Origin: a virus
Virus record (IMG/VR): IMGVR_UViG_3300044643_002965
Span: 62,001 to 126,000 of that record
Strand: one strand, 5' to 3'
DNA: 64,000 nt
Shown here one piece after another: positions 1 to 64,000 of this stretch (positions within the stretch are counted from its first letter, which is position 1; each line of letters starts with the position of its first letter). The translations under genes were made by a program, and so were the position numbers. The notes beneath the pieces are model-generated. The model made no database searches and was not told the origin of the DNA. It was given only the letters and a program-made list of their open reading frames with translations.

Positions 1-2701
1 TTGAATTCTGTGCTATGTAATTGCCATTTCCCCATAACCACAAAGTGTTATCATTTTTAATGCCTGCATTAAATACTGATGTTGAATATCCATTATCTCC
101 TAATATTTTCCATGCTCCTGAACCCAACACTTGAGTCGGAATGCTTCTGCTTATAGCAGTTCCATCTCCTATCTGACCGCTTCCATTCAATCCCATTAAA
201 TATAAAGATCCAGAAGGTACATCGGTTGTAGTTGTTGTAGTAGATGTTGACGTGGTAGTTGTAGTAGTAGTTGTGGTAGTAGGTGCTGGTGTTGTTGTAG
301 TGGTTGTTGTAGTAGTTGTTGTGGTAGTAGGTGCTGGTGTTGTTGTAGTAGTTGTGGTTGTAGTTGTTGTTGTGGTAGTAGGTGCTGGTGTTGTTGTAGT
401 GGTTGTTGTAGTTGTGGTTGAAGTGGTTGTAGTTGTGGTTGTGGTAGTAGGTGCTGATGTTGTAGTGGTAGAAGTGGTTGTACTAGTAGTTGTAGGAGCT
501 GGTGTTGTTGTAGTAGTTGTGGTTGTTGTGGTTGAAGTGGTTGTTGTGGTAGGTGCTGGCGTGGTGGTGGTTGAAGTAGTTGTGGTTGAAGTAGTTGTGG
601 TTGTAGTGGTTGTTGTAGTAGGTGCGGGTGTTGTTGTGGTGGTTGTTGTGGTTGTTGTGGTGGTTGTTGTGGTAGTAGGTGAGGGCGTAGTTGTAGTAGT
701 GGTTGTAGTTGGAACTGGTGTGGTTGTAGTAGTTGTGGTTGGAGACACACAATATGTTGTGAATGTTATATTGTCTTGGCCACCCATGTAGCCGTGATTC
801 AAGCAAGCATAGCTTAATCTGCCAAAAGAACCTGTTACAGTTAAAGTTACAGTTCCAGAGTAGAAGTTATAAGTGTTTCCATCTGGGGCTATTCCAGATC
901 CTGCAAGAACAGTTCCTGTGTAAGAAACATTTCCTATGGAGTTGTTTAAGAATGCTATTGGATGTGTAGAAGGTACGCTTGTAAATTGATAAACACCAGT
1001 ATTTACGCCAAAGAATCCAATTGTGCCACCAAATACATATGTGTTTTGTCCAGACCAGTTTATTACTATTACTGATTGAGTACTTGATAAGCATGAAGGA
1101 ATTGGCGTTGTTGTTGTGCTAGTTGTGCTACTGGTTGTTGTTGGAGCGCTAGTTGTAGTGCTGGTTGTTGGAGCGCTAGTTGTAGTGCTGGTTGTTGGGG
1201 CACTAGTTGTAGTAGTTGTTGGGGCAATAGTTGTAGTAGTTGTTGGAGCACTAGTTGTACTGGTTGTTGGAGCACTAGTTGTGCTAGTTGTTGTAGTTAC
1301 TGGAACTATTGTGGTGGTTGTTGTTGTAGTTACTGGAACAATAGTTGTAGTAGTTGTAGTAGTTGTTACTGGAACTATTGTAGTAGTTGTAGTTGTAGTT
1401 ACTGGAACAATAGTTGTAGTAGTGGTGGTGGTTACTGGAGATGCAGTGGTTGTGCTAGTGGTTGTTGCTGGAGATGCAGTAGTAGTAGTTGTGGTTGTAG
1501 TAGTAGTGGTTGTTGTGCTAGTAGTTGTAGTAGTTGTTGTGGTGGTTGTTGTAAATAAAGGATTTGGAGTTGTTGTGCTAGTTGTTGTAGTTGGTAAAAA
1601 TGTATTATTTATGCAAAAAGTTCCAGTATAAATTGTTCCAAAATAGTTAAATGAGAACTGCTGTCCGCTATAAATTACATCATTAGAAATAGTTAAAACA
1701 TTTATTCCACTAATTGAAGCTGTTGTTGTGCATGTAGATCCAGTTGTTGTGTTAATAGCTGTATATGTTAAAGTATTTGTTGCAATTCCTGTAACCGTTA
1801 AATTTCCTGGAGCACTCAAAGGAGTTCCAGTAGAAGTAATTACAAAAACTGTTGGGGCAGGAGTTGTTGTTGTTGTTACAACACCAAATACGTTTGCGGC
1901 TCCAAATGTACCAATATATGTTATTCCTTGGTGAACATATGTAAATGTTTGTCCGTTATAAGAATCAGAATGAGTTAAAGTTAATGCTAAATTTCCTAGA
2001 ATAGTAACTGTTGTTGTAGTCGTGTTTCCAACAGTATAATTTGTTGTATAGGTTAAAACATCTCCCGCAGATCCAACAGCAACAACTCCGCCGGGAAGTG
2101 CTGTTTGAACTCCATTTTGCTGTATTTGTGTAGGAACTGTTGTTGTTGAACTTGAAGCAATTCTTAATAAATATGGCCTGCTATCATAAATTGGCGGAAT
2201 AGAACTATCTGTCAGACTTATTGTAAATGGATACATTCCAGATACTAATGGGGTTCCATAAAGTTCTCCAGTAGAAGAATCTAAATACATTCCTAATGGA
2301 AGTTTTCCAGATGTTATTTTCCATTCTAAAGGTTGGCTTGTATTTTGTGTTTGAAGTATTTTACTATATGGAACAAATGCAGCTCCAGTTGGCAAAACAT
2401 CATTTAAAATTACTAAATTTGAAGAATTATCTATTACTTTTCCAAAATAATCAAATTCTAATATTCTATCGCCTGGTATAGTTTTTAAAATATATCTTGT
2501 ATAAACATCTAAAGCTTGTGCTCCATATAAATTAAAAGAATTTCCACTTCTTAATCTATAAGGCACATAATCAACCCAAATTGCCCCATCTTCTAATTGA
2601 TACCAAGTCTGAACTCTATCAGTCCCTGGTAGTGGATAGTTATAAAGGTTTGTAAAAACTGGTTTTACACGGAATGTGATTTGTGGGTATTCGCCTGTCA
2701 T
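1..2701 (-). CDS. Giant mucin-like RCC1 adhesin, copy 1 (C-terminus cut by window edge)
   Basis: About 900 codons are visible; the gene runs off the left edge. The start at 2701 (MTGEYPQITF) matches the start of the paralogue beginning at 15722. Order of parts: conserved N-terminus (about 1-85), a putative-Ig He_PIG-like domain ending near SRPYLLRIA (about 90-180), two Ig-like repeats with YNGQTF/YSGQQF cores (about 190-375), a Thr-rich linker (nt 1103-1555), a small domain from SCLSSTQSV to TYCVSP (nt 755-1100), a second Thr-rich linker with PAP punctuation (nt 223-748), then the first blades of an RCC1-type propeller (SLYLMG, LWLWG). Role inferred: phage tail-associated adhesin. It has two Ig-like repeats where the paralogue has five. 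No Shine-Dalgarno is visible; an AATAAATA octamer ends 6 nt before the ATG. A strong terminator separates it from the gene upstream in transcription. Confidence 0.85.
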   Translation of the reverse strand, partial: MTGEYPQITFRVKPVFTNLYNYPLPGTDRVQTWYQLEDGAIWVDYVPYRLRSGNSFNLYGAQALDVYTRYILKTIPGDRILEFDYFGKVIDNSSNLVILNDVLPTGAAFVPYSKILQTQNTSQPLEWKITSGKLPLGMYLDSSTGELYGTPLVSGMYPFTISLTDSSIPPIYDSRPYLLRIASSSTTTVPTQIQQNGVQTALPGGVVAVGSAGDVLTYTTNYTVGNTTTTTVTILGNLALTLTHSDSYNGQTFTYVHQGITYIGTFGAANVFGVVTTTTTPAPTVFVITSTGTPLSAPGNLTVTGIATNTLTYTAINTTTGSTCTTTASISGINVLTISNDVIYSGQQFSFNYFGTIYTGTFCINNTFLPTTTTSTTTPNPLFTTTTTTTTTTTSTTTTTTTTTTTTTASPATTTSTTTASPVTTTTTTTIVPVTTTTTTTIVPVTTTTTTTTIVPVTTTTTTTIVPVTTTTSTTSAPTTSTTSAPTTTTTIAPTTTTTSAPTTSTTTSAPTTSTTTSAPTTTSSTTSTTTTPIPSCLSSTQSVIVINWSGQNTYVFGGTIGFFGVNTGVYQFTSVPSTHPIAFLNNSIGNVSYTGTVLAGSGIAPDGNTYNFYSGTVTLTVTGSFGRLSYACLNHGYMGGQDNITFTTYCVSPTTTTTTTPVPTTTTTTTTPSPTTTTTTTTTTTTTTTTPAPTTTTTTTTTTSTTTTSTTTTPAPTTTTTSTTTTTTTTTTPAPTTTSTTTSTTTTSAPTTTTTTTTTSTTTTTTTTTTPAPTTTTTTTTTTTTTTPAPTTTTTTTTTTTTTPAPTTTTTTTTTTSTSTTTTTTDVPSGSLYLMGLNGSGQIGDGTAISRSIPTQVLGSGAWKILGDNGYSTSVFNAGIKNDNTLWLWGNGNYIAQNS
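223..748 (-). repeat. Thr-codon low-complexity tract (linker)
   Basis: On the minus strand this is almost pure ACN codons, with Pro-Ala-Pro, Ser-Ala-Pro and Pro-Ser-Pro spacers about every 10-20 residues. It encodes a mucin-like linker of about 175 residues joining the CVSP-ending domain to the RCC1 propeller. Seen from the plus strand it is a GTN tract that reads as poly-valine, which is a shadow and not a gene. Confidence 0.9.
1103..1555 (-). repeat. Thr-codon low-complexity tract with TIVPV/TSAP units
   Basis: A second Thr-rich linker of the left adhesin. It contains about four consecutive 33-36 nt units (about 1296-1440) encoding six to eight Thr followed by IVPV. TSAP and ASP units flank them. 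The matching linker in the paralogue carries five 30-nt TIVP units, so unit number and length differ between copies. Confidence 0.85.
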
Positions 2702-2707
2702 AATAAG

Positions 2708-2715
2708 TATTTATT
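2708..2715 (-). promoter_or_regulatory. Late-promoter-like octamer AATAAATA
   Basis: The minus strand reads AATAAATA, 7/8 to the T4 late consensus TATAAATA, ending 6 nt before the ATG at 2701. The paralogue at 15722 has the same octamer at the same distance. If used like a T4 late promoter, transcription would begin at or next to the start codon. The motif is seen; promoter function is inferred. Confidence 0.35.
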
Positions 2716-2720
2716 CGCCA

Positions 2721-2753
2721 TTTAAAAAAAATTCCCAGCCTAGGCTGGGAATT
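2721..2753 (-). terminator. Rho-independent terminator after the 1251-residue RCC1 gene
   Basis: A perfect 24-nt palindrome (2730-2753, stem AATTCCCAGCC) is followed on the minus strand by a run of seven T. It lies 27 nt past the stop of the gene ending at 2780 and before the next adhesin start at 2701. The CCCAGCC/GGCTGGG stem core recurs in the terminator at 51534-51559. Confidence 0.9.
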
Positions 2754-2779
2754 AAATTAATATTAATATTTTTAATTTT

Positions 2780-5700
2780 TTAGTAACAAATTACAACATA
2801 TCCATTAAATCCCCAAGGAGCGGTGCCATTGTTACTGAATGCATGTCCGCTATTAGCGTCAGCGGAATAGCTTGAGCCTCCTCCAGAAGGAATGATGCCG
2901 CTGCCACTAACCCATCGGGAAGGAGGAGGGGCTCCACAACCACCTGGATCATAATAACTAGCACAAACTAAAGTAGAACCTGCTCCACCATAATATCCAG
3001 CACCACCACTTCCTCCCGTCATCCATAGCACATTAGTTCCTGACAAACCATCAGTATATGAGGAATATCCAATTCCTGTTCCTCCTGTCAATCCACTAGC
3101 ACTAGCACTACCACCAGCTATAATACCAGCTGTTCCTACACCGTTAGCTGTTAAAGTTCCGCCATTTCTTGTGCTTGTGTTTACGCATGAAGTATAATTA
3201 TTTACTGCTCTTCCAGACCCTCCAGGTCCACTTCCTACAGCCCCCCATCCTGTTTCCTGGAAATTTTGAGTAACAAGAGGGCTTGAACAGTTATAAATAT
3301 TCAGTCTTTGTCCACCACCACCACCACCAGCTACTAACAAAGCGTTTGCTCGACTAACGCTAGTTGCAAATATTCCTGCTAATCCTCCGCCAAAAGCTCC
3401 GACAGATCCTGTTATGCCTGTATTTACCGCATTAGAAAAACTTCCGGCATATCCGTATGGCGCAGTCGAACCAGAAGACCAGTCTCCTGATTTGCCAACA
3501 ACAATTCTATATGTCACACCCGGTGTAACTGTTAGTTTTCCTGTTATTGAACCTCCATTTCCAGCTCTACTAGTACCAAGGCTAGTAGTTAGACTTCCTC
3601 CCGTAGCTCCAATAGCAGTAGCATAAATACTTGTTACTCCAGCAGGGCATGTCCATGTTTGATCTGATCCAGTATAGCTATAAGTATTTCTTGTGGTTAA
3701 AACAGGATAGTTTGCTATTGCTTTCCACGAATTATAATCAGCTAATATTTCGGCATCTGTTCTTACAACTCCATACCATGCTCTGAATTTCGCCAAATGG
3801 CATGAAGTTGTTCCTAGTGATAGATATCCTCCACTAGTATATAAGCCAGAATTTGTAGCAGTGCTAACTAAAGATCCATCTACATAAAGTTTAGTAGTTG
3901 TTCCAGTATTTGTGACTGTGAATTGATGGAACATCCAGTCGGTATATTTACTTGCTGGAGTAATAATAGTTGTTCCATTTAATGTAACTACTAGTTGGTC
4001 ATAATTTAGTCTTAGCGTAAATGGTCCTACGGTAGCAATAGATTCGGTAGTATTTGAAGGCTTTAATCTTGCCCAAATTTCAAAAGATTGATCTCTTACA
4101 TCATCGCTATAATAATACGCCTTTGTCCCGGTTATGTATATTGGCTCTCCATATGTGCCATAGTAATAAAGAAATGAGTTTGATAAATAACCGGCTGTAG
4201 ATGTTTCAGCAAAATATCCTGAATATTCATTCCTGAAAACAAATCCATTTTGAAGGTCTGTATTAGAAATGGTAGCATTATTTCCAGTTCCAGAAGCATC
4301 TGTCCAAGTGGTTCCGCTAACATAATTTCTTGGATCCCAATCAGCAATTAATCCAAAAGCACTAAGAGATACTAGTGCCCCGGCTGCGCCTCTTTGATAG
4401 CCCTGATAGGCTGAACTCCAAGTCCGGTTTAGTCCAGATGGATATGATGTAGAATCTAAAGGAGAAAATATGTTGGCAACATTAGAAATTTGATAAAGGG
4501 CACCATCTGTGCCACTTCCCCAGTTCCATAAGTTTTGAGGTCCGGTGCTATTTAATCCAACACTTGAAATATACTTAGTATCAAATCCGCTGAGATTTGT
4601 TGACCAAGAAGTAGTTCCAAGCAATTGAACCGGAGAACTTCTATTTGCATAGTTTAATGGCGTATAATTGGTTCCACTATAGTTGTAGTCCCCCCATCCC
4701 CATAGACTTCCATTTGTTTTAACAGCTAAAGAAAATCCAAAACCTGCTTTTACATACTTGTAGCCAGTTCCTAAAACTTGCACAGGGGAACTTCTATGTA
4801 TAATAGAATTGTTTCCTAGCTGACCACTTGAATTGGCACCCCATGCCCAAGCAGTTCCATCTGATTTAACAGCAATAGTATGAGATTGATATGGCGAAGT
4901 TACTGCCCCACCAACAGAAACTTGAGCCCATGTTGTTTCTGTTCCTATTTGCGTTGGAGAACTTCTGTGTGCTATTGTTCCATTTCCTAATTGTCCTAGT
5001 CCGTTATACCCCCAAGCCCATAGGGTCCCATTAGTTTTGATAGCTGCAACATGTCTTGAAGCATCTAAATGAGCAGGATTTCCTGACCATGTGTAGTCTA
5101 ATCCAATTCTATAAGGATAGTATTGATCTCCAGCCCCAAAATTAGTTCCAAGAGATCCATCTATAGATCTTCCCCATGCCCAAATACTTCCATCTGTTTT
5201 GACTCCAACAGTATAAAAAGCGCCTGAAACAGCATTTGCCCATGCGCCAGTAATTTGGACAGGACTGCTTCTATGAACAAGAGTTCCATCTCCAATTTGA
5301 CCATATGTATTATTTCCACAACCCCAAAGACTTCCATCCCATTTAGTAATTAATGTATGGTTGCTACCAGATGTTGAATAATTTAATACTCTTCCAGAAT
5401 TCCATTGAGAATCTGTTCCTAATTGAACACCTCTGCTTCTATGAACTGTATCTCCAATGCCCAAAACACCATCGGTGTTATTTCCCCAAACTAAGAAGCC
5501 TTGTTCTGCTGCGGGTGTAGTGCTTGTTGTAGATGTTGTTGTTGTAGATGTTGTTGTTACAATTGGTGGAACTGGAGCTATTCCATAAAAAGCTGGCCAT
5601 CCATTTCCAACTACATTAAGTTTGGAAAAACTTAAATTTCTGAAATTAGATCCTGCAACTTGTACTGGGCTGCTTCTATTTACTGAAGTGGAAGAACTGC

Positions 5701-6535
5701 CATCCCATGTTTGTCCCCATATCCAATATGTATTGTCTGATTTTTTAGCTAATACTGTATACCAAGAAGATTTTACATAAGCATATCCACTTCCAATAAC
5801 TTGGGTTGGAGAGCTGGCTGTCATCATAGAATTATTTCCATTTTTTCCTGCGCTACCCTGACCCCAACTCCATAAAGTTCCGTCTTTCTTTAAAGCTATG
5901 CCACCAAGCCCATATACGGTGGAAACATTACTCCAATCTGTTGCGGTTCCTATTTGTACCATTGAGCTTCTGCCGGGGACTATTGTGGCAACATTTGTCC
6001 CATTTCCCCATGCAAAGTTGTATCCAGTACCCCATGCCCAAAGTGTTCCATCGCTTTTTACTCCATATGAAGAGTAATAGTCACACGACACATCTACCCA
6101 TGTTCCTGTATTTGAAACTAGAACAGGACTGCTTCTGTGGATTGTATTATTTGTTCCTAATTGCCCAGCATCATTTCTGCCCCATGCCCAAAGACTTCCA
6201 TCTGTTTTTATACCAAGAGAATTACTATATCCATTTTCTATTTTAGACCATACTCCAGAAGCAGAAAAAAATACAGGGCTACTCCTATGTATAACATTAG
6301 ATAATCCAAGCTGTCCATTTGTGTTTTTGCCCCAACACCAAATTGTTCCATCTGTTTTTTGAGCAAATACAGATAAAGATGAAGTTAGAATAGATGAATA
6401 GTCAGTACCTAAAGTGGGTGTTGGTATAGCTTTTGTAACAACAGATTGATTGCCTATAGTTCCGTAGCCATTTGGTCCCCATGAAAATAAATTACCAGAA
6501 GAATCTATTCCGTAAGAACAAGCCTGTGTTGACAT
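2780..6535 (-). CDS. RCC1-propeller / LamG / glycine-rich adhesin (downstream half of split adhesin)
   Basis: 1251 residues from ATG 6535 (MSTQACSYGI). This start is preferred over in-frame GTG at 6547 because AGGTGG lies 8 nt upstream and the ATG is 1 nt past the upstream gene's TAA. The N-terminal block has only six RCC1 blades (LFSWG, IWCWG, LWAWG, LWAWG, LWSWG, YWIWG) to about residue 330; the missing first blade is the C-terminus of the preceding gene. A short Thr/Ser linker follows (nt 5513-5570), then a complete seven-blade RCC1 block, a LamG/concanavalin-like domain (about 705-930) and a C-terminal glycine-rich region with GGGGGG and YYGGAG motifs (about 950-1251). Its frame is +1 relative to the upstream gene. 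Probably a virion adhesin; ligand unknown. Confidence 0.85.
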   Translation of the reverse strand: MSTQACSYGIDSSGNLFSWGPNGYGTIGNQSVVTKAIPTPTLGTDYSSILTSSLSVFAQKTDGTIWCWGKNTNGQLGLSNVIHRSSPVFFSASGVWSKIENGYSNSLGIKTDGSLWAWGRNDAGQLGTNNTIHRSSPVLVSNTGTWVDVSCDYYSSYGVKSDGTLWAWGTGYNFAWGNGTNVATIVPGRSSMVQIGTATDWSNVSTVYGLGGIALKKDGTLWSWGQGSAGKNGNNSMMTASSPTQVIGSGYAYVKSSWYTVLAKKSDNTYWIWGQTWDGSSSTSVNRSSPVQVAGSNFRNLSFSKLNVVGNGWPAFYGIAPVPPIVTTTSTTTTSTTSTTPAAEQGFLVWGNNTDGVLGIGDTVHRSRGVQLGTDSQWNSGRVLNYSTSGSNHTLITKWDGSLWGCGNNTYGQIGDGTLVHRSSPVQITGAWANAVSGAFYTVGVKTDGSIWAWGRSIDGSLGTNFGAGDQYYPYRIGLDYTWSGNPAHLDASRHVAAIKTNGTLWAWGYNGLGQLGNGTIAHRSSPTQIGTETTWAQVSVGGAVTSPYQSHTIAVKSDGTAWAWGANSSGQLGNNSIIHRSSPVQVLGTGYKYVKAGFGFSLAVKTNGSLWGWGDYNYSGTNYTPLNYANRSSPVQLLGTTSWSTNLSGFDTKYISSVGLNSTGPQNLWNWGSGTDGALYQISNVANIFSPLDSTSYPSGLNRTWSSAYQGYQRGAAGALVSLSAFGLIADWDPRNYVSGTTWTDASGTGNNATISNTDLQNGFVFRNEYSGYFAETSTAGYLSNSFLYYYGTYGEPIYITGTKAYYYSDDVRDQSFEIWARLKPSNTTESIATVGPFTLRLNYDQLVVTLNGTTIITPASKYTDWMFHQFTVTNTGTTTKLYVDGSLVSTATNSGLYTSGGYLSLGTTSCHLAKFRAWYGVVRTDAEILADYNSWKAIANYPVLTTRNTYSYTGSDQTWTCPAGVTSIYATAIGATGGSLTTSLGTSRAGNGGSITGKLTVTPGVTYRIVVGKSGDWSSGSTAPYGYAGSFSNAVNTGITGSVGAFGGGLAGIFATSVSRANALLVAGGGGGGQRLNIYNCSSPLVTQNFQETGWGAVGSGPGGSGRAVNNYTSCVNTSTRNGGTLTANGVGTAGIIAGGSASASGLTGGTGIGYSSYTDGLSGTNVLWMTGGSGGAGYYGGAGSTLVCASYYDPGGCGAPPPSRWVSGSGIIPSGGGSSYSADANSGHAFSNNGTAPWGFNGYVVICY
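5513..5570 (-). repeat. Short Thr/Ser linker between propellers
   Basis: Encodes about 18 residues of Thr with scattered Ser between the split propeller and the following complete propeller. It is the shortest of the Thr-rich linkers in the RCC1 adhesins. Confidence 0.8.
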
Positions 6536-6536
6536 A

Positions 6537-9500
6537 TTAAGCACCACCTATATTTGACCAAGTTGTGTTGTATTTAACGGGTATTGGCAAAGATTTGCTT
6601 GATACACTTCCGGCTCCAAGATTTCCGCCAGAGTTATCGCCCCATGCCCACAACAAATTTTGACCGACTGCGTATGAGCAGCCGTATGTAATAACTATGC
6701 TGCCGTTTCCTAATGTGTTGGCTACTGGACCATATGTGACACTTCCAACAGAATAGCTTGAGCCACCGCCAGCACCGCCAGTAGCATCGCCGCCGGAAGC
6801 ACCACCACCGCCACCGTAGTAGCCTGCGCCGCCACCTGCACCTTGGTTTCCTCCGCCGGTGCCTTCAAACTTCGATCCTGCACCGCCATACAAATATGCT
6901 CCTTGTTGTGGGAGTGTTACATATCCGTCAAATTGCGAACCGGCGTTTCCGGGTTGTGATTGATTTGCGCCCCAACCAGCATTTGCTCCAAAGCTGCCAT
7001 TGTATTCTCCACCGTTGCTGCCGGTTGGATTGCCACCGTTTCCACCACCAGTAGCAGATGATCTGCCGTTTGCACCACCACCGCCAGCAGCTATAGCTAT
7101 GACTGTGCTTGGAATGAACGAATCACTTGTAAATATGCCAGATAAGCCACCGCCAGCAGCGCCAGTTCTTTGAAGTCCTGAAGATGGGGCTTGTCCAGCA
7201 CCACCAAATCCATAAGCAGGTGTTTCGCTAGTGCCAGGATATCCGCCGACTACCAAGTATAGAGTTTGACCAGGCGTTACATCTATATTTGTATACATGA
7301 TTGCGCCACCACCACCAACAGATCCTCCTGTGGTGTTATCTCCACCCTTAGCACCTATTATGGTTGCGTCGATGTTGTAAACTCCACTTGGAACTGTCCA
7401 TGTTTGCAAGCTTCCCGTGTAGCTAAATTTGGCTACATTGAATAGTGGCAATTCTGCAGCGTATAGGCTTGTTATTTCTAAATCTGTCAAAGCATTCTTG
7501 TAAACTACGGCTCTTCCTATATCGCCTGTGAAGTATCCATCCGAAGCGTTTGCCCATCCAGTTATTTTGTAGCCACCTATTCTCCACCAGCCAGTTGGAT
7601 TGTTATCTCCTACTGGGTTTGCGGTAGATTTTGTATCGCTTCCAACAAGCACACCATCAATAAACAATCTTTGTGCGCCTGATTTTGCAGATATTACAGC
7701 ATGGTGCCAAGCGCCATCACAAACTATGGTTGAAGATGTTATGGTATAACCTGCTCCATTTGCAGATGTGGCAAAGTAAAGCTGCCCATTTGTTCCAATA
7801 TAAAGATGTCTACTGTAGCTTGTGGCTCCAGTACCTGTTTGAACATTTTCGTGTCCAATAATCTTTTTGCCGCTTGCGCTGGTTGTTTTAAACCAAGCAG
7901 ACAATGTGTAAACTTGCGGATTATTTTGAGAAATTGTTGTTGTTATTTCTCTTGTGCTATCGAAGCCAAGTGTATTTGGACATCCGAGATTAAACATTGC
8001 GCTAGATGTCATTGTGCCATTATTTTCTAATCCAGAAATATCTGCAATTGTTGTATTGGAGACACTTGCTGTGCTTACATCATAATTTAGAGCATAAGGA
8101 GTGTATTGCCTAATAGCTCCAGCGTATGTGGATGTTTGATTTAGCAGTCTCATCCAAAGTTTATCTTTTGTCAATGTTTGAACTGGTGAAGATCTATGTA
8201 CTGTGGTTCCATCGCCAATTTGTCCGTATGAGTTCCATCCCCAAGCCCACAATGTTCCATCTGTTTTTATGCCACATATGGAACCAGATACACCCATTCC
8301 AATATCACTCCATGTTCCTCCAGTAATAACTTGAACTGGAGAACTTCTGTGAATTTTGTCGTTTTGTCCAAGTGCTCCAGCGAAATTTTGCCCCCATAGC
8401 CATAAAGTGCCATCAGTTTTTATTCCCGCAGCTACTTCACTTATAACTATAGCTTTTTTCCATGTTCCACCAGTAATGACTTGAACTGGAGAACTTGCAT
8501 TTACTTCTGACATATTCCCGAGTTTTCCAGGATTGTTTTTACCCCATCCCCATAGTGTTCCATCTGTTCTGATACCAAGAGACGAGTCAGAGTCGCAGCT
8601 TACATAACTCCAAGATCCTGCTATTTGTACTGGAGAACTTCTGTCTATTTCTGTTCCATCTCCAACCTGACCATAGAAATTTTGACCCCATCCCCATAAA
8701 GTATTTCCAGGTTTTATACCAAGAACAAAATTTAAACCGCATGCAATTTGTGACCATGTTGTTCCTGATAATATTTGAACTGGGGTTGATAGATTCGTTA
8801 ATGTGCTTGGTTGTAGTAAAGTAGAATAACCATTACTACCCCAGCCCCATAGAGTTCCATCAGTTTTTAGTGCAAAGGCTGCAGAGCTTCCGAATTCTAT
8901 TGATGCCCAATTTGTTCCTCCTATTGCTGTTTGAACTGGACTGCTTCTATTTATTGTATTTCCTGTACCTAGTTGATAGAAGTCATTTCTACCCCATGTC
9001 CAAAGTGTTCCATCTTGCTTTATACATGCTCCGATTGGAAGAGTGAGAACACTATTTACAGTTGGTGTTTTCCATGTAATATCAGCTGTAAATTCTTGTT
9101 TTGGCGAAGTTGAATTGCCAGCTGTTGTGTTCTGTAATGTTGCACCATTTGCATTTGAACCCCATAGCCACAATTCGCCAGGAATAGGTGTTGTACTTGT
9201 TGTGCTTGTTGTGCTTGTACTCGTTGTGCTTGTAGTGGTTGTACTTGTAGTTGTAGAAGTTGTAGTTGTAGTTGTAGTTGTAGGAGCAAGAACTATAGAA
9301 GAAAATGCTGTTACTCCATTTATACTAGAACCAAGTCTAACCCAACTGTTTTCACTTGTTCCAAATTTGTATACTTGAACAGGGCTGCTTCTATGAACCT
9401 TTGTTTTATCTGCTAATGGTCCTTCTGAGTTCCATCCCCATGCCCAAAGTGTTCCATCACTCTTGATTGCTGCAACACCACCATAATTTCCATTCATATC

Positions 9501-12500
9501 AACATAGCCACTTCCAATAGATTGAACTGGACTGCTTACACTTTGTCCTTCCGTATTATTTCCAAATACTCCGACTCGGTTATATCCCCAAGCCCATATT
9601 GTTCCATCTGTTTTTAAGCCTATTGAACTATCATAGTTTCCAAAAACTTTTACCCATGTTCCGCCAGTTGAGATTTGTGTCAAAGTGCTTGTGTTGAACG
9701 AATTATTAATACCTAGTTGTCCGTTGCTGTTTGAGCCTGCACCCCACAATGTTCCGTCTTGTTTTATTCCAAAGTGGAATTTTCTTCCTGCGTAAATATA
9801 TTTCCACGATCCTGTATCAAGCTGAACAGGGCTAAGTGTGCTGGGCTTATTTAAAAGAGTTCCGCTATCGTTGTCTCCCCATCCCCATAGTGTTCCATCA
9901 TTCTTAATAGCCCATGTTGTTGTATAGCCAGTTGCCACAGATGTCCATGTTCCGCCACCGTATACTTGAACAGGACTGCTTCTATTAACATTTGTTCCAT
10001 CTCCTATTGTTCCATAAGAGTTTTGTCCCCAAACCCAAAGTGTTCCATCTGTTTTAATTGCACTTGCAGAATTCTGACTAGCAGATACTTGGTTCCAAGA
10101 ACCAGCAATTTGAACAGGGCTGCTTCTATTAATGGTTGTTCCATCTCCAAGTTTTCCTGCATTGCCAAATCCAGTGTTATAGCCAGCAGCCCATAAATTA
10201 TTAAGTGTGTCTATTGCGAACATGCACCCCTGAATATATCCTGTTCCTGTTGCAATCCATGTATTTGATCCTAATGTTACTTGTGTTAGACTGCTTCTAA
10301 GAACTATATCATTTTGGAAAGCTGATCCTCCAAAATTGCCAGTAGTATACAAGTATGCAGGAACAGGTGTGGTAGAAGTTGTAGAGGTTGTAGAAGTTGT
10401 AGAGGTTGTAGAGGTTGTGCTTGTAGTACTTGTAGTAGTAGTACTTGTTGTAGTTGTTGTGGTTATTTCTAGATCAGAAATAGCAGCAACAGATAGATAT
10501 CCATCTATATCAAGCCATGTGTAATTTGTTGCGGCTGTTTGAACTGGAGAAGATGTATCAAATACATTGTTTGTTCCTAGTACTGCTCCATCATCATTTA
10601 CGCCCCATGTCCACATTGTGGCATCACTCTTAATAGCACCTATTGTGTTATCTCCAAGAGAAACTGCCTTAGACCAATTTGTATCTGTTCCAAATTGAAC
10701 TGGACTGCTTCTGTTTATAACAGAATTGTTAGTATAAAGTCTGCCAGCGCCCCATAGTGTGCCATCGCTCTTTACTGCTAGCAATGAGTTAGATATTCCT
10801 GCTCTTACGCTTGACCATGTGGTATTTGTTCCAACTTGGGTTGGCGAAGATTTTCCTTTTACATCTCCTAAGCCTAATTCACCATTTAGGTTCCATCCCC
10901 AAGCCCACAATGTTCCATCTGTCTTAATTGCAAATGTGTTGTTTAGATTACATGCAATTGTAGACCATGTTGTATTCGATCCAACTTGGACAGGGCTTTG
11001 CTTGCTTCCCAATACTCCAAGTCCTAATTGACCCCATGCATTCAAGCCCCATGACCAAAGTGTTCCATCGGACTTAATTCCGCAAGCATGGCTTCCTCCA
11101 GCAGATACGCTAGACCATGCAGCTTCTGTTCCTATTTGAATTGGGGTGCTTGTTGGAACATTTGTGCAAGTTGTTCCATATTGATTATCTCCCCATGCCC
11201 ACAATGTGCTATCTAGTTTAATTCCTAACATGAAGTTAAATCCAAACATTGCTTGTGACCACAATCCGCCAACTTCTGTTGGTGTTGTTGCGTCAGCAAT
11301 TGAATTTAATCCTAGTTGTCCGTAGCTGTTTCTACCCCACACCCATAGAGTGTAGTTGTTCTTTATTACACCTAGGTTATAGTTGGAGGAACTTGGAATT
11401 ACAGATGTCCATACTTTATTTGCATCAATTTGAACAGGAGAGCTTCTGTGAACTGTTGTTCCATCTCCCATAGATCCGTTTTGAGCAGAACCCCATGTCC
11501 ACAATGCTCCGCCATTCATAGGCGCAGGAGTTGTAGTTGATGTAGTTGTGGTTGTGCTTGTAGTTGTGGTTGTTGTAGTGCTCGTTGTTGTGGTTGTTGT
11601 AGTGGTTGTTGTGGTAGTAGTTGTGGTAGTTGTCGGAGCAGGAGTTGTTGTAGTTGTTGTAGTAGTTGTTGTGGTTGTAGTTGTTGTAGTAGTAGTTGTT
11701 GTTGGAACAGGCATCGTTTCCTTCAACAAATACATTGTGGATTGAGCAGAACCAATTTTTGCCCAATCTAGTTCTGTTGCTATATTGTATACACATATTT
11801 GAACAGGACTGCTTCTATTTATATTTGTCTTATCGCCCAATTCGCCAGAAGCATTGCCGCCCCAAGACCATAGTGTTCCATCCTTCTTTACAGCAAATAC
11901 TGCGCTTTGAGAAGTTCCAACTCTATACCAATTTGTATCTACTCCAATTTGTATTGGAGAGCTTACATTTACTCTATTTCCATTACCAAATTGACCACTA
12001 GAGTTATCTCCCCATGACCATAATGTGTTATCGCTTCTTACTGCTATAACAGATGCAGACTCAACAGATACCGAACTCCATGTCGATCCTGCTGCTATTT
12101 GAACTGGCGAAGATACTGGTAGTTTGTTTCCAGTTCCTAGCTGTCCATATGAGTTTCTTCCCCAACCCCAAAGTGTTCCGTCTTTCTTTAGTCCAATTAT
12201 GAATTCTTTAGAAGCATATGTTTCATACCAGTCAGTAGATGCAGAGACTGATTGTACTGGCGAGGTAGCATCTGTTATGCTATTTGTTGCAAGCTGACCA
12301 TATTGATTTCTACCCCATGACCATAGTGTGCCGTCTGTTTTTACAGCAGACATAAACTGATATCCACAAGATATATTTGCCCATGTAGTATCTGTTCCAA
12401 GCTGTATTGGAGAACTTAGATCTGTTGTTGATGAATTTCCAAGTTGACCATAAGCATTTGCGCCCCAAACCCATAGGTTTCCAGAAGAATTAATAGCTGC

Positions 12501-15500
12501 TGTTAACCAAAGTCCAGTTGAAACAGAAGACCAGTTGGTTCCAGCAGCCAATGTTTGAACTGGAGAACTAGCATCTGTTTTAGAACCATCTCCTATGTTT
12601 CCATAAGCATTAGCGCCCCACACAAACAAAGATCCGTCTACTGCTATTCCAGCAGCGTGTTTTGCTACTGGAGAACGAGAAATATCTGCCCATCCTGTTC
12701 CATTTGATGGAATATAAAGAAGAGCATTTGAATTTGTTGTATTGCTTTGAGCAAGCGTTCCATAACCATTGAAACCAGTTGCAAACATATAGAACGGAGG
12801 TTCAGTTGTTGTTGTTGTGCTTGTAGTGCTAGTTGTACTAGTGGTTGTTGTGCTTGTAGTTGGAGCAGAAGTAGTAGTTGTTGTACTTGTAGTTGGAGCA
12901 GAAGTAGTGGTTGTTGTACTTGTAGTTGTTGTAGTTGGAGCCGGTGTAGTTGTTGTAGTTGTGGTTGTGGTGGTAGTTGTTGTGGTGGTTGTTGTAGTTG
13001 TAGTTGTGGTTGTGGTGGTTGGAGAAACACAATATGTTGTGAATGTAATATTGTCTTGTCCGCCCATGTATCCATCATAAAGAGATGCATAGCTTAATCT
13101 ATTGAATGTTCCTGTGACAGTCAAAGTAACTGTGCCAGAGTAGAAGTTGTAAACGTTTCCATCAGGGCCTGCAGCAACAGATTCCAATACTGTTCCTGTG
13201 TAGGAAGCATTTGCTACAGAAGCATTTAAGAAGGCAAGTGGTTCTGTTGATGGAACATCTGTAAATACATATACACCAGTGTTTACACCAAAGAATCCAA
13301 GCAATCCTCCGAATGTGTATACTTTTTGTCCAAACAAATTAAGAACTACTACTGATTCTGTATCTGATAAACACAAAGGAATTGGTGTGGTAGTTGTAGT
13401 AGTTGTTGTTGTAGTTGTGGTACTTGTAGTTGTGCTTGTGGTAGTAGATGTAGTAGTAGATGTAGTGCTTGTAGTAGTAGTACTTGTTGTAGGAGCAGAT
13501 GTAGTAGATGTAGTAGATGTAGTTGTAGTTGTTGGAATTATTGTAGTAGTTGTAGTTGTTGTTGTTGGAACTATTGTAGTAGTTGTAGTTGTTGTTGGAA
13601 CTATTGTAGTAGTTGTAGTTGTTGTTGGAACTATCGTAGTAGTTGTAGTTGTTGTTGGAACTATCGTAGTAGTTGTAGTTGTTGTTGGAACTATTGTAGT
13701 AGTTGTAGTTGTTGTTATTGGAGAAACTGTCGTTGTACTTGTTGTAGTAGCAGGACTTGCTGTAGTTGTTGTAGGCGGAGAATACGTTGTGCTTGTTGTA
13801 GTTGTAGTTGTCGGTATTGCAGAATATGTATTAATTGTTCCAAATGTTGGAGTATAAGTTGTTCCAAAATAGTCAAATGTAAATGTTTGTCCATTATAAA
13901 TAGCATCATGTGCAAGACTTAATACTGTTGTTGTTCCAATTACAACAGTTGTATTGGATGTAACGCCTGTTACTGTAGTGTTTGGAGCATATGTAAGGGT
14001 ATTGCCAATTATTCCAGTTGCTGTAATATTTCCTGGAATTGTTTGCGGAACGCCAGTGGCAGAAATTGTAGCAGTTGCAGCAACTGGTGTTGTTGTAGTT
14101 GTAGCAGGTGTTGGATAGCTATTTGTTGTTCCAAATGTGCCAGTATAAGTTGTTCCAAAATAATCAAATGTAAATGTTTGTCCATTATAAATAGCATCGG
14201 TAGCCAAAGTTAAAACAGTTGCTCCGCCTATTGTTACTGTTGTTGTAGAAGGAGTTCCAGTAGTTGTATTTGTTGGAGTATAAGAAATAGAATTTGTAGC
14301 AATTCCAGTCGCTGTAATATTTCCAGGAGCAGATCCTGCAACTCCAGTTGTTGGAATTACATATGTTACAGGAGCGGCTGGTAGATTATTTGTTATTCCG
14401 TAAGTTGCTGTGTAGGTGGCTCCAAAATAGTCAAATGTAAATGTTTGGCCATTATAAACAGCATCGTGAGCTAAAGTTAAAACATTTACGCCATCTACAT
14501 TAACAATTGTGCTGGAAGGAGTTCCTGTTGTTAATGCTGTCGGCGTGTATGTTATTGAATTTGTGGCGATGCCAGTTGCTGTTATTCCACCAGGAGCAGA
14601 TTCTGCAACTCCTGTTGCTCCTATTGTGTATGTTAAATTTGGACCTACGAAATTATTTGTTGTTCCAAATGTAGCAGTATATTTCACTCCAAAATAGTCA
14701 AATGTAAGTGTTTGACCATTATAAATAGCATCGTGAGCTAAGTTTAATACTGGAATTCCATTAATAGTTATATCTGTAGACGAAGAAACGCCTGTTGTAG
14801 CACTTGTCGGACTGTATGCCAATGTATTTGTAGCAATTCCTGTTGCTGTTATTCCACCTGGTATAGATTGTGGAACTCCAGTATTTAAAATTGTTACAAT
14901 TCCGAAATTATTTGTCGATCCCCATGTCGCAGTATAAGACACGCCATTATGAATAAATGTAAATGTTGTTCCATTGTAAGAAGCATCATGTGTTGCTGTA
15001 AAAACAGGCACTCCGCCAACATTAATAGTTGTAGATGACGGAGTTGTTGTGGAATATAATGGAGAAAAAGAAACAATATCTCCAGCGGTAGATTTTGCTA
15101 AAATTCCACCAGATATTGAAGCAGTGGTGTTTGATGTTTGAAATTCATAAACTGTTGGCGTTATTATGCCAGAAGCAATACTAATTAAATACGGTCTGCT
15201 GTCTATTGCTGGAGGACGAGAACTGTCTTTTACCTTTATTGTAAATGCATATATGTCTGCAATTGCTGGAGTTCCATAAATAGTTCCTGTTATTTCGTCT
15301 AAATACATTCCATATGGAAGAAATCCAGATGCAATAGACCATGTTAGAGGCGCTGCTCCCCCAGAAATCGGTATTTGATAATCGTAATTAGTATTTACAA
15401 GCCAAAATGGAGCTGGCAAATCTGATATTATTCTTGCTGTTGTTGGTAAATCTACAGGGTTTCCAAAATAAGTCCATTCTAATATTCTATCTTTGTAAGG

Positions 15501-15722
15501 AGTTTCGAGAATATATCTTGTGTAAACATCTATTGCTTGCCATCCATAAAGAGAAAACTCATCTCCTTGTTTCATTGCATAAGGTACATAATCTACCCAA
15601 ACCGTGGCTTTTGATAGTTGATACCATAAAAGGTCCCTATCAGTTCCAGGTAATGGATAATTATATAAATTATCAAACTTGGGTCGAACTCTAAATGATA
15701 TTTGTGGGTATTCGCCTAGCAT
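6537..15722 (-). CDS. 3061-residue mucin-like multi-propeller adhesin, copy 2
   Basis: Start at 15722 (MLGEYPQISF) matches the paralogue at 2701. Order: conserved N-terminus (about 1-88); He_PIG-like putative-Ig domain (88-182); five Ig-like repeats of about 85 residues with TATGIATN and YNGQTFTFDYFG motifs (205-635); Thr-rich linker with TIVP units (637-780); domain ending TYCVSP (782-900); Thr linker (900-972). Four RCC1 blocks follow (about 972-1334, 1400-1750, 1786-2144, 2181-2547), each with seven GTLWxWG-type blades and separated by Thr linkers. Then come LamG (2547-2764) and a glycine-rich ALK-like region (2765-3010). One further RCC1 blade (LLWAWG) precedes the stop at 6537-6539. RCC1 folds are seven-bladed, so the last blade appears to belong with the six in the next gene. 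Likely an extended tail-associated adhesin. No Shine-Dalgarno is visible. Confidence 0.88.
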   Translation of the reverse strand: MLGEYPQISFRVRPKFDNLYNYPLPGTDRDLLWYQLSKATVWVDYVPYAMKQGDEFSLYGWQAIDVYTRYILETPYKDRILEWTYFGNPVDLPTTARIISDLPAPFWLVNTNYDYQIPISGGAAPLTWSIASGFLPYGMYLDEITGTIYGTPAIADIYAFTIKVKDSSRPPAIDSRPYLISIASGIITPTVYEFQTSNTTASISGGILAKSTAGDIVSFSPLYSTTTPSSTTINVGGVPVFTATHDASYNGTTFTFIHNGVSYTATWGSTNNFGIVTILNTGVPQSIPGGITATGIATNTLAYSPTSATTGVSSSTDITINGIPVLNLAHDAIYNGQTLTFDYFGVKYTATFGTTNNFVGPNLTYTIGATGVAESAPGGITATGIATNSITYTPTALTTGTPSSTIVNVDGVNVLTLAHDAVYNGQTFTFDYFGATYTATYGITNNLPAAPVTYVIPTTGVAGSAPGNITATGIATNSISYTPTNTTTGTPSTTTVTIGGATVLTLATDAIYNGQTFTFDYFGTTYTGTFGTTNSYPTPATTTTTPVAATATISATGVPQTIPGNITATGIIGNTLTYAPNTTVTGVTSNTTVVIGTTTVLSLAHDAIYNGQTFTFDYFGTTYTPTFGTINTYSAIPTTTTTTSTTYSPPTTTTASPATTTSTTTVSPITTTTTTTIVPTTTTTTTIVPTTTTTTTIVPTTTTTTTIVPTTTTTTTIVPTTTTTTTTIIPTTTTTSTTSTTSAPTTSTTTTSTTSTTTSTTTSTTTSTTTTTTTTTTTTPIPLCLSDTESVVVLNLFGQKVYTFGGLLGFFGVNTGVYVFTDVPSTEPLAFLNASVANASYTGTVLESVAAGPDGNVYNFYSGTVTLTVTGTFNRLSYASLYDGYMGGQDNITFTTYCVSPTTTTTTTTTTTTTTTTTTTTTTTTTPAPTTTTTSTTTTTSAPTTSTTTTTSAPTTSTTTTSTTSTTSTTTTTEPPFYMFATGFNGYGTLAQSNTTNSNALLYIPSNGTGWADISRSPVAKHAAGIAVDGSLFVWGANAYGNIGDGSKTDASSPVQTLAAGTNWSSVSTGLWLTAAINSSGNLWVWGANAYGQLGNSSTTDLSSPIQLGTDTTWANISCGYQFMSAVKTDGTLWSWGRNQYGQLATNSITDATSPVQSVSASTDWYETYASKEFIIGLKKDGTLWGWGRNSYGQLGTGNKLPVSSPVQIAAGSTWSSVSVESASVIAVRSDNTLWSWGDNSSGQFGNGNRVNVSSPIQIGVDTNWYRVGTSQSAVFAVKKDGTLWSWGGNASGELGDKTNINRSSPVQICVYNIATELDWAKIGSAQSTMYLLKETMPVPTTTTTTTTTTTTTTTTTTTTPAPTTTTTTTTTTTTTTTTTSTTTTTTTSTTTTTSTTTPAPMNGGALWTWGSAQNGSMGDGTTVHRSSPVQIDANKVWTSVIPSSSNYNLGVIKNNYTLWVWGRNSYGQLGLNSIADATTPTEVGGLWSQAMFGFNFMLGIKLDSTLWAWGDNQYGTTCTNVPTSTPIQIGTEAAWSSVSAGGSHACGIKSDGTLWSWGLNAWGQLGLGVLGSKQSPVQVGSNTTWSTIACNLNNTFAIKTDGTLWAWGWNLNGELGLGDVKGKSSPTQVGTNTTWSSVRAGISNSLLAVKSDGTLWGAGRLYTNNSVINRSSPVQFGTDTNWSKAVSLGDNTIGAIKSDATMWTWGVNDDGAVLGTNNVFDTSSPVQTAATNYTWLDIDGYLSVAAISDLEITTTTTTSTTTTSTTSTTSTTSTTSTTSTTSTTPVPAYLYTTGNFGGSAFQNDIVLRSSLTQVTLGSNTWIATGTGYIQGCMFAIDTLNNLWAAGYNTGFGNAGKLGDGTTINRSSPVQIAGSWNQVSASQNSASAIKTDGTLWVWGQNSYGTIGDGTNVNRSSPVQVYGGGTWTSVATGYTTTWAIKNDGTLWGWGDNDSGTLLNKPSTLSPVQLDTGSWKYIYAGRKFHFGIKQDGTLWGAGSNSNGQLGINNSFNTSTLTQISTGGTWVKVFGNYDSSIGLKTDGTIWAWGYNRVGVFGNNTEGQSVSSPVQSIGSGYVDMNGNYGGVAAIKSDGTLWAWGWNSEGPLADKTKVHRSSPVQVYKFGTSENSWVRLGSSINGVTAFSSIVLAPTTTTTTTTSTTTSTTTTSTTSTSTTSTTSTTPIPGELWLWGSNANGATLQNTTAGNSTSPKQEFTADITWKTPTVNSVLTLPIGACIKQDGTLWTWGRNDFYQLGTGNTINRSSPVQTAIGGTNWASIEFGSSAAFALKTDGTLWGWGSNGYSTLLQPSTLTNLSTPVQILSGTTWSQIACGLNFVLGIKPGNTLWGWGQNFYGQVGDGTEIDRSSPVQIAGSWSYVSCDSDSSLGIRTDGTLWGWGKNNPGKLGNMSEVNASSPVQVITGGTWKKAIVISEVAAGIKTDGTLWLWGQNFAGALGQNDKIHRSSPVQVITGGTWSDIGMGVSGSICGIKTDGTLWAWGWNSYGQIGDGTTVHRSSPVQTLTKDKLWMRLLNQTSTYAGAIRQYTPYALNYDVSTASVSNTTIADISGLENNGTMTSSAMFNLGCPNTLGFDSTREITTTISQNNPQVYTLSAWFKTTSASGKKIIGHENVQTGTGATSYSRHLYIGTNGQLYFATSANGAGYTITSSTIVCDGAWHHAVISAKSGAQRLFIDGVLVGSDTKSTANPVGDNNPTGWWRIGGYKITGWANASDGYFTGDIGRAVVYKNALTDLEITSLYAAELPLFNVAKFSYTGSLQTWTVPSGVYNIDATIIGAKGGDNTTGGSVGGGGAIMYTNIDVTPGQTLYLVVGGYPGTSETPAYGFGGAGQAPSSGLQRTGAAGGGLSGIFTSDSFIPSTVIAIAAGGGGANGRSSATGGGNGGNPTGSNGGEYNGSFGANAGWGANQSQPGNAGSQFDGYVTLPQQGAYLYGGAGSKFEGTGGGNQGAGGGAGYYGGGGGASGGDATGGAGGGSSYSVGSVTYGPVANTLGNGSIVITYGCSYAVGQNLLWAWGDNSGGNLGAGSVSSKSLPIPVKYNTTWSNIGGA
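9185..9288 (-). repeat. Thr/Ser linker between RCC1 propellers III and IV
   Basis: Minus-strand ACN/AGY codons encode about 34 residues, mostly Thr with Ser and ending in TTPIPG. It separates two complete seven-blade blocks. Confidence 0.85.
10366..10468 (-). repeat. Thr/Ser linker between RCC1 propellers II and III
   Basis: Encodes about 34 residues in repeated TTS triplets. At the nucleotide level it is a near-regular 9-12 nt repeat, a plausible site for slippage. Confidence 0.85.
11528..11705 (-). repeat. Thr linker between RCC1 propellers I and II
   Basis: Encodes about 59 residues, almost all Thr, with one central PAP and one terminal PAP. It joins the first and second seven-blade RCC1 blocks. 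Confidence 0.85.
12804..13021 (-). repeat. Thr linker before RCC1 propeller I
   Basis: Encodes about 72 residues: a 25-Thr run, then PAP and SAP units, ending TTTEPPF. It follows the TYCVSP-ending domain, exactly as the 223-748 tract does in the paralogous adhesin. Confidence 0.85.
13385..13812 (-). repeat. Thr linker with TIVP units
   Basis: Encodes about 140 Thr-rich residues with Ser-Pro, Ile-Val-Pro and Ser-Ala-Pro punctuation, between the Ig-like repeats and the CVSP domain of the 3061-residue adhesin. Confidence 0.88.
13561..13710 (-). repeat. Five tandem 30-bp units (TIVP linker)
   Basis: Five consecutive 30-nt units differ only by ACTATT versus ACTATC. Each encodes seven Thr plus Ile-Val-Pro. 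Direct tandem copies of this identity are prone to gain or loss in whole 10-residue steps without frameshift. Confidence 0.9.
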
Positions 15723-15728
15723 AATTAA

Positions 15729-15736
15729 TATTTATT
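15729..15736 (-). promoter_or_regulatory. Late-promoter-like octamer AATAAATA
   Basis: The minus strand reads AATAAATA, ending 6 nt before ATG 15722, with no recognisable ribosome-binding site. Motif and spacing are the same as upstream of 2701. Function is inferred from similarity to T4-type late promoters. Confidence 0.35.
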
Positions 15737-15761
15737 ATCGAATACCAAATTTTGATATATT

Positions 15762-17399
15762 TTATTTTTTAAATTCGACAATTAAACTAATCTCTGGTAG
15801 ACAATCCATAGTTTCTTTTAGTATTTGCTCATGCCCTTCATTAAAGTTCTTTTTTTCAACTTTAAATCCAGCATCTTCGCCCATTAATTTCAATGCTTCA
15901 AAATCATAAGCGATCTTATGTCCAGAGAATAAAAGTTCCCAAAGCTTGCCAGATTGGAAAGGTGTTTTCTCACAACCATCGTTGATTTCATCAAAAATTC
16001 CAAGTTCGCTATTTTTGTACATATTTATAAGTCTTTCAGCATCTGGAACCAAGAATCTGGCTACAGATCCGCTCTTCATAACTCGATAACAATCTCTCAA
16101 AAGCAAAATACCCTCTTCTTTTGTAAGATGTTCAAGCATATGGCTGCTATAAATAAGGTCAACCTGAGCATCTCCAAATGGTAATTGATTTTTAAAATCG
16201 TGTTGTAAAAACTTATATTGATGTTGTTGTGCAAATTGTTGCAATGGAACAATGTCTATATTAATCCATCCATTGTGGTACATATTTGTAAAACTTCCAA
16301 GATTTAGCTTTAATGAGCCATCTCCAGATGGAATTGATAAAGCTAGACTTCCTTGTTCCATAAGTTCTTTATCAACAGGCTTTTGAGTAGGAGGCGTTTT
16401 TTCAAGCCACCATTCTTCGGTATGTAAAGAGCAATGGGTTTTGTCAAAGCCATCATCATTTTCGCCATAATCTACACCATGAATTCCACGATGGCTTACA
16501 CGGTCAATTTCAGCTAAAACTTTAGGAATAAATTCGTCTGGAATATGCTCCATTACAGCAATTGAATAGCAAACATCAAACTGCTTGTCTTCAAATGGCC
16601 AAGGAAATTGACAAATATCCCATTCCATTACGGCATCTGTAACTCTTGTTAAATAGCAATGCCTTGAAATTTCAAGACCTTTGCATGGAATTCCTTCAGC
16701 TTCAAGTTTTTTAAGAATGTATCCCCTAGCACATCCAACTTCCAAAACAGACTTAGGTTCTAATTCCATGATCTTTTCGTAAGTTACCCAATGTATTGGA
16801 TAGTCCCAATATCCTTCGTATGCATATCCGCCTACCTTGCCACCGCCATTAAAGTAGTGCTTATCAAAAAGAGATTTTCTTTCTTGTGATTGTGTAGGTG
16901 CATTTTCAGGCTTTGTTGCTTCTATGATCATGTCTGTTCTCAATTCTCCAAAAGGTAAAACAATTATGCTTTCAAATCCGACTTCTGACAAAATTTTAAT
17001 CGCATGTTTTGGGTTTAAACTATTTCTGTGGGTATTGTCAGCATAATCTTGATCTCCAAATATTATGCAGGAACAATCATCATCCCATTCATCGTGTTCT
17101 AAAACCCATTTCATTTGGTTTTCTGTATTTGCTGTTATGAAAACAACCTTGCCGTTGTTTTTTAGTATTCTGTAAACTTCCTTTACAAATTTTTTAACAT
17201 TTCTCCAAGAAATATGTTCTATGCAAAATTTGCTAAATATGTTTTCATACGAATTGTCTTCAATAGGAAGTGTTTCTTCAAAATTTGCAACAATATCTAC
17301 ATTTTCTGCCGCTCTTACATCAAGATTCGGTCTAAAAACAGGTTGTGTTCCTCCGCCAAGCTCAAGAACATTTCCTACAAATGGTAAGGTATAACTCAT
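15762..17399 (-). CDS. Triple SAM-dependent methyltransferase fusion
   Basis: 545 residues with three class-I methyltransferase-like modules in one chain. Module 1 (1-165) has VLELGGG at 11-17 and an EHI post-motif at 61-63. Module 2 (about 180-345) has VLEVGCARG at 218-226 and VMEHI at 282-286. Module 3 (about 360-545) has LNLGSF at 365-370 and SHMLEHL at 419-425. These follow the motif I and motif IV pattern of Methyltransf_11/23-type enzymes. Module 3 has a divergent motif I (LNLGSF rather than GxGxG), so it may bind SAM differently or be inactive. The start is 1 nt from the upstream glycosyltransferase stop, so they are probably co-transcribed. The likely role is methylation of sugars or a small glycan-linked substrate; the substrate is unknown. 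Confidence 0.82.
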   Translation of the reverse strand: MSYTLPFVGNVLELGGGTQPVFRPNLDVRAAENVDIVANFEETLPIEDNSYENIFSKFCIEHISWRNVKKFVKEVYRILKNNGKVVFITANTENQMKWVLEHDEWDDDCSCIIFGDQDYADNTHRNSLNPKHAIKILSEVGFESIIVLPFGELRTDMIIEATKPENAPTQSQERKSLFDKHYFNGGGKVGGYAYEGYWDYPIHWVTYEKIMELEPKSVLEVGCARGYILKKLEAEGIPCKGLEISRHCYLTRVTDAVMEWDICQFPWPFEDKQFDVCYSIAVMEHIPDEFIPKVLAEIDRVSHRGIHGVDYGENDDGFDKTHCSLHTEEWWLEKTPPTQKPVDKELMEQGSLALSIPSGDGSLKLNLGSFTNMYHNGWINIDIVPLQQFAQQHQYKFLQHDFKNQLPFGDAQVDLIYSSHMLEHLTKEEGILLLRDCYRVMKSGSVARFLVPDAERLINMYKNSELGIFDEINDGCEKTPFQSGKLWELLFSGHKIAYDFEALKLMGEDAGFKVEKKNFNEGHEQILKETMDCLPEISLIVEFKK

Positions 17400-17400
17400 A

Positions 17401-18414
17401 TTATTGGACCCCCAGCAAAGAATCCCACGCCTTTTTATATTGTTGTCTAATTATTTCCCATGAATATAATTGTGAATTTGAAATACAATCATCTTCAGAA
17501 GGAATTTCATTGTTTTTATATTTTTCTATGGCATAAGCCAACATATCAGAAGATCTTTTTGGAACTACAATTCCACATTTATTTACACAATCAGAAGATC
17601 CAGCACCATTTGAACATATAACTGGTCTTCCATATGACATGGCTTCCAAAACTTCGATTCCAAATCCTTCTGTTACGCTTGGCTGAACATAAACACTTAT
17701 CGAGTTGTAAAAATCTGCAATATTATTTACCCATCCTAATATATTGTAATTGCCTTTTTTAAAGTATCTTATAAGATGTATTAAATCAGGAGATTGAGCA
17801 CCAGCAAAATATAACACTGCGTCTTTATAATTTAACTTTGCCCACGCTTCTATTAAATATCTCAAGCCTTTATCTGGTCCTATTTGTCCTAAATATCCGA
17901 CGACAAAAGTTTTTGGCTTTGGCTTTATTTTATTTTTCTGTGAATGTATTCCATGAGGAATAACAGCTACATTTTTGCATCCAAACTTTTCCATTATGGA
18001 TTTACTATGATTTGAAGGGCATATAACCAAGTCTGCTAAAAGATATCCTTCTATATACTTATTAAATAAATTTTTATCTGTCATATGTGGAAGATCATAG
18101 GGGATTCCTAAAGCTTCAAATTCTTGCCTGCTTAAATCTGGATCATGTGCAGCGGCTGTATAAACAACTTTTGTTCCTTGGTCCTTTAATTTTTTTATAG
18201 TTTCTGAAAAAGTACCCGAATAAAAATGCGCTAACTTTATATTTGAAAAGTCTTCTTTTGCAGTTAGCTCATCAGATTCAAAAGGATTTGCAGTTGGATT
18301 TGGGTTGAATAGTTTTAATTCTCCCATTTCTTTCAAAGCATTATATTCGTGGAATGTAACAATTCCACCGCCTGTTTCTGCGCCTATTCTATCACAAGTA
18401 AAATATGCCTGCAC
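17401..18414 (-). CDS. GT4-family glycosyltransferase
   Basis: 337 residues with a GT-B (glycosyltransferase group 1) layout. The C-terminal donor domain begins near VVGYLGQIGPDKG (171-183) and contains the EX7E motif at E249-E257 within EGFGIEVLEAMSYGRPVI. This is the signature of retaining GT4 enzymes that move a hexose or similar sugar from a nucleotide-sugar. The GGG near 15-17 matches the N-terminal acceptor-domain loop. It directly abuts the next GT4 gene (stop at 18415) and the triple methyltransferase (1 nt gap). Sugar and acceptor cannot be read from sequence. Confidence 0.88.
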   Translation of the reverse strand: MQAYFTCDRIGAETGGGIVTFHEYNALKEMGELKLFNPNPTANPFESDELTAKEDFSNIKLAHFYSGTFSETIKKLKDQGTKVVYTAAAHDPDLSRQEFEALGIPYDLPHMTDKNLFNKYIEGYLLADLVICPSNHSKSIMEKFGCKNVAVIPHGIHSQKNKIKPKPKTFVVGYLGQIGPDKGLRYLIEAWAKLNYKDAVLYFAGAQSPDLIHLIRYFKKGNYNILGWVNNIADFYNSISVYVQPSVTEGFGIEVLEAMSYGRPVICSNGAGSSDCVNKCGIVVPKRSSDMLAYAIEKYKNNEIPSEDDCISNSQLYSWEIIRQQYKKAWDSLLGVQ

Positions 18415-19446
18415 TTACCAACCCCCTGTTTCAATAGCTTCAAAACAAACTTCTTCATAGCGATTAACCATGTTTTGATAAGAGAACTGACTTGCCCATT
18501 CTCGGCATCGACTGGCTTTTAAATTTGCCGTTGCATCTTCTTTAACAAGACTTAACATCTCTTGTTGTGTTTTAACTAAGAAACCAGTCTCGCCAACCTT
18601 TACAGTTTCTCTCATTGCACCATTATCCCAAGCAATAACAGGCATTCCACAAAGTTGCGCCTCTACTGGAGCCAATCCAAAAGGCTCTCTAAACTGCTCG
18701 TTTGGATGTAGAAGAGTCTTGTTCTTATTAAACCATTGAACACACTCTTCCCTACTTTGGGGACCAACATACCTAAGATTAGGATATTGATTGCAAGCCC
18801 TCTTTACTTCTTCAACCAAAGATGGTTCGCCTGTTAGGGTGTCATCGCCAACCACATCTAGCTTAGCCTTTGCAGATAACGCCACATTGCAAGCAATATG
18901 AGGACCTTTAATTGTGCTAATTCTTGCTAGAAAAAGATATCTGTCGTTTCTTTTCTTGTTTTTATTTGTGTAAAAATCAACATCAACACCGTTATAGACT
19001 GTTCTGAATTCTGACTTTAAATGTTCTTTACAACCTTCTCCTTGATCGTTGCTAATTGTAATAAAACACGGCTTTTCTACAGGAGGAGACTCGTTGTACA
19101 TAGTATGAACAGGAGCATGAAGAACACCCAAAATAGGCACCTTCAAGCCTTCTGTCATCTTTGAAATATAAGACCACTTCTCCCAACTATGATCAATAAT
19201 TACATCATAGTTTTTAAGTCTGTCTTTATACCCATAATATGCATATCTTTCTCTTTCTCTTAGAGTAGTTTCATGCAAATCTGTATCTGTTTTAGATCCA
19301 TTTGGGGCAATTAAAAGAACTTCATGTCCCAAATTTTTTAAACCATTGGCACACTGCCAGCTAATCATTTCCAATCCAGCATATCCAGAAGGAGGACAAG
19401 GTATTACTGTTGTTGAAATAACACAAATTTTAAGTTTATTTTTCAT
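18415..19446 (-). CDS. GT4-family glycosyltransferase
   Basis: 343 residues. The N-terminus KICVISTTVIPCPPSGYAG fits the GT4 acceptor domain with its glycine loop, and HAPVH near 119-123 fits family topology. The C-terminal domain starts at YLFLARISTIKGP and has an EX7E-type motif in REPFGLAPVEAQLCGMPVIA. It resembles bacterial GT4 mannosyl- or glucosyltransferases. It lies in a four-gene minus-strand run with almost no spacing (2 nt after the upstream gene, directly abutting the downstream gene), suggesting one pathway. Substrate unknown. Confidence 0.88.
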   Translation of the reverse strand: MKNKLKICVISTTVIPCPPSGYAGLEMISWQCANGLKNLGHEVLLIAPNGSKTDTDLHETTLRERERYAYYGYKDRLKNYDVIIDHSWEKWSYISKMTEGLKVPILGVLHAPVHTMYNESPPVEKPCFITISNDQGEGCKEHLKSEFRTVYNGVDVDFYTNKNKKRNDRYLFLARISTIKGPHIACNVALSAKAKLDVVGDDTLTGEPSLVEEVKRACNQYPNLRYVGPQSREECVQWFNKNKTLLHPNEQFREPFGLAPVEAQLCGMPVIAWDNGAMRETVKVGETGFLVKTQQEMLSLVKEDATANLKASRCREWASQFSYQNMVNRYEEVCFEAIETGGW

Positions 19447-19448
19447 TT

Positions 19449-20105
19449 TTATGCTTTTTGCTCCAAAGGTACAAATGTTCCATCACATCTGCTTTCGGCA
19501 TATCCAATATGTCGGCAATGTATGCTTGTGTCTACCATGATTTTAAAACCATGCTTTTTAGCATGTGTACAAAATGTAAAGTCTTCACTGGTCTTTTCTA
19601 CCGCTTCAAGATCTGTTCTGTCGCATCTCCATTCAAACCAACGACATCTATTGCTCAAAGGTTGCATGGATTCAACAACAGAACGATGAATTAACAAGCA
19701 TCCCGCTCCAACCAAATCAACTTCAATTAGTTTATCCTTTTCATATTCTGAAACCCATTCAAATTTATCTTTATTCCAGCGTAACATTACTGGAACCAAT
19801 GGAGGGTTTCTTCTATTATAAACACCGCTAACAATAGGTTGCTGATGCTTAATTAGTCTATGAATTGTATCTGGAGGACAAATGACATCATCGTCTAAGA
19901 AAAACAACCATTCCCAGTCTAATTCAAGTAGTTTTTGACATCCTGTGTTTCTAGCATGGTCGAAAGGCATTCCAGAAAGTGTGCAAAAAGTGCCAGGAAT
20001 TTGAAGATTTTTAAATCCTAAAGCCCAAGTTGTTGTAACACTTTCTCTTGTCAATATACAACATAAAACTCTATTTAGCTTAATTAGTTCCCATGATCCT
20101 GCCAT
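19449..20105 (-). CDS. GT-A-type glycosyltransferase-like protein
   Basis: 218 residues. LFFLDDDVICPP (68-78) provides a metal-binding DDD at 71-73, followed by VSGVYNRRNPP and SEDF (173-176). The closing VDTSIHCRHIGY (191-202) could supply a metal-ligand His. The same layout (EDD then DTSIMCKH) occurs in the C-terminal half of the 58882-60039 protein, so the two are probably homologous. GGAG precedes ATG 20105. It leads the four-gene methyltransferase/glycosyltransferase operon. Activity is inferred from fold motifs; sugar and acceptor are unknown. Confidence 0.75.
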   Translation of the reverse strand: MAGSWELIKLNRVLCCILTRESVTTTWALGFKNLQIPGTFCTLSGMPFDHARNTGCQKLLELDWEWLFFLDDDVICPPDTIHRLIKHQQPIVSGVYNRRNPPLVPVMLRWNKDKFEWVSEYEKDKLIEVDLVGAGCLLIHRSVVESMQPLSNRCRWFEWRCDRTDLEAVEKTSEDFTFCTHAKKHGFKIMVDTSIHCRHIGYAESRCDGTFVPLEQKA

Positions 20106-20129
20106 TTATGCTCCATGTTTTATTTGTTT

Positions 20130-20176
20130 GTAAAAGTAAAATAGTGTGTTTCAAAATTTTTGAAACACACTATTTT
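20130..20176 (-). terminator. Long-hairpin terminator after the Ser-Pro protein
   Basis: A 39-nt near-perfect palindrome (20138-20176, stem AAAATAGTGTGTTTCAAAA, central T) lies 19 nt past the stop at 20196. T-rich bases follow on the minus strand. It separates the structural block from the glycosyltransferase operon starting at 20105. Confidence 0.8.
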
Positions 20177-20195
20177 TCAAGATATTCTAGATTTT

Positions 20196-20690
20196 CTATT
20201 TGTTGTTTTTTTTAAACATATAGTTTTTAACTTCATTTTCTGCATATTCATTTTTGACATTTGAATTTTTAATAACCATATCCATAAAGAATTTAATGCT
20301 TGCCTTAATAACACTTCTTCTTTTTATTAGTTTCGCAAAACTTTCTCCATATTTTGTATATGTCTTTTGCAACCAAGTAGGACCATCATTAAACAACCAT
20401 TCACGGAACAATACCCATTCAGGGTTGTTTTCGCCATAAATTTCTCTAGCTACCCAACATGGAGTAGGAGAAGGACTTGGCGAAGGTGAAGGACTTGGCG
20501 AAGGTGAAGGGGAAGGCGAAGGTGAAGGGGAAGGCGAAGGTGAAGGTGAAGGTGAAGGGGAAGGGGAAGGGGAAGGGGAAGGTGTTGGTGTTGGTGTTGG
20601 TGGCGTAGTACTAGTTGTAGTTGTAACAACTGGCGTAGTACTAGTTGTAGTTGTAATAACTGGTCTTTCAAACGCTAAAGCTCTTCTCAT
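20196..20690 (-). CDS. Ser-Pro-rich linker protein with lysine-rich C-terminus
   Basis: 164 residues, family not recognised. The N-terminus MRRALAFERP is followed by two TTTTSTTP-type Thr units, a TPTPTP stretch and about 20 Ser-Pro dipeptides (residues about 35-75). After a Cys comes a compact domain (about 78-164) with WVLFREWLF and a Lys/Asn-rich tail. SP repeats form stiff, extended polyproline-like linkers, so it may be a spacer between a virion anchor and a small C-terminal domain. The Thr units resemble the linkers of the giant adhesins. GAGGAA lies about 12 nt before the ATG. It is followed by a strong terminator. Confidence 0.7.
   Translation of the reverse strand: MRRALAFERPVITTTTSTTPVVTTTTSTTPPTPTPTPSPSPSPSPSPSPSPSPSPSPSPSPSPSPSPSPSPSPSPTPCWVAREIYGENNPEWVLFREWLFNDGPTWLQKTYTKYGESFAKLIKRRSVIKASIKFFMDMVIKNSNVKNEYAENEVKNYMFKKNNK
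20461..20600 (-). repeat. Ser-Pro codon repeat
   Basis: Hexanucleotide-based repeats (plus strand GGCGAA, GGTGAA, GGGGAA units) encode a run of Ser-Pro dipeptides. Units are nearly identical, so copy number may vary. Confidence 0.85.
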
Positions 20691-20721
20691 TTTTTAATAG
20701 TTCCTCAAATTTAAACTAGTA

Positions 20722-23700
20722 TTAAGCTGAAATATCTCCAACCAAACACCAAGTATCGGTTCCAATTTTAATAACCGATGCACCGGCATACTGAGTTCTA
20801 AGTTTATTTCCAGGAGTATAATTTATAGTTACACCAATATTTCCACTAATTGTAACTTGACCTGCTCCCAACTGAATAAAGTCAATGTGTGTTCCTATTG
20901 TCATTGGAACGCTTGCATTTGTTGGAATTGTTAAATTAGCTGTACTTACACTATTTATTGTAATTAGCTTTCCAGCATCCCCAGAAACAAGTGTATAAGC
21001 GCCAGATTGATAATTTATTGCCTGAACATCTCCAACAATCGTCTTGTCGGCAATTGTGCTTGTTAGTGCATTATTACCAACCTGTCCTGAAGCTATATTT
21101 CCAGATGTTACTGCTCCAGAAGCAATCATGGCGTTTACTACGCCTGCCGTTGCAATACCGATGGTTAAGGCACCAGATGGAACATAAGTTCCTGCTAACA
21201 AACCACTAGCTGTAGTTAAAGCCGCTGCAGCCCATGAACCACCAAGAGCAGTAGAGCTTCCTGCAATTGTTATAGAGCTATTTGTCAAGCTAGCATTTGC
21301 TATACTTCCTGCAAGAATATGTGGACTTCCGATAATATTAGCACCAATATCTCCAGATACTACCGCACCATTAGCAAGATGGAATGTTCCAATGCTTCCA
21401 GAAGCGATATTTCCAGATGTTACTGCTCCAGAAGCAATCATAGCGTTTACTACGCCTGCCGTTGCAATACCGATGGTTAAGGCACCACTTGGGTAGAATG
21501 TTCCAGCCAACAAGCCGCTTGCTGTAGTTAAAGCCTGAGCAGCCCAAGAACCGCCCAAAGCAGTTGAACTTCCAGCGATTGTTATTGCACTGTTGGTAAG
21601 TTTATCGTTTGCTACTGTTCCACTTACAATATTAATATTTAAAACGGCAAATTGTCCAATATCTCCACTAGTAACTGCACCAGAAGCAAGATGGAAATTA
21701 CCAATTTGTCCAGAAGCTATATTTCCTGAATTTACAGCATTGTTGCCAATGAGACCAGATACAACCTGCCCAGATGTAAGTGATGCTGCCGAAGTTGTTC
21801 CCCAAGATAGAATGCCGGTTCCATCTGCTCTTAGGAAGTATCCAGATGTTATTGCTCCCGCACCAAAATGATTTGCACCAATTTGCCCTGATGCTATGGC
21901 ACCGCTTCGAATTAGTCCTGAGCCAATAGAAGCTGTAAAAACACCTCCAGATGTCACTCCACCGCTAGGAAATCTAATTCCATATGGGAAATTTATGTTT
22001 CCAAAAATTGTACCAGAAATATGAAGTGTATTTCCTATTGTTATGGTGTCATCTCCGTGTCCAGAAGAAAGATATCCACATACTATTTCGTTTTTAGTTC
22101 CTATTCCCATCGCCCAAGTGCCAATAAAAATAGAACCAGAAACTATTCCAACGCCAAAAGATTTTGTACCCAATCCCACTGCTGTAGTTGCATGATAGCC
22201 AGAATTAGTGTTATTTAATGAATTAGTACCAATTGCGACATTATAATTAGCTTTAGGACTATTTTTAAGAGAAAAATATCCTACTGCTGTATTTTGTCCT
22301 TGTGATGTCGTAATTACAGATTGTGCCATAGAAGAAACTCCTATGGCTACATCTGCGTTTCCACTGCACATAAGTAGCGCAGAATCGCCTAAACCAACGC
22401 ACCACTTTGTTTTGCCACTCGCCCCAGCACCAGCTCCTATTAAAGTTGACATTTCATGGTCTACGGAACCAAATCCAGCACCAAGACCTATCAAAGTGTT
22501 GTTTATAAATCCTGAATTATAACCAGTCCAAAGGTGTATGCCGCCACTAAAAGTACCTCCGTTATCGGGACATCCGATAAATAACATTCTCATAGCTGGA
22601 TTGTAAAAGAAACCAGAGCAAACATACATCGAAGAATTACCAGCATTACCACTTGCGAATGTAATTTGAAACATTCCACTTGCATTGTTTGTTCCAGTGG
22701 TAGGAACGGTATTTGCTTTTCCTATTACTGCACCGCTAGAAAGATGTCCTGTTCCAATAACTCCAGAAGCGATATTTCCAGAATTTACAGCATTGTTGCC
22801 AATGTTTCCGCTAACAACCTGCCCAGATGTTAAAGTTACTGTTCCAATTACACCAGAAGCCAAGTGGTTTGCCCCAATTTGTCCACTTGCAATTTTGCCA
22901 CTAGTAATTGCACCATCAGCAATCATTTGGTTAGCAACACCACCAGAAGCAATACCAATTGTTAATGCACCACTTGGGTAGAATGTTCCGGCTAGTAAAC
23001 CACTAGCAGTAGTTAAAGCTGCTGCAGCCCAAGATGCGCCAAGAGCAGTAGAGCTTCCAGCTATTGTAATTGTACTTGTTGCAAGACTTGCATTAGCAAT
23101 AGAACCAGCAAGAATATGAGGACTTCCAATAACATTAGCACCAATATCTCCAGAAAGTACGGCTCCATTAGCCAAATGGAATGTTCCAATTTGACCAGAA
23201 GCTATGTTTCCAGATACAACTTGTCCTGAACCAAGTATTGCATTTGCCAAAACACCACTTGCTAAATGGTTTAGTCCAATTTGACCTGAAGCAATTTCGC
23301 CAGATGCCACAGCACCATCAGCAATTAACTGACTTGTAATACCACCAGAAGCAATACCGATTGTTAATGCACCGCTTGGGTAGAATGTTCCGGCTAGTAA
23401 TCCACTTGCTGTTGTTAAAGCCTGAGCAGCCCAAGAAGCACCCAAAGCAGTAGAACTTCCAGCAATTGTTATTGTACTTGTTGCAAGACTGGCGTTAGCA
23501 ATAGAACCAGCCAAAATATGTGGAGAACCAATAACATTTGCACCAATATCTCCAGACAAAACTGCTCCATTAGCCAAATGGAATGTTCCAATTTGACCAG
23601 AAGCTATGTTTCCAGATACAACTTGTCCTGAACCAAGTATTGCATTTGCTAAAACACCACTTGCCAAATGGTTTAACCCAATTTGACCAGAAGCAATTTC

Positions 23701-24708
23701 TCCCGAATTAATTGCTCCATCAGCAATTAACTGACTCGTAATACCACCAGAAGCGATACCGATTGTTAAAGCACCACTTGGGTAGAATGTTCCAGCTAAC
23801 AATCCACTTCCTGTTGTCAAAGCTTGCGGCGACCAAGAACCGCCTAGAGCAGTGCTGCTTCCTGCGATTGTTATAGCGCTGTTTATAAGCTTATCATTTG
23901 CAATTGTTCCACTAGAAATACTTGTGTTGACTACTGCAAAGTTACCAATGTCTCCGCTTGTAATTGCTCCTGAAGCGATGTGGAAATTTCCAACGCTTCC
24001 AGAAGCAATGCTGCCAGATACAACAGCATTATCTCCTATTTTTCCACTATTGATTAATCCAGATGAAAGATGAGCATGACCAATTTGTCCAGAAGCTATA
24101 CTTCCAGAAACAACTGCATTATTATTAATTTGACCTGAGTTTACAGAGCCAGAAGACAGCTTAAATTGACTAACAGAACCCGAAGCGATGTTGCCTGAAT
24201 TTACTTGTCCTGATGCAATTCCAACTGAATTTATAGCACCAGAAGCGAAATGGTTTACCCCAATTTGTCCCGAAGCAATGTTTCCTGAAAGCACAATTCC
24301 AGATGATAAAGAACCAGCAAACATGCCACTTGTATTGACCGAGGCTACTGCAGTTCCGCTTGCATTCCTAAATTCCATCATGTTCTGTGTGCCAGATTGT
24401 GGATTAGCCTGAACAATCATTGTGTTTGTTTGAACAACACCAGTAAATGGAGCTAGTCTAATTAAACCACTTGAATTTATATCAAGGCTTGGAATGCCAG
24501 AAACATCATTAACAGAAAATATTGTACCACTACTTAGAACATTATTAATTGAAAATAACTGACCAGCAGACCCTTCGAATGACAAGGCGGAATCGTTTAA
24601 AACTCTTAAAGTAATAGTACCGGCACCTGAATTCAAACCTGTGAATTCAATTTTGCCGCCCGAATTATTGCTTCCCTTATTTGGTGTAATCAAAATATCT
24701 TGTGGCAT
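20722..24708 (-). CDS. Giant ASGQIG-repeat tail fibre with YadA-like head and phage C-terminal domain
   Basis: 1328 residues. The N-terminal region (1-125) ends in a module with VASVNTSGMFAG, as in other phage fibres. Long tracts of repeats follow, built from SGxIASGQIGxxHLASG and SGxIGxNAVxSG units of about 20-22 residues. They are interrupted by ITIAGSSTALGGSW...AGTFYPSGALTIGI cassettes. Residues about 690-900 hold left-handed beta-roll-like units (VAIG, TAVG, LGLG) resembling trimeric-autotransporter heads. The last ~110 residues (from about 1219, containing YTLVSGDAGKLI and QLGAGQVTISGN) are a domain common at the ends of phage tail proteins. A fibrous, probably trimeric, virion protein is inferred. 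AGAGGT precedes the ATG and CATAAATA lies 16 nt upstream. Confidence 0.85.
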   Translation of the reverse strand: MPQDILITPNKGSNNSGGKIEFTGLNSGAGTITLRVLNDSALSFEGSAGQLFSINNVLSSGTIFSVNDVSGIPSLDINSSGLIRLAPFTGVVQTNTMIVQANPQSGTQNMMEFRNASGTAVASVNTSGMFAGSLSSGIVLSGNIASGQIGVNHFASGAINSVGIASGQVNSGNIASGSVSQFKLSSGSVNSGQINNNAVVSGSIASGQIGHAHLSSGLINSGKIGDNAVVSGSIASGSVGNFHIASGAITSGDIGNFAVVNTSISSGTIANDKLINSAITIAGSSTALGGSWSPQALTTGSGLLAGTFYPSGALTIGIASGGITSQLIADGAINSGEIASGQIGLNHLASGVLANAILGSGQVVSGNIASGQIGTFHLANGAVLSGDIGANVIGSPHILAGSIANASLATSTITIAGSSTALGASWAAQALTTASGLLAGTFYPSGALTIGIASGGITSQLIADGAVASGEIASGQIGLNHLASGVLANAILGSGQVVSGNIASGQIGTFHLANGAVLSGDIGANVIGSPHILAGSIANASLATSTITIAGSSTALGASWAAAALTTASGLLAGTFYPSGALTIGIASGGVANQMIADGAITSGKIASGQIGANHLASGVIGTVTLTSGQVVSGNIGNNAVNSGNIASGVIGTGHLSSGAVIGKANTVPTTGTNNASGMFQITFASGNAGNSSMYVCSGFFYNPAMRMLFIGCPDNGGTFSGGIHLWTGYNSGFINNTLIGLGAGFGSVDHEMSTLIGAGAGASGKTKWCVGLGDSALLMCSGNADVAIGVSSMAQSVITTSQGQNTAVGYFSLKNSPKANYNVAIGTNSLNNTNSGYHATTAVGLGTKSFGVGIVSGSIFIGTWAMGIGTKNEIVCGYLSSGHGDDTITIGNTLHISGTIFGNINFPYGIRFPSGGVTSGGVFTASIGSGLIRSGAIASGQIGANHFGAGAITSGYFLRADGTGILSWGTTSAASLTSGQVVSGLIGNNAVNSGNIASGQIGNFHLASGAVTSGDIGQFAVLNINIVSGTVANDKLTNSAITIAGSSTALGGSWAAQALTTASGLLAGTFYPSGALTIGIATAGVVNAMIASGAVTSGNIASGSIGTFHLANGAVVSGDIGANIIGSPHILAGSIANASLTNSSITIAGSSTALGGSWAAAALTTASGLLAGTYVPSGALTIGIATAGVVNAMIASGAVTSGNIASGQVGNNALTSTIADKTIVGDVQAINYQSGAYTLVSGDAGKLITINSVSTANLTIPTNASVPMTIGTHIDFIQLGAGQVTISGNIGVTINYTPGNKLRTQYAGASVIKIGTDTWCLVGDISA

Positions 24709-24724
24709 TTTAACCTCTTTAATT

Positions 24725-24732
24725 TATTTATG
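24725..24732 (-). promoter_or_regulatory. Late-promoter-like octamer CATAAATA
   Basis: Minus-strand CATAAATA (7/8 to TATAAATA) ends 16 nt before ATG 24708, leaving room for a Shine-Dalgarno (AGAGGT). Placement is consistent with a T4-type late promoter for the 1328-residue fibre. Confidence 0.45.
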
Positions 24733-24747
24733 GTTCTAATAATTATC

Positions 24748-25419
24748 TTATAATCCAAATCTTCCTCTTAATGCGTTGTAGTTTTGGATAACTTGTGCGT
24801 CTGTTAGGGCTACAGAATAAATACTAATATTAGATATACTTCCGTTAAAATAATCACCGCCACTTCTTCTTCTTGCTATCCATAAATCAACGGATGGGTC
24901 CGTTATAGTTGCAGATATGCTGGTTGTGTTTATAGCGTCTAAAACGCCATTAAAATAAAGCTTCAAACTAGCAGAAGGAGTCCAAGTTCCAACTATAAAC
25001 TTCCAAGTGTTTGAGGTGTATGTGCTTACAGATTGAACTGAGGAGCTGTTAACATTCATAGCCCAAGTGCTTAATGAAGTACCTGCAAAAATATAGCCCT
25101 GACCACCAACGGAAGGAGTTTTGTCTACACACCACTTATCAGCAACGCTAGTTTTAATCCAAGCACAAATGGACAAACCAGCAGTAGGTAAAAGATTTTG
25201 ATTATTCGATGTAGTTATGTAATCGTCTACACCATCAAAAACGATAGATCCATTATTAGATGAACTGTATGTAGGTCCGTTAGTTAAAGTGCCTGTATTG
25301 CCATTCCCGCTTAGGTCAGTCCAAGTGGTTCCGCTACCCGGATAGCTTTTACCATTTGCTGCATCTAAACTTAAAACTAATCCATCTTCTACTACATCTG
25401 GCCCTGCTGCTGCTGTCAT
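24748..25419 (-). CDS. LamG/concanavalin-like single-domain protein 3
   Basis: 223 residues, one LamG-like (Laminin_G_3) jelly-roll. Visible features: GLVLSLDAANGKSYPGSG near the start, TWTDLSGNGNTG, IVFDGVDDYI, the strand AWIKTSV, LYFNGVLDA, and the ending NALRGRFGL. Such domains bind carbohydrate in many phage and bacterial surface proteins; the ligand here is unknown. It is the last of three paralogues joined by ATGA overlaps, implying coupled translation. Confidence 0.85.
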   Translation of the reverse strand: MTAAAGPDVVEDGLVLSLDAANGKSYPGSGTTWTDLSGNGNTGTLTNGPTYSSSNNGSIVFDGVDDYITTSNNQNLLPTAGLSICAWIKTSVADKWCVDKTPSVGGQGYIFAGTSLSTWAMNVNSSSVQSVSTYTSNTWKFIVGTWTPSASLKLYFNGVLDAINTTSISATITDPSVDLWIARRRSGGDYFNGSISNISIYSVALTDAQVIQNYNALRGRFGL

Positions 25420-26078
25420 ATGCCAAACCTCCCTCTATATGCGTTGAAGTTTTGCAATACTTCTGCTGAACTTAAAGCACGACCGTATTGTGTAACAACA
25501 GAAATTGACCCATTCACCCAGTGGCTTTGATTTATACATCCAATTGAAAATTCAGATGTAGAGGTAACTCCAATTCCTCCAGCTTCGGTTGCGATAGCGC
25601 TGCCGTTTAAATATAATGTTCTCGACCCATCAGAATTTAATACAAAACCTTGTTGATACCAAGTATTTGTGCTAAGAACTACACTGTTAAATTGATTCCC
25701 TGTTGTGCCTGCGTAATAATAAAAATAACCACCATCAGATATGCCAATATAATTATATGCATTTACTTCCTGTGTTCCAGTTAAGCTATATCCAGCCGGT
25801 AATCCTGTTATAGAGTTGTATTTCACCCAAATAAAATAACTTCTTGCACCGCTAGGCTTAAATGTTGTGGATACTCTTTGATTGCTTCCATTGAATGTTA
25901 GGATTCCTCCATTTGCCGAACTGAATCCTACGCTATTTACCAGCGTTCCAGTATTATTATTCCCACTAATATCATATAAATTAGTACCAGAGCCAGAATA
26001 GCTTTTGCGGTTGGCAGCGTCTACAAGAAGCGCCAAACTATTTGATACTATTGAAGGATAATGCGCCAAACCCATCAA
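25416..26078 (-). CDS. LamG/concanavalin-like single-domain protein 2
   Basis: 220 residues, LamG-like: LALLVDAANRKSYSGSG, YDISGNNNTGTL, LTFNGSNQRV, LYLNGSAIA, ending NAYRGRFGI. ATG 26078 overlaps the upstream stop (ATGA), and its own stop overlaps the next ATG. The RGRFG ending is shared by all three paralogues and could mediate attachment to a common partner. Role in virion binding is inferred. Confidence 0.85.
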   Translation of the reverse strand: MMGLAHYPSIVSNSLALLVDAANRKSYSGSGTNLYDISGNNNTGTLVNSVGFSSANGGILTFNGSNQRVSTTFKPSGARSYFIWVKYNSITGLPAGYSLTGTQEVNAYNYIGISDGGYFYYYAGTTGNQFNSVVLSTNTWYQQGFVLNSDGSRTLYLNGSAIATEAGGIGVTSTSEFSIGCINQSHWVNGSISVVTQYGRALSSAEVLQNFNAYRGRFGI

Positions 26079-26761
26079 ACACCAAACCTTCCTCGCAATG
26101 CATTAAAATTAGTATTTATTTCTGCTTGAGTTAAAGCTCTGTTGTAAATTTTAAATGTTGACAAACTCATTGGCATGTCATATCCTGCAGTATCAGTCCA
26201 GCCAGATATTCTTCCAACTCCGCTATTGAAATTTCTCTGTCCAGATAATTCTGTAGCTAATTGTTGTGATAAACTTTGTGAAACACCATTGATATACATT
26301 TTATTATTAATGTAAGAAACATCGCTTCGCATCTCAAAAACATAATGTCTTGGATTGCCAACTAATCCAAGATTAGAAACGGTGGTTGAATTAATGCCGT
26401 ACATGTCGCTGTTGCCTGTGTTGAATCCCATTCCTCCAGATCCGCACCACACAGAATATCTAAACCAGCCAAAAGGCATTTTACCACTATATCCAGCACC
26501 CAAAGCCATCCACATTTCAACAGTTGTAGTTGTTCCTAAATTTGGAGCAGTAAAATTAACATAATTTGTAGATCCATCAAATATAATATTACCACCTGAT
26601 CCAGCGTTAAAATTAGCAGTTCCAGCAATTGTGTAAGTGGACGAGGGGTTCAAAAAGTCTGCAATTGTATTTCCAGACCTAGGATATGATCTTGGATTAG
26701 CTATGTCTATGCCTAAAACCACGCCATTTACTATAATTGATGTATTATAATATATTCCCAT
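26075..26761 (-). CDS. LamG/concanavalin-like single-domain protein 1
   Basis: 228 residues, LamG-like: VVLGIDIANPRSYPRSG, IIFDGSTNYV, VEMWMAL, MYINGVSQS, ending NALRGRFGV. The ATG at 26761 overlaps the stop of the 871-residue fibre (TAATG) and GGAGGAA lies just upstream, so it is translationally coupled to that fibre. This suggests the three LamG proteins are made with, and perhaps mounted on, the adjacent fibres. Confidence 0.85.
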   Translation of the reverse strand: MGIYYNTSIIVNGVVLGIDIANPRSYPRSGNTIADFLNPSSTYTIAGTANFNAGSGGNIIFDGSTNYVNFTAPNLGTTTTVEMWMALGAGYSGKMPFGWFRYSVWCGSGGMGFNTGNSDMYGINSTTVSNLGLVGNPRHYVFEMRSDVSYINNKMYINGVSQSLSQQLATELSGQRNFNSGVGRISGWTDTAGYDMPMSLSTFKIYNRALTQAEINTNFNALRGRFGV

Positions 26762-29376
26762 TATTCCTCCACTACAATTTTAGACATATCAATTCTTTCT
26801 GCTATAGCCAAAAATGTATAATATGGTTTTTCACATCCACCAACATGCACTATTAAATTTTCTATTTTTTCAACATATAATGATTGTTTGCTTCCTATTG
26901 GTATTAATATTATATCAATATTGTTTTCATCAACTAAATTTTTCCAATAATCTGGCAAAATAAATGTATTTGAACTACTCTTTCCTCTGAAATAAACATC
27001 AGCAGACGGACCTTCCAAAGAAACATGGCGTAATTTTTTGCCGGGTTTATTTGGATGATTAATTAAAAAGCTTTTGCTAACAGCAAAGAAATTTCCAGAT
27101 GCATCCATGTAAGCTAATGCACTGCCGCTTGTGTTTGTCCATGATTGCAAGTTTGTTATTTGACCAGATGCTGCTTTGACTGCCAATGTTGTGTTGAATG
27201 CGGTTTGCGCTTGCATATGAACAAAGTTGTTTCCACTTGTCATCGAGTAATTTAAGCCAGATGTAGCACCAAACACACCACCATTGTTAAATTGCAACAT
27301 GCCAGAAGTTCCAGCGATTCCTAACGCACCGCTTGATAAATGATCTGGACCAATTTGTCCAGAAGCAACACTTCCGCTCAATATTGAACCAGATCCAAAC
27401 ATTTGTGGCAACAAACCACCAGAAGCAATTCCTATTGTTAATGCGCCACTTGGGTAGAATGTTCCAGCTAGCAAACCACTAGATGTTGTTAATGCAGCAG
27501 CAGCCCAAGAAGCACCAAGAGCAGTAGAACTTCCTGCAATTGTTACTGTTGGATTTGCAAGACTGTTGTTTAATATACTTCCAGAAAGTATGTGTGGACT
27601 GCCAATTGAATTCGCAGCGATATCACCAGATGCAACAGCACCATCAGCTATGTGCATAGAATCAATAGAACCCGAAGAAACATTGCCTGAATTTACAGCG
27701 TTGTTTCCAATTAGTCCTGAAACAATTGTTCCAGATAGAATTGTTGGGCTTGCTAATACACCAGAAGCAAGGTGGTTAATACCAATCTGGCCAGAGGCAA
27801 CGCTTCCTGATACCACTAATCCAGACGCTAATGTTCCGAATATCTCGCCGCCAGATGACATGTATGCTTTAAGAACGCCTAATGTATTGGTAACATTAAT
27901 TCCATGAGGAAAATTAGCCAAACCATAAATCAATGTTCTGGCATTTGATATATTTAGACCGATTTGAGTTAAAGCTGTAGTTCTACCACTAAAGTAAGAT
28001 TCATTCGCCTGATTAACTTCTGCACCAATAGCTATTGAATAATTACCGGATTTGTATTGTGCTTGACTACCAATGGCAGTACAGCTATAACCATTATTGG
28101 TTGCGGCCCAGTTTCCTACACCTACATTAAATTGTTTATATTGGACGTTTCCACTGCTGTATCCTGCGCCAAAACCAATAAAATTATTACCAAAAGATAT
28201 ATTATAGACTCCGACACCAGCCAATGCTCCTATACAAATGGAACTTGTGCCAGAAGCATAAGTTCCTTCTCCTAAAGCATAAGAAAAGAAACCGCTAGAT
28301 CCTACACCCTTCTTAGGCAATTCGAAATAAGTATTTGTATGCTGTTGGGATATTGTGCCACTTGCTATTGATCCACTTACTACTGCTTCGTTGGCGATAT
28401 TTCCACTGTTTACTGAACCTGAGTTTAGTGTGAACATCACACCAGATGCGAGATGGTTTGCACCAATCTGACCAGAGGCAATGTTTCCGCTTACTATTTG
28501 TCCCGATCCAAGCAATGCTGTACTTATTGTTCCAGATGCTAAATGATATATTCCAATTTGTCCAGAGCCAACAGATCCGCTTATAACGGAATTATTACCT
28601 AAATATCCACTAGTAATGTATCCAGAAGTTATGTTAGTTCCAAATGTTGTTCCACTTGCAAATGCATTTGTTGTTAAACTACCAGATGCAACTTTACCGC
28701 TAATAATTGCATTATCTGCAACCATTTGGGATGCTACACCGCCAGAAGCAATTCCGATAGTCAATGCGCCGCTTGGGTAGAATGTTCCAGCTAGCAATCC
28801 GCTTGCCGTTGTTAGAGCCGCTGCAGCCCAAGAACCGCCTAAAGCAGTAGAACTTCCAGCAATTGTTATTGTGTTATTTGCAAGTTTATCATTTGAAATT
28901 GTTCCGCTATTTATGTTTATGTTATTAACAGATGAATTCCCCAAATATCCACTTGTAATTTGTCCAGATTGAATATTTGCAGGAACTGATTGCAAAACTC
29001 CCGAAGCAAGTTGGTTTGTTCCTATGCTTCCAGATAAAACCGACTCTGAATTAACAACGCCAGATGCTAAAAATCCAGCAAAATATCCACTGTTATTAAT
29101 TGAAGCTACTATATTTCCAGATAATGTTTGCCATTCTTGAGCATTTATTTCTGATGTTTTAACTACAAGTTTTGTTGTTCTGACAATTCCACTAGATATA
29201 CTAATTGTTTCATCTGTGTTAGTTGTATAAGAAAGTATTGTATCTGTAGCTGTTCCAGATAAACCATTCAATCCTAATGTTATAGTGCTTGCACCAGAAG
29301 AAATTCCTACAAACTTAATAGCAGTATTGGAATTTAAGCTACTTGCATTTGAAGTTTTTGATACATCTTGGTCCAT
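26761..29376 (-). CDS. ASGQIG-repeat tail fibre with KSFLI-type C-terminal domain
   Basis: 871 residues. N-terminal region (1-110) with VASINNSGYFAGFLASG. ASGQIG/SGxIGNNAV repeats follow with two ITIAGSSTALGGSW-type cassettes. A YadA-like beta-roll segment (about 355-465; SYALGEG, CIGALAG, IAIGAE) is followed by more repeats. The C-terminal domain (about 768-871) begins KSFLINHPNKPGKKLRHVSL and is nearly identical to that of the 2564-residue fibre. KSFLI..HP..PGKKLRH domains recur at the ends of T4-like and cyanophage fibre proteins (established family pattern). An exact TATAAATA lies 17 nt upstream, with AGGAAA as ribosome-binding site. The stop overlaps the start of the first LamG gene. Confidence 0.87.
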   Translation of the reverse strand: MDQDVSKTSNASSLNSNTAIKFVGISSGASTITLGLNGLSGTATDTILSYTTNTDETISISSGIVRTTKLVVKTSEINAQEWQTLSGNIVASINNSGYFAGFLASGVVNSESVLSGSIGTNQLASGVLQSVPANIQSGQITSGYLGNSSVNNININSGTISNDKLANNTITIAGSSTALGGSWAAAALTTASGLLAGTFYPSGALTIGIASGGVASQMVADNAIISGKVASGSLTTNAFASGTTFGTNITSGYITSGYLGNNSVISGSVGSGQIGIYHLASGTISTALLGSGQIVSGNIASGQIGANHLASGVMFTLNSGSVNSGNIANEAVVSGSIASGTISQQHTNTYFELPKKGVGSSGFFSYALGEGTYASGTSSICIGALAGVGVYNISFGNNFIGFGAGYSSGNVQYKQFNVGVGNWAATNNGYSCTAIGSQAQYKSGNYSIAIGAEVNQANESYFSGRTTALTQIGLNISNARTLIYGLANFPHGINVTNTLGVLKAYMSSGGEIFGTLASGLVVSGSVASGQIGINHLASGVLASPTILSGTIVSGLIGNNAVNSGNVSSGSIDSMHIADGAVASGDIAANSIGSPHILSGSILNNSLANPTVTIAGSSTALGASWAAAALTTSSGLLAGTFYPSGALTIGIASGGLLPQMFGSGSILSGSVASGQIGPDHLSSGALGIAGTSGMLQFNNGGVFGATSGLNYSMTSGNNFVHMQAQTAFNTTLAVKAASGQITNLQSWTNTSGSALAYMDASGNFFAVSKSFLINHPNKPGKKLRHVSLEGPSADVYFRGKSSSNTFILPDYWKNLVDENNIDIILIPIGSKQSLYVEKIENLIVHVGGCEKPYYTFLAIAERIDMSKIVVEE

Positions 29377-29393
29377 TTTAATTTCCTATGCCT

Positions 29394-29401
29394 TATTTAT
29401 A
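29394..29401 (-). promoter_or_regulatory. T4-type late promoter octamer TATAAATA
   Basis: Exact minus-strand TATAAATA, 17 nt before ATG 29376, in the 40-nt gap between two fibre genes, with AGGAAA between it and the start. It matches the T4 late promoter -10 consensus exactly and is the best regulatory motif in the window. Confidence 0.65.
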
Positions 29402-29416
29402 AAGTCTTAGTAAAGA

Positions 29417-32400
29417 TTATTCTTCTGTTATAATTTTTGGTATGTCTTTTCTTTCTCCTATGACAAAATAATTATAATTAAAAGATCCCGTTCCCCCGAC
29501 ATGTACAATATAATTTTCTATTTTTTTAATAAACAATAATTGCTGTGAACCTATTGGTGTCAATGTAATGTTTATAGAATTTTCATCAACTAAATCTTTC
29601 CAATAATATGGTAACTCAAATTGTGATTCCTTAGTAGTTCCTCTGTAATAAACATCAGCAGACGGACCTTCCAAAGAAACATGGCGTAATTTTTTGCCGG
29701 GCTTACTTGGATGATCGATCAAGAAGCTCTTGCTTACAGCATAGAAATTACCAGATGTATCCATATAAGCTAAAGCGCTTCCACTTGTATTTGTCCATGC
29801 TTGAAGATTTGTAACCTGACCAGAAGAAGCTTTTACGGATAGTGTTGTTGTAAATGCAGTCTGCGATTGCATGTGTACCAAACTGTTTCCGCTTGTCATT
29901 GAGTAAATTAAGCCAGATGTTGCACCTAATGCTCCACCGTTGTTGAATTGCAACATGCCAGAAGTTCCAGCTATACCCAAAACTCCACTTGAAAGATGGT
30001 TTAAACCAATTTGTCCAGATGCGATGCTTCCACTCAATACCGAACCAGAAGCATGCATTTGTGCAGTTAAGCCACCAGATGCAATTCCTATTGTTAATGC
30101 ACCACTTGGGTAAAATGTTCCAGCTAACAAACCACTTGCTGTTGTCAAAGCCTGAGCAGCCCAAGAGCCGCCTAGAGCAGTACTGCTTCCAGCGATTGTT
30201 ACTGTTGAATTGGCAAGCTTATCATTAGCAACTGTGCCACTGGAAATGTTTGTGTTTACAACTGCAAAGTTACCAATATCTCCACTTGTAATAGCTCCAG
30301 AAGCAATATGGAAATTTCCAATTTGGCCACTAGCAATATTGCCACTAACTACTGCATTATCCCCAATCTTTCCGCTATTGATTAATCCAGATGAAAGATG
30401 AGCATGACCAATTTGTCCACTGGCAATATTTCCGCTGTTTACTGCATTGTTGCCAATACTGCCAGAAACTATTTTTCCAGAAAGAATCACTGGGCTTGCT
30501 AAAACTCCAGAAGCAAGATGGATTATGCCGATTTGCCCAGATGCAACAGATCCACTTACAACGGAATTATTGCCTAAATATCCACTGGTAATATATCCAG
30601 AAGTTATGCTTGTTCCAAATGTTGTTCCGCTTGCAAATGCGTTTGTTGTTAAGCTGCCAGATGCAATTTTACCGCTAATAATTGCATTATCTGCAACCAT
30701 TTGGGATGCTATTCCGCCAGAAGCGATTCCGATAGTTAATGCGCCACTTGGGTAGAATGTTCCAGCTAACAAGCCAGATGCTGTTGTTAATGCAGCAGCA
30801 GCCCAGCTTCCACCAAGAGCAGTACTGCTTCCTGCAATTGTTACTGTTGGGTTTGCAAGGCTTGCATTTACAACACTTCCAGAAAGAATGTGAGGGCTTC
30901 CAATAACATTGGCACCAATTTGACCGGAAAGAATGCTTGCTGCAGCGTGATGGAATGTGCCAACTTGTCCTGAAGCGATGTTTCCACTAACAACTTGACC
31001 AGATGTAAGAACGGCAACACTTAATACGCCAGAAGCAATTTTACCACTAGTAATTGTTCCGTCAGCAATCATTTGAGCGACGATTCCACCAGAAGCAATA
31101 CCTATGGTTAATGCACCACTTGGATAAAATGTTCCAGCTAATAAACCAGATGCTGTTGTTAAAGCAGCAGCAGCCCAGCTTCCACCAAGAGCAGTTGAAC
31201 TTCCTGCAATTGTTACTGTGCTGTTCGTAAGTTTGTCATTTGCAACTGTTCCACTAATAATGTTGATATTGGAAACAACAGCAACTCCAATATTGCCGCT
31301 AACAACGCTTCCGCTAGAAAGCGAAAGCGCACCAATATTTGTGCCAACACTATTTGCTCCAGTTGATATATCTAAGTAAAAACCTCTTGCAAGACCACCT
31401 TGTTCAAAGAATCTTAGCCTATTTTGCCAAACATCAATTGTAACACCTGTTCCAGACAAAGTTGTGTTTGTTAGGGCTTTAGCAAGTAGTAATTCACCAC
31501 CTTCGTCTCCAGAAGCGTTTGTAATTTTTAAATACGGAGCAGATAAATTAGTTCCATCCCATGTTAAGCTTGAAGAAGCTCCTAATGTTGTTCCATTATT
31601 GAATTGAATCTGACCAGAAGAACCTGCTGGAATAGCATTTGCTAGCACACCAGATGCTAAATGATTAATGCCGACCTGACCAGAAGCAATTTCTCCTGAA
31701 TTAATTGCTCCATCAGCAATCATCTGATGGCTGATTCCGCCAGAAGCAATACCTATAGTTAAAGCACCGCTTGGGTAGAATGTTCCAGCTAACAGTCCAC
31801 TTCCTGTTGTCAAAGCTTGCGGTGACCAAGAACCACCTAGAGCAGTACTGCTTCCTGCGATTGTTATAGTGTTGTTTGCAAGCTTATCATTTGCAATTGT
31901 TCCACTTGAAATACTTGTGTTTACTACTGCAAAATTACCAATGTCTCCGCTTGTAATTGCTCCAGAAGCGATGTGGAAATTTCCAACTTGTCCGCTAGCA
32001 ATGTTGCCGCTAACTACTGCATTATCTCCTATTTTACCACTATTAATCAAGCCAGATGACAGGTGAGCATGACCAATTTGTCCGCTAGCAATGCTTCCGC
32101 TAACTACTGCATTGTTTCCTATGTGTCCTGATGTAACACTTCCAGATGCATGATGAAATTGACCAATTTGACCTGAAGCGATTTCTCCTGAATTAATTGC
32201 TCCATCAGCAATCATCTGGTGGCTAATTCCACCAGAAGCAATTCCTATGGTTAATGCACCACTTGGGTAGAATGTTCCAGCTAGCAGTCCACTTCCTGTT
32301 GTCAAAGCTTGCGGTGACCAAGAACCACCTAGAGCAGTACTGCTTCCTGCGATTGTTATAGTGTTGTTTGCAAGCTTATCATTTGCAATTGTTCCACTTG

Positions 32401-35400
32401 AAATACTTGTGTTTACTACTGCAAAGTTGCCAATATCTCCACTTGTTATTGCTCCTGAAGCAATATGGAAGTTACCAACTTGTCCACTAGCAATGTTGCC
32501 GCTAACTACTGCATTATCTCCTATTTTGCCACTATTAATTAAACCAGATGATAAGTGAGCATGACCAATTTGGCCACTAGCAATATTTCCACTAACTACT
32601 GAATTATTTCCTATGTGTCCTGATGTAACACTTCCAGATGCATGATGAAATTGACCAATAGAACCAGAAGCAATATTTCCAGATGTTACTTGTCCAGAAC
32701 CCAGAGTAGAGGTGCTTAAAACACCAGATGCAATATGCAATGCACCAATCTGACCAGATGCAATATTTCCAGATGTTATGGCGTTGTTTGCCACATTTCC
32801 TGAATTTACTGTTCCGCTACTTAAATTAAACCATGCTAAAGCTCCAGAAGCCACTTTTCCGCTTACAACTGCGTTATCTGCAATGTCAGCAGTAATAACT
32901 GCACCAGATGCTATGTGATTGGCAGTAATTGAACCAGATGAAATATGGAATTGACCAACCTGTCCCGAAGCTATACTTCCAGATACAACAGCATTGTCGG
33001 CTATTTTACCACTATTAATTAACCCGGAAGACAAGTGGGCATGTCCAATTTGCCCAGAAGCAATACTTCCAGAAACAACAATTCCAGATGCTAATGTTGC
33101 GGTAAATACACCAGCAGAATCCATAGTTGCAACAGTAGTTCCAGAAGCATTTTTCCATGTCTGGATTGTTACCGTCCCACTAACTGTTGGCTTTACATGC
33201 AACACATTGGTTTGTACTTCACCAATAGTTGGTGCTAAAGTGATTAATCCACTAGCATATACAGAGAATATAGCCGAGCCAGAAATATCGCCAACATCAA
33301 GAATATTGTTAAATTGAGAATCAATTACTTCGAATATAGTTTCAACTCCGTTTACAATCATAAAGGCTGTGCTGCCACTTGCCGCTGAAGTAATTTCTAA
33401 AGTTGTACCATCATAAGTTAAATTAGAATTTGCTGTAGCATAAGGTTGTCCAGAAGCAGCACTGGTCAGAATTCCATTTGTAATTCCATTTTGGACATAG
33501 AATAGAGTGCCGGAAGCAGCATGGAATATACCCACTGTACCAGAAGCGATATCGCCACTTTGTACTGCTCCATCAGCAAGATGGAATGAACCAACACTGC
33601 CAGAAGAAATATTACCAGAAGTAACTTGCCCAGAACCCAAAATGGCAGTACTAATTGTACCAGATGCTAAATGAACAAATCCTATTTGACCAGAAGCAAC
33701 ACTACCTGATACAACAGCAGCATTTCCTATTCTTCCGCTTAAAACTGCGCCAGATGATAAATGGAATTGCCCAACTTGTCCAGAAGATATTATGCCGGAT
33801 GTAACCTGACCAGAGCCTAGAGAAAGACCAGTAATAGTTCCAGATGCTAAATGGCTCATGCTAATTTGTCCTGAGCCAATATTTCCGCTCAATACACCTG
33901 CATTTGAAATATGGAAATTTCCTATTTGACCAGAAGCAATACTGCCAGATACAACAGCATTGTCGGCTATTTTGCCACTATTAATCAAACCAGATGATAA
34001 GTGAGCATGACCAATTTGGCCACTAGCAATATTGCCAGATGTTACTTGACCAGAGCCTAATGTTAGAGTAGTAATAGTTCCAGACGCAAGATGATTAACG
34101 CCAATCTGACCAGAAGCAATGCTGCCACTTAATACCGAACCAGAAGCATGCATTTGTGCAGTTAATCCGCCAGATGCTATTCCAATAGTTAATGCGCCGC
34201 TAACATAGAATGTTCCAGCTAATAAACCAGAAGATGTTGTTAAAGCTGCTGCAGCCCAAGAACCGCCTAAAGCAGTACTGCTTCCAGCAATTGTTACTGT
34301 TGGATTTGCAATTTTTGCATTAGTAACAGAACCAGAAGCAATTGCGTTTGTTGAAACTGAATTGTCTGCTAAGTATCCACTAGAAATTACACCAGAGGAA
34401 AGTTCATTCTTTCCAATACTTCCACTTGCGATTTTACCAGAAACAACGCTTGCAATTGCAAGATGAATATCTCCAACTTGACCTTGTTGTATATTCCCAG
34501 ACCAAACTGTATTTGGAGAAAGCTCCCCACTTCTTACACTACCGCTACCAACTAATGAAAACATGGTTCCAGATAAACCAGTATTTACATCGAAATAAAG
34601 ACCTCTGCTACCACCGCCGGTTTCAAATATTCTTATCTGATCTCTGTAAACATCAAAAGTTGCACCAAGATTTATTGTTCCACTAGCGTTTGATTTGTTT
34701 AATCTTAATTCACCGCCGTCAAAAGCGTCACTTTGCCATGAGTAGAAAGTTAAAGCTTGCAATTCTGGTCTGTTAAGATAGTCTTGTACTACAGCTAATC
34801 CAGAATATGTTGAATTAGAGCCGCTTCTATTTACTACTAATTGATTGTTTAAACCCGGTGCTGGAGCAGCAGCCAAGACACCCGATGCAATATGGAATGT
34901 TCCAATTTGACCAGATGCAATGTTTCCACTAATTACTTGTCCTGAACCAAGTGTTGCTGTGCTAATTGTTCCAGATGCAAGATGAACGAATCCAATTGCA
35001 CCAGAAGCAATCTTTCCACTTGTTACTGAACTGCTTGCCAAATTAACACCATCAACACCAGCAGTTGAAATGTGTAGGCTTCCGATAGTTCCAGAAGCTA
35101 CTTTGCCAGATGTAATTGCATTGTCTGCAACATCTGCATTGATTACAGCACCAGAAGCAATATGCTCTGCTGTAATACTTCCCGAAGCAATTGAAAATTG
35201 GCTAACAGCACCACTAGCAATACTTCCAGAAACTACTGCTGCATTTCCAATTTTGCCAGAAACTACTGCACCAGATGCAATAGCTCCATTTGTTATAGCC
35301 CCTTGAGCAATATGATTTGTTCCAATTTGTCCTGAAGCAATCGCTCCAGAAAGAACCGCACCAGATGCAATGCTTGGAGATAAAACAAGACTGCTTAGCC

Positions 35401-37111
35401 ATGTTCCACCGTTATACATTAAAAATTCATTATTTGTTGCAGCACTTACTGAAACATCAGTTAAGTCATTAAGGGTTTGACCTGTTACACCACCACCACC
35501 ACCGGCTGTATTCCTAAACTGACCACCTTGAATAAATATTCCATCATTTACATCATTTAGAGCAGAAGCGCCACCTCTTGAAATAATATAACCAAGAGAA
35601 ATAGCAGCATTTTGTGTGAACCCGTCTTCATTAAACGCTTCTAGGAATATGTTTTGAGAAGCAAGATTGGATGTTCCATAGGTTGTTCTGCCATAATAAA
35701 TGTAAACATTATTGGTATCACCGGGAACATAAAATACTCTTTGTATTGTCCATTGGTTGGATGTTACTGTGGCTAATGTACCAGTGCCATTATCATAACT
35801 AGCTGGATTAAATGTTGTTGTCGCTGGAACAAATGTAAATTTACCTGCTGTAGCAGACCTGTAAACATAAATTATATTTGCAGTTGTCTTTGGACTTTCT
35901 GTTGTAACACTTGGGCTATTTGGGTTTACAGTATAATTAGAACCAAAAGCAAAAGCATATCCAGCACCTCTATTAATATTTAGATTTGCTCCATTTGCTG
36001 CTATATCAAGACCTTCTACTTTAATTTGACCAAATACTCTAATCAGAGTTTCGGTCTGAGAAATGCCAGCATAACCAACATTTGGATGAGGATGTATTTG
36101 ATTAATTATGTTTCCACTTGTATGAACAACATATCCCAAAACAATTTCTTGTAAAAATTCATTTAATGTAAAAGGATCATTTTGAAGAACTACAGATCCG
36201 CCAGAATTAATTGAAACATAAGTTACTGTTCCGCCACTATAGTATGGAGTATTGTTTGTTAGTGCATTCCATTGAACATAATTGAGTTGAGGACCGCCAG
36301 AAGATGTAGCCCTTGGAACAACAACCATACCAGTACCTGAAGCAATACTAAATGTAGTATTGCCAGAGTTTACTGAAATAACGCCACCATAAAGCAATCC
36401 AGTATTTAACTGCTCAAGATATCTCTCGGAAAATACTGCACCAGAAGCAAGGACATCATTGCTAATTACACCAGATGCAATTGTTCCACTAACAACAGAA
36501 GCATTGGATAAAGCCCCACTTCCAATTGCTCCAGAAGCTATTGTTCCAAATTTTACTGCTCCTGAATTTATCTGACCACCGTTTACAGCATATGCTGAAA
36601 GATGATTTGTCCCTATGCTTCCAGAAGATATATTGCCACTATTTACAGCATTGTCTCCAATATTGCCACTTACTACTTGCCCTGATGTTAAATTAAATGA
36701 AAGTCCAGAAGCTAAATGAAAGGAACTGATGCTTCCAGAAGATATATTGCCACTATTTACAGCATTATCTCCAATATATCCGCTAGTTACTTGTCCACTT
36801 GAAAATCCTATAGAAAAACCTGAAGCTAGGTGAAACTGCCCTATACTTCCAGAACTAATATTGCCAGAATTTACTGCATTATTGCCTATATTACCGCTTA
36901 CAACTTGACCAGATGTTAAATTAAATGAAAGACCAGATGCTAATTTTGATGCATCAACAGAACCAGATGCAATGTTATTGTTAAGAACAGCGCTATCTCC
37001 AATCATTCCAGATTGGATTTGTCCCGAAGCCATTGATCCATAAATTACACTGCCACTTAAAACATTTAGGTCATCTCTGATGACAAAATCTTTATTATTG
37101 TACTGAGGCAT
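29417..37111 (-). CDS. 2564-residue ASGQIG-repeat giant tail fibre
   Basis: N-terminal repeats (1-235) are followed by a ~300-residue non-repeat module (about 238-545; LEQLNTGLLYGG, NDPFTLNEFLQEIVLGYVVH, DTNNVYIYYGR, TAGGGGGVTGQT). A close copy of this module lies in the 833-residue protein at 53970-56471. Most of the rest is ASGQIG/SGxI repeats with at least five STALGGSW...YPSGALTIGI cassettes. Two short globular insertions carry VDVWQNRLRFFEQGG-like and FDVYRDQIRIFETGG-like motifs. There is a perfectly in-frame 492-nt tandem duplication (about 31689-32672). The C-terminus (about 2462-2564) is the KSFLIDHPSKPGKKLRH domain. Predicted to be a very long, probably trimeric fibre. AAGGAA precedes the ATG. 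Confidence 0.86.
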   Translation of the reverse strand: MPQYNNKDFVIRDDLNVLSGSVIYGSMASGQIQSGMIGDSAVLNNNIASGSVDASKLASGLSFNLTSGQVVSGNIGNNAVNSGNISSGSIGQFHLASGFSIGFSSGQVTSGYIGDNAVNSGNISSGSISSFHLASGLSFNLTSGQVVSGNIGDNAVNSGNISSGSIGTNHLSAYAVNGGQINSGAVKFGTIASGAIGSGALSNASVVSGTIASGVISNDVLASGAVFSERYLEQLNTGLLYGGVISVNSGNTTFSIASGTGMVVVPRATSSGGPQLNYVQWNALTNNTPYYSGGTVTYVSINSGGSVVLQNDPFTLNEFLQEIVLGYVVHTSGNIINQIHPHPNVGYAGISQTETLIRVFGQIKVEGLDIAANGANLNINRGAGYAFAFGSNYTVNPNSPSVTTESPKTTANIIYVYRSATAGKFTFVPATTTFNPASYDNGTGTLATVTSNQWTIQRVFYVPGDTNNVYIYYGRTTYGTSNLASQNIFLEAFNEDGFTQNAAISLGYIISRGGASALNDVNDGIFIQGGQFRNTAGGGGGVTGQTLNDLTDVSVSAATNNEFLMYNGGTWLSSLVLSPSIASGAVLSGAIASGQIGTNHIAQGAITNGAIASGAVVSGKIGNAAVVSGSIASGAVSQFSIASGSITAEHIASGAVINADVADNAITSGKVASGTIGSLHISTAGVDGVNLASSSVTSGKIASGAIGFVHLASGTISTATLGSGQVISGNIASGQIGTFHIASGVLAAAPAPGLNNQLVVNRSGSNSTYSGLAVVQDYLNRPELQALTFYSWQSDAFDGGELRLNKSNASGTINLGATFDVYRDQIRIFETGGGSRGLYFDVNTGLSGTMFSLVGSGSVRSGELSPNTVWSGNIQQGQVGDIHLAIASVVSGKIASGSIGKNELSSGVISSGYLADNSVSTNAIASGSVTNAKIANPTVTIAGSSTALGGSWAAAALTTSSGLLAGTFYVSGALTIGIASGGLTAQMHASGSVLSGSIASGQIGVNHLASGTITTLTLGSGQVTSGNIASGQIGHAHLSSGLINSGKIADNAVVSGSIASGQIGNFHISNAGVLSGNIGSGQISMSHLASGTITGLSLGSGQVTSGIISSGQVGQFHLSSGAVLSGRIGNAAVVSGSVASGQIGFVHLASGTISTAILGSGQVTSGNISSGSVGSFHLADGAVQSGDIASGTVGIFHAASGTLFYVQNGITNGILTSAASGQPYATANSNLTYDGTTLEITSAASGSTAFMIVNGVETIFEVIDSQFNNILDVGDISGSAIFSVYASGLITLAPTIGEVQTNVLHVKPTVSGTVTIQTWKNASGTTVATMDSAGVFTATLASGIVVSGSIASGQIGHAHLSSGLINSGKIADNAVVSGSIASGQVGQFHISSGSITANHIASGAVITADIADNAVVSGKVASGALAWFNLSSGTVNSGNVANNAITSGNIASGQIGALHIASGVLSTSTLGSGQVTSGNIASGSIGQFHHASGSVTSGHIGNNSVVSGNIASGQIGHAHLSSGLINSGKIGDNAVVSGNIASGQVGNFHIASGAITSGDIGNFAVVNTSISSGTIANDKLANNTITIAGSSTALGGSWSPQALTTGSGLLAGTFYPSGALTIGIASGGISHQMIADGAINSGEIASGQIGQFHHASGSVTSGHIGNNAVVSGSIASGQIGHAHLSSGLINSGKIGDNAVVSGNIASGQVGNFHIASGAITSGDIGNFAVVNTSISSGTIANDKLANNTITIAGSSTALGGSWSPQALTTGSGLLAGTFYPSGALTIGIASGGISHQMIADGAINSGEIASGQVGINHLASGVLANAIPAGSSGQIQFNNGTTLGASSSLTWDGTNLSAPYLKITNASGDEGGELLLAKALTNTTLSGTGVTIDVWQNRLRFFEQGGLARGFYLDISTGANSVGTNIGALSLSSGSVVSGNIGVAVVSNINIISGTVANDKLTNSTVTIAGSSTALGGSWAAAALTTASGLLAGTFYPSGALTIGIASGGIVAQMIADGTITSGKIASGVLSVAVLTSGQVVSGNIASGQVGTFHHAAASILSGQIGANVIGSPHILSGSVVNASLANPTVTIAGSSTALGGSWAAAALTTASGLLAGTFYPSGALTIGIASGGIASQMVADNAIISGKIASGSLTTNAFASGTTFGTSITSGYITSGYLGNNSVVSGSVASGQIGIIHLASGVLASPVILSGKIVSGSIGNNAVNSGNIASGQIGHAHLSSGLINSGKIGDNAVVSGNIASGQIGNFHIASGAITSGDIGNFAVVNTNISSGTVANDKLANSTVTIAGSSTALGGSWAAQALTTASGLLAGTFYPSGALTIGIASGGLTAQMHASGSVLSGSIASGQIGLNHLSSGVLGIAGTSGMLQFNNGGALGATSGLIYSMTSGNSLVHMQSQTAFTTTLSVKASSGQVTNLQAWTNTSGSALAYMDTSGNFYAVSKSFLIDHPSKPGKKLRHVSLEGPSADVYYRGTTKESQFELPYYWKDLVDENSINITLTPIGSQQLLFIKKIENYIVHVGGTGSFNYNYFVIGERKDIPKIITEE
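31689..32672 (-). repeat. Tandem duplication of a 492-bp unit within the 2564-residue fibre
   Basis: Two adjacent near-identical 492-nt blocks (31689-32180 and 32181-32672; 164 codons each). Matching segments at 31869 and 32361, and at 31689 and 32181, are exactly 492 nt apart. Each block encodes one STALGGSWSPQ cassette plus its flanking ASGQIG repeats. High identity implies recent duplication or gene conversion. Confidence 0.88.
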
Positions 37112-37145
37112 TTTGATTCCTTGTATTACGCAAAATTAACTAAAG

Positions 37146-37153
37146 TATTTACA
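37146..37153 (-). promoter_or_regulatory. Late-promoter-like octamer TGTAAATA
   Basis: Minus-strand TGTAAATA (7/8 to TATAAATA), 34 nt before ATG 37111, in the intergenic gap after the 909-residue gene. Possible late promoter for the 2564-residue fibre. Confidence 0.3.
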
Positions 37154-37177
37154 TTTGGTGCAAAAGTTTTCCCAATA

Positions 37178-39907
37178 TTAGTAAGAAATAGTTATCCAAC
37201 CATTCCCAGAGCTATTTCCAGAGTTCCATATAATATTTCCGGTACTATATGTTCCGCCACTACCGCCACCACCAACGGCATTCCCACCAGCGGCACCGCC
37301 GCCACCAGCATAATAACCACCGCCACCACCACCGCCACCGTTGAAGCTAGAGTTACTTGTCCAGCCGCCATTTCCTCCTTGCAAACCGTTACCAGCAGTA
37401 GGGTTAACGCTGTTTGTATCAAAAGGAGTGCCTGCATTACCGGCATTACTATTTAAACCTTTTTTTCCTCTAACACCTAAGTAACTTGTGTTGCTGTTGC
37501 CGTCTTGACCAGAACCATCTCTGTTGAGTCCAGCAGAACCTCCGTCGCAAGGTTGACTCACGCCAGAACCACCGCCACCACCACCGCCTCCGCCAGCAAT
37601 AGCTAAGGCATTTGCTATTGATGGTATGTTGCCAGTAAATATTCCAGTTAAACCGCCACCGCACCCTCCGTCTCTTGTTAGTCCAGATGCTCCGGTATTA
37701 TCGCCACCATCACCTCCATAACCAAAGGCTGCAGTTTTACCACTTCCTGTGCTACCTACTACTATATATAATGTACTGTTTGGAGTGACTGTTAAATCTG
37801 TTGATATTTGGGCTCCCATACCTCCTGCCATTCCGCCATTTCCAGCCTGACCTTCGGCACCAATTAAATTTACATAAATAGTAGATACACCGGCAGGAAC
37901 TGTCCATGTGGATACAGAACCAGTATAAAGAAAGTTCACTAATTGACTTGGATCTCCTAAATTAATCAATGATCTAGCTGTTTGCCATGTCTGTCTTTCA
38001 GTTGTTGCTGTGTAGTTGTAAACATAATCTGTAATCCACCAATATGCTTGATCATCACTTGCTTCTATAACCCATGATTTTGGGTCTCTGCCCGTAGCGT
38101 CATTTGCTGTAGCCCATCTATATGCATTAAAATATCGCTTTTGCGCTCTTCCATAATCAAATAATATCATGCTGAGATCATTATTATTTTGAAAAGAATT
38201 GTCAAGCCATTTAGTTGACAAATTTCCATCAATTAATTTCGAAACATCTTCCCCTGGATTGCTGCCTCCGTTTGGATTTGATATATTTTTAACATACATT
38301 CTTTGATCATTACCAAATTGGTTTTGGAATACGAATTCGGATACTTGACAACTTATTGTATTAGCAGCATCTCTAGTATCTGATATTCTCCATCTGTAGT
38401 ATCGATGACCCGTATCAAATTCATCATTTGTTTGATTATAAGATATGTTAACAGAGCCATGTCCTACATCGTTTTCTTGTCCAAAAATTGTATATGATTG
38501 GGCAAATGTAGAACCGCCACCTCCTCCACCGGCTGCGGAACCACCACCAGCACCGCCTCCGCCACCTAAATAACCAGCACCACCTCCACCCCCGCCGTAA
38601 TCGCTGCTTCTGGAGCCAGTTCCACCTAACCCGCCGTTATAATTTGAACCATTTGTAGGCTGGGTGCTATTTGTATCATAAGCAACACCTTTAAGCCCAT
38701 TGTTTGAAGTTGTGCCACCATATCCACCAGTATGTCCAAATCCTACTTGTGTAGTTCCATCTGAACCAGACCCAGTAGAAGTAAGTGCGCCGTTTCCGCC
38801 ATCGTTACCACTATAACCAGCACCGCCACCGCCACCACCAGCAACAATTAAAATGTCGCTAGAAGTTAATATTTCATCAGTGAAAACACCGCTTAGACCA
38901 CCTCCAGCCCCACCATATCTTATTGTGGCACCACTTAATCCACCATTTCCACCAAAACCATATAGAGCAGTTTCAGATGTGCCGGGATAACCTCCAACAA
39001 TTATAAACAAAGTTTGACCTGGCGTAACTGATGCATTACAAATTGCATTGCTTCCAGAACCGCCACTATTTGCATTGCTTCCTCCGTCACCCCCTCTTGC
39101 AGCTATAGCATTTATTGTAATTGAATAAACATTATTTGGAACTACCCATCTTTGCAAAGAACCTGTATAACTAAAAGAAACATTGTTTCCATAAGTAGAT
39201 TTGCCAGCCTGATAGTTTTGAGTTATTTCTGGTCTTGATAAAACTCTATTATAAAGTTGAATAGTTCCTATTTGACCATCAAAATATCCATTTGCTCCAT
39301 TTGTCCAACCAGTAAGAATATAAGAACCTATTCTCCAATATCCTGTAGAAACTTCAGACGCACTTGCAGTTTGAGTTCCTATAAGCACATCGTCAATATA
39401 TAAACTTTGTGAACCGCTTGTTGCTGTTAATACAACATATCTGAATTTATTGTCAGTAACTCTGAATGATGTGGTAATATATTTTGGAGTTCCAGCATCT
39501 ACTAAACCATAGTATAATTTTCCATCAGTACCAACATAAAGTTGTCTATCATAATTTGTAGAGCCTGTACCAGTTTGTGTGTTTTCAAATCCAATTATTT
39601 TATTTCCGCTAGCAACATTTGTTCTAAACCAAAATGCTATTGTGTAGGTTTGTGGATTTACATATTGTGTGGCTGTGGAAATGTAATTGCTTGAACCATT
39701 AAGATCAAAAACAGGAGGGGAATCAGAAACAACAGTAGAACTTTGCAAAGTTCCATTGTTTCCAGTATTTACTAAACTGATAAGAGATGTTGAATTGTCT
39801 TTTATACTTAATGGATCATAGCTAAAAAGCAAACTATTTTGTGAAATATATTTTTTTGCACTTATTAATGTGCGATACATAATTCTTATAGGCTTCAGTA
39901 TGTTCAT
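37178..39907 (-). CDS. LamG / glycine-rich / discoidin-like adhesin
   Basis: 909 residues. LamG-like domain (about 45-235; PVFDLNGSSNYI, YTIAFWFRT, LYIDDVLIG). First glycine-rich domain (about 245-480; VTPGQTLFIIVGGYPGTSE, YGGGGGGAGYLGGGGG). Discoidin/F5-F8 type C-like segment (about 490-640; FNAYRWATANDA, SWVIEASDD). Second glycine-rich domain (about 652-909; WTVPAGVSTIYVNLIGA, GYYAGGGG). The glycine-rich units resemble the ALK/LTK-type Gly_rich family and polyglycine-II-like phage adhesin tips. All parts are extracellular carbohydrate- or protein-binding modules, so receptor binding is inferred. The start at 39907 has no clear ribosome-binding site; ATG 39880 is an alternative. Confidence 0.82.
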   Translation of the reverse strand: MNILKPIRIMYRTLISAKKYISQNSLLFSYDPLSIKDNSTSLISLVNTGNNGTLQSSTVVSDSPPVFDLNGSSNYISTATQYVNPQTYTIAFWFRTNVASGNKIIGFENTQTGTGSTNYDRQLYVGTDGKLYYGLVDAGTPKYITTSFRVTDNKFRYVVLTATSGSQSLYIDDVLIGTQTASASEVSTGYWRIGSYILTGWTNGANGYFDGQIGTIQLYNRVLSRPEITQNYQAGKSTYGNNVSFSYTGSLQRWVVPNNVYSITINAIAARGGDGGSNANSGGSGSNAICNASVTPGQTLFIIVGGYPGTSETALYGFGGNGGLSGATIRYGGAGGGLSGVFTDEILTSSDILIVAGGGGGGAGYSGNDGGNGALTSTGSGSDGTTQVGFGHTGGYGGTTSNNGLKGVAYDTNSTQPTNGSNYNGGLGGTGSRSSDYGGGGGGAGYLGGGGGAGGGSAAGGGGGGSTFAQSYTIFGQENDVGHGSVNISYNQTNDEFDTGHRYYRWRISDTRDAANTISCQVSEFVFQNQFGNDQRMYVKNISNPNGGSNPGEDVSKLIDGNLSTKWLDNSFQNNNDLSMILFDYGRAQKRYFNAYRWATANDATGRDPKSWVIEASDDQAYWWITDYVYNYTATTERQTWQTARSLINLGDPSQLVNFLYTGSVSTWTVPAGVSTIYVNLIGAEGQAGNGGMAGGMGAQISTDLTVTPNSTLYIVVGSTGSGKTAAFGYGGDGGDNTGASGLTRDGGCGGGLTGIFTGNIPSIANALAIAGGGGGGGGGSGVSQPCDGGSAGLNRDGSGQDGNSNTSYLGVRGKKGLNSNAGNAGTPFDTNSVNPTAGNGLQGGNGGWTSNSSFNGGGGGGGGYYAGGGGAAGGNAVGGGGSGGTYSTGNIIWNSGNSSGNGWITISY

Positions 39908-39928
39908 AGAAATATATACGATATTTTC

Positions 39929-40801
39929 TTAAAGGGTTTTAATTCCTTCGGTAATATTGTATTTTGGCACATAACTCAAATATTTGTTTGCATTTAATAT
40001 ATCAACTATAACTTTGTTTTGATATTGGTTTTTATACTTATTTTCTATAAATATTGGAGATTTTTTATAGCCAGTAACTTTTGCACATTCGTTAAAAAGA
40101 TCTATGAATGACACAGCTTGTCCAGAAGCTATATTGTAAATTCCATTTTTTGAATTATTAATTGCATTTAAAAACGCAGAACATACATCTTCAACATAGC
40201 ACCAGTCTCTTTGTTGTGTTCCATCTTCAAAAAGATACACATCTTTATTTGCTATCATATTATCTAATATTTGGTTTAAGTAACTACTTCTTCTTGTCTT
40301 TTGAATTTCATTAGGACCATAAATGTTGCAGAGTCTCAATCCTGTCCAGCGTAATCTAGGATTTGTTTTTACTATAAATTTATCAAATTTAAGCTTTGAT
40401 TTGCTGTAAATAGTGTTTGCTTTTGGTTTTATATCTTCTGTTATAACATTTGATGTTTTTCCATATACAGCAGTAGAGCTAGCGTAAATAAAAAATTTGT
40501 GACGATATTTTACTGAATATTTTAAAAGATTCTTTGAATCATAAAAGTTTGCTCTAAGCATTTCGCTAGACTGGTTTGATAAAGTATCATTATTTGCAGA
40601 CAAATGCATTATGCCATCAACATGTTTTAAAATGTTGGTGTCAAATCCAAACATTCCTATAAATCTTGTATTTTCTCCAAAATCATCACTAATTTTGCAA
40701 GTATGACTGCATATTGGATAAACTTCGTGCCCTAAATTCTTCAGGTAATAACAAAGATTAGACCCAATAAATCCGCTTGCCCCGGTAACACAAATTTTCA
40801 T
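39929..40801 (-). CDS. NAD-dependent sugar-nucleotide epimerase/dehydratase
   Basis: 290 residues, extended SDR. N-terminal NAD-binding TGASGFIGS (6-14), HLSAN near 67-70, SST at 108-110, catalytic YSKSK (Y132, K136), and LRLCNIYGPNE (155-165). RDWCYVEDV and IYNIASGQAVS match the substrate-binding half of UDP-hexose 4-epimerase / ADP-heptose 6-epimerase-type enzymes. It should convert a nucleotide-activated sugar for the neighbouring glycosyltransferases; the exact sugar cannot be assigned. Slightly shorter than the usual 310-330 residues. AGGGGAA precedes the ATG. Divergent from the plus-strand glycan operon at 40848. Confidence 0.87.
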   Translation of the reverse strand: MKICVTGASGFIGSNLCYYLKNLGHEVYPICSHTCKISDDFGENTRFIGMFGFDTNILKHVDGIMHLSANNDTLSNQSSEMLRANFYDSKNLLKYSVKYRHKFFIYASSTAVYGKTSNVITEDIKPKANTIYSKSKLKFDKFIVKTNPRLRWTGLRLCNIYGPNEIQKTRRSSYLNQILDNMIANKDVYLFEDGTQQRDWCYVEDVCSAFLNAINNSKNGIYNIASGQAVSFIDLFNECAKVTGYKKSPIFIENKYKNQYQNKVIVDILNANKYLSYVPKYNITEGIKTL

Positions 40802-40823
40802 TTTTTTTCCCCTATTCTTACCT

Positions 40824-40829
40824 TATAAT
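40824..40829 (+). promoter_or_regulatory. Possible -10 element TATAAT of the glycan operon
   Basis: TATAATATA lies in the 46-nt divergent gap, just before AGAGGAG and ATG 40848. No convincing -35 is seen. Similar TATAAT(A/G)T elements lie upstream of 61239 (plus) and 49994 (minus), unlike the TATAAATA motifs before fibre genes. Confidence 0.35.
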
Positions 40830-40847
40830 ATATTAGAGGAGTATGAC

Positions 40848-41393
40848 ATGAAACTAAACATTGGTTTTGGCAAAGAAAAAGTTGAAGATGGAGTTACAAC
40901 ACTTGATAGATATAGTTTTTTAAACCCAAATATTGTTTGGAACCTTGAACAAGAAGCATACCCATTAGACACTGATTCTGTCGATGAAGTTTATGCTAAT
41001 AATGTTCTAGAATACTTGGGAGATGGTTTTTACACTTGTATTAAAGAACTCTATAGAATATGCAAAATGGGTTCAATAATAAACATTACATCTACACATC
41101 ATAGAAGTAATGCATGGTATTCAGATAATACTCATAAGAGACCAATAACTGTTGATAATTTTAAACAATTTAGTAAAAAGTATTGTGATCTTGTAAATTC
41201 GAATTCTTTTGTTGTAGAACCTTTGGCTGATATTTTGGGAATTGATTTAGAAATAATTGATTTTGGATACAATATAAATCCTGAATATCTTGAAAGTGAT
41301 AAGCAGCCCGATCTTGATCAAATTCTTAAGCTGGCTGAAAGATTTAATAATGTTCTTCTAAAAACAAATATGAAAGTGCTGGTAATCAAGTAA
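40848..41393 (+). CDS. SAM-dependent methyltransferase-like protein
   Basis: 181 residues. LNIGFGKEK (3-11) in the motif I position, LDRYSFLNPNIVWNLEQ as motif II/acidic strand, and YANNVLEYLGDG (49-60) as the post-motif resemble Methyltransf_11-type folds. Motif I is degenerate (GFG rather than GxGxG), as in module 3 of the triple fusion at 15762-17399. AGAGGAG 9 nt upstream supports the start. First gene of a plus-strand operon whose members overlap or sit 1 nt apart to 46729. Probable sugar or lipid-linked-sugar methylation; inferred. Confidence 0.7.
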   Translation: MKLNIGFGKEKVEDGVTTLDRYSFLNPNIVWNLEQEAYPLDTDSVDEVYANNVLEYLGDGFYTCIKELYRICKMGSIINITSTHHRSNAWYSDNTHKRPITVDNFKQFSKKYCDLVNSNSFVVEPLADILGIDLEIIDFGYNINPEYLESDKQPDLDQILKLAERFNNVLLKTNMKVLVIK

Positions 41394-41394
41394 A

Positions 41395-42846
41395 ATGAAA
41401 ACAGATTTTGTTGGATTTGAAAAGCCAGAAGATGATACTCCTGGAATACAAGATTTAGAGCCATTTATTGTTGCTCTTGATAAGGTTGGCGAAAAGGCAT
41501 TGGCAGAAAAGTGTCTTGACGCTTTCTCCAAAACTGCTGTTAATTTTTTCCAATTTGAAAATCTTAGCAAGTGTTATTTCAGAGTTAAGTCATTTGACAA
41601 ATGTATGCATTGGTCTGAAAGATGTTTGGCAGATTGCAAGTCTAATGAACTTGCGGCGATAATAAGAAAAAACCTTACCAATGTTTACAATCAAAATAAC
41701 TACCCAGAAAAGGCTTTGCCATACATTTTAATGGCAGAAAAAACCAAAAATGACGCTGCTACTCAAATGGAGAAGGCATATTGCTATTATCTTTTAAATC
41801 GAAAGATGGAAGCAAAAGATATTCTAGAAAAGATTCTAGTAGATTTTCCCGAACTTGATGAGCAGACAAAGGTAAAAATAAAATTCAATTTGGGAACTTA
41901 TTATCTGTACCAAGACAAGCTTCAAAAAGGTTTGCGCCATTTTATGCTAGAAGGCGCAAAGATGAATTTCTGGAAAATTGAAAGTATTTTTTCAAGGAAT
42001 AAAAAATTAAATCTTGATTTCTGGGAAGGAGAGCCAGGAATTAAAAACTTGGTTGTCTATGCCGAAGCAGGCATTGGTGACGAAATTATTAATGTTAGGT
42101 TTATGAAGCATTTAAAAGATATGGGAATAAATGCTTATTGGTATACAGCAACCCAAGAAGGTCAAAAGGGCACAAACGATAGACCCGGCTTGACAGAACT
42201 TCTTGTAAAAAATAATGTTCCTGTAATTACAGATTTAAAGGAAGTAGAGCATCTTGATGACAAGTATTGGACATACTCGATGCGCTTGCCAATATATTTA
42301 AACTGTGAATACAAGGATTTGTGGTATGGCTCATATCTTAATGCATGTCCAGATTTTGTAAAGAAATGGGAATTGAAAGGCAAGAAGCTAAAAGTAGGAG
42401 TTCGATGGAGAGGAGCCCCTCACTATGAGCAGGATCTACATCGAAGTTATAAATTAAAACTTTTATACGAAGCAGTAGGAGGTATGGATGCAGAATTCCA
42501 CAGCTTGCAAAAAGGCGATGGAGTAGAAGAGTTAGAAGACTTCCCAGGAATTATAGATCATAGTTCCGAACTAAACACGCTTGAAGATACGATGGCTTTG
42601 ATTAATAATTTAGATTTTATTATAACATCTTGTACAAGCGTTCTTCATATGGCGGGAAGTCAAGGCAAGAAGGCTTATTTGATGGTTCCTATTTCCGCTT
42701 ATTATCCTTGGTGTCATACAGGAGACAAATCTCCTTGGTATGGTGATAATCTAACTTTGCTAAGACAAGAAAAGCCTAGATCTTGGGCAGAGCCAATGAA
42801 CAAATTGAAATTGAAGTTAAAGGAAGAGGGATATCTAAATGACTGA
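41395..42846 (+). CDS. TPR protein with GT9-like glycosyltransferase domain, copy 1
   Basis: 483 residues. The N-terminal half (about 25-190) is helical TPR-like repeats. The C-terminal half (about 215-480) has the GT-B pattern of TPR-linked GT9/heptosyltransferase-like proteins: VYAEAGIGDEIINVRF (221-236), VGVRWRG (334-340), HSLQKGD (369-375), DTMALINNLDFIITSCTSVLHMAGS (398-422, with the family His at 418) and SPWYG...LLRQ (446-458). It should transfer a sugar to a protein or glycan acceptor, with the TPR holding the acceptor; substrate unknown. 1 nt after the methyltransferase stop, overlapping the next gene by 8 nt. Confidence 0.8.
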   Translation: MKTDFVGFEKPEDDTPGIQDLEPFIVALDKVGEKALAEKCLDAFSKTAVNFFQFENLSKCYFRVKSFDKCMHWSERCLADCKSNELAAIIRKNLTNVYNQNNYPEKALPYILMAEKTKNDAATQMEKAYCYYLLNRKMEAKDILEKILVDFPELDEQTKVKIKFNLGTYYLYQDKLQKGLRHFMLEGAKMNFWKIESIFSRNKKLNLDFWEGEPGIKNLVVYAEAGIGDEIINVRFMKHLKDMGINAYWYTATQEGQKGTNDRPGLTELLVKNNVPVITDLKEVEHLDDKYWTYSMRLPIYLNCEYKDLWYGSYLNACPDFVKKWELKGKKLKVGVRWRGAPHYEQDLHRSYKLKLLYEAVGGMDAEFHSLQKGDGVEELEDFPGIIDHSSELNTLEDTMALINNLDFIITSCTSVLHMAGSQGKKAYLMVPISAYYPWCHTGDKSPWYGDNLTLLRQEKPRSWAEPMNKLKLKLKEEGYLND

Positions 42847-44200
42847 TGTAAGAAACATTGCTAGAACTTTATTTTCTTTAAATAAATTCGAATTAGCATC
42901 AACTATGTTAAAAGCCATAGGAGATGCTTCTTCTGAGCCACAAGAAATTTTCTATGTGTTTGAAACTTTGATTTCAGGAGGATTAAATGATGAATCTGTT
43001 TATTATGGTCAAAAATTATTAGATATGGAAGTTCCAGACGATTTAAAACTTCAAGTAAAAATAATGCTTGCATCTGCTTATAGAAATACTGCTTTCTCAG
43101 AAAAGGCAATTAAATTACTTGATGAAGTTTATGAGGTAACAAAATCTAATTCTATACTAATTGAAAAAGCGGGCTGTATGTACGAAAATAATCAAAAAGA
43201 TGAAGCAAAAGAACTTCTTGATACTGTAGATGATTCAAACCTAAGTGAAATTGATTCTGTGAAAAGGAGATCTTATTTAGGTGCTCATCAACTGAGAGAA
43301 GGAAACTTTTCTGATGGAATTAAATCAGTTGTTTTTGAAAGTAACAAATTAAGAAATTTACAATCTGGTGGTGTTTATTATCATTCAAGAAGCGAACTTC
43401 CGCTAGAATTTTGGCAAGGAACAAGTGATTGCAAAAAACTGATTGTTTTTGCCGAAGCTGGTCTTGGAGATGAAATAATTAATATTAGATTTTTAAACAA
43501 CCTGAAAGAAAGAGGAATTGATGTCAAGTGGTATGGACACTGGCATCAAAATGCAGCAGCGAATAGAAGAGTAGGTGCCGCAGAATGGTTTAGAAGCAGC
43601 GGATATGATGTAATTACAAATCTTGATTTGGAAGTCTATAAAGATTATTCTTGGACCTATTCACAATATCTTCCAGTCCTTTTAGGAGTAGAAGAAAAGG
43701 ACTTGTGGACAGGACCATATATGACTGCAGGTACAAAGCAGTTGGCAGGCACAAAGAAGAAGGTTGGAATAAGATGGGCTGGAAACGACTATCCACGCTA
43801 TAGAAACTTCCCACTCAAAGATCTCTATAATGCTGTAAAAGATTTGGATGTTGACTTTTATAGTCTGCAAAAAGATTCTTCAATGAATGAATTGAAGGAG
43901 TTCCCAGAAATAATTGACCTAAGCAAGCAAATGAACAGCTTTGTAGATACAGCAGAATATATCAATAGCATGGATTTGATTATTACATGCCCAACATCTA
44001 TTTCTCCTGCAGCAGGTGCATTAGACAAAAGCTGCATAACAATTGTTCAAATATCCGATTATTATATTTTTAATACAAAAACCAATAAAACTCCTTGGTT
44101 TGGAAACAGCATGGATTTGGTTAGACAAAAGACACCAAGAATTTGGAGTGATATTATGGAAGATGTCAAAATTCTAGCACAGGAGAAATTAGGCTTATGA
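42839..44200 (+). CDS. TPR protein with GT9-like glycosyltransferase domain, copy 2
   Basis: 453 residues, paralogue of the preceding gene in the same order: N-terminal TPR-like helices, then FAEAGLGDEIINIRF, VGIRWAGN, YSLQKDSS, DLIITCPTSISPAAGA and TPWFGN. The His of the SVLHMAG motif is replaced here (SISPAAG), so it may have altered activity or act as a partner subunit. AAGGAAGAGG lies before ATG 42839, inside the upstream gene. Overlaps the next gene by 4 nt (ATGA). Confidence 0.8.
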   Translation: MTDVRNIARTLFSLNKFELASTMLKAIGDASSEPQEIFYVFETLISGGLNDESVYYGQKLLDMEVPDDLKLQVKIMLASAYRNTAFSEKAIKLLDEVYEVTKSNSILIEKAGCMYENNQKDEAKELLDTVDDSNLSEIDSVKRRSYLGAHQLREGNFSDGIKSVVFESNKLRNLQSGGVYYHSRSELPLEFWQGTSDCKKLIVFAEAGLGDEIINIRFLNNLKERGIDVKWYGHWHQNAAANRRVGAAEWFRSSGYDVITNLDLEVYKDYSWTYSQYLPVLLGVEEKDLWTGPYMTAGTKQLAGTKKKVGIRWAGNDYPRYRNFPLKDLYNAVKDLDVDFYSLQKDSSMNELKEFPEIIDLSKQMNSFVDTAEYINSMDLIITCPTSISPAAGALDKSCITIVQISDYYIFNTKTNKTPWFGNSMDLVRQKTPRIWSDIMEDVKILAQEKLGL

Positions 44201-44562
44201 GTGAGATTGTAGCAATTACAAAAAGGTTGACAGAGCTTAAAAAGAATCAATTAGCTCTTGATATTTTAGATGAATTTGCAAATATATCAAATAGAACTGA
44301 ACAATATTTTGAATTGGCAAATGCCTATTCAGAAGTTTGTGCTGATGCAATCGCCATTAAATTTGCAGAAAAAGCCTTGGCTTCTTCCAACAACACAAAA
44401 CTATCATACGATATTAGAACTTTTTTAATTAGACTTTATTTAAACATTAAAGAATTTAAAAAAGCTGATATTTATATTTCTGTTAATAAGAAGATTGGAC
44501 CAACCGCTGAATTGCAATATTTGAGCATGTTGGCAAAAGAACAAGAAAGTAAAGATGAATAA
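44197..44562 (+). CDS. TPR-like small protein, N-terminal remnant of the TPR-GT9 family
   Basis: 121 residues, all helical TPR-like. The start (MSEIVAITKRLTELKKNQLALDI in pattern) and the ELANAYSEVC and KFAEKAL helices resemble the N-terminal part of the 453-residue paralogue, but the GT domain is absent. AGGAG precedes the ATGA overlap. Either a truncated third copy or a stand-alone TPR partner. It overlaps the sulfotransferase by 8 nt, so it is still embedded in the operon and intact as an ORF. Confidence 0.7.
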   Translation: MSEIVAITKRLTELKKNQLALDILDEFANISNRTEQYFELANAYSEVCADAIAIKFAEKALASSNNTKLSYDIRTFLIRLYLNIKEFKKADIYISVNKKIGPTAELQYLSMLAKEQESKDE

Positions 44563-45349
44563 AACAATTTTCTATTTATCTGGTCTTCCAAGAAGTGGAA
44601 GCACATTATTGGGGTCCTTAATAGGACAAAGACCAGATTTTACAGTTACTCCAACAAGTCCTTTTCTTGATCTTCTTTGCTATACAGATGAAGCATTTGC
44701 AAAACTTGATGTAACATATACTTATGAAAAAAATGTTATATCACACAATGTTTACAAATCAATAGTAGAAAATTTTTATAATCATGTTGCAACAAAGTAT
44801 GTTCTTGATAAGCATAGAGGACATCCAAGAAACATACTTCCTTTAAGAATGTTTACTGGAAAAGAACCTAAAGTAATTTGTACAATAAGACCAATATCTG
44901 AAATAATTACATCTTATATTACATTGATAGAAAAAAATCAAGGTAAAAGTAATTTTGTAGATGCAGATCTTATAAAAGAAAATAAAAAGATAAATGTTTC
45001 AAACAGGGCGGAAAAGCTATGGAAAGCATATATTTCCGATCCTTACCAAAGTGTAAAACATGGACTTGAAAAAAACAAAAGCAATATGTTTTTGGTTGAA
45101 TATGATGAATTAATAAAAAATCCTATAGAGGTATTGAAAAATATTTATAAGTTTTTAGAAATAGAAGATTATTCTGGTCATGATTTTGGTAATATTGCAA
45201 ACAAATGCTCTGAAGACAAAGATTCGGCTTGGGGTCTGGATAATTTGCATAAAATCAGACCTGCATTAAAAAAAGAAAGTGCTAATCCAAAAGATGTTCT
45301 TGGACCTTATTTAGCATCAATGTATGATGAATTTAATATAAAGGTTTAA
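44555..45349 (+). CDS. Sulfotransferase (PAPS-dependent)
   Basis: 264 residues. The 5'-phosphosulfate loop is clear at LPRSGSTLLGSLI (11-23). The 3'-phosphate motif TIRPISEIITSYI is at 110-122, with Arg112 and Ser120 in the expected places. FLVEYDELIKNP fits the family's downstream strand, and the length is normal for Sulfotransfer_1/3 enzymes. It would move sulfate from PAPS to a hydroxyl on a sugar or protein. No PAPS synthesis gene is visible here, so the host would supply PAPS. Sits between TPR/GT9 and GT25 genes (8 nt overlap upstream, 1 nt gap downstream), pointing to a sulfated glycan. Tyrosine or lipid sulfation cannot be excluded. Confidence 0.85.
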   Translation: MNKTIFYLSGLPRSGSTLLGSLIGQRPDFTVTPTSPFLDLLCYTDEAFAKLDVTYTYEKNVISHNVYKSIVENFYNHVATKYVLDKHRGHPRNILPLRMFTGKEPKVICTIRPISEIITSYITLIEKNQGKSNFVDADLIKENKKINVSNRAEKLWKAYISDPYQSVKHGLEKNKSNMFLVEYDELIKNPIEVLKNIYKFLEIEDYSGHDFGNIANKCSEDKDSAWGLDNLHKIRPALKKESANPKDVLGPYLASMYDEFNIKV

Positions 45350-45350
45350 C

Positions 45351-46034
45351 ATGCAGATTTTAAACGAAACACTTCATTCTAAATGGAATACAGAAGTAGA
45401 AAATACTTACATTATTACAATTAAAGGTCATGCTGCTTCAGAAAGCATGGGACAACGCTGTCTTCAATCTTGCAAGCAAGTGGGTCAAAAGGCTGTAATT
45501 TGGGATGCTTTTGATGGAACCGACAAAACAATAGAAGGCATAAAAGTACCTGAACATTCTCAAAATGCAACATGGCTTAAGTGGCTTCGATTGATAAATC
45601 ATAAGTTGACCAAGCCAGAAATATGCTGCCTACTTTCCCATTTTAGTTTGTGGTGCAAATGCATTGAACTTGATAGACCAATTGCAATCCTTGAACATGA
45701 TGCAATTATGGTCCAAAAGTTTACAAATCATAGTGCTATAAATGCAATCGTTTATCTTGGATGCATAGAACAATATTCTTCAAATTATTGGAATATGATT
45801 CCACCTCATGCACAACTTAATGTAGATTATAGGCATTTGTTAAGAACACATGCTTATAGTATTGACCCTGCTATGGCAAAAAATCTAGTTACTCATATGA
45901 TCGAAAAAGGAATTCACACCTCTGCAGACTGTTTTATTAGATTTGATAAATTTGCCATGCTTTGCTTTGGAGTCTACGCATACGATCAGGCTGGAGAAAC
46001 AACTATTCCAGAAATTGGCAAGGAGAAAAAATGA
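45351..46034 (+). CDS. GT25-family-like glycosyltransferase, copy 1
   Basis: 227 residues. N-terminal TYIITIKGHAASESMGQRCL, then AFDGTD, EICCLLSHFSLWCKCIELD (about 83-101) and the acidic ILEHDAIM motif near 103-110. This follows the GT25 (LPS beta-galactosyltransferase LpsA/Lex1) pattern, in which the acidic motif binds the metal-nucleotide sugar. HAYSIDPAMAK matches the later conserved strand. Its stop overlaps the next GT25 start (ATGA). Probably adds a hexose to a surface or virion glycan. Confidence 0.78.
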   Translation: MQILNETLHSKWNTEVENTYIITIKGHAASESMGQRCLQSCKQVGQKAVIWDAFDGTDKTIEGIKVPEHSQNATWLKWLRLINHKLTKPEICCLLSHFSLWCKCIELDRPIAILEHDAIMVQKFTNHSAINAIVYLGCIEQYSSNYWNMIPPHAQLNVDYRHLLRTHAYSIDPAMAKNLVTHMIEKGIHTSADCFIRFDKFAMLCFGVYAYDQAGETTIPEIGKEKK

Positions 46035-46729
46035 ATGTAAGCGAATCAATTAAATTTAAATATAAAATTGATGTTGAATCAGCTTACATCAATTACCTTC
46101 CAAACAATGAAACATCTGTTAAATTGGCAAATCAATGTGCAGAAAGCTGCAAAGAAGTTGGAATGCCATACAAGATGTGGGAAGCATTTGATGGTCTTGG
46201 CGATTACATAAAAGCACCAAAGCATCTAGAGAATGAAAACTGGCTCAAATGGATCAAGTGTCCAAATCCAACTTTAGACAAAGCTGAGATTTCTAATTTT
46301 CTGACACATGTTTCTCTTTGGGCAAGATGTGTTGAAATTGATAAGCCAATAGTCATATTGGAACACGATGCTGTTATGCTTCAAAAGTTTGATACACATG
46401 CAGCTTTCAATTGCATTAATTATTTGGGAAGTATAGAACAAGTTAAAAATGGTTTTAAATTTGGTCCTATACCTCCACATCTGCAATATTATGGATTAAG
46501 AACACTTTGCAGAGCGCATTCTTATAGTATTGACTCTTTCATGGCAAGAAAGCTTTTATCTAGCGTATTAGAAACTGGAATTACCAAAAGCATTGATGTC
46601 TACATGAGGGCAGATATTTTTACCCAAATTCAAATGGGTATCTATGCTTTCGATAAAAACATGGAAACCAGTATCATTCCAAGAAACAAGACTACAGAAG
46701 ATAATAGAATTTGCGATAAGATATTCTAA
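46031..46729 (+). CDS. GT25-family-like glycosyltransferase, copy 2
   Basis: 232 residues from ATG 46031, chosen because AGGAG sits 5 nt upstream and the ATG overlaps the previous TGA; an earlier in-frame ATG at 45962 lies deep in the previous gene. Paralogue of the preceding gene: AFDGLGDY, EISNFLTHVSLWARCVEID, VILEHDAVM, HSYSIDSFMARKL. Two consecutive GT25 copies suggest two successive similar linkages. The 3' end overlaps the convergent epimerase gene by 4 nt. Confidence 0.78.
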   Translation: MNVSESIKFKYKIDVESAYINYLPNNETSVKLANQCAESCKEVGMPYKMWEAFDGLGDYIKAPKHLENENWLKWIKCPNPTLDKAEISNFLTHVSLWARCVEIDKPIVILEHDAVMLQKFDTHAAFNCINYLGSIEQVKNGFKFGPIPPHLQYYGLRTLCRAHSYSIDSFMARKLLSSVLETGITKSIDVYMRADIFTQIQMGIYAFDKNMETSIIPRNKTTEDNRICDKIF

Positions 46730-47790
46730 ACTTTAGACAATATTTCCGCTATCTTTTGGCTTGCAGTTCCATCTCCATATGGATTTTTTTCCAAAGGTAA
46801 AAGCATAGAATCGTAAAGATTTTTATCATGATATAGATTGTTAAAGCTTGAACAAATATTGTTTACATCAGTTCCAACAAGTATTCCTGCTTTCATGTCT
46901 ATAACTTCCTGTCTTTCTGTTGTGTTTCTTAATACTAATACTGGCTTCTGCAGAGTAACACATTCTTCTTGAATTCCGCCTGAATCAGTAATAACCAACC
47001 ATGATTTGCATAGTTTTTCAATCATGTTTCCATAATCGAATGGATTGCAAAGCTCAATTTTTTCAGAGATGATTTCTTTCTTTATAATTTTTTTTAATTC
47101 TGGATTAGGGTGTACTGGGAAAATAATTTTAATATCTTTATAACTTTCCCCAATAATATTCAAAGCCTTGCAAATATTTTGCATACCTTGACCCCAGTTT
47201 TCTCTTCTGTGGGCGGTAACTAAAATGGTTTTGACTTCATCCTGTGTATTAGTTTTTATTTTGGACTTGGCATATAAAGTTGCGTCCACAATTGTGTTTC
47301 CAGTCACAACAATTTTGTCTTCTTTAATGCCTTCATTTATTAAATTTTGTTTTGCTTCATTTGTTGGTGCAAAATTTAGATTAGATAATCTGGCAATCAT
47401 TTCCCTGTTCTTTTCTTCAGGAAAAGGCTCGTCTTTATGAGTTCTTAGTCCAGATTCAACATGAAAAACTTTTTTCTTGGTGTAATATGATGCTAAAGAA
47501 GAACAAAATGCAGTAGTTGTATCTCCATGAACAACAATATTATTTGATAGTTTAAACAAATGCAAATTGCTAAGTTTTTCTACTAGCAAGCTTGTTAGCT
47601 CAGATAAGCTATTGGATTTTCTATTTAAATTAATTTTTTCATCCGGTCTAATTCCGAAGAAATCATATGTATCTGCATCGTGTTGACCAGAATGAATCCA
47701 GCACACATTAACATTTTGCTTTTGAAGAGCAAAATATAAAGGAGCGAGTTTAATTATTTCGGGTCTTGTGCCAGCAATTAGCGTGAACAT
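46726..47790 (-). CDS. wecB: UDP-N-acetylglucosamine 2-epimerase (non-hydrolysing)
   Basis: 354 residues. All family landmarks are visible: AGTRPE (6-11), HGDTTT (88-93), VESGLRT (111-117), FPEEKNR (123-129), TAHRREN (192-198), DSGGIQEE (269-276) and RNTTERQE (288-295). The enzyme interconverts UDP-GlcNAc and UDP-ManNAc, the precursor for ManNAc or ManNAcA residues in surface glycans. Slightly shorter than cellular WecB (about 375). Its start overlaps the end of the upstream methyltransferase-like gene by 13 nt. Its presence implies an amino-sugar supply step dedicated to the phage glycan. Confidence 0.93.
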   Translation of the reverse strand: MFTLIAGTRPEIIKLAPLYFALQKQNVNVCWIHSGQHDADTYDFFGIRPDEKINLNRKSNSLSELTSLLVEKLSNLHLFKLSNNIVVHGDTTTAFCSSLASYYTKKKVFHVESGLRTHKDEPFPEEKNREMIARLSNLNFAPTNEAKQNLINEGIKEDKIVVTGNTIVDATLYAKSKIKTNTQDEVKTILVTAHRRENWGQGMQNICKALNIIGESYKDIKIIFPVHPNPELKKIIKKEIISEKIELCNPFDYGNMIEKLCKSWLVITDSGGIQEECVTLQKPVLVLRNTTERQEVIDMKAGILVGTDVNNICSSFNNLYHDKNLYDSMLLPLEKNPYGDGTASQKIAEILSKV

Positions 47791-48386
47791 TTTCTCAATA
47801 CCAAGTATCCTACAAAAAAGTCTTGCGGAAGGTTAAGAGCTTTGTCTGGCAACCTAGAGTTCTTCGGAGTCAGTCTGGATTTACAATCTTTTATTTTAAC
47901 ACCAAGATAATCTTCTATTTTATCTAATTGCAGCCCAGGATAATCAAAAGTGCCGATAAACAATCCGTTATCAGCAATTTGCTCCAAGTGATTCTCTAAA
48001 ACTTCAACATGGTTGTGCTTTACTTCTTCCAAAGTAGAAATGTTTAACACAATATCAAAATGATTTTTCAAAGAATCTCTAGGAGTCTCTGTTATATCCC
48101 AAACAAAACAATTGTATAATGTTGAAGGAGTTATGTCTGAATGATATGATTTTTTATATTCAAGGTCCAAACACGTCTTGAATATAACATGCATATCTCT
48201 AAATCCCCATGAACAATTATGAATAACAGGGTCTTTTATACCAGAATTTTTAATTTCATTTAATACAAATGGGTATTCATATATTCTAGACCAGCATATT
48301 TCATGCTGAAATAGCATATCGGTTGGATCTTCATTTGAGAAGAAACCAAATTTTTCTACTTTAAAATTTTCGCTTAACTTCTTCAT
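47778..48386 (-). CDS. Methyltransferase-like protein
   Basis: 202 residues from ATG 48386 (MKKLSENFKVE). A longer reading from 48452 would overlap the upstream gene by 92 nt; this start leaves a 26-nt overlap. Visible features: HNCSWGFRDMHVIFK, FDIVLNISTLEEVKHNH and NGLFIGTFDYPG, like the motif IV-V strands of class-I methyltransferases. No canonical GxGxG is seen, so SAM binding is uncertain. Located between a GT32-like gene and wecB. Role unassigned within the glycan set. Confidence 0.6.
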   Translation of the reverse strand: MKKLSENFKVEKFGFFSNEDPTDMLFQHEICWSRIYEYPFVLNEIKNSGIKDPVIHNCSWGFRDMHVIFKTCLDLEYKKSYHSDITPSTLYNCFVWDITETPRDSLKNHFDIVLNISTLEEVKHNHVEVLENHLEQIADNGLFIGTFDYPGLQLDKIEDYLGVKIKDCKSRLTPKNSRLPDKALNLPQDFFVGYLVLRKCSR

Positions 48387-49014
48387 TATTTGGGATCCAT
48401 AATCCAGAAAAGTGATGAAACGATACTGTTTCTTCTTCAAATTTTGTAGCACAGAATATGTTATGTGGCAATATAGTTAAATCTAAATTTTCAATATATT
48501 GCTTTTGATTATTGTTTTGAACACCTATTTTAAAAAGCATATTTGAAATCCATTCTGTATTTGGAATGTGACAAATATATTTGGGGTCCATTTGTTCGTA
48601 GGCAGCTATCAAGAACTTGGTAAATCCATGTTCTGGAATTGCAGCCATGACGGCGGTTATGGGCATAAGTCTTCCAGCATAATTTTCAAATCCAGAAACC
48701 CAATTGTAATTCAAGTGTTCGTCTGGAGACTTTACGAACTCATTATCAGTATCAAAAGTCAATCCTCCATGCTTTTCTAAAATAAGAAGCTTGCTTAAAT
48801 CTGCTAACTGTGCATATATTTTGTTTTCAAAAGCATAATTGGCAAAAGTTTTCAAATTAGGTCTAGATGATATAAGTTCTTTCACTTCATCATCTTTCCA
48901 AATTTTGAATTTGTAATCTTTTAGAACCGCTTGGTTTTTGCCAATATAATAAGATTCCTTTTCAGGCATTTCTTTTCCACCAAGCCAAATTGCATGTGCT
49001 TTTTTTGGAATCAT
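48361..49014 (-). CDS. GT32-like (OCH1/capsular) glycosyltransferase
   Basis: 217 residues. PKKAHAIWLGG near the N-terminus (3-13), IWKDDE at 39-43, and YAQLADLSKLLILEKHGGLTFDTD (67-90) are the signature of DXD sugar-binding-region (Gly_transf_sug) enzymes, with DTD 88-90 coordinating the metal. Such enzymes transfer hexoses in capsule, O-antigen or toxin contexts. The start overlaps the YkgJ-like gene (ATGA). Acceptor unknown. Confidence 0.82.
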   Translation of the reverse strand: MIPKKAHAIWLGGKEMPEKESYYIGKNQAVLKDYKFKIWKDDEVKELISSRPNLKTFANYAFENKIYAQLADLSKLLILEKHGGLTFDTDNEFVKSPDEHLNYNWVSGFENYAGRLMPITAVMAAIPEHGFTKFLIAAYEQMDPKYICHIPNTEWISNMLFKIGVQNNNQKQYIENLDLTILPHNIFCATKFEEETVSFHHFSGLWIPNNEEVKRKF

Positions 49015-49466
49015 GCTAAGGGTATCCTTCGTTTACTTTGATATTCTTCTTTGAAATCTTCGCCGCCTTTAATAGAAACCTTATTGCCAACAACGAGAAC
49101 AAGAGGAGCAGAATTTTGATCTGAAAAATTAGTCAATTCTTCTATCGCTCTTTGATCAAATTCTTTGTCTATAACAGTAGCTAGTAAGTATTGCCCTTTA
49201 GACCATGTTTGAACCGATACCAACACTTTAGATTTATTTGGCTTCATCCATTCTGGAAACAAACCTTGGCTCCAAGCACAATAATAGTTGGAGCACATTG
49301 GAGGTCTTGCAGAATAAACTGTACAAACCTTTTGTAAAAATCCACAAGCCTTGGGTCCATCAGGAGTAAGCCCAAACTTCATACCATATGCTGTCCCTTC
49401 AAGATATCCTTGGCAGCAAACTTGGCAATCTCCACAAGGTTTAAAGTTCAAATTAAGCTGATTCAT
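49011..49466 (-). CDS. YkgJ-like cysteine-cluster protein
   Basis: 151 residues. CGDCQVCC (Cys11, 14, 17, 18) with Cys41, 48, 58 and 63 matches the zinc/iron-chelating CxxCxxCC family (YkgJ/FliB-like). The exact biochemical role of the family is unsettled. A five-codon reading frame (MHQKI) with a strong GGGGGAG site precedes and overlaps the start by ATGA, which would couple translation. Overlap with the GT32-like gene ties it to the glycan operon. Confidence 0.75.
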   Translation of the reverse strand: MNQLNLNFKPCGDCQVCCQGYLEGTAYGMKFGLTPDGPKACGFLQKVCTVYSARPPMCSNYYCAWSQGLFPEWMKPNKSKVLVSVQTWSKGQYLLATVIDKEFDQRAIEELTNFSDQNSAPLVLVVGNKVSIKGGEDFKEEYQSKRRIPLA

Positions 49467-49517
49467 ATTTTTTGGTGCATTTCTCCCCCGACTAAAGTCC
49501 CAGGAATTCCTTAAAAG

Positions 49518-49994
49518 TTAAATGTGGCCTTCCCTTTTGCTGATTGCTTCAAGAGCAGTTAAGAAACCAGGGAGAACCTGAATAATCTCAGGATGTTTTG
49601 CAAGCTGTGCGTCACTCAAAAGGTCTCTAACATAACAATTTCTTTGAAGATTAGTCAATTCAGATGAATTGCTTGTTACACTTTCCATAACAGTCTCTGT
49701 AACGGTTTCAACAACATCTTCCATCACAGGCTGTCCATTTTCATCAAGAACAGTATCTCCCGCCTCATTAACTTTAGGACGAGACACAGTCTGCTCCACT
49801 TGCCTTTCAACAGGCACTTCTTGACTGCTTGTTATAATACGACCCAAACACCAAAAGACTTCAGCGTCAAACTTGCGATCTGGTGTGGAAACAAGACGGA
49901 AATCAGTAAGAAACCAAGTATCAAATGTCTTGGTTTCAACTGGTTGTTGTACTATAGGACTTGTTGCTACTACTACTGGAATTTCAACTGGCAT
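49518..49994 (-). CDS. Unknown protein, Val/Glu-rich
   Basis: 158 residues, not recognised. Starts MPVEIPVVVA and contains TWFLTDFRLVSTPDRKFDAE, a Val/Thr/Glu-rich middle (VVETVTETVMESVTS) with DENGQP, and a C-terminal helical segment (LRQNC-like NLQRNCYVRDLLSD, GFLTALEAISK). No signal peptide or membrane segment. AAGGAGAAAG precedes the ATG. The 89-nt upstream gap holds a TATAAT element and a short GCTC/GAGC hairpin, so it may be the first gene of its own transcript. Confidence 0.6.
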   Translation of the reverse strand: MPVEIPVVVATSPIVQQPVETKTFDTWFLTDFRLVSTPDRKFDAEVFWCLGRIITSSQEVPVERQVEQTVSRPKVNEAGDTVLDENGQPVMEDVVETVTETVMESVTSNSSELTNLQRNCYVRDLLSDAQLAKHPEIIQVLPGFLTALEAISKREGHI

Positions 49995-50057
49995 GCTTTC
50001 TCCTTTAAATGAATTGTCTCTAGTTTAATTTTGTCTGCGCTCAAATTGAGCTAACAT

Positions 50058-50063
50058 ATTATA
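50058..50063 (-). promoter_or_regulatory. Possible -10 element TATAAT
   Basis: Minus-strand TATAATATG lies in the gap between 49994 and 50084, upstream of the 158-residue gene, with no clear -35. A small inverted repeat (GCTCAATTTGAGC) lies between it and the start. Confidence 0.3.
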
Positions 50064-50083
50064 GTTTGTTTAGTGGAAAAGTC

Positions 50084-50662
50084 TTAAACATCTTCTTGTG
50101 GTGCAGGAGTTGTTTCTTCTGTAGTTTCAGCAATTTCTTCTGTTGGATTTGCTTGCTGTACATTTAAATTAATATAAAACAATTTTACTAAATTTCCGCT
50201 CACAGAGTGCAAGAACCAAGGATTAAATAGAACCATATCTCCTGGTTCCATTACATATGTTAGTTTGTCATCCCACTTTAATGAATCCATACATTCATCT
50301 TTAATAAATGTGTTTAAATCATCTGTTACATCAATAATTTTAGTAACATTCTTTTCTTTATGATTGTGTACTTTAAATGTTGTTTTTTCAATTGCTACTA
50401 ATGCAACAAATAAAGTATTTTGATCAAAGTTTTCAAAGTGAACAAAGTTATATGGTTTTCTATAGAGTCCTGAATTTGGTCCTAAAGCTACTTTTCCTCT
50501 TAGGGATGGCACAATGCTTTCGAACTGTTCCAAAGTACCGCTCATGACATGATTGAAATTGGATAATTCATCTCCAAAAGTAGCTGCGGTATATTCCATC
50601 TGCCCAATAACAGTTGACAACTTTTCTGCATCTGGATAAAACTTTTCAATATATGTAATCAT
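50084..50662 (-). CDS. Jelly-roll protein, putative 2OG-Fe(II) oxygenase or cupin
   Basis: 192 residues. EPGDMVLFNPWFLHSV (139-154) resembles the strand with the second metal-ligand His in phage 2OG-Fe(II) oxygenases (FPSWLxHxV pattern), and FYINLNV follows as the closing strand. VHNH at 98-101 or VHFENF at 74-79 could hold the first ligands, but a clean HxD is not visible, so activity is uncertain. The acidic/Pro tail (TEETTPAPQEDV) is unstructured. Hydroxylation of a protein or sugar is possible. GAGGAAA precedes the ATG; divergent from the GT2 at 50714. Confidence 0.55.
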   Translation of the reverse strand: MITYIEKFYPDAEKLSTVIGQMEYTAATFGDELSNFNHVMSGTLEQFESIVPSLRGKVALGPNSGLYRKPYNFVHFENFDQNTLFVALVAIEKTTFKVHNHKEKNVTKIIDVTDDLNTFIKDECMDSLKWDDKLTYVMEPGDMVLFNPWFLHSVSGNLVKLFYINLNVQQANPTEEIAETTEETTPAPQEDV

Positions 50663-50713
50663 AAATTTTTCCTCTTTAGTAGACTATTTTAAATTAGTTA
50701 AACCGAGGAAAAA

Positions 50714-51529
50714 ATGATTACAGCAGCTTATACAATTTGCAAGAACGAAATTAATCGTGTAGAGCAATGGGTACATTATACCAAGGATTTTGACTATAGG
50801 GTGATTTTAGATACTGGAAGTACTGATGGAACTTATGAAGCATTTAAACAAGTGTCTGGCATAATTATTGACCAATACTTGGTAAGTCCAGATGAATGGC
50901 GATTTGATATTCCTAGAAATATTAATTTAAATATGATTCCCAAAGAGGTTGATTGGGCTTTGAGTCCCGACGTAGACGAATACTTTAGCATCAATGTTTT
51001 AGAAGAAATGGAAAAAATTATAAAACAAGATTCATCTGTGAATAATATTTCATGTGCCAGACTTGATATTTATTCTAAGGAAGTTTTTGTAGGAAAGCCA
51101 AAACACATAGGCACAAATAAGATTCATAGAAGGCATCAATATGTCTGGAAGCAGCCAATTTATGAATATTTGTCTTATACAGGACAAGGCAATGAAAATG
51201 AACATTATAGCGATAAAATATTTTTAATTCATGATCAGGAAATCAATAAGCCAAGAGGCACATTGTATATGAAACTGATGCAAAAAGAATACAAAGAGAA
51301 TCCAAAAAATTCATGGAATTCATGGTTCTTGTGTAATGAATATTATCGCAATCAAGATTTGGAAAATTTTGTACAAGTTGGATTGGATTATGTCGCTTAT
51401 GGAAATAGAAGTGAAGGAAAATGGAAGGAAGTCGTTGCTGTATTAAACAATATAAGCAATTCAACAAATGTAGATGAAGCTATAAGAAAGAATATAAGAA
51501 CAAGGTTGTTTCTAATTGGAGCAATCTAA
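50714..51529 (+). CDS. GT2-family glycosyltransferase
   Basis: 271 residues. TICKNEINRVEQWV (7-20), then DTGSTDGT (33-40) and the metal-binding DVDEYF (86-91) form a standard GT-A family 2 catalytic core. HRRHQYVWKQPIYEYLSY matches the later conserved acceptor region of the SPBc2-type subset. The C-terminal helices suit a stand-alone cytosolic enzyme; no membrane segment. GAGGAAAAA lies before the ATG. It faces the fibre gene 51583 across a terminator. Confidence 0.87.
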   Translation: MITAAYTICKNEINRVEQWVHYTKDFDYRVILDTGSTDGTYEAFKQVSGIIIDQYLVSPDEWRFDIPRNINLNMIPKEVDWALSPDVDEYFSINVLEEMEKIIKQDSSVNNISCARLDIYSKEVFVGKPKHIGTNKIHRRHQYVWKQPIYEYLSYTGQGNENEHYSDKIFLIHDQEINKPRGTLYMKLMQKEYKENPKNSWNSWFLCNEYYRNQDLENFVQVGLDYVAYGNRSEGKWKEVVAVLNNISNSTNVDEAIRKNIRTRLFLIGAI

Positions 51530-51559
51530 AAAAGAACCCCAGCCAATTGGCTGGGGTTC
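51528..51559 (-). terminator. Rho-independent terminator after the 751-residue fibre
   Basis: A perfect 26-nt palindrome (51534-51559, GAACCCCAGCCA arm) is followed on the minus strand by six T. It lies in the 53-nt gap between convergent genes. No T-run follows on the plus strand, so it mainly serves the minus-strand fibre. Its stem core CCCAGCC is shared with the 2730-2753 terminator. Confidence 0.88.
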
Positions 51560-51582
51560 CTGTGTTGAACATAAAATCAGTA

Positions 51583-53838
51583 CTAGCTGAGGAGTCTTGC
51601 GGACAACTTAATGTCCCAAGTTCCAGTTGCGATCTTCGCAGTCAACTCAAAATTGTTGGATGTTACGGCTGCTTCAAAGTAGATTCCATCTGTTGAGCCA
51701 CCGAGATCATTTGTTGATGTTTCGGTGTAATCAACGGTGTCGGAACCGGCGTTCCATACAGCCATGATTGTTCCTACTCTGCGAGCGCCACCAGATTCAG
51801 TTACGCAGTAATCAAAGATACCACCCTGACCTGCTGTGTCAGCAACGCTGAACACCACATCGTCTGCTGTCTTTCCGGTGTGAACGCCGGATAGAATCTT
51901 GACATAGCTGTCTGTGCTTACAATGAGCACAGGGTTTGCAGCGTTGTCATTGACAGTTAAGACCTGATCGGAAACTGTATCTGTTACAGAGAATAGAGTT
52001 CCGCTTTGTCCTGTTACTGAGAATACTGTGGTGCCACTTCCAACAGATGCGGCAGTTAGTGTTCCAGATTGATAGGTCAAGTTGGTTTCGGCTGTAGCAC
52101 CATTTGCTCCAGAAGCCAAGCTTGTTAGGATTCTGCCAGCAGATGCGTCTACAACATTGAACAATGTGCCAGATACCATGTGAATGGCATCGATAGAACC
52201 AGAAGCAATGCTTCCAGAAACAACTGCTGCATCGCCAATGTATCCGCTAACAATAGAGCCAGAGCTTAGTGTGAACATCACACCAGAAGCTAAGTGGTAT
52301 TCGCCAATTTGACCAGAAGCAACTGCTCCAGAAAGAACAGAGCCATCGGCTAGCTTTTCTGAAGTTACTTGACCAGAAGCAATAGCTGCTGTCAATACAG
52401 AGCCATCAGCTAGTTTTTCGCTGCTTACTGCGCCAGAAGCAATGTTGTTGGTGTTTACAGAGCCGTCATCAAGATGACCGCTTGTAACAATCCCAGAGCT
52501 TAGTGTGAACATCACACCAGAAGCTAAGTGGTATGCGCCAATCTGACCAGAAGCAACTGCTCCAGAAAGAACAGAACCATCAGCTAGCTTTTCTGATGTT
52601 ACTTGCCCAGAAGCAATGGCTGCTGTTAGAACAGAGCCATCAGCTAGTTTTTCGCTGCTTACTGCGCCAGAAGCAATGTTGTTGGTGTTAACAGCACCGT
52701 CGCCAATGTATCCACTTATGATAGCGCCAGACTGCAATACAAACATTACACCAGAAGCAAGATGATCGGCACCAATTTGACCAGAAGCAACTGCTCCAGA
52801 AAGAACAGAGCCATCAGCTAGCTTTTCTGATGTTACTTGACCAGAAGCAATAGCTGCTGTTAGAACAGAGCCGTCAGCTAGCTTTTCGCTGCTTACTGCA
52901 CCAGAAGCAATGTTATTTGTGTTGACTGCGCCATCACCAATGTATCCACTTACGATAGCACCAGACTGTAATACAAACATTACACCAGAAGCAAGATGAT
53001 CGGCACCAATTTGACCGGAAGCAATGCTTCCAGAAAGAACAGAGCCATCAGCTAGCTTTTCTGATGTTACTTGACCAGAAGCAATAGCTGCTGTCAATAC
53101 AGAGCCGTCAGCTAGCTTTTCTGATGTTACTTGACCAGAAGCAATATTGTTGGTGTTGACTGCGCCGTCACCAATGTATCCACTTGTAACTGCTCCAGAT
53201 GACATGTGAATATTTGAAATTACGCCAGATGCAATATGATCAGCACCAATTTGACCAGAAGCGATGCTTCCAGAAACAACTGCGCCGTCACCAAGCATTC
53301 CGCTGACAATGCTTCCAGATTTTGGAGTTACAGAGTCAAGAACTCCAGAAGCTAGATGATCTATACCGATTTGTCCAGAAGCAACTGCTCCAGAAAGAAC
53401 AGAACCATCGGCTAGCTTTTCTGAAGTTACTTGTCCAGAAGCAATAGCTGCTGTTAGAACAGAGCCATCAGCTAGCTTTTCGCTGCTTACTGCGCCAGAA
53501 GCAATGTTATTGGTGTTGACTGCGCCGTCACCAATAAGTCCACTAACGATTTCGCCAGATGTAATTGTAAAGCCATCGGCAACGCCGCTAGCTAAATGAT
53601 TTAGACCGATTTGTCCAGAAGCAATGCTTCCAGATAATACAGAATTATCGCCAAGCATTCCGCTGACAATACTGCCAGATTTTGGTGTCACAGAATCTAG
53701 AACACCAGAAGCTAAATGATTTACTCCAATTTGACCGGAAGCAATGCTTCCAGAGACTACTATGCCACTAGCGAGAACACCTTTTATTTCTCCGCTAGTT
53801 ACATTAAGACCCCATTTAACAATTAATTCATGTGCCAT
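51583..53838 (-). CDS. ASGQIG-repeat tail fibre
   Basis: 751 residues. Residues about 18-570 are regular units alternating ASGQIGxDHLASGV, SGxIGDGAVNTNNIASG and SEKLADGSVLTAAIASG, a more uniform set than in the other fibres. The C-terminal ~150 residues contain repeated FSVT(G/D) segments and a tip domain (FDYCVTESGGARRVGTIMAVW, DYTETSTND). That domain is paralogous to the end of the 833-residue protein and common at phage fibre tips. Base composition is more GC-rich than the neighbours. GAGGGAGA precedes the ATG. Probably a trimeric virion fibre. Confidence 0.85.
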   Translation of the reverse strand: MAHELIVKWGLNVTSGEIKGVLASGIVVSGSIASGQIGVNHLASGVLDSVTPKSGSIVSGMLGDNSVLSGSIASGQIGLNHLASGVADGFTITSGEIVSGLIGDGAVNTNNIASGAVSSEKLADGSVLTAAIASGQVTSEKLADGSVLSGAVASGQIGIDHLASGVLDSVTPKSGSIVSGMLGDGAVVSGSIASGQIGADHIASGVISNIHMSSGAVTSGYIGDGAVNTNNIASGQVTSEKLADGSVLTAAIASGQVTSEKLADGSVLSGSIASGQIGADHLASGVMFVLQSGAIVSGYIGDGAVNTNNIASGAVSSEKLADGSVLTAAIASGQVTSEKLADGSVLSGAVASGQIGADHLASGVMFVLQSGAIISGYIGDGAVNTNNIASGAVSSEKLADGSVLTAAIASGQVTSEKLADGSVLSGAVASGQIGAYHLASGVMFTLSSGIVTSGHLDDGSVNTNNIASGAVSSEKLADGSVLTAAIASGQVTSEKLADGSVLSGAVASGQIGEYHLASGVMFTLSSGSIVSGYIGDAAVVSGSIASGSIDAIHMVSGTLFNVVDASAGRILTSLASGANGATAETNLTYQSGTLTAASVGSGTTVFSVTGQSGTLFSVTDTVSDQVLTVNDNAANPVLIVSTDSYVKILSGVHTGKTADDVVFSVADTAGQGGIFDYCVTESGGARRVGTIMAVWNAGSDTVDYTETSTNDLGGSTDGIYFEAAVTSNNFELTAKIATGTWDIKLSARLLS

Positions 53839-53969
53839 GTTTCTCCCTCATGTTGAAAGAATTTAAATCAGTTCGCACTTTCCCCCTACTACTTCTATAT
53901 ATGTTTTTTTTTATAAACTAAAATATATTTGGTATTGAAAAATATAATATATATAAAATATTATATAAA

Positions 53970-56471
53970 TTAAACTATTCTTGCGCCAGCTTTAATATTC
54001 CATGAACCGCTACTTATGTTTGCTGACAAGACCATTTTGCCACTATATGTGCCAGTTGTTTCTATTGTTGTTGAAAAATATAAATGTTCAGTAGAACCAT
54101 TAATATCATTTGTTGAAGTTTCTGTATAATCAATAATATCGTTTGATTCATCCCAAACTACAGAAATACTACCTGCCCTAGAAGAATAAGATAAAGTATT
54201 TTTGCAATAATAATCAAAAAATGCTGCATTTCCATCGGTTTTATTAACTGAAAAAATTCCTACATTAGATGTTTGACCGGAAGCAAGACAAGATACTGTT
54301 TTTTGATATCCTTCTGTATTAATTGCAAATATTAAATTACCACTTAAGTTTTCAACACTTAAAATATTGTTTCCATAAGGAGTGTCATTGATAGAAAACA
54401 AATTTCCAGAGATTCCATCTACGCTGAATACAGTAGATCCGCTTGCTGTGGATTGAATATTTAAAGTTGTTCCATCATATGTCAGATTGGATTCTGCATC
54501 TGCTTGTTTTGAGCCAGAAGCCAAGCTTGTTAAAATTCTGTTATCGCTTTCATTGTTAATTGTAAATGCTACAGAATTTAAAAGCCCAGAGCTTAAATGA
54601 TTTATGCCAATCTGTCCGCTAGCTATACTACCAGAAATAACAGAATCATTTCCAAGCATTCCACTTGTAATTAATCCAGATGTTATAAATCCACTTGCAA
54701 GATTGAACCAAGCAATTACACCAGATGCTACCTTGCCACTTATAACAGCATTGTCTGCAACATCAGCACTAATTACTGCGCCAGATGCGATGTGATCTGC
54801 TGTGATTGAGCCAGATGCTATTGCGTATTGCCCAACACTTCCAGAAGCGATTGAACCGGAAGTTACAGATCCCGATGCCATGCTGTTTGCAGTAACATAA
54901 CTGTTTACCCACATTCCAGCTTCATACATCAAAAATTGGTTGTTTACAGCAGTTGCGGCATTAACATCAGTTAAATCATTTATTGTTTGTCCTGTTACGC
55001 CACCGCCGCCACCTGCTGTATTTCTAAATTGACCAGCTTGAATAAACAAGCATTGTGCCGAGTCATTTAATGCTGATGCATTACCTTTTGCAATAATATA
55101 ACCAATAAACACAGCAGCATTGGTGGTAAATCCGTCTTCACTAAATGATTCTACAAATATGTTTTGGGCTGCTAGAGCTGTGCTTGTATAGGTTGCTCTA
55201 CCATAGTAAATATAAACATTATTTGTATCGTTTGGAACAAAAAAGACTCTTTGTATTGTGTATTGCCCGCCACCTATTGGATTTAATGTTCCAGTTCCAT
55301 CATCATAATAGTCGGGAGAAAGATTTGTTACAGGAGTTGCAAAAGTAAATTTGCCCGGTGTTGCAGATCTATAAACATAATTAAAATTTACTGTTGTTTT
55401 TTGGGAGTCTGTTATTACACTTGGGCTGTTTGGGTTTAAATTATAATTTCCACCAAATGAAAACGAAGTTCCAGCTTCTCTGTTTACTTGAAGATTTGCT
55501 CCATTTGCAAAAAGATTAAGCCCTTCGACTTTTACACTGCCAAAAACTCTAGCAAATGTATTAAGTTGAGAAATACCAGCATATCCAACGCTTGGATGTG
55601 TATGTATGTTGTTTATAATTGTTCCGCTTAAATGAACAACATATCCCAAAACAATTTCTTGTAAAAATTCATTTAATGTAAATGGATCGTTTTGTTTTAC
55701 TACAGCGCCGCCTGAATTAATAGAAATATATGTTATACTTCCAGAATATATTGGCGTTTGATTGGTAATTTGATTCCATTGAACATATGTTAATTGTGGA
55801 TCGCCAGAAGAGTTTCCTCTAGGAACTAATATCATTCCGGTGCCAGAGCCAATGTTAAATGTAGAGGCTCCAGAATTGAAAGTTAAGGCACCGCCAAATA
55901 ACAAACCAGTATTTAATTGTTCTAAAGTTCTTTCGGAAAAAACGGCTCCAGATGCCAGCATATTCAGATTAATTACACCAGAAGCAATTGTTCCGCTAAC
56001 GACAGATTCGTTTCCTAGCATTCCGCTGGTTACTGCGCCGGAAGCGATATTGCCATAAGATACTGCTCCAGAATTGATCTGTCCGCTGTTAATTGCACTT
56101 TGTGATATGTGGAATGTTCCAATTGTTCCAGAAGCGATGCTTCCAGAAACTACTGCAAAATTGCCAATATATCCGCTTGTAATAATTCCCGAAGTTAATG
56201 AAAACGAACCTGAAGATACACCGCCTCCAGAAAATTCAACTAAATCGCTGTCTGTGGTTCCGTTTTTATACCAATACTTGTATGAAGTTCCGCCAACAAT
56301 AAGGCGAACTTCCATAGATTGAAACCTGATGCCAGATGGTATTGCAGAATTTGCGGCAGCTATTGCTGTTGCCAAATCAGCCCCAGTATAAGGACCAGAC
56401 CACGAATCAACAGGGACTGCTTGTACTGGCTGAATTCCAAACGGTATTTGTAATCCTGGTGTTAATGGCAT
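53970..56471 (-). CDS. Tail fibre with PVDSWSGPY-type N-terminus
   Basis: 833 residues. The N-terminus (1-80; IPFGIQPVQAVPVDSWSGPY, YKYWYKNGTTDSDLVEF) resembles the virion-attachment start of many phage tail proteins. ASGxI repeats (90-185) come next. The ~300-residue LEQLNTGLLFGG...TAGGGGGVTGQT module (about 190-500), shared with the 2564-residue fibre, follows. More repeats lead to a tip domain (about 690-833; DYTETSTNDING) shared with the 751-residue fibre. AGGAT lies before the ATG, 8 nt after the upstream gene. It thus joins the N- and C-terminal parts used in two other fibres of the window. Confidence 0.85.
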   Translation of the reverse strand: MPLTPGLQIPFGIQPVQAVPVDSWSGPYTGADLATAIAAANSAIPSGIRFQSMEVRLIVGGTSYKYWYKNGTTDSDLVEFSGGGVSSGSFSLTSGIITSGYIGNFAVVSGSIASGTIGTFHISQSAINSGQINSGAVSYGNIASGAVTSGMLGNESVVSGTIASGVINLNMLASGAVFSERTLEQLNTGLLFGGALTFNSGASTFNIGSGTGMILVPRGNSSGDPQLTYVQWNQITNQTPIYSGSITYISINSGGAVVKQNDPFTLNEFLQEIVLGYVVHLSGTIINNIHTHPSVGYAGISQLNTFARVFGSVKVEGLNLFANGANLQVNREAGTSFSFGGNYNLNPNSPSVITDSQKTTVNFNYVYRSATPGKFTFATPVTNLSPDYYDDGTGTLNPIGGGQYTIQRVFFVPNDTNNVYIYYGRATYTSTALAAQNIFVESFSEDGFTTNAAVFIGYIIAKGNASALNDSAQCLFIQAGQFRNTAGGGGGVTGQTINDLTDVNAATAVNNQFLMYEAGMWVNSYVTANSMASGSVTSGSIASGSVGQYAIASGSITADHIASGAVISADVADNAVISGKVASGVIAWFNLASGFITSGLITSGMLGNDSVISGSIASGQIGINHLSSGLLNSVAFTINNESDNRILTSLASGSKQADAESNLTYDGTTLNIQSTASGSTVFSVDGISGNLFSINDTPYGNNILSVENLSGNLIFAINTEGYQKTVSCLASGQTSNVGIFSVNKTDGNAAFFDYYCKNTLSYSSRAGSISVVWDESNDIIDYTETSTNDINGSTEHLYFSTTIETTGTYSGKMVLSANISSGSWNIKAGARIV

Positions 56472-56479
56472 TTTTTATC

Positions 56480-58282
56480 CTAATTCCTTGTTACTACATG
56501 TTCGTGGTTTTCTGTATATGGTGTAGCATTATCTAAAATATATACATTGTAGTTTACAGGATTACCCCCAGCGTTGCTTACATCAATTTGATTGTTTAGA
56601 TATGCCGTTGTAATATTTGTGTTCAAAGCTGTTGTATCAATTACAGATGTTATTGTTTTGCCAGATGGCATAGCTATTGCAAAATTATCATCTGTAGTTC
56701 CTGTGTTTAGTGTAAATGGATTAGAGCCACTTGTAAATATTCTGTTTGATAAAGACCTAATATTTGCACTAGTAGCTGTTCCAGAAGTTATAGAAGATGA
56801 AGGTCCATACCATATCATATTGAGGAAATTGACAGTACTTGTAGTCCCATTAGTTGTTTGCTGTTGATCTGTAACTGCAACTCTGTAATTTACAGTCGAA
56901 ACGCCAGAAAGAACTGAATCGCTATGTGTTATTGGACCGAAGTTAACAGTAGAAGAGCCAGAAATATTTGTTGAAGAGCCAATGTTAATCCATGAGGAGC
57001 CACTGTAATTAAATTGCAATTGATAAGTTTGCATGTTTACAAGAGAAGAGTTTCTCGCAATAGTGCCGCCAAGTTTTGATGAATAATTGCCTATTTCTCT
57101 TAAAGAATTAGTTTCTGGAGATGTAATAGTACTTCCAGAGATATAGAGTGTTATCGATGGTGCTGTGTAAGATCCAAAAGAAACACTTGCAGAAGCTCTT
57201 CCAGACATATTTGCAGAATCTATGAAAGTATATTGATAATCGTATGTTGAAGTGTTTCCAAAAGTATTTGTATCAGTATGAAGATATGATCCAGACCATA
57301 TGCTTCCACTATAAAGCGATGTCCATGCTCCAGCGCCGCCTCTTCTAAATTCAAGAACTGCTAAATATCCTGAAGCTCCATTTGTATTAACTGTAGCAGA
57401 ATATGTTAGTGTATTACTTATACTTGTTGCTCCATAAAGATAAGAAGTTGGGCTTCTTGTTAAATTTACAGTTGGAGATGCGGGCTGTGATACTGTGATA
57501 TTTGCAGTTGCCTGCCCAGACATATTAGAAGAATCTACAAATGTATATCTGTAATTAAATGGTTCTGAATCTGTTATTAGTTTTGTTCCGCTATGAAGAA
57601 CGCTTCCAGAATAAATAGCGCCAGAATATAATATTGACCAGCTTCCGGTGTTATTTTTGCGATATTCTACTGAAGCAGTTTTAGAAGAAGCCCCAATGGT
57701 GTTTATTACTGCTTGATAAGAAATTGTATTTGCAAATGAAGATAAACCATAAAGATACGAAATTGGAGATCCTGATACAAATACATCTGGAGATTTTGGC
57801 TCTGCTATAGCCATTTGTATAACATCAACTGGAGTTTTGCCAGATGATGGTATTGTTTCGCCGTTTATATATCTTCCAAATGTTTTTCCAGATGACAAGC
57901 TGACTGTAAGATCGGTGGTATAAACAAATCCAGAATTTAAATGAATATAACCAATTTGACCAGATGCAATGCTTCCAGAAACAACGGCTTCATTTCCAAT
58001 TAATCCACTTACTATAGATCCAGATGTAACTGATCCGCCGCCAGTAGCAGATATTTCATAATTATTGTTTGCATCTACTATTATCGAAACGCCTGTTCCA
58101 GGCTGTATTAATCCACTTAAAAGGTGAAATCCTCCAATTTGTCCAGAGCCTATACTTCCAGAAAGAACTGAACTATTTCCTAAATATCCACTTGTTATAG
58201 AACCAGATATTTTGGGCAAATAAAGCTGATCTGCTCTTGCTTTTGTAAGTCCAGGGTTAAAATTAGGCTGTCCATTAATCAT
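56480..58282 (-). CDS. Ig-like-repeat virion protein
   Basis: 600 residues. Short ASGxI repeats at the N-terminus (1-130) are followed by LSSGKTFGRYINGETIPSSGKTP (about 152-174), a motif found in phage structural proteins. Then come three Ig-like beta repeats of about 85 residues (SYLYGxSSxxNTxSY ... YRYTFVDSSNMSG / YQYTFIDSANMSG, about 195-400), further beta regions and an IAMPSGKTITSV segment near the end. Role: structural baseplate- or fibre-associated protein (inferred). 2 nt after the 152-residue gene and 8 nt before the 833-residue gene, suggesting one transcript. Confidence 0.8.
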   Translation of the reverse strand: MINGQPNFNPGLTKARADQLYLPKISGSITSGYLGNSSVLSGSIGSGQIGGFHLLSGLIQPGTGVSIIVDANNNYEISATGGGSVTSGSIVSGLIGNEAVVSGSIASGQIGYIHLNSGFVYTTDLTVSLSSGKTFGRYINGETIPSSGKTPVDVIQMAIAEPKSPDVFVSGSPISYLYGLSSFANTISYQAVINTIGASSKTASVEYRKNNTGSWSILYSGAIYSGSVLHSGTKLITDSEPFNYRYTFVDSSNMSGQATANITVSQPASPTVNLTRSPTSYLYGATSISNTLTYSATVNTNGASGYLAVLEFRRGGAGAWTSLYSGSIWSGSYLHTDTNTFGNTSTYDYQYTFIDSANMSGRASASVSFGSYTAPSITLYISGSTITSPETNSLREIGNYSSKLGGTIARNSSLVNMQTYQLQFNYSGSSWINIGSSTNISGSSTVNFGPITHSDSVLSGVSTVNYRVAVTDQQQTTNGTTSTVNFLNMIWYGPSSSITSGTATSANIRSLSNRIFTSGSNPFTLNTGTTDDNFAIAMPSGKTITSVIDTTALNTNITTAYLNNQIDVSNAGGNPVNYNVYILDNATPYTENHEHVVTRN

Positions 58283-58284
58283 TT

Positions 58285-58743
58285 TTAAACACCAATATAT
58301 GAAATAGATTGAGTGCCAGAAGATGATATTGCATATACTTTTTGCACATCATCTATTGGTAGAGTTATTGCTTCACCTGGCCCTAATTCAAATCCATCTG
58401 ATAATACAACACCAGATGTTCCAACAAATATATTTGAAGTATTTGAATTGCTTGATTTTATTGTAACTGCAACATTTATTAATTTTGATGTAGAAGAAAT
58501 AGCGGCTGCAGATGTTGTAACTGAATATTGTCCAAATACAAGGCTTGATCTAGAAACTTTTTGATCTGATGCTATAACAACCGGCCTGCTATTTGCCATT
58601 GAAGCTTGGCCTTGAGCAGCGTCTCTAATTACCAGTCCTATTGCGCTTGATGATGGCAAAGTATTTGTTAAAGCCACAACAGAACTGTTTGCATCAGTTA
58701 TTTGTATGGGAGCCGCAGTTTGAATTCTAGTTAAGTCAGCCAT
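58285..58743 (-). CDS. Small phage structural protein
   Basis: 152 residues, beta-rich. MANSRPVVIASDQ, VAVTIKSSNSNTSNIFVG, ELGPGEAITLPID and VYAISSSGTQSISYIGV are a pattern seen in small tail/head-associated proteins of many tailed phages. It heads a four-gene fibre block ending at 51583. The ribosome-binding site is weak (AAAGG). The 138-nt gap upstream holds no gene and no clear promoter. Confidence 0.75.
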   Translation of the reverse strand: MADLTRIQTAAPIQITDANSSVVALTNTLPSSSAIGLVIRDAAQGQASMANSRPVVIASDQKVSRSSLVFGQYSVTTSAAAISSTSKLINVAVTIKSSNSNTSNIFVGTSGVVLSDGFELGPGEAITLPIDDVQKVYAISSSGTQSISYIGV

Positions 58744-58881
58744 TTATTAGCCTTTGTATAAACAATAACTAGCACCAATATATTAAAAACATATTGGGGC
58801 TAGATTATTTAGTTCAAGATAGTACTTTTTTATAAAAATTGAATCAAAAAACAAAACCCATATTAATTAAAATAGTTGAGA

Positions 58882-60039
58882 CTATTCATACATTATATTT
58901 GCTTCTTTATCAAGATGTTTGCACATAATAGATGTATCTATAAGAAGTTTGTAATTTTTATCTCTTGCTTTTTGTGAAATAAAGCTATCTTGAGTAAGGC
59001 TATCTGTAGTCATAAAATATGGTTTTTCTAATTCTTTAAATAATGAAACTGGGAACAAGGTAAATCCCATAGGAACGCTATAGACTTCATGTATATTACC
59101 ATCTGGCTGCAAATCTGTTCTGTATCCATCTTTAATTATTATTGCTGTTCCTTGTCTAGATTTGTTTTTTCTTGGGTACCAACCACCTACTATACATTTT
59201 TCTTTACTATTTCTATAACTTTTAATTAATTTTACGAATCCATCTTCTGGAGGAAAAGTATCATCTTCAACTGTTAGGATAAAATCAGCATTATCTTCTA
59301 GTGCTATTTTTACAGCATGGTTGTATGCTCCATCTACAGTCATGCTATGTACATTTGTTACTTTTACTTGAAGACCTGCTGGCAAATCAAGTTTTTCGAT
59401 GTTTGGTAATTTTTCTACTTTTTCTCTTGTTGCAACTACTAATAAACATTTTGCATCTCCATTTTCAAGATATTTTTTTTCAACATTTGATGCAAGCGAA
59501 TTGTCTGGAACAGAAGCAAAACCTGCTTGTCTAAGAGCTTCATGGTTTCCAACCCCAACTCTTCCAGTTGCCTGAATATCTTGATAAGCTTGTCTTTGCA
59601 GCCTTTTTGCCCAATAAATTGGTTGATTTGAATCAAGCTCTTCTCTAGTGTATTTTTTTGGAAATGCTTGCCAAATTTTATACAAAGCCTCAAATTCTCT
59701 TAATGCTCCCAGCATAGCCCGATCTTGTTCTTCTAAATCTATTTTTAGTAGATCTGCTTCAATTTGATCTAATTCTGTGTTTTTAGATTCATATTCATTA
59801 ATTTTTATTTGAAGCTTTCTCTTGTTTAACTTAGCTCTTCTAATGTTATCATATTTAACCATCATTTCTAGAACACATTGCGAATATTGTGTTTCTATAG
59901 TATCATGTTGGCCAACAACAAAGTTTTGCAAAACATATTCTGTTCTAGGCTGTTGAATCTCATCAAAAGCGCTTTCCATATCTTTTATAAGTTTTATTAT
60001 ATTATCAATTCTGTCTTCTATGTTAATAATTTCTTGCAT
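58882..60039 (-). CDS. Coiled-coil protein fused to GT-A-like glycosyltransferase domain
   Basis: 385 residues. The N-terminal half (1-170) is helical with a probable coiled coil (about 55-125; KYDNIRRAKLNKRKLQIKI heptads, then LDLEEQ-type helices) and a conserved-looking FVVGQHDT. The C-terminal half (about 195-385) has FILTVEDDTFPP (253-264; EDD 258-260), VGGWYPRKN, MGFTLFP and DTSIMCKH (368-375). This is the same layout as the 218-residue GT-like protein at 19449-20105. Likely transfers a sugar, with the coiled coil for oligomerisation or docking to virion assembly. TTGAGG precedes the ATG. Lies upstream of the structural block. Confidence 0.72.
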   Translation of the reverse strand: MQEIINIEDRIDNIIKLIKDMESAFDEIQQPRTEYVLQNFVVGQHDTIETQYSQCVLEMMVKYDNIRRAKLNKRKLQIKINEYESKNTELDQIEADLLKIDLEEQDRAMLGALREFEALYKIWQAFPKKYTREELDSNQPIYWAKRLQRQAYQDIQATGRVGVGNHEALRQAGFASVPDNSLASNVEKKYLENGDAKCLLVVATREKVEKLPNIEKLDLPAGLQVKVTNVHSMTVDGAYNHAVKIALEDNADFILTVEDDTFPPEDGFVKLIKSYRNSKEKCIVGGWYPRKNKSRQGTAIIIKDGYRTDLQPDGNIHEVYSVPMGFTLFPVSLFKELEKPYFMTTDSLTQDSFISQKARDKNYKLLIDTSIMCKHLDKEANIMYE

Positions 60040-60080
60040 GGGTACCTCAAAAATATAAGAGTAACTATCCTAAATATAGC

Positions 60081-60617
60081 ATGGAAAATCCTCTTAAAGA
60101 TGTAACCGAAATTGTCCAAGTGACACCTGAAGAATTAGCAGAAATATTCGTAGAATATTTGGGGAAAAAATATACGCTTATAAAAGAAGCTGTAGAAACA
60201 TCAAGATACGCAGTTGATGTAAATTATAAAACTACTATGGATGATACAAACTTTGGATTTGCTAAAATTGCTTTAGGATATGTTAGTGCTGCTCTTAAGA
60301 GAATGGGATATCATGTAAAATTAGTTTTTACTGAAAAGCCTTTAAGAGTTATAGTTTCATCAAGAAATTGGGATGATGGAGAATGGGTTGGAATGATTTG
60401 TTATAATGCTCAACTTGGATATTTTATTTTATCTAAAGGTTATTATAATAGAATGAAAAAATCAGTTAATGTGGTGCAATCTGAAAAAATAGAAGCTAAA
60501 CCGTCTGCAAGTGATTTAGCTTCTAAACTAAAAGAAAAGATGGCAAGTATTGAAAACTTGCCACCTAAGAAAAATTTAGAAATAAAAATTAATTTAAAAC
60601 GTGGTCCTAAATCTTAG
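60081..60617 (+). CDS. Unknown protein
   Basis: 178 residues, not recognised. N-terminal helices (VTPEELAEIFVEYLGKKY), then a mixed alpha/beta core (FAKIALGYVSAALKRMGYHVKLV; LRVIVSSRNWDDGEWVGMICYN), and a Lys-rich helical tail (SDLASKLKEKM...KKNLEIKINLKRG). No signal or membrane segment. Divergent from the coiled-coil GT gene with a 41-nt gap. Its stop overlaps the convergent 60614-61168 gene by 4 nt. A basic tail could suit nucleic-acid or virion contact; function not assigned. Confidence 0.65.
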   Translation: MENPLKDVTEIVQVTPEELAEIFVEYLGKKYTLIKEAVETSRYAVDVNYKTTMDDTNFGFAKIALGYVSAALKRMGYHVKLVFTEKPLRVIVSSRNWDDGEWVGMICYNAQLGYFILSKGYYNRMKKSVNVVQSEKIEAKPSASDLASKLKEKMASIENLPPKKNLEIKINLKRGPKS

Positions 60618-61168
60618 TCGCTGATTACATCAATACCAGCCATAGGATTTTCGGTTAGAAGAACATCTTCTTCATTTTGTCTAGCCGAAGGAATCTTATG
60701 ATCTTTGATTACCTTTGGCGTTTCACGAACTAGATGCTCTTTCTTTCCGTCAAAAGTAACCTTGTCTGGTTGGTCTAGAATTAACTTTTCCATTTTATCT
60801 CCTTGTGATGTTTCACAAACAATTGTAGCAGATTCTGTCAATGTTTTGTTAGCTACGGCTTCAGTAGCAACTACTTGCTGGACAGCAACAGGGGCATCGA
60901 CTACAGGTTCTGGGGTATCTACGCTTTTGGGCTGTAAAACTTGCATAATTCGTATGTCGCCAGTCTTTACGAAAGCAACAAAATATTCGTCGCCGTGAAA
61001 AGTTTGTTTTGGGCCAATCATTTTCTTGCCACATAAAGATTTCTTTGGCAGAGAATAATCATGATTTTTATGATTCTGAAAAATATAAGTTACACTTTTA
61101 TCTGCGTCCTTTTGCTCAGAATGAATATGATGTAGTCTTTTCTGCATATCTTCACGACGATTTTTCAT
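60614..61168 (-). CDS. Unknown protein
   Basis: 184 residues, not recognised. A basic His/Lys-rich N-terminus (MKNRREDMQKRLHHIH) precedes a small beta domain (TYIFQNHKNHDYSLPKKSLCGKKMIGP, YFVAFVKTGDIRIMQVL), an Ala/Val/Thr-rich linker (VVDAPVAVQQVVATEAVA) and an acidic C-terminus. AAGGA precedes the ATG. Convergent overlap with the 60081-60617 gene. Confidence 0.62.
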   Translation of the reverse strand: MKNRREDMQKRLHHIHSEQKDADKSVTYIFQNHKNHDYSLPKKSLCGKKMIGPKQTFHGDEYFVAFVKTGDIRIMQVLQPKSVDTPEPVVDAPVAVQQVVATEAVANKTLTESATIVCETSQGDKMEKLILDQPDKVTFDGKKEHLVRETPKVIKDHKIPSARQNEEDVLLTENPMAGIDVISD

Positions 61169-61204
61169 GGCGATCCTTGGTTATAAAAAAATATCTACTA
61201 TTAT

Positions 61205-61210
61205 TATAAT
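61205..61210 (+). promoter_or_regulatory. Possible -10 element TATAAT
   Basis: TATAATGTG lies 28 nt before ATG 61239 in the 70-nt divergent gap. No good -35 is seen. Same hexamer class as at 40824 and 50058. Confidence 0.3.
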
Positions 61211-61238
61211 GTGGGTTTGATAATTTTCGGAGACATTT

Positions 61239-61553
61239 ATGCAGAATACGCCACCACATTGGTATGATGTTTATCCCCAAGGTACTCAGCAAGGTGATAA
61301 TGAGCAAAAAGTATTTACATCATTAGCACGAAATACAAAATGGGTATGGAGAAGTGTTGGGGCGATAGAAAAAGAAACTAATTTAGATAAAGATAAAATA
61401 GAAAAAATTTTATTCAAGTATCTTAAAATAGGTGTTGTATTTCAAAATCCTAAAAATGAAGATCAATGGGGATATTGGGCAAGCGTACCAGAAATGTTAA
61501 ATAACAAACATAAATCTATTAAGCAAGAAGATATTGATAACAGGTTAAACTAA
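61239..61553 (+). CDS. Small winged-helix-like protein
   Basis: 104 residues, not recognised by family. VWRSVGAIEKETNLDKDKIEKILFKYLKIGVVF reads as helix-turn-helix plus wing of an MarR/ArsR-like winged helix, with DQWGYWAS as a possible wing strand. A DNA-binding or regulatory role is a guess from topology only. GGAG lies before the ATG. A strong bidirectional terminator follows directly. Confidence 0.6.
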   Translation: MQNTPPHWYDVYPQGTQQGDNEQKVFTSLARNTKWVWRSVGAIEKETNLDKDKIEKILFKYLKIGVVFQNPKNEDQWGYWASVPEMLNNKHKSIKQEDIDNRLN

Positions 61554-61585
61554 AAAAAGCAGGGTGTTAACCACCCTGCTTTTTA
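61551..61585. terminator. Bidirectional rho-independent terminator
   Basis: A 9-bp stem AGCAGGGTG / CACCCTGCT with loop TTAAC (61558-61580) is flanked by seven A on the left and five T on the right. It serves the plus-strand 61239-61553 gene and the convergent minus-strand gene ending at 61606. Confidence 0.92.
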
Positions 61586-61605
61586 ATTCTATTAATTTTT
61601 TAATA

Positions 61606-61836
61606 TTAAAGGGCTGTATCTTTGCCAGCACCCTTATGATCGACTTTATTATCATCAACTTTGTCGCCCATCTTTTGAAGTGCATCAGCAGCTATAGGCA
61701 TAAAGTATCCGGCAGGATAATGTGAACGAACATAACCATCTGGATAAGCCCAATGAGCGATTCCAGCCCTAGCTGTTTTCTCCATGATTGGTAGTTCTAA
61801 TTTGCTGTTTTCAGCCCATTGTAGAAATGATTTCAT
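61606..61836 (-). CDS. Small conserved-looking phage protein
   Basis: 76 residues from ATG 61836, chosen for GAGGA 8 nt upstream; a longer upstream reading is hydrophobic and lacks a ribosome-binding site. MKSFLQWAENSKLELP, then RAGIAHWAYPDGYVRSHYPAGY and FMPIAADALQKMG. No family is assigned; compact, soluble, Tyr/His-rich middle. Confidence 0.65.
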   Translation of the reverse strand: MKSFLQWAENSKLELPIMEKTARAGIAHWAYPDGYVRSHYPAGYFMPIAADALQKMGDKVDDNKVDHKGAGKDTAL

Positions 61837-61851
61837 AGTTGTCCTCACAAA

Positions 61852-61867
61852 AAGTAGTATACCACTT
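61852..61867. promoter_or_regulatory. Dyad-symmetric element, possible operator
   Basis: AAGTAGTATACCACTT is a near-perfect inverted repeat around GTATAC, 16 nt upstream of ATG 61836 and overlapping a TATACT-like -10 on the minus strand. It could be a repressor site; this is inference from symmetry and position only. Confidence 0.3.
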
Positions 61868-61903
61868 ACTTTTATATAGGGTGTGTATAAAAAAAAATAT
61901 AAA

Positions 61904-62503
61904 ATGAAAACAGAATTTTTAATATTGGAACAAACTGAAAACGATATAGAGAAACATATGTTTGGCTTTTGTAGCAAATGTATGACTGTTTACAGCGATA
62001 ATAAATTTAGTAAATTTGGTTGCAAAACATGCAAAAGAAACTTTTTTTTTGAAGGCAAATATAAAATTATTATTTTTAATATAAAAAGTTTGCTAACAAA
62101 GTTTTTTGACACTTATGAAAGCTGCAGGAGCATTCATTACTTGAAAAAAATTGAAATAGATTTAAAAAAAATATCTGAAAATAATATTTTTTGTAATTAT
62201 GAAGAAAAAAACTTTTGTTTTTATTTTAAATGTAAAGATTTAAACATTGAAAAAAATATAAAAACAGCTTGGGGCATTTATAGAAAATTTAAAGTTAAAT
62301 ATTTAAAAACAAAAGTTAACAAGATTTGCAGTGATTGTTTTAAAATAAATTTTATGAATAGATTACATGGAAAAGAAAAAGAAATACTGTTCTCATTTCC
62401 GGATAATTACCGTTCTACAGCACATAATCCAGCAGTTTTGCCGCATATTCACCTAAGTAGAGAAATTGTTGAAAGAAATTTCAAAAATGATTTGAATCTC
62501 TAG
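61904..62503 (+). CDS. Very AT-rich zinc-ribbon-like protein
   Basis: 199 residues from ATG 61904 (MKTEFLILEQ). CSKCMTVY with CKTC about 20 residues later (FGCKTCKRNF), plus a C-terminal CSDCF, suggest one zinc ribbon and an extra cysteine pair. The middle is Lys/Phe/Asn-rich. Coding bases are markedly more AT-rich than the neighbours and the ribosome-binding site is poor, which may mean low expression or foreign origin. Function unknown. Confidence 0.62.
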   Translation: MKTEFLILEQTENDIEKHMFGFCSKCMTVYSDNKFSKFGCKTCKRNFFFEGKYKIIIFNIKSLLTKFFDTYESCRSIHYLKKIEIDLKKISENNIFCNYEEKNFCFYFKCKDLNIEKNIKTAWGIYRKFKVKYLKTKVNKICSDCFKINFMNRLHGKEKEILFSFPDNYRSTAHNPAVLPHIHLSREIVERNFKNDLNL

Positions 62504-62520
62504 AAAAAAAGAAATACAAT
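62492..62520 (+). promoter_or_regulatory. Sigma70-like promoter TTGAAT-N17-TACAAT
   Basis: TTGAAT (62492-62497) and TACAAT (62515-62520) with exactly 17 nt between, 37 nt before ATG 62557. The best -35/-10 pair in the window. It serves a gene with a strong ribosome-binding site and terminator. Confidence 0.5.
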
Positions 62521-62556
62521 TAAGTGTTCAGTTTTTTATTACCAAAGGAGGCTCAC

Positions 62557-62889
62557 ATGAGTCGTTCTCAACTTCGTTTTGAAATCACTTCTCGCAGCAT
62601 TAATAACACTATGGTATATGAAGCCGTAGCAATAATCCCAGGCTTTGGCCCAGCCCCAGTCGAAAAGATTGAGGGCGGCAACCAATTTAGCACCAAAAGT
62701 GCTGTTACTTATGCTTGCAACAATCGTGCTGCCAGCCTTGGTCTTACCCCGGTAATCAGCTATACCGAGGGAACTACTGAAACCACTACCACCAAGACAA
62801 CTGCTTCTCGCAAGACAACTGCTTCTCGCAAGACAGTTGCTCGCACTGCGACTCCTAAGACTGCCAAGAATAGTTCAACCACACGCTAG
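62557..62889 (+). CDS. Small basic protein with histone-like tail
   Basis: 110 residues from ATG 62557, set by AAAGGAGG at 62544-62551. The N-terminal domain (1-75) is beta-like (SQLRFEITSRSINNTMVYEAVAI in pattern). The C-terminal ~40 residues are Thr/Lys/Arg-rich with two TTASRKT units followed by KTVARTATPKTAKNSSTTR, like a nucleic-acid-binding tail. Arginine is coded by CGT/CGC, unlike the AGA typical of neighbours, which suggests high expression or different origin. Strong terminator follows. Abundant DNA- or RNA-binding protein is inferred. Confidence 0.75.
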   Translation: MSRSQLRFEITSRSINNTMVYEAVAIIPGFGPAPVEKIEGGNQFSTKSAVTYACNNRAASLGLTPVISYTEGTTETTTTKTTASRKTTASRKTVARTATPKTAKNSSTTR

Positions 62890-62903
62890 AAAACACTTAA
62901 ATT

Positions 62904-62940
62904 AAAAAAATATGGGGGTTCATCCCCCATATTTTTTTTT
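62904..62940 (+). terminator. Rho-independent terminator
   Basis: ATATGGGGG / CCCCCATAT stem with loop TTCAT, flanked by A7 and T9. It ends the 62557-62889 transcript; the A-tract allows some activity on the minus strand too. Confidence 0.93.
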
Positions 62941-62971
62941 ATATTTATACATATTAATAAGGAGGTGCTTT

Positions 62972-63226
62972 ATGGGTTGCGGATGCGGTGGCAATAAAAA
63001 TCTAGGAAATGGCTCCAGAAACATGAGGAGAGCAGGTGGAGGGCCTTTTACAAATGTTGTAAGAACAGAAACAGCCAGCCAACAAATGCCTCTAAATAAT
63101 AACAATACCAATAATACCAATAATAATAACAATGTTGTTATCCCCAATAATTTTACTGAAAGAGAAAGAATTCAAAGACTAAGAAGGGCTGCAATTGAAA
63201 GAGCAACTGGCAAAAGAATGTTTTGA
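62972..63226 (+). CDS. Small Gly/Cys N-terminal, Asn-rich protein
   Basis: 84 residues from ATG 62972 because AAGGAGGTG lies 7 nt upstream; an upstream in-frame start has no such site and runs through the terminator. MGCGCGGNKN start, then RNMRRAGGGPF, an Asn/Thr low-complexity stretch (about 44-56), and a basic helix FTERERIQRLRRAAIERATGKR. Similar GCGC-starting small proteins occur in large phages; role unknown. Confidence 0.72.
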   Translation: MGCGCGGNKNLGNGSRNMRRAGGGPFTNVVRTETASQQMPLNNNNTNNTNNNNNVVIPNNFTERERIQRLRRAAIERATGKRMF

Positions 63227-63273
63227 AATTTATTTGACAAATAATATATAAGATAATTCTCAAGGAGAAAATC

Positions 63274-64000
63274 ATGTTAAATTATGAAAAGTGGAAATTA
63301 TTGAATGAAACACTTGTCCCAATTAATCTTGGATTTAGGCCATCACACTCACTAGGCATTACTGGAGCACACCTTGGCCAAAACACAGAAGAAACAATAG
63401 AAGAAGAGCACGATATGGACGAAGTAGACTTTGAAGCCGAAGACGATATGGGCGACGAAGTCGAAGAAGATATGAAATTCGATGGAGAAGATGAAGATAT
63501 GGAAGATATGGAAGATATGGAATTCGATGGAGAAGATGAAGATATGGAAGATGGAGAAGAATCTGAAATGGAAATGGATGCCGATGAAGAAGAAGATGAA
63601 GATGAAGAAGATGAATATTCTGGCGGCTGCCCTGCAGCAAAAATGTCTAGTGAAGACGAAGATGAAGAAAGCGAAGACGAACACGAACACGAAAACGAAG
63701 GAGAAGATATGGATTTTGAGTTTGAATCTACAAATAATCAATCTAAAACTTGGTGGGAAAGTGTTGCCGGAATGGTTGGCACAAAAGGCCAATACAAGAA
63801 CGCAAGCACTTTGACAGAAGAAGCTGCTAAAGCTGCTGTCGCTGGAAAAGACCCCAAAGCAAAAGAAGAAGAAGGCGAAGAAGAAGAATTAGTTGGCAAA
63901 GCTGCTTTGACTTTAGGAAAGTTAAAAACATTTATGAATGAACACGATGTAAATGCTATGAATGTAGCACAAGTCAAAGGCTTTATAAAAGGTTTCTGCA
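63274..64000 (+). CDS. Highly acidic protein (cut by right window edge)
   Basis: 242 codons visible. CAAGGAG lies before ATG 63274. N-terminal MLNYEKWKLLNETLVPINLGF, then an Asp/Glu/Met low-complexity region (about 38-150; EDEDMEDMED, EHEHENEGED) with one CPAAK-containing break. A helical C-terminal part (about 158-242; WWESVAGMVG, ALTLGKLKTFMNEHD) follows. Strong negative charge is typical of phage scaffold/prohead-core or internal proteins, but no specific homology is recognised. Confidence 0.7.
   Translation, partial: MLNYEKWKLLNETLVPINLGFRPSHSLGITGAHLGQNTEETIEEEHDMDEVDFEAEDDMGDEVEEDMKFDGEDEDMEDMEDMEFDGEDEDMEDGEESEMEMDADEEEDEDEEDEYSGGCPAAKMSSEDEDEESEDEHEHENEGEDMDFEFESTNNQSKTWWESVAGMVGTKGQYKNASTLTEEAAKAAVAGKDPKAKEEEGEEEELVGKAALTLGKLKTFMNEHDVNAMNVAQVKGFIKGFC

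Follow-up and report, generated by a model that had tools for sequence, protein, structure and literature searches.

Introduction

Several described systems bear on the locus reported here. Translational coupling is strongly dependent on very short distances between genes and is found preferentially where the genes encode subunits of the same complex (PMC10666635). In known termination-reinitiation pairs (PMC6728339, PMC10666635), the stop and the start lie a few nucleotides apart on the same strand, as they do here on what is apparently also one transcript, and the products are often subunits of one complex. Such pairs commonly show a -4 or -1 overlap, whereas at the present site the spacing is +1, one domain is cut in two and the coupling is predicted. 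Programmed +1 ribosomal frameshifting, known from RF2 (prfB) and used by phages for structural proteins, as in Listeria phage PSA, shares with our site the +1 frames and a Shine-Dalgarno-like sequence before the stop; published RF2 sites read CUU U and UGA C (PMC5009743).

The protein fold is likewise a known one. RCC1-family propellers of eukaryotes (UVR8, RCC1, HERC2) adopt the same seven-blade fold, although these are single chains of unrelated function, whereas here two open reading frames are involved. Phage RCC1-repeat arrays (Synechococcus phages S-SRM01 and BUCT-ZZ01; IMG/VR contigs L060-L139) also carry their blades mostly in sevens, and the neighbouring gene often starts 0-1 nt after the stop, as at the present locus. 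No boundary dividing a propeller was found in these arrays, while here 1 + 6 blades lie in separate frames. A literature search on split propellers or RCC1 phage adhesins returned nothing closer.

A seven-blade propeller divided between two open reading frames

The record IMGVR_UViG_3300044643_002965 is a viral contig of 132,223 bases from a large tailed phage and includes a gene for a contractile-tail sheath. The window, i.e., the whole stretch of 64,000 nucleotides that was analysed, comprises its bases 62001-126000. Two adjoining open reading frames, P0001 and P0002 (Table 1), both match the RCC1 repeat (PF00415) above the Pfam cut-off, with 464.8 and 171.2 bits, respectively, and the P0002 frame stays open over 1251 codons.

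Table 1. Features of the P0001/P0002 locus, in window positions
Feature	Position	Strand	Remarks
P0001, adhesin, 3061 aa	6537..15722	minus	Order of parts: docking domain, Ig-like and Thr-rich segments, four complete 7-blade RCC1 propellers, LamG-like and Gly-rich domains, one RCC1 blade at the C-terminus
Docking domain (YPQI..F...FSLYG..A..Y), P0001 N-terminus	15453..15722	minus	Also at two other N-termini, in one short ORF and on contigs G016 and L087; putative docking role
Blade 1 of the split propeller, C-terminal in P0001 (GCSYAVGQNLLWAWG...TWSNIGGA)	6540..6683	minus	
AGGTG, Shine-Dalgarno match of 5 bases	6545..6549	minus	9 nt 5' of the P0002 ATG
Interval of the one-nucleotide frame switch	6537..6548	minus	12 nt; second frame closed by TAG just upstream
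TAA stop of P0001	6537..6539	minus	Next base T
ATG start of P0002	6533..6535	minus	1 nt past the stop, +1 frame
P0002, second chain, 1251 aa	2780..6535	minus	Six RCC1 blades, complete 7-blade propeller, Gly-rich domain; lacks a docking domain
Blades 2-7 of the split propeller, N-terminal in P0002	5576..6535	minus	
Terminator-like hairpin and T run	2730..2753	minus	3' of P0002

Counted by WG motifs, P0001 comprises four blocks with all seven blades plus a single final motif at residue 3024, while P0002 opens with six motifs (residues 16, 65, 115, 165, 221 and 270) followed by one complete seven-blade block. Three more complete blocks are encoded by the next gene downstream (1947 aa, most of it outside the window). 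A sequence-only reading of this DNA had proposed a propeller split 1+6 across a stop codon beside five other complete blocks, and both counts are borne out for P0001 and P0002 (4 + 1 complete blocks). The split propeller thus consists of 1+6 WG motifs, giving seven blades across two chains and not in one. Read through the shift, the spacing from blade 1 to blade 2 is 54 residues, compared with 53, 52, 52, 56, 56 and 54 residues in six sister blocks. As the joined spacing falls within the 52-56 residues of the sisters, the halves fit together with no residue lost.

For alignment and modelling, a read-through segment was composed in which TAAT was taken as one step. The fused segment aligns with UVR8 across the junction (phmmer). 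AlphaFold models it with moderate confidence (mean pLDDT 63.5, pTM 0.73), and the model superimposes on UVR8 and RCC1 chains with a TM of about 0.75. A model without the extra blade scores alike (pTM 0.73), so that the models do not discriminate between a complete and an incomplete split form and show no structural need for two chains.

Stop, start and frame switch at the junction

The assembly sequence at the junction is GCTTAATATG. On the minus strand this region reads GGT GGT GCT TAA T ATG, with P0001 ending in ...TWSNIGGA and P0002 continuing in the +1 frame. The arrangement of frames, the TAA (6539-6537), the ATG one nucleotide later (6535-6533) and the upstream AGGTGG (6549-6544) are all as first described; the AGGTGG, a candidate stimulator of a +1 shift, would also be usable as a ribosome-binding site for the P0002 ATG. 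A TAG at 6550-6548 closes the frame of P0002 (frame 2) on the upstream side, and the switch must therefore fall within the 12 nt from 6548 to 6537. Codon-usage log-odds place a frame change at the same position.

This phage uses Shine-Dalgarno sequences: a match of at least 5 bases precedes 30 of the 74 ATG starts of this genome. The match at the P0002 start, AGGTG, is modest. In post hoc counts over this genome, 5.8% of off-frame stops have an own-frame ATG within 4 nt, and the combination of off-frame stop, ATG within 4 nt and 5-base match occurs at 9 of 5790 (0.16%). The junction shares with coupled gene pairs a start a few nucleotides from the stop on the same strand (TAA T ATG) and a ribosome-binding sequence (AGGTG) 9 nt upstream. 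Given the stop, the ATG one nucleotide on and the AGGTG, expression of P0002 is best accounted for by putative coupled re-initiation.

No terminator-like hairpin was found on the minus strand at the junction, while one with a T run follows P0002. Together with the lack of a docking domain in P0002, this makes P0001 and P0002 look like one original gene on one transcript. A TAAATA-type sequence abuts the ATG of P0001 (15723-15745) and that of the downstream 1947-aa gene (2702-2724) on the minus strand of the window; it is possibly a late-promoter motif adjoining the start. These two starts show no clear Shine-Dalgarno match, unlike most genes of the phage. A candidate internal late promoter (GTTAAATAC) at the junction was rejected, as the motif is too frequent in this genome to count.

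The docking domain

Three proteins open with a shared domain of ~90 residues that is missing from P0002: P0001, the 1947-aa product of the next gene downstream and a protein of 1540 aa. It matches no Pfam or PHROG family. We infer that it attaches the adhesins to the virion. The domain also begins the giant adhesin of the relative G016 (IMGVR_UViG_3300008108_007099), which a final scan of viral contigs for the domain found again, with nothing else. A short ORF at L019:18478-18834 (record 58478-58834, minus) consists almost entirely of the domain, about 90 residues from its own ATG. Contig L087 carries the domain on the C-terminal side of an RCC1 propeller, at the C-terminal end of a second protein, and by itself (7995-9317, 9382-10395 and 11929-12213).

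RCC1 gene boundaries at other viral loci

A propeller-alignment search yielded 80 viral RCC1 loci, to which three phage regions and the record itself were added (83 other loci). Across these loci blades come mostly in sevens (about 226 blocks), and 29 boundaries between neighbouring RCC1 ORFs are present, the site under study excluded; some contigs are near-identical, and the 29 boundaries are not 29 independent events. At 23 of them the upstream ORF has complete sevens and the downstream ORF either complete sevens or an end cut off with the contig. The other six belong to L102, L103 and L105, three contigs that are near-identical and whose middle RCC1 ORF (L102:9072-12005) shows 19 recognisable blades, a count not divisible by seven. 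These were rejected as further in-propeller splits, since the flanking ORFs carry seven complete blades each. At several of the 29 boundaries an ATG lies 0-1 nt after the stop. An ORF holding the blades missing from its neighbour was found at 0 of 29 boundaries in the 83 loci; among the loci examined, a propeller shared by two ORFs is seen only at the present site. This result, the exact joined spacing and the lack of a docking domain in P0002 point to one ancestral gene of ~4313 codons.

The one-base shift in related contigs

The shift rests on one base in one assembly. Searches for an orthologous site yielded none, whether with P0002 peptides against viral and genome contigs, with P0001 C-terminal peptides against viral contigs, or with the exact junction pattern with variable gap against viral contigs. 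Three further contigs, at 99-100% identity, belong to the same species but carry other genes, and none reaches the junction. Two of them match the record over 15.9 kb with zero differences, and the third differs by about 0.8%, with one 51-base gap and two small gaps. Comparison with G016, the closest syntenic relative, showed no within-gene break in 38 orthologues (10,773 aligned codons; eight align over part of their length). The consensus is therefore generally good, although an error at this one base is still possible.

The giant adhesin of G016 (L144:1-12843) differs from that of the record though homologous to it. It shows an apparent one-base shift of its own near L144:1487-1491, where a frame of 506 codons that includes the docking domain is succeeded by one of 3789 codons that includes the RCC1 blocks, and no good start adjoins this break. 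It may be that genes of this kind break frequently, that both breaks are errors in the sequence, or that shifting serves some use not yet apparent. Given this apparent second break, our confidence in a functional reading of the P0001/P0002 split is kept in check.

Competing explanations

In one rival account the virus has a single continuous adhesin gene, and the one-nucleotide shift arose as an error of assembly or consensus. That the halves fit exactly after a change of one nucleotide would follow from such an error, which also agrees with the repetitive nature of the region, the origin of the record as a metagenome contig, the similar apparent break in the homologous gene of G016 and the failure to find a propeller shared between ORFs at any other viral RCC1 locus examined. 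Against it speak the two contigs that are identical to the record over 15.9 kb and the unbroken frames of the 38 orthologues (10,773 aligned codons) in G016; moreover, a random error would be expected to meet an ATG with a 5-base Shine-Dalgarno match at only about 0.2% of sites. We consider an error somewhat unlikely, yet a serious contender. A real but recent indel, by which the distal adhesin would be inactivated or switched off (by loss or as a reversible on/off state) with the second chain left unused, appears improbable. Adhesins are generally under shifting selection, and the shift in G016 with no good start beside it might mean that breaks recur; however, P0002 is free of additional decay along its 1251 codons, a usable start lies right at the break, and the junction has no long homopolymer of the type that drives phase switching.

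Other readings would leave the two frames either fused or unrelated. The earlier reading had offered either a tight stop-restart or a prfB-like +1 shift; the former agrees with the ATG and the AGGTG, while the latter fares poorly. Programmed +1 frameshifting at GCU UAA, producing a minority of a ~4313-residue fusion protein, would suit the +1 geometry and the Shine-Dalgarno-like sequence just 5' of the stop. Nevertheless, GCU re-pairs poorly in +1, and the model does not predict the adjoining ATG. Compared with the prfB and PSA sites (PMC5009743), the junction has GCU rather than CUU/UUU before the stop, UAA U in place of the weak UGA C of RF2 genes, and no proline slip codon. A downstream RNA stimulator was also sought, and the sequence after the stop holds no more structure than shuffles (z = 0.67; pseudoknot-free folds). 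Neither a prfB-like nor a PSA-type shift is supported, and programmed +1 frameshifting at this site is very improbable. Two ordinary, independent adjacent genes, with the terminal blade of P0001 as a leftover, would be in keeping with the stop-start coupling common among adjacent phage RCC1 genes. Elsewhere, however, neighbours do not complement each other's blades, and here the blade absent from one chain is present in the other at exact spacing, which makes independence scarcely credible.

Proposed split gene and re-initiated second chain

We tentatively favour, as possible rather than probable, an explanation in which P0001 and P0002 descend from a single giant RCC1 adhesin gene that was cut in two by a shift of one nucleotide, with P0002 made by re-initiation and the blades pairing. 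The analysis establishes the anatomy, the precise match of the halves, the rarity of a split of this kind and the stop, ATG and Shine-Dalgarno arrangement; a real break in the virus, re-initiation and blade pairing between chains are what we infer. The ancestral tailed-phage gene of about 4313 codons would have acquired the shift inside its fifth propeller. Ribosomes would stop at the TAA of P0001 and re-initiate at the ATG one nucleotide on, helped by the AGGTG, so that both chains would be made from one transcript. The last blade of P0001 could then pair with the six-bladed start of P0002, and this pairing of blade 1 with blades 2-7 might hold the anchorless P0002 on the virion.

The more specific form of this proposal is a two-chain adhesin whose joint is the split propeller, the C-terminal blade of the virion-anchored chain non-covalently closing the six-bladed propeller of the anchorless, re-initiated chain. 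We hold it to be doubtful. A difficulty for the favoured explanation as a whole is that a blade of 50 residues has to meet the chain it pairs with. If real, the split propeller would be one occurring in nature, in which a shift of one base distributes a repeat fold over two polypeptides that are joined after translation, and it would represent a simple route from a giant viral adhesin to a two-subunit adhesin.

Other genes of the phage

Several other genes of this phage display features worth recording. A full-length CTP synthase (PF06418 and GATase domains) is encoded at L018:5019-6665, and the matching PHROG is labelled as of unknown function. The ribonucleotide reductase large subunit at L018:2073-4664 is apparently broken by an insert that resembles an intein and matches LAGLIDADG weakly. 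At 45351-46729 of the window, two overlapping tandem ORFs each match a 2OG-Fe(II) oxygenase PHROG, which suggests a tandem duplication.
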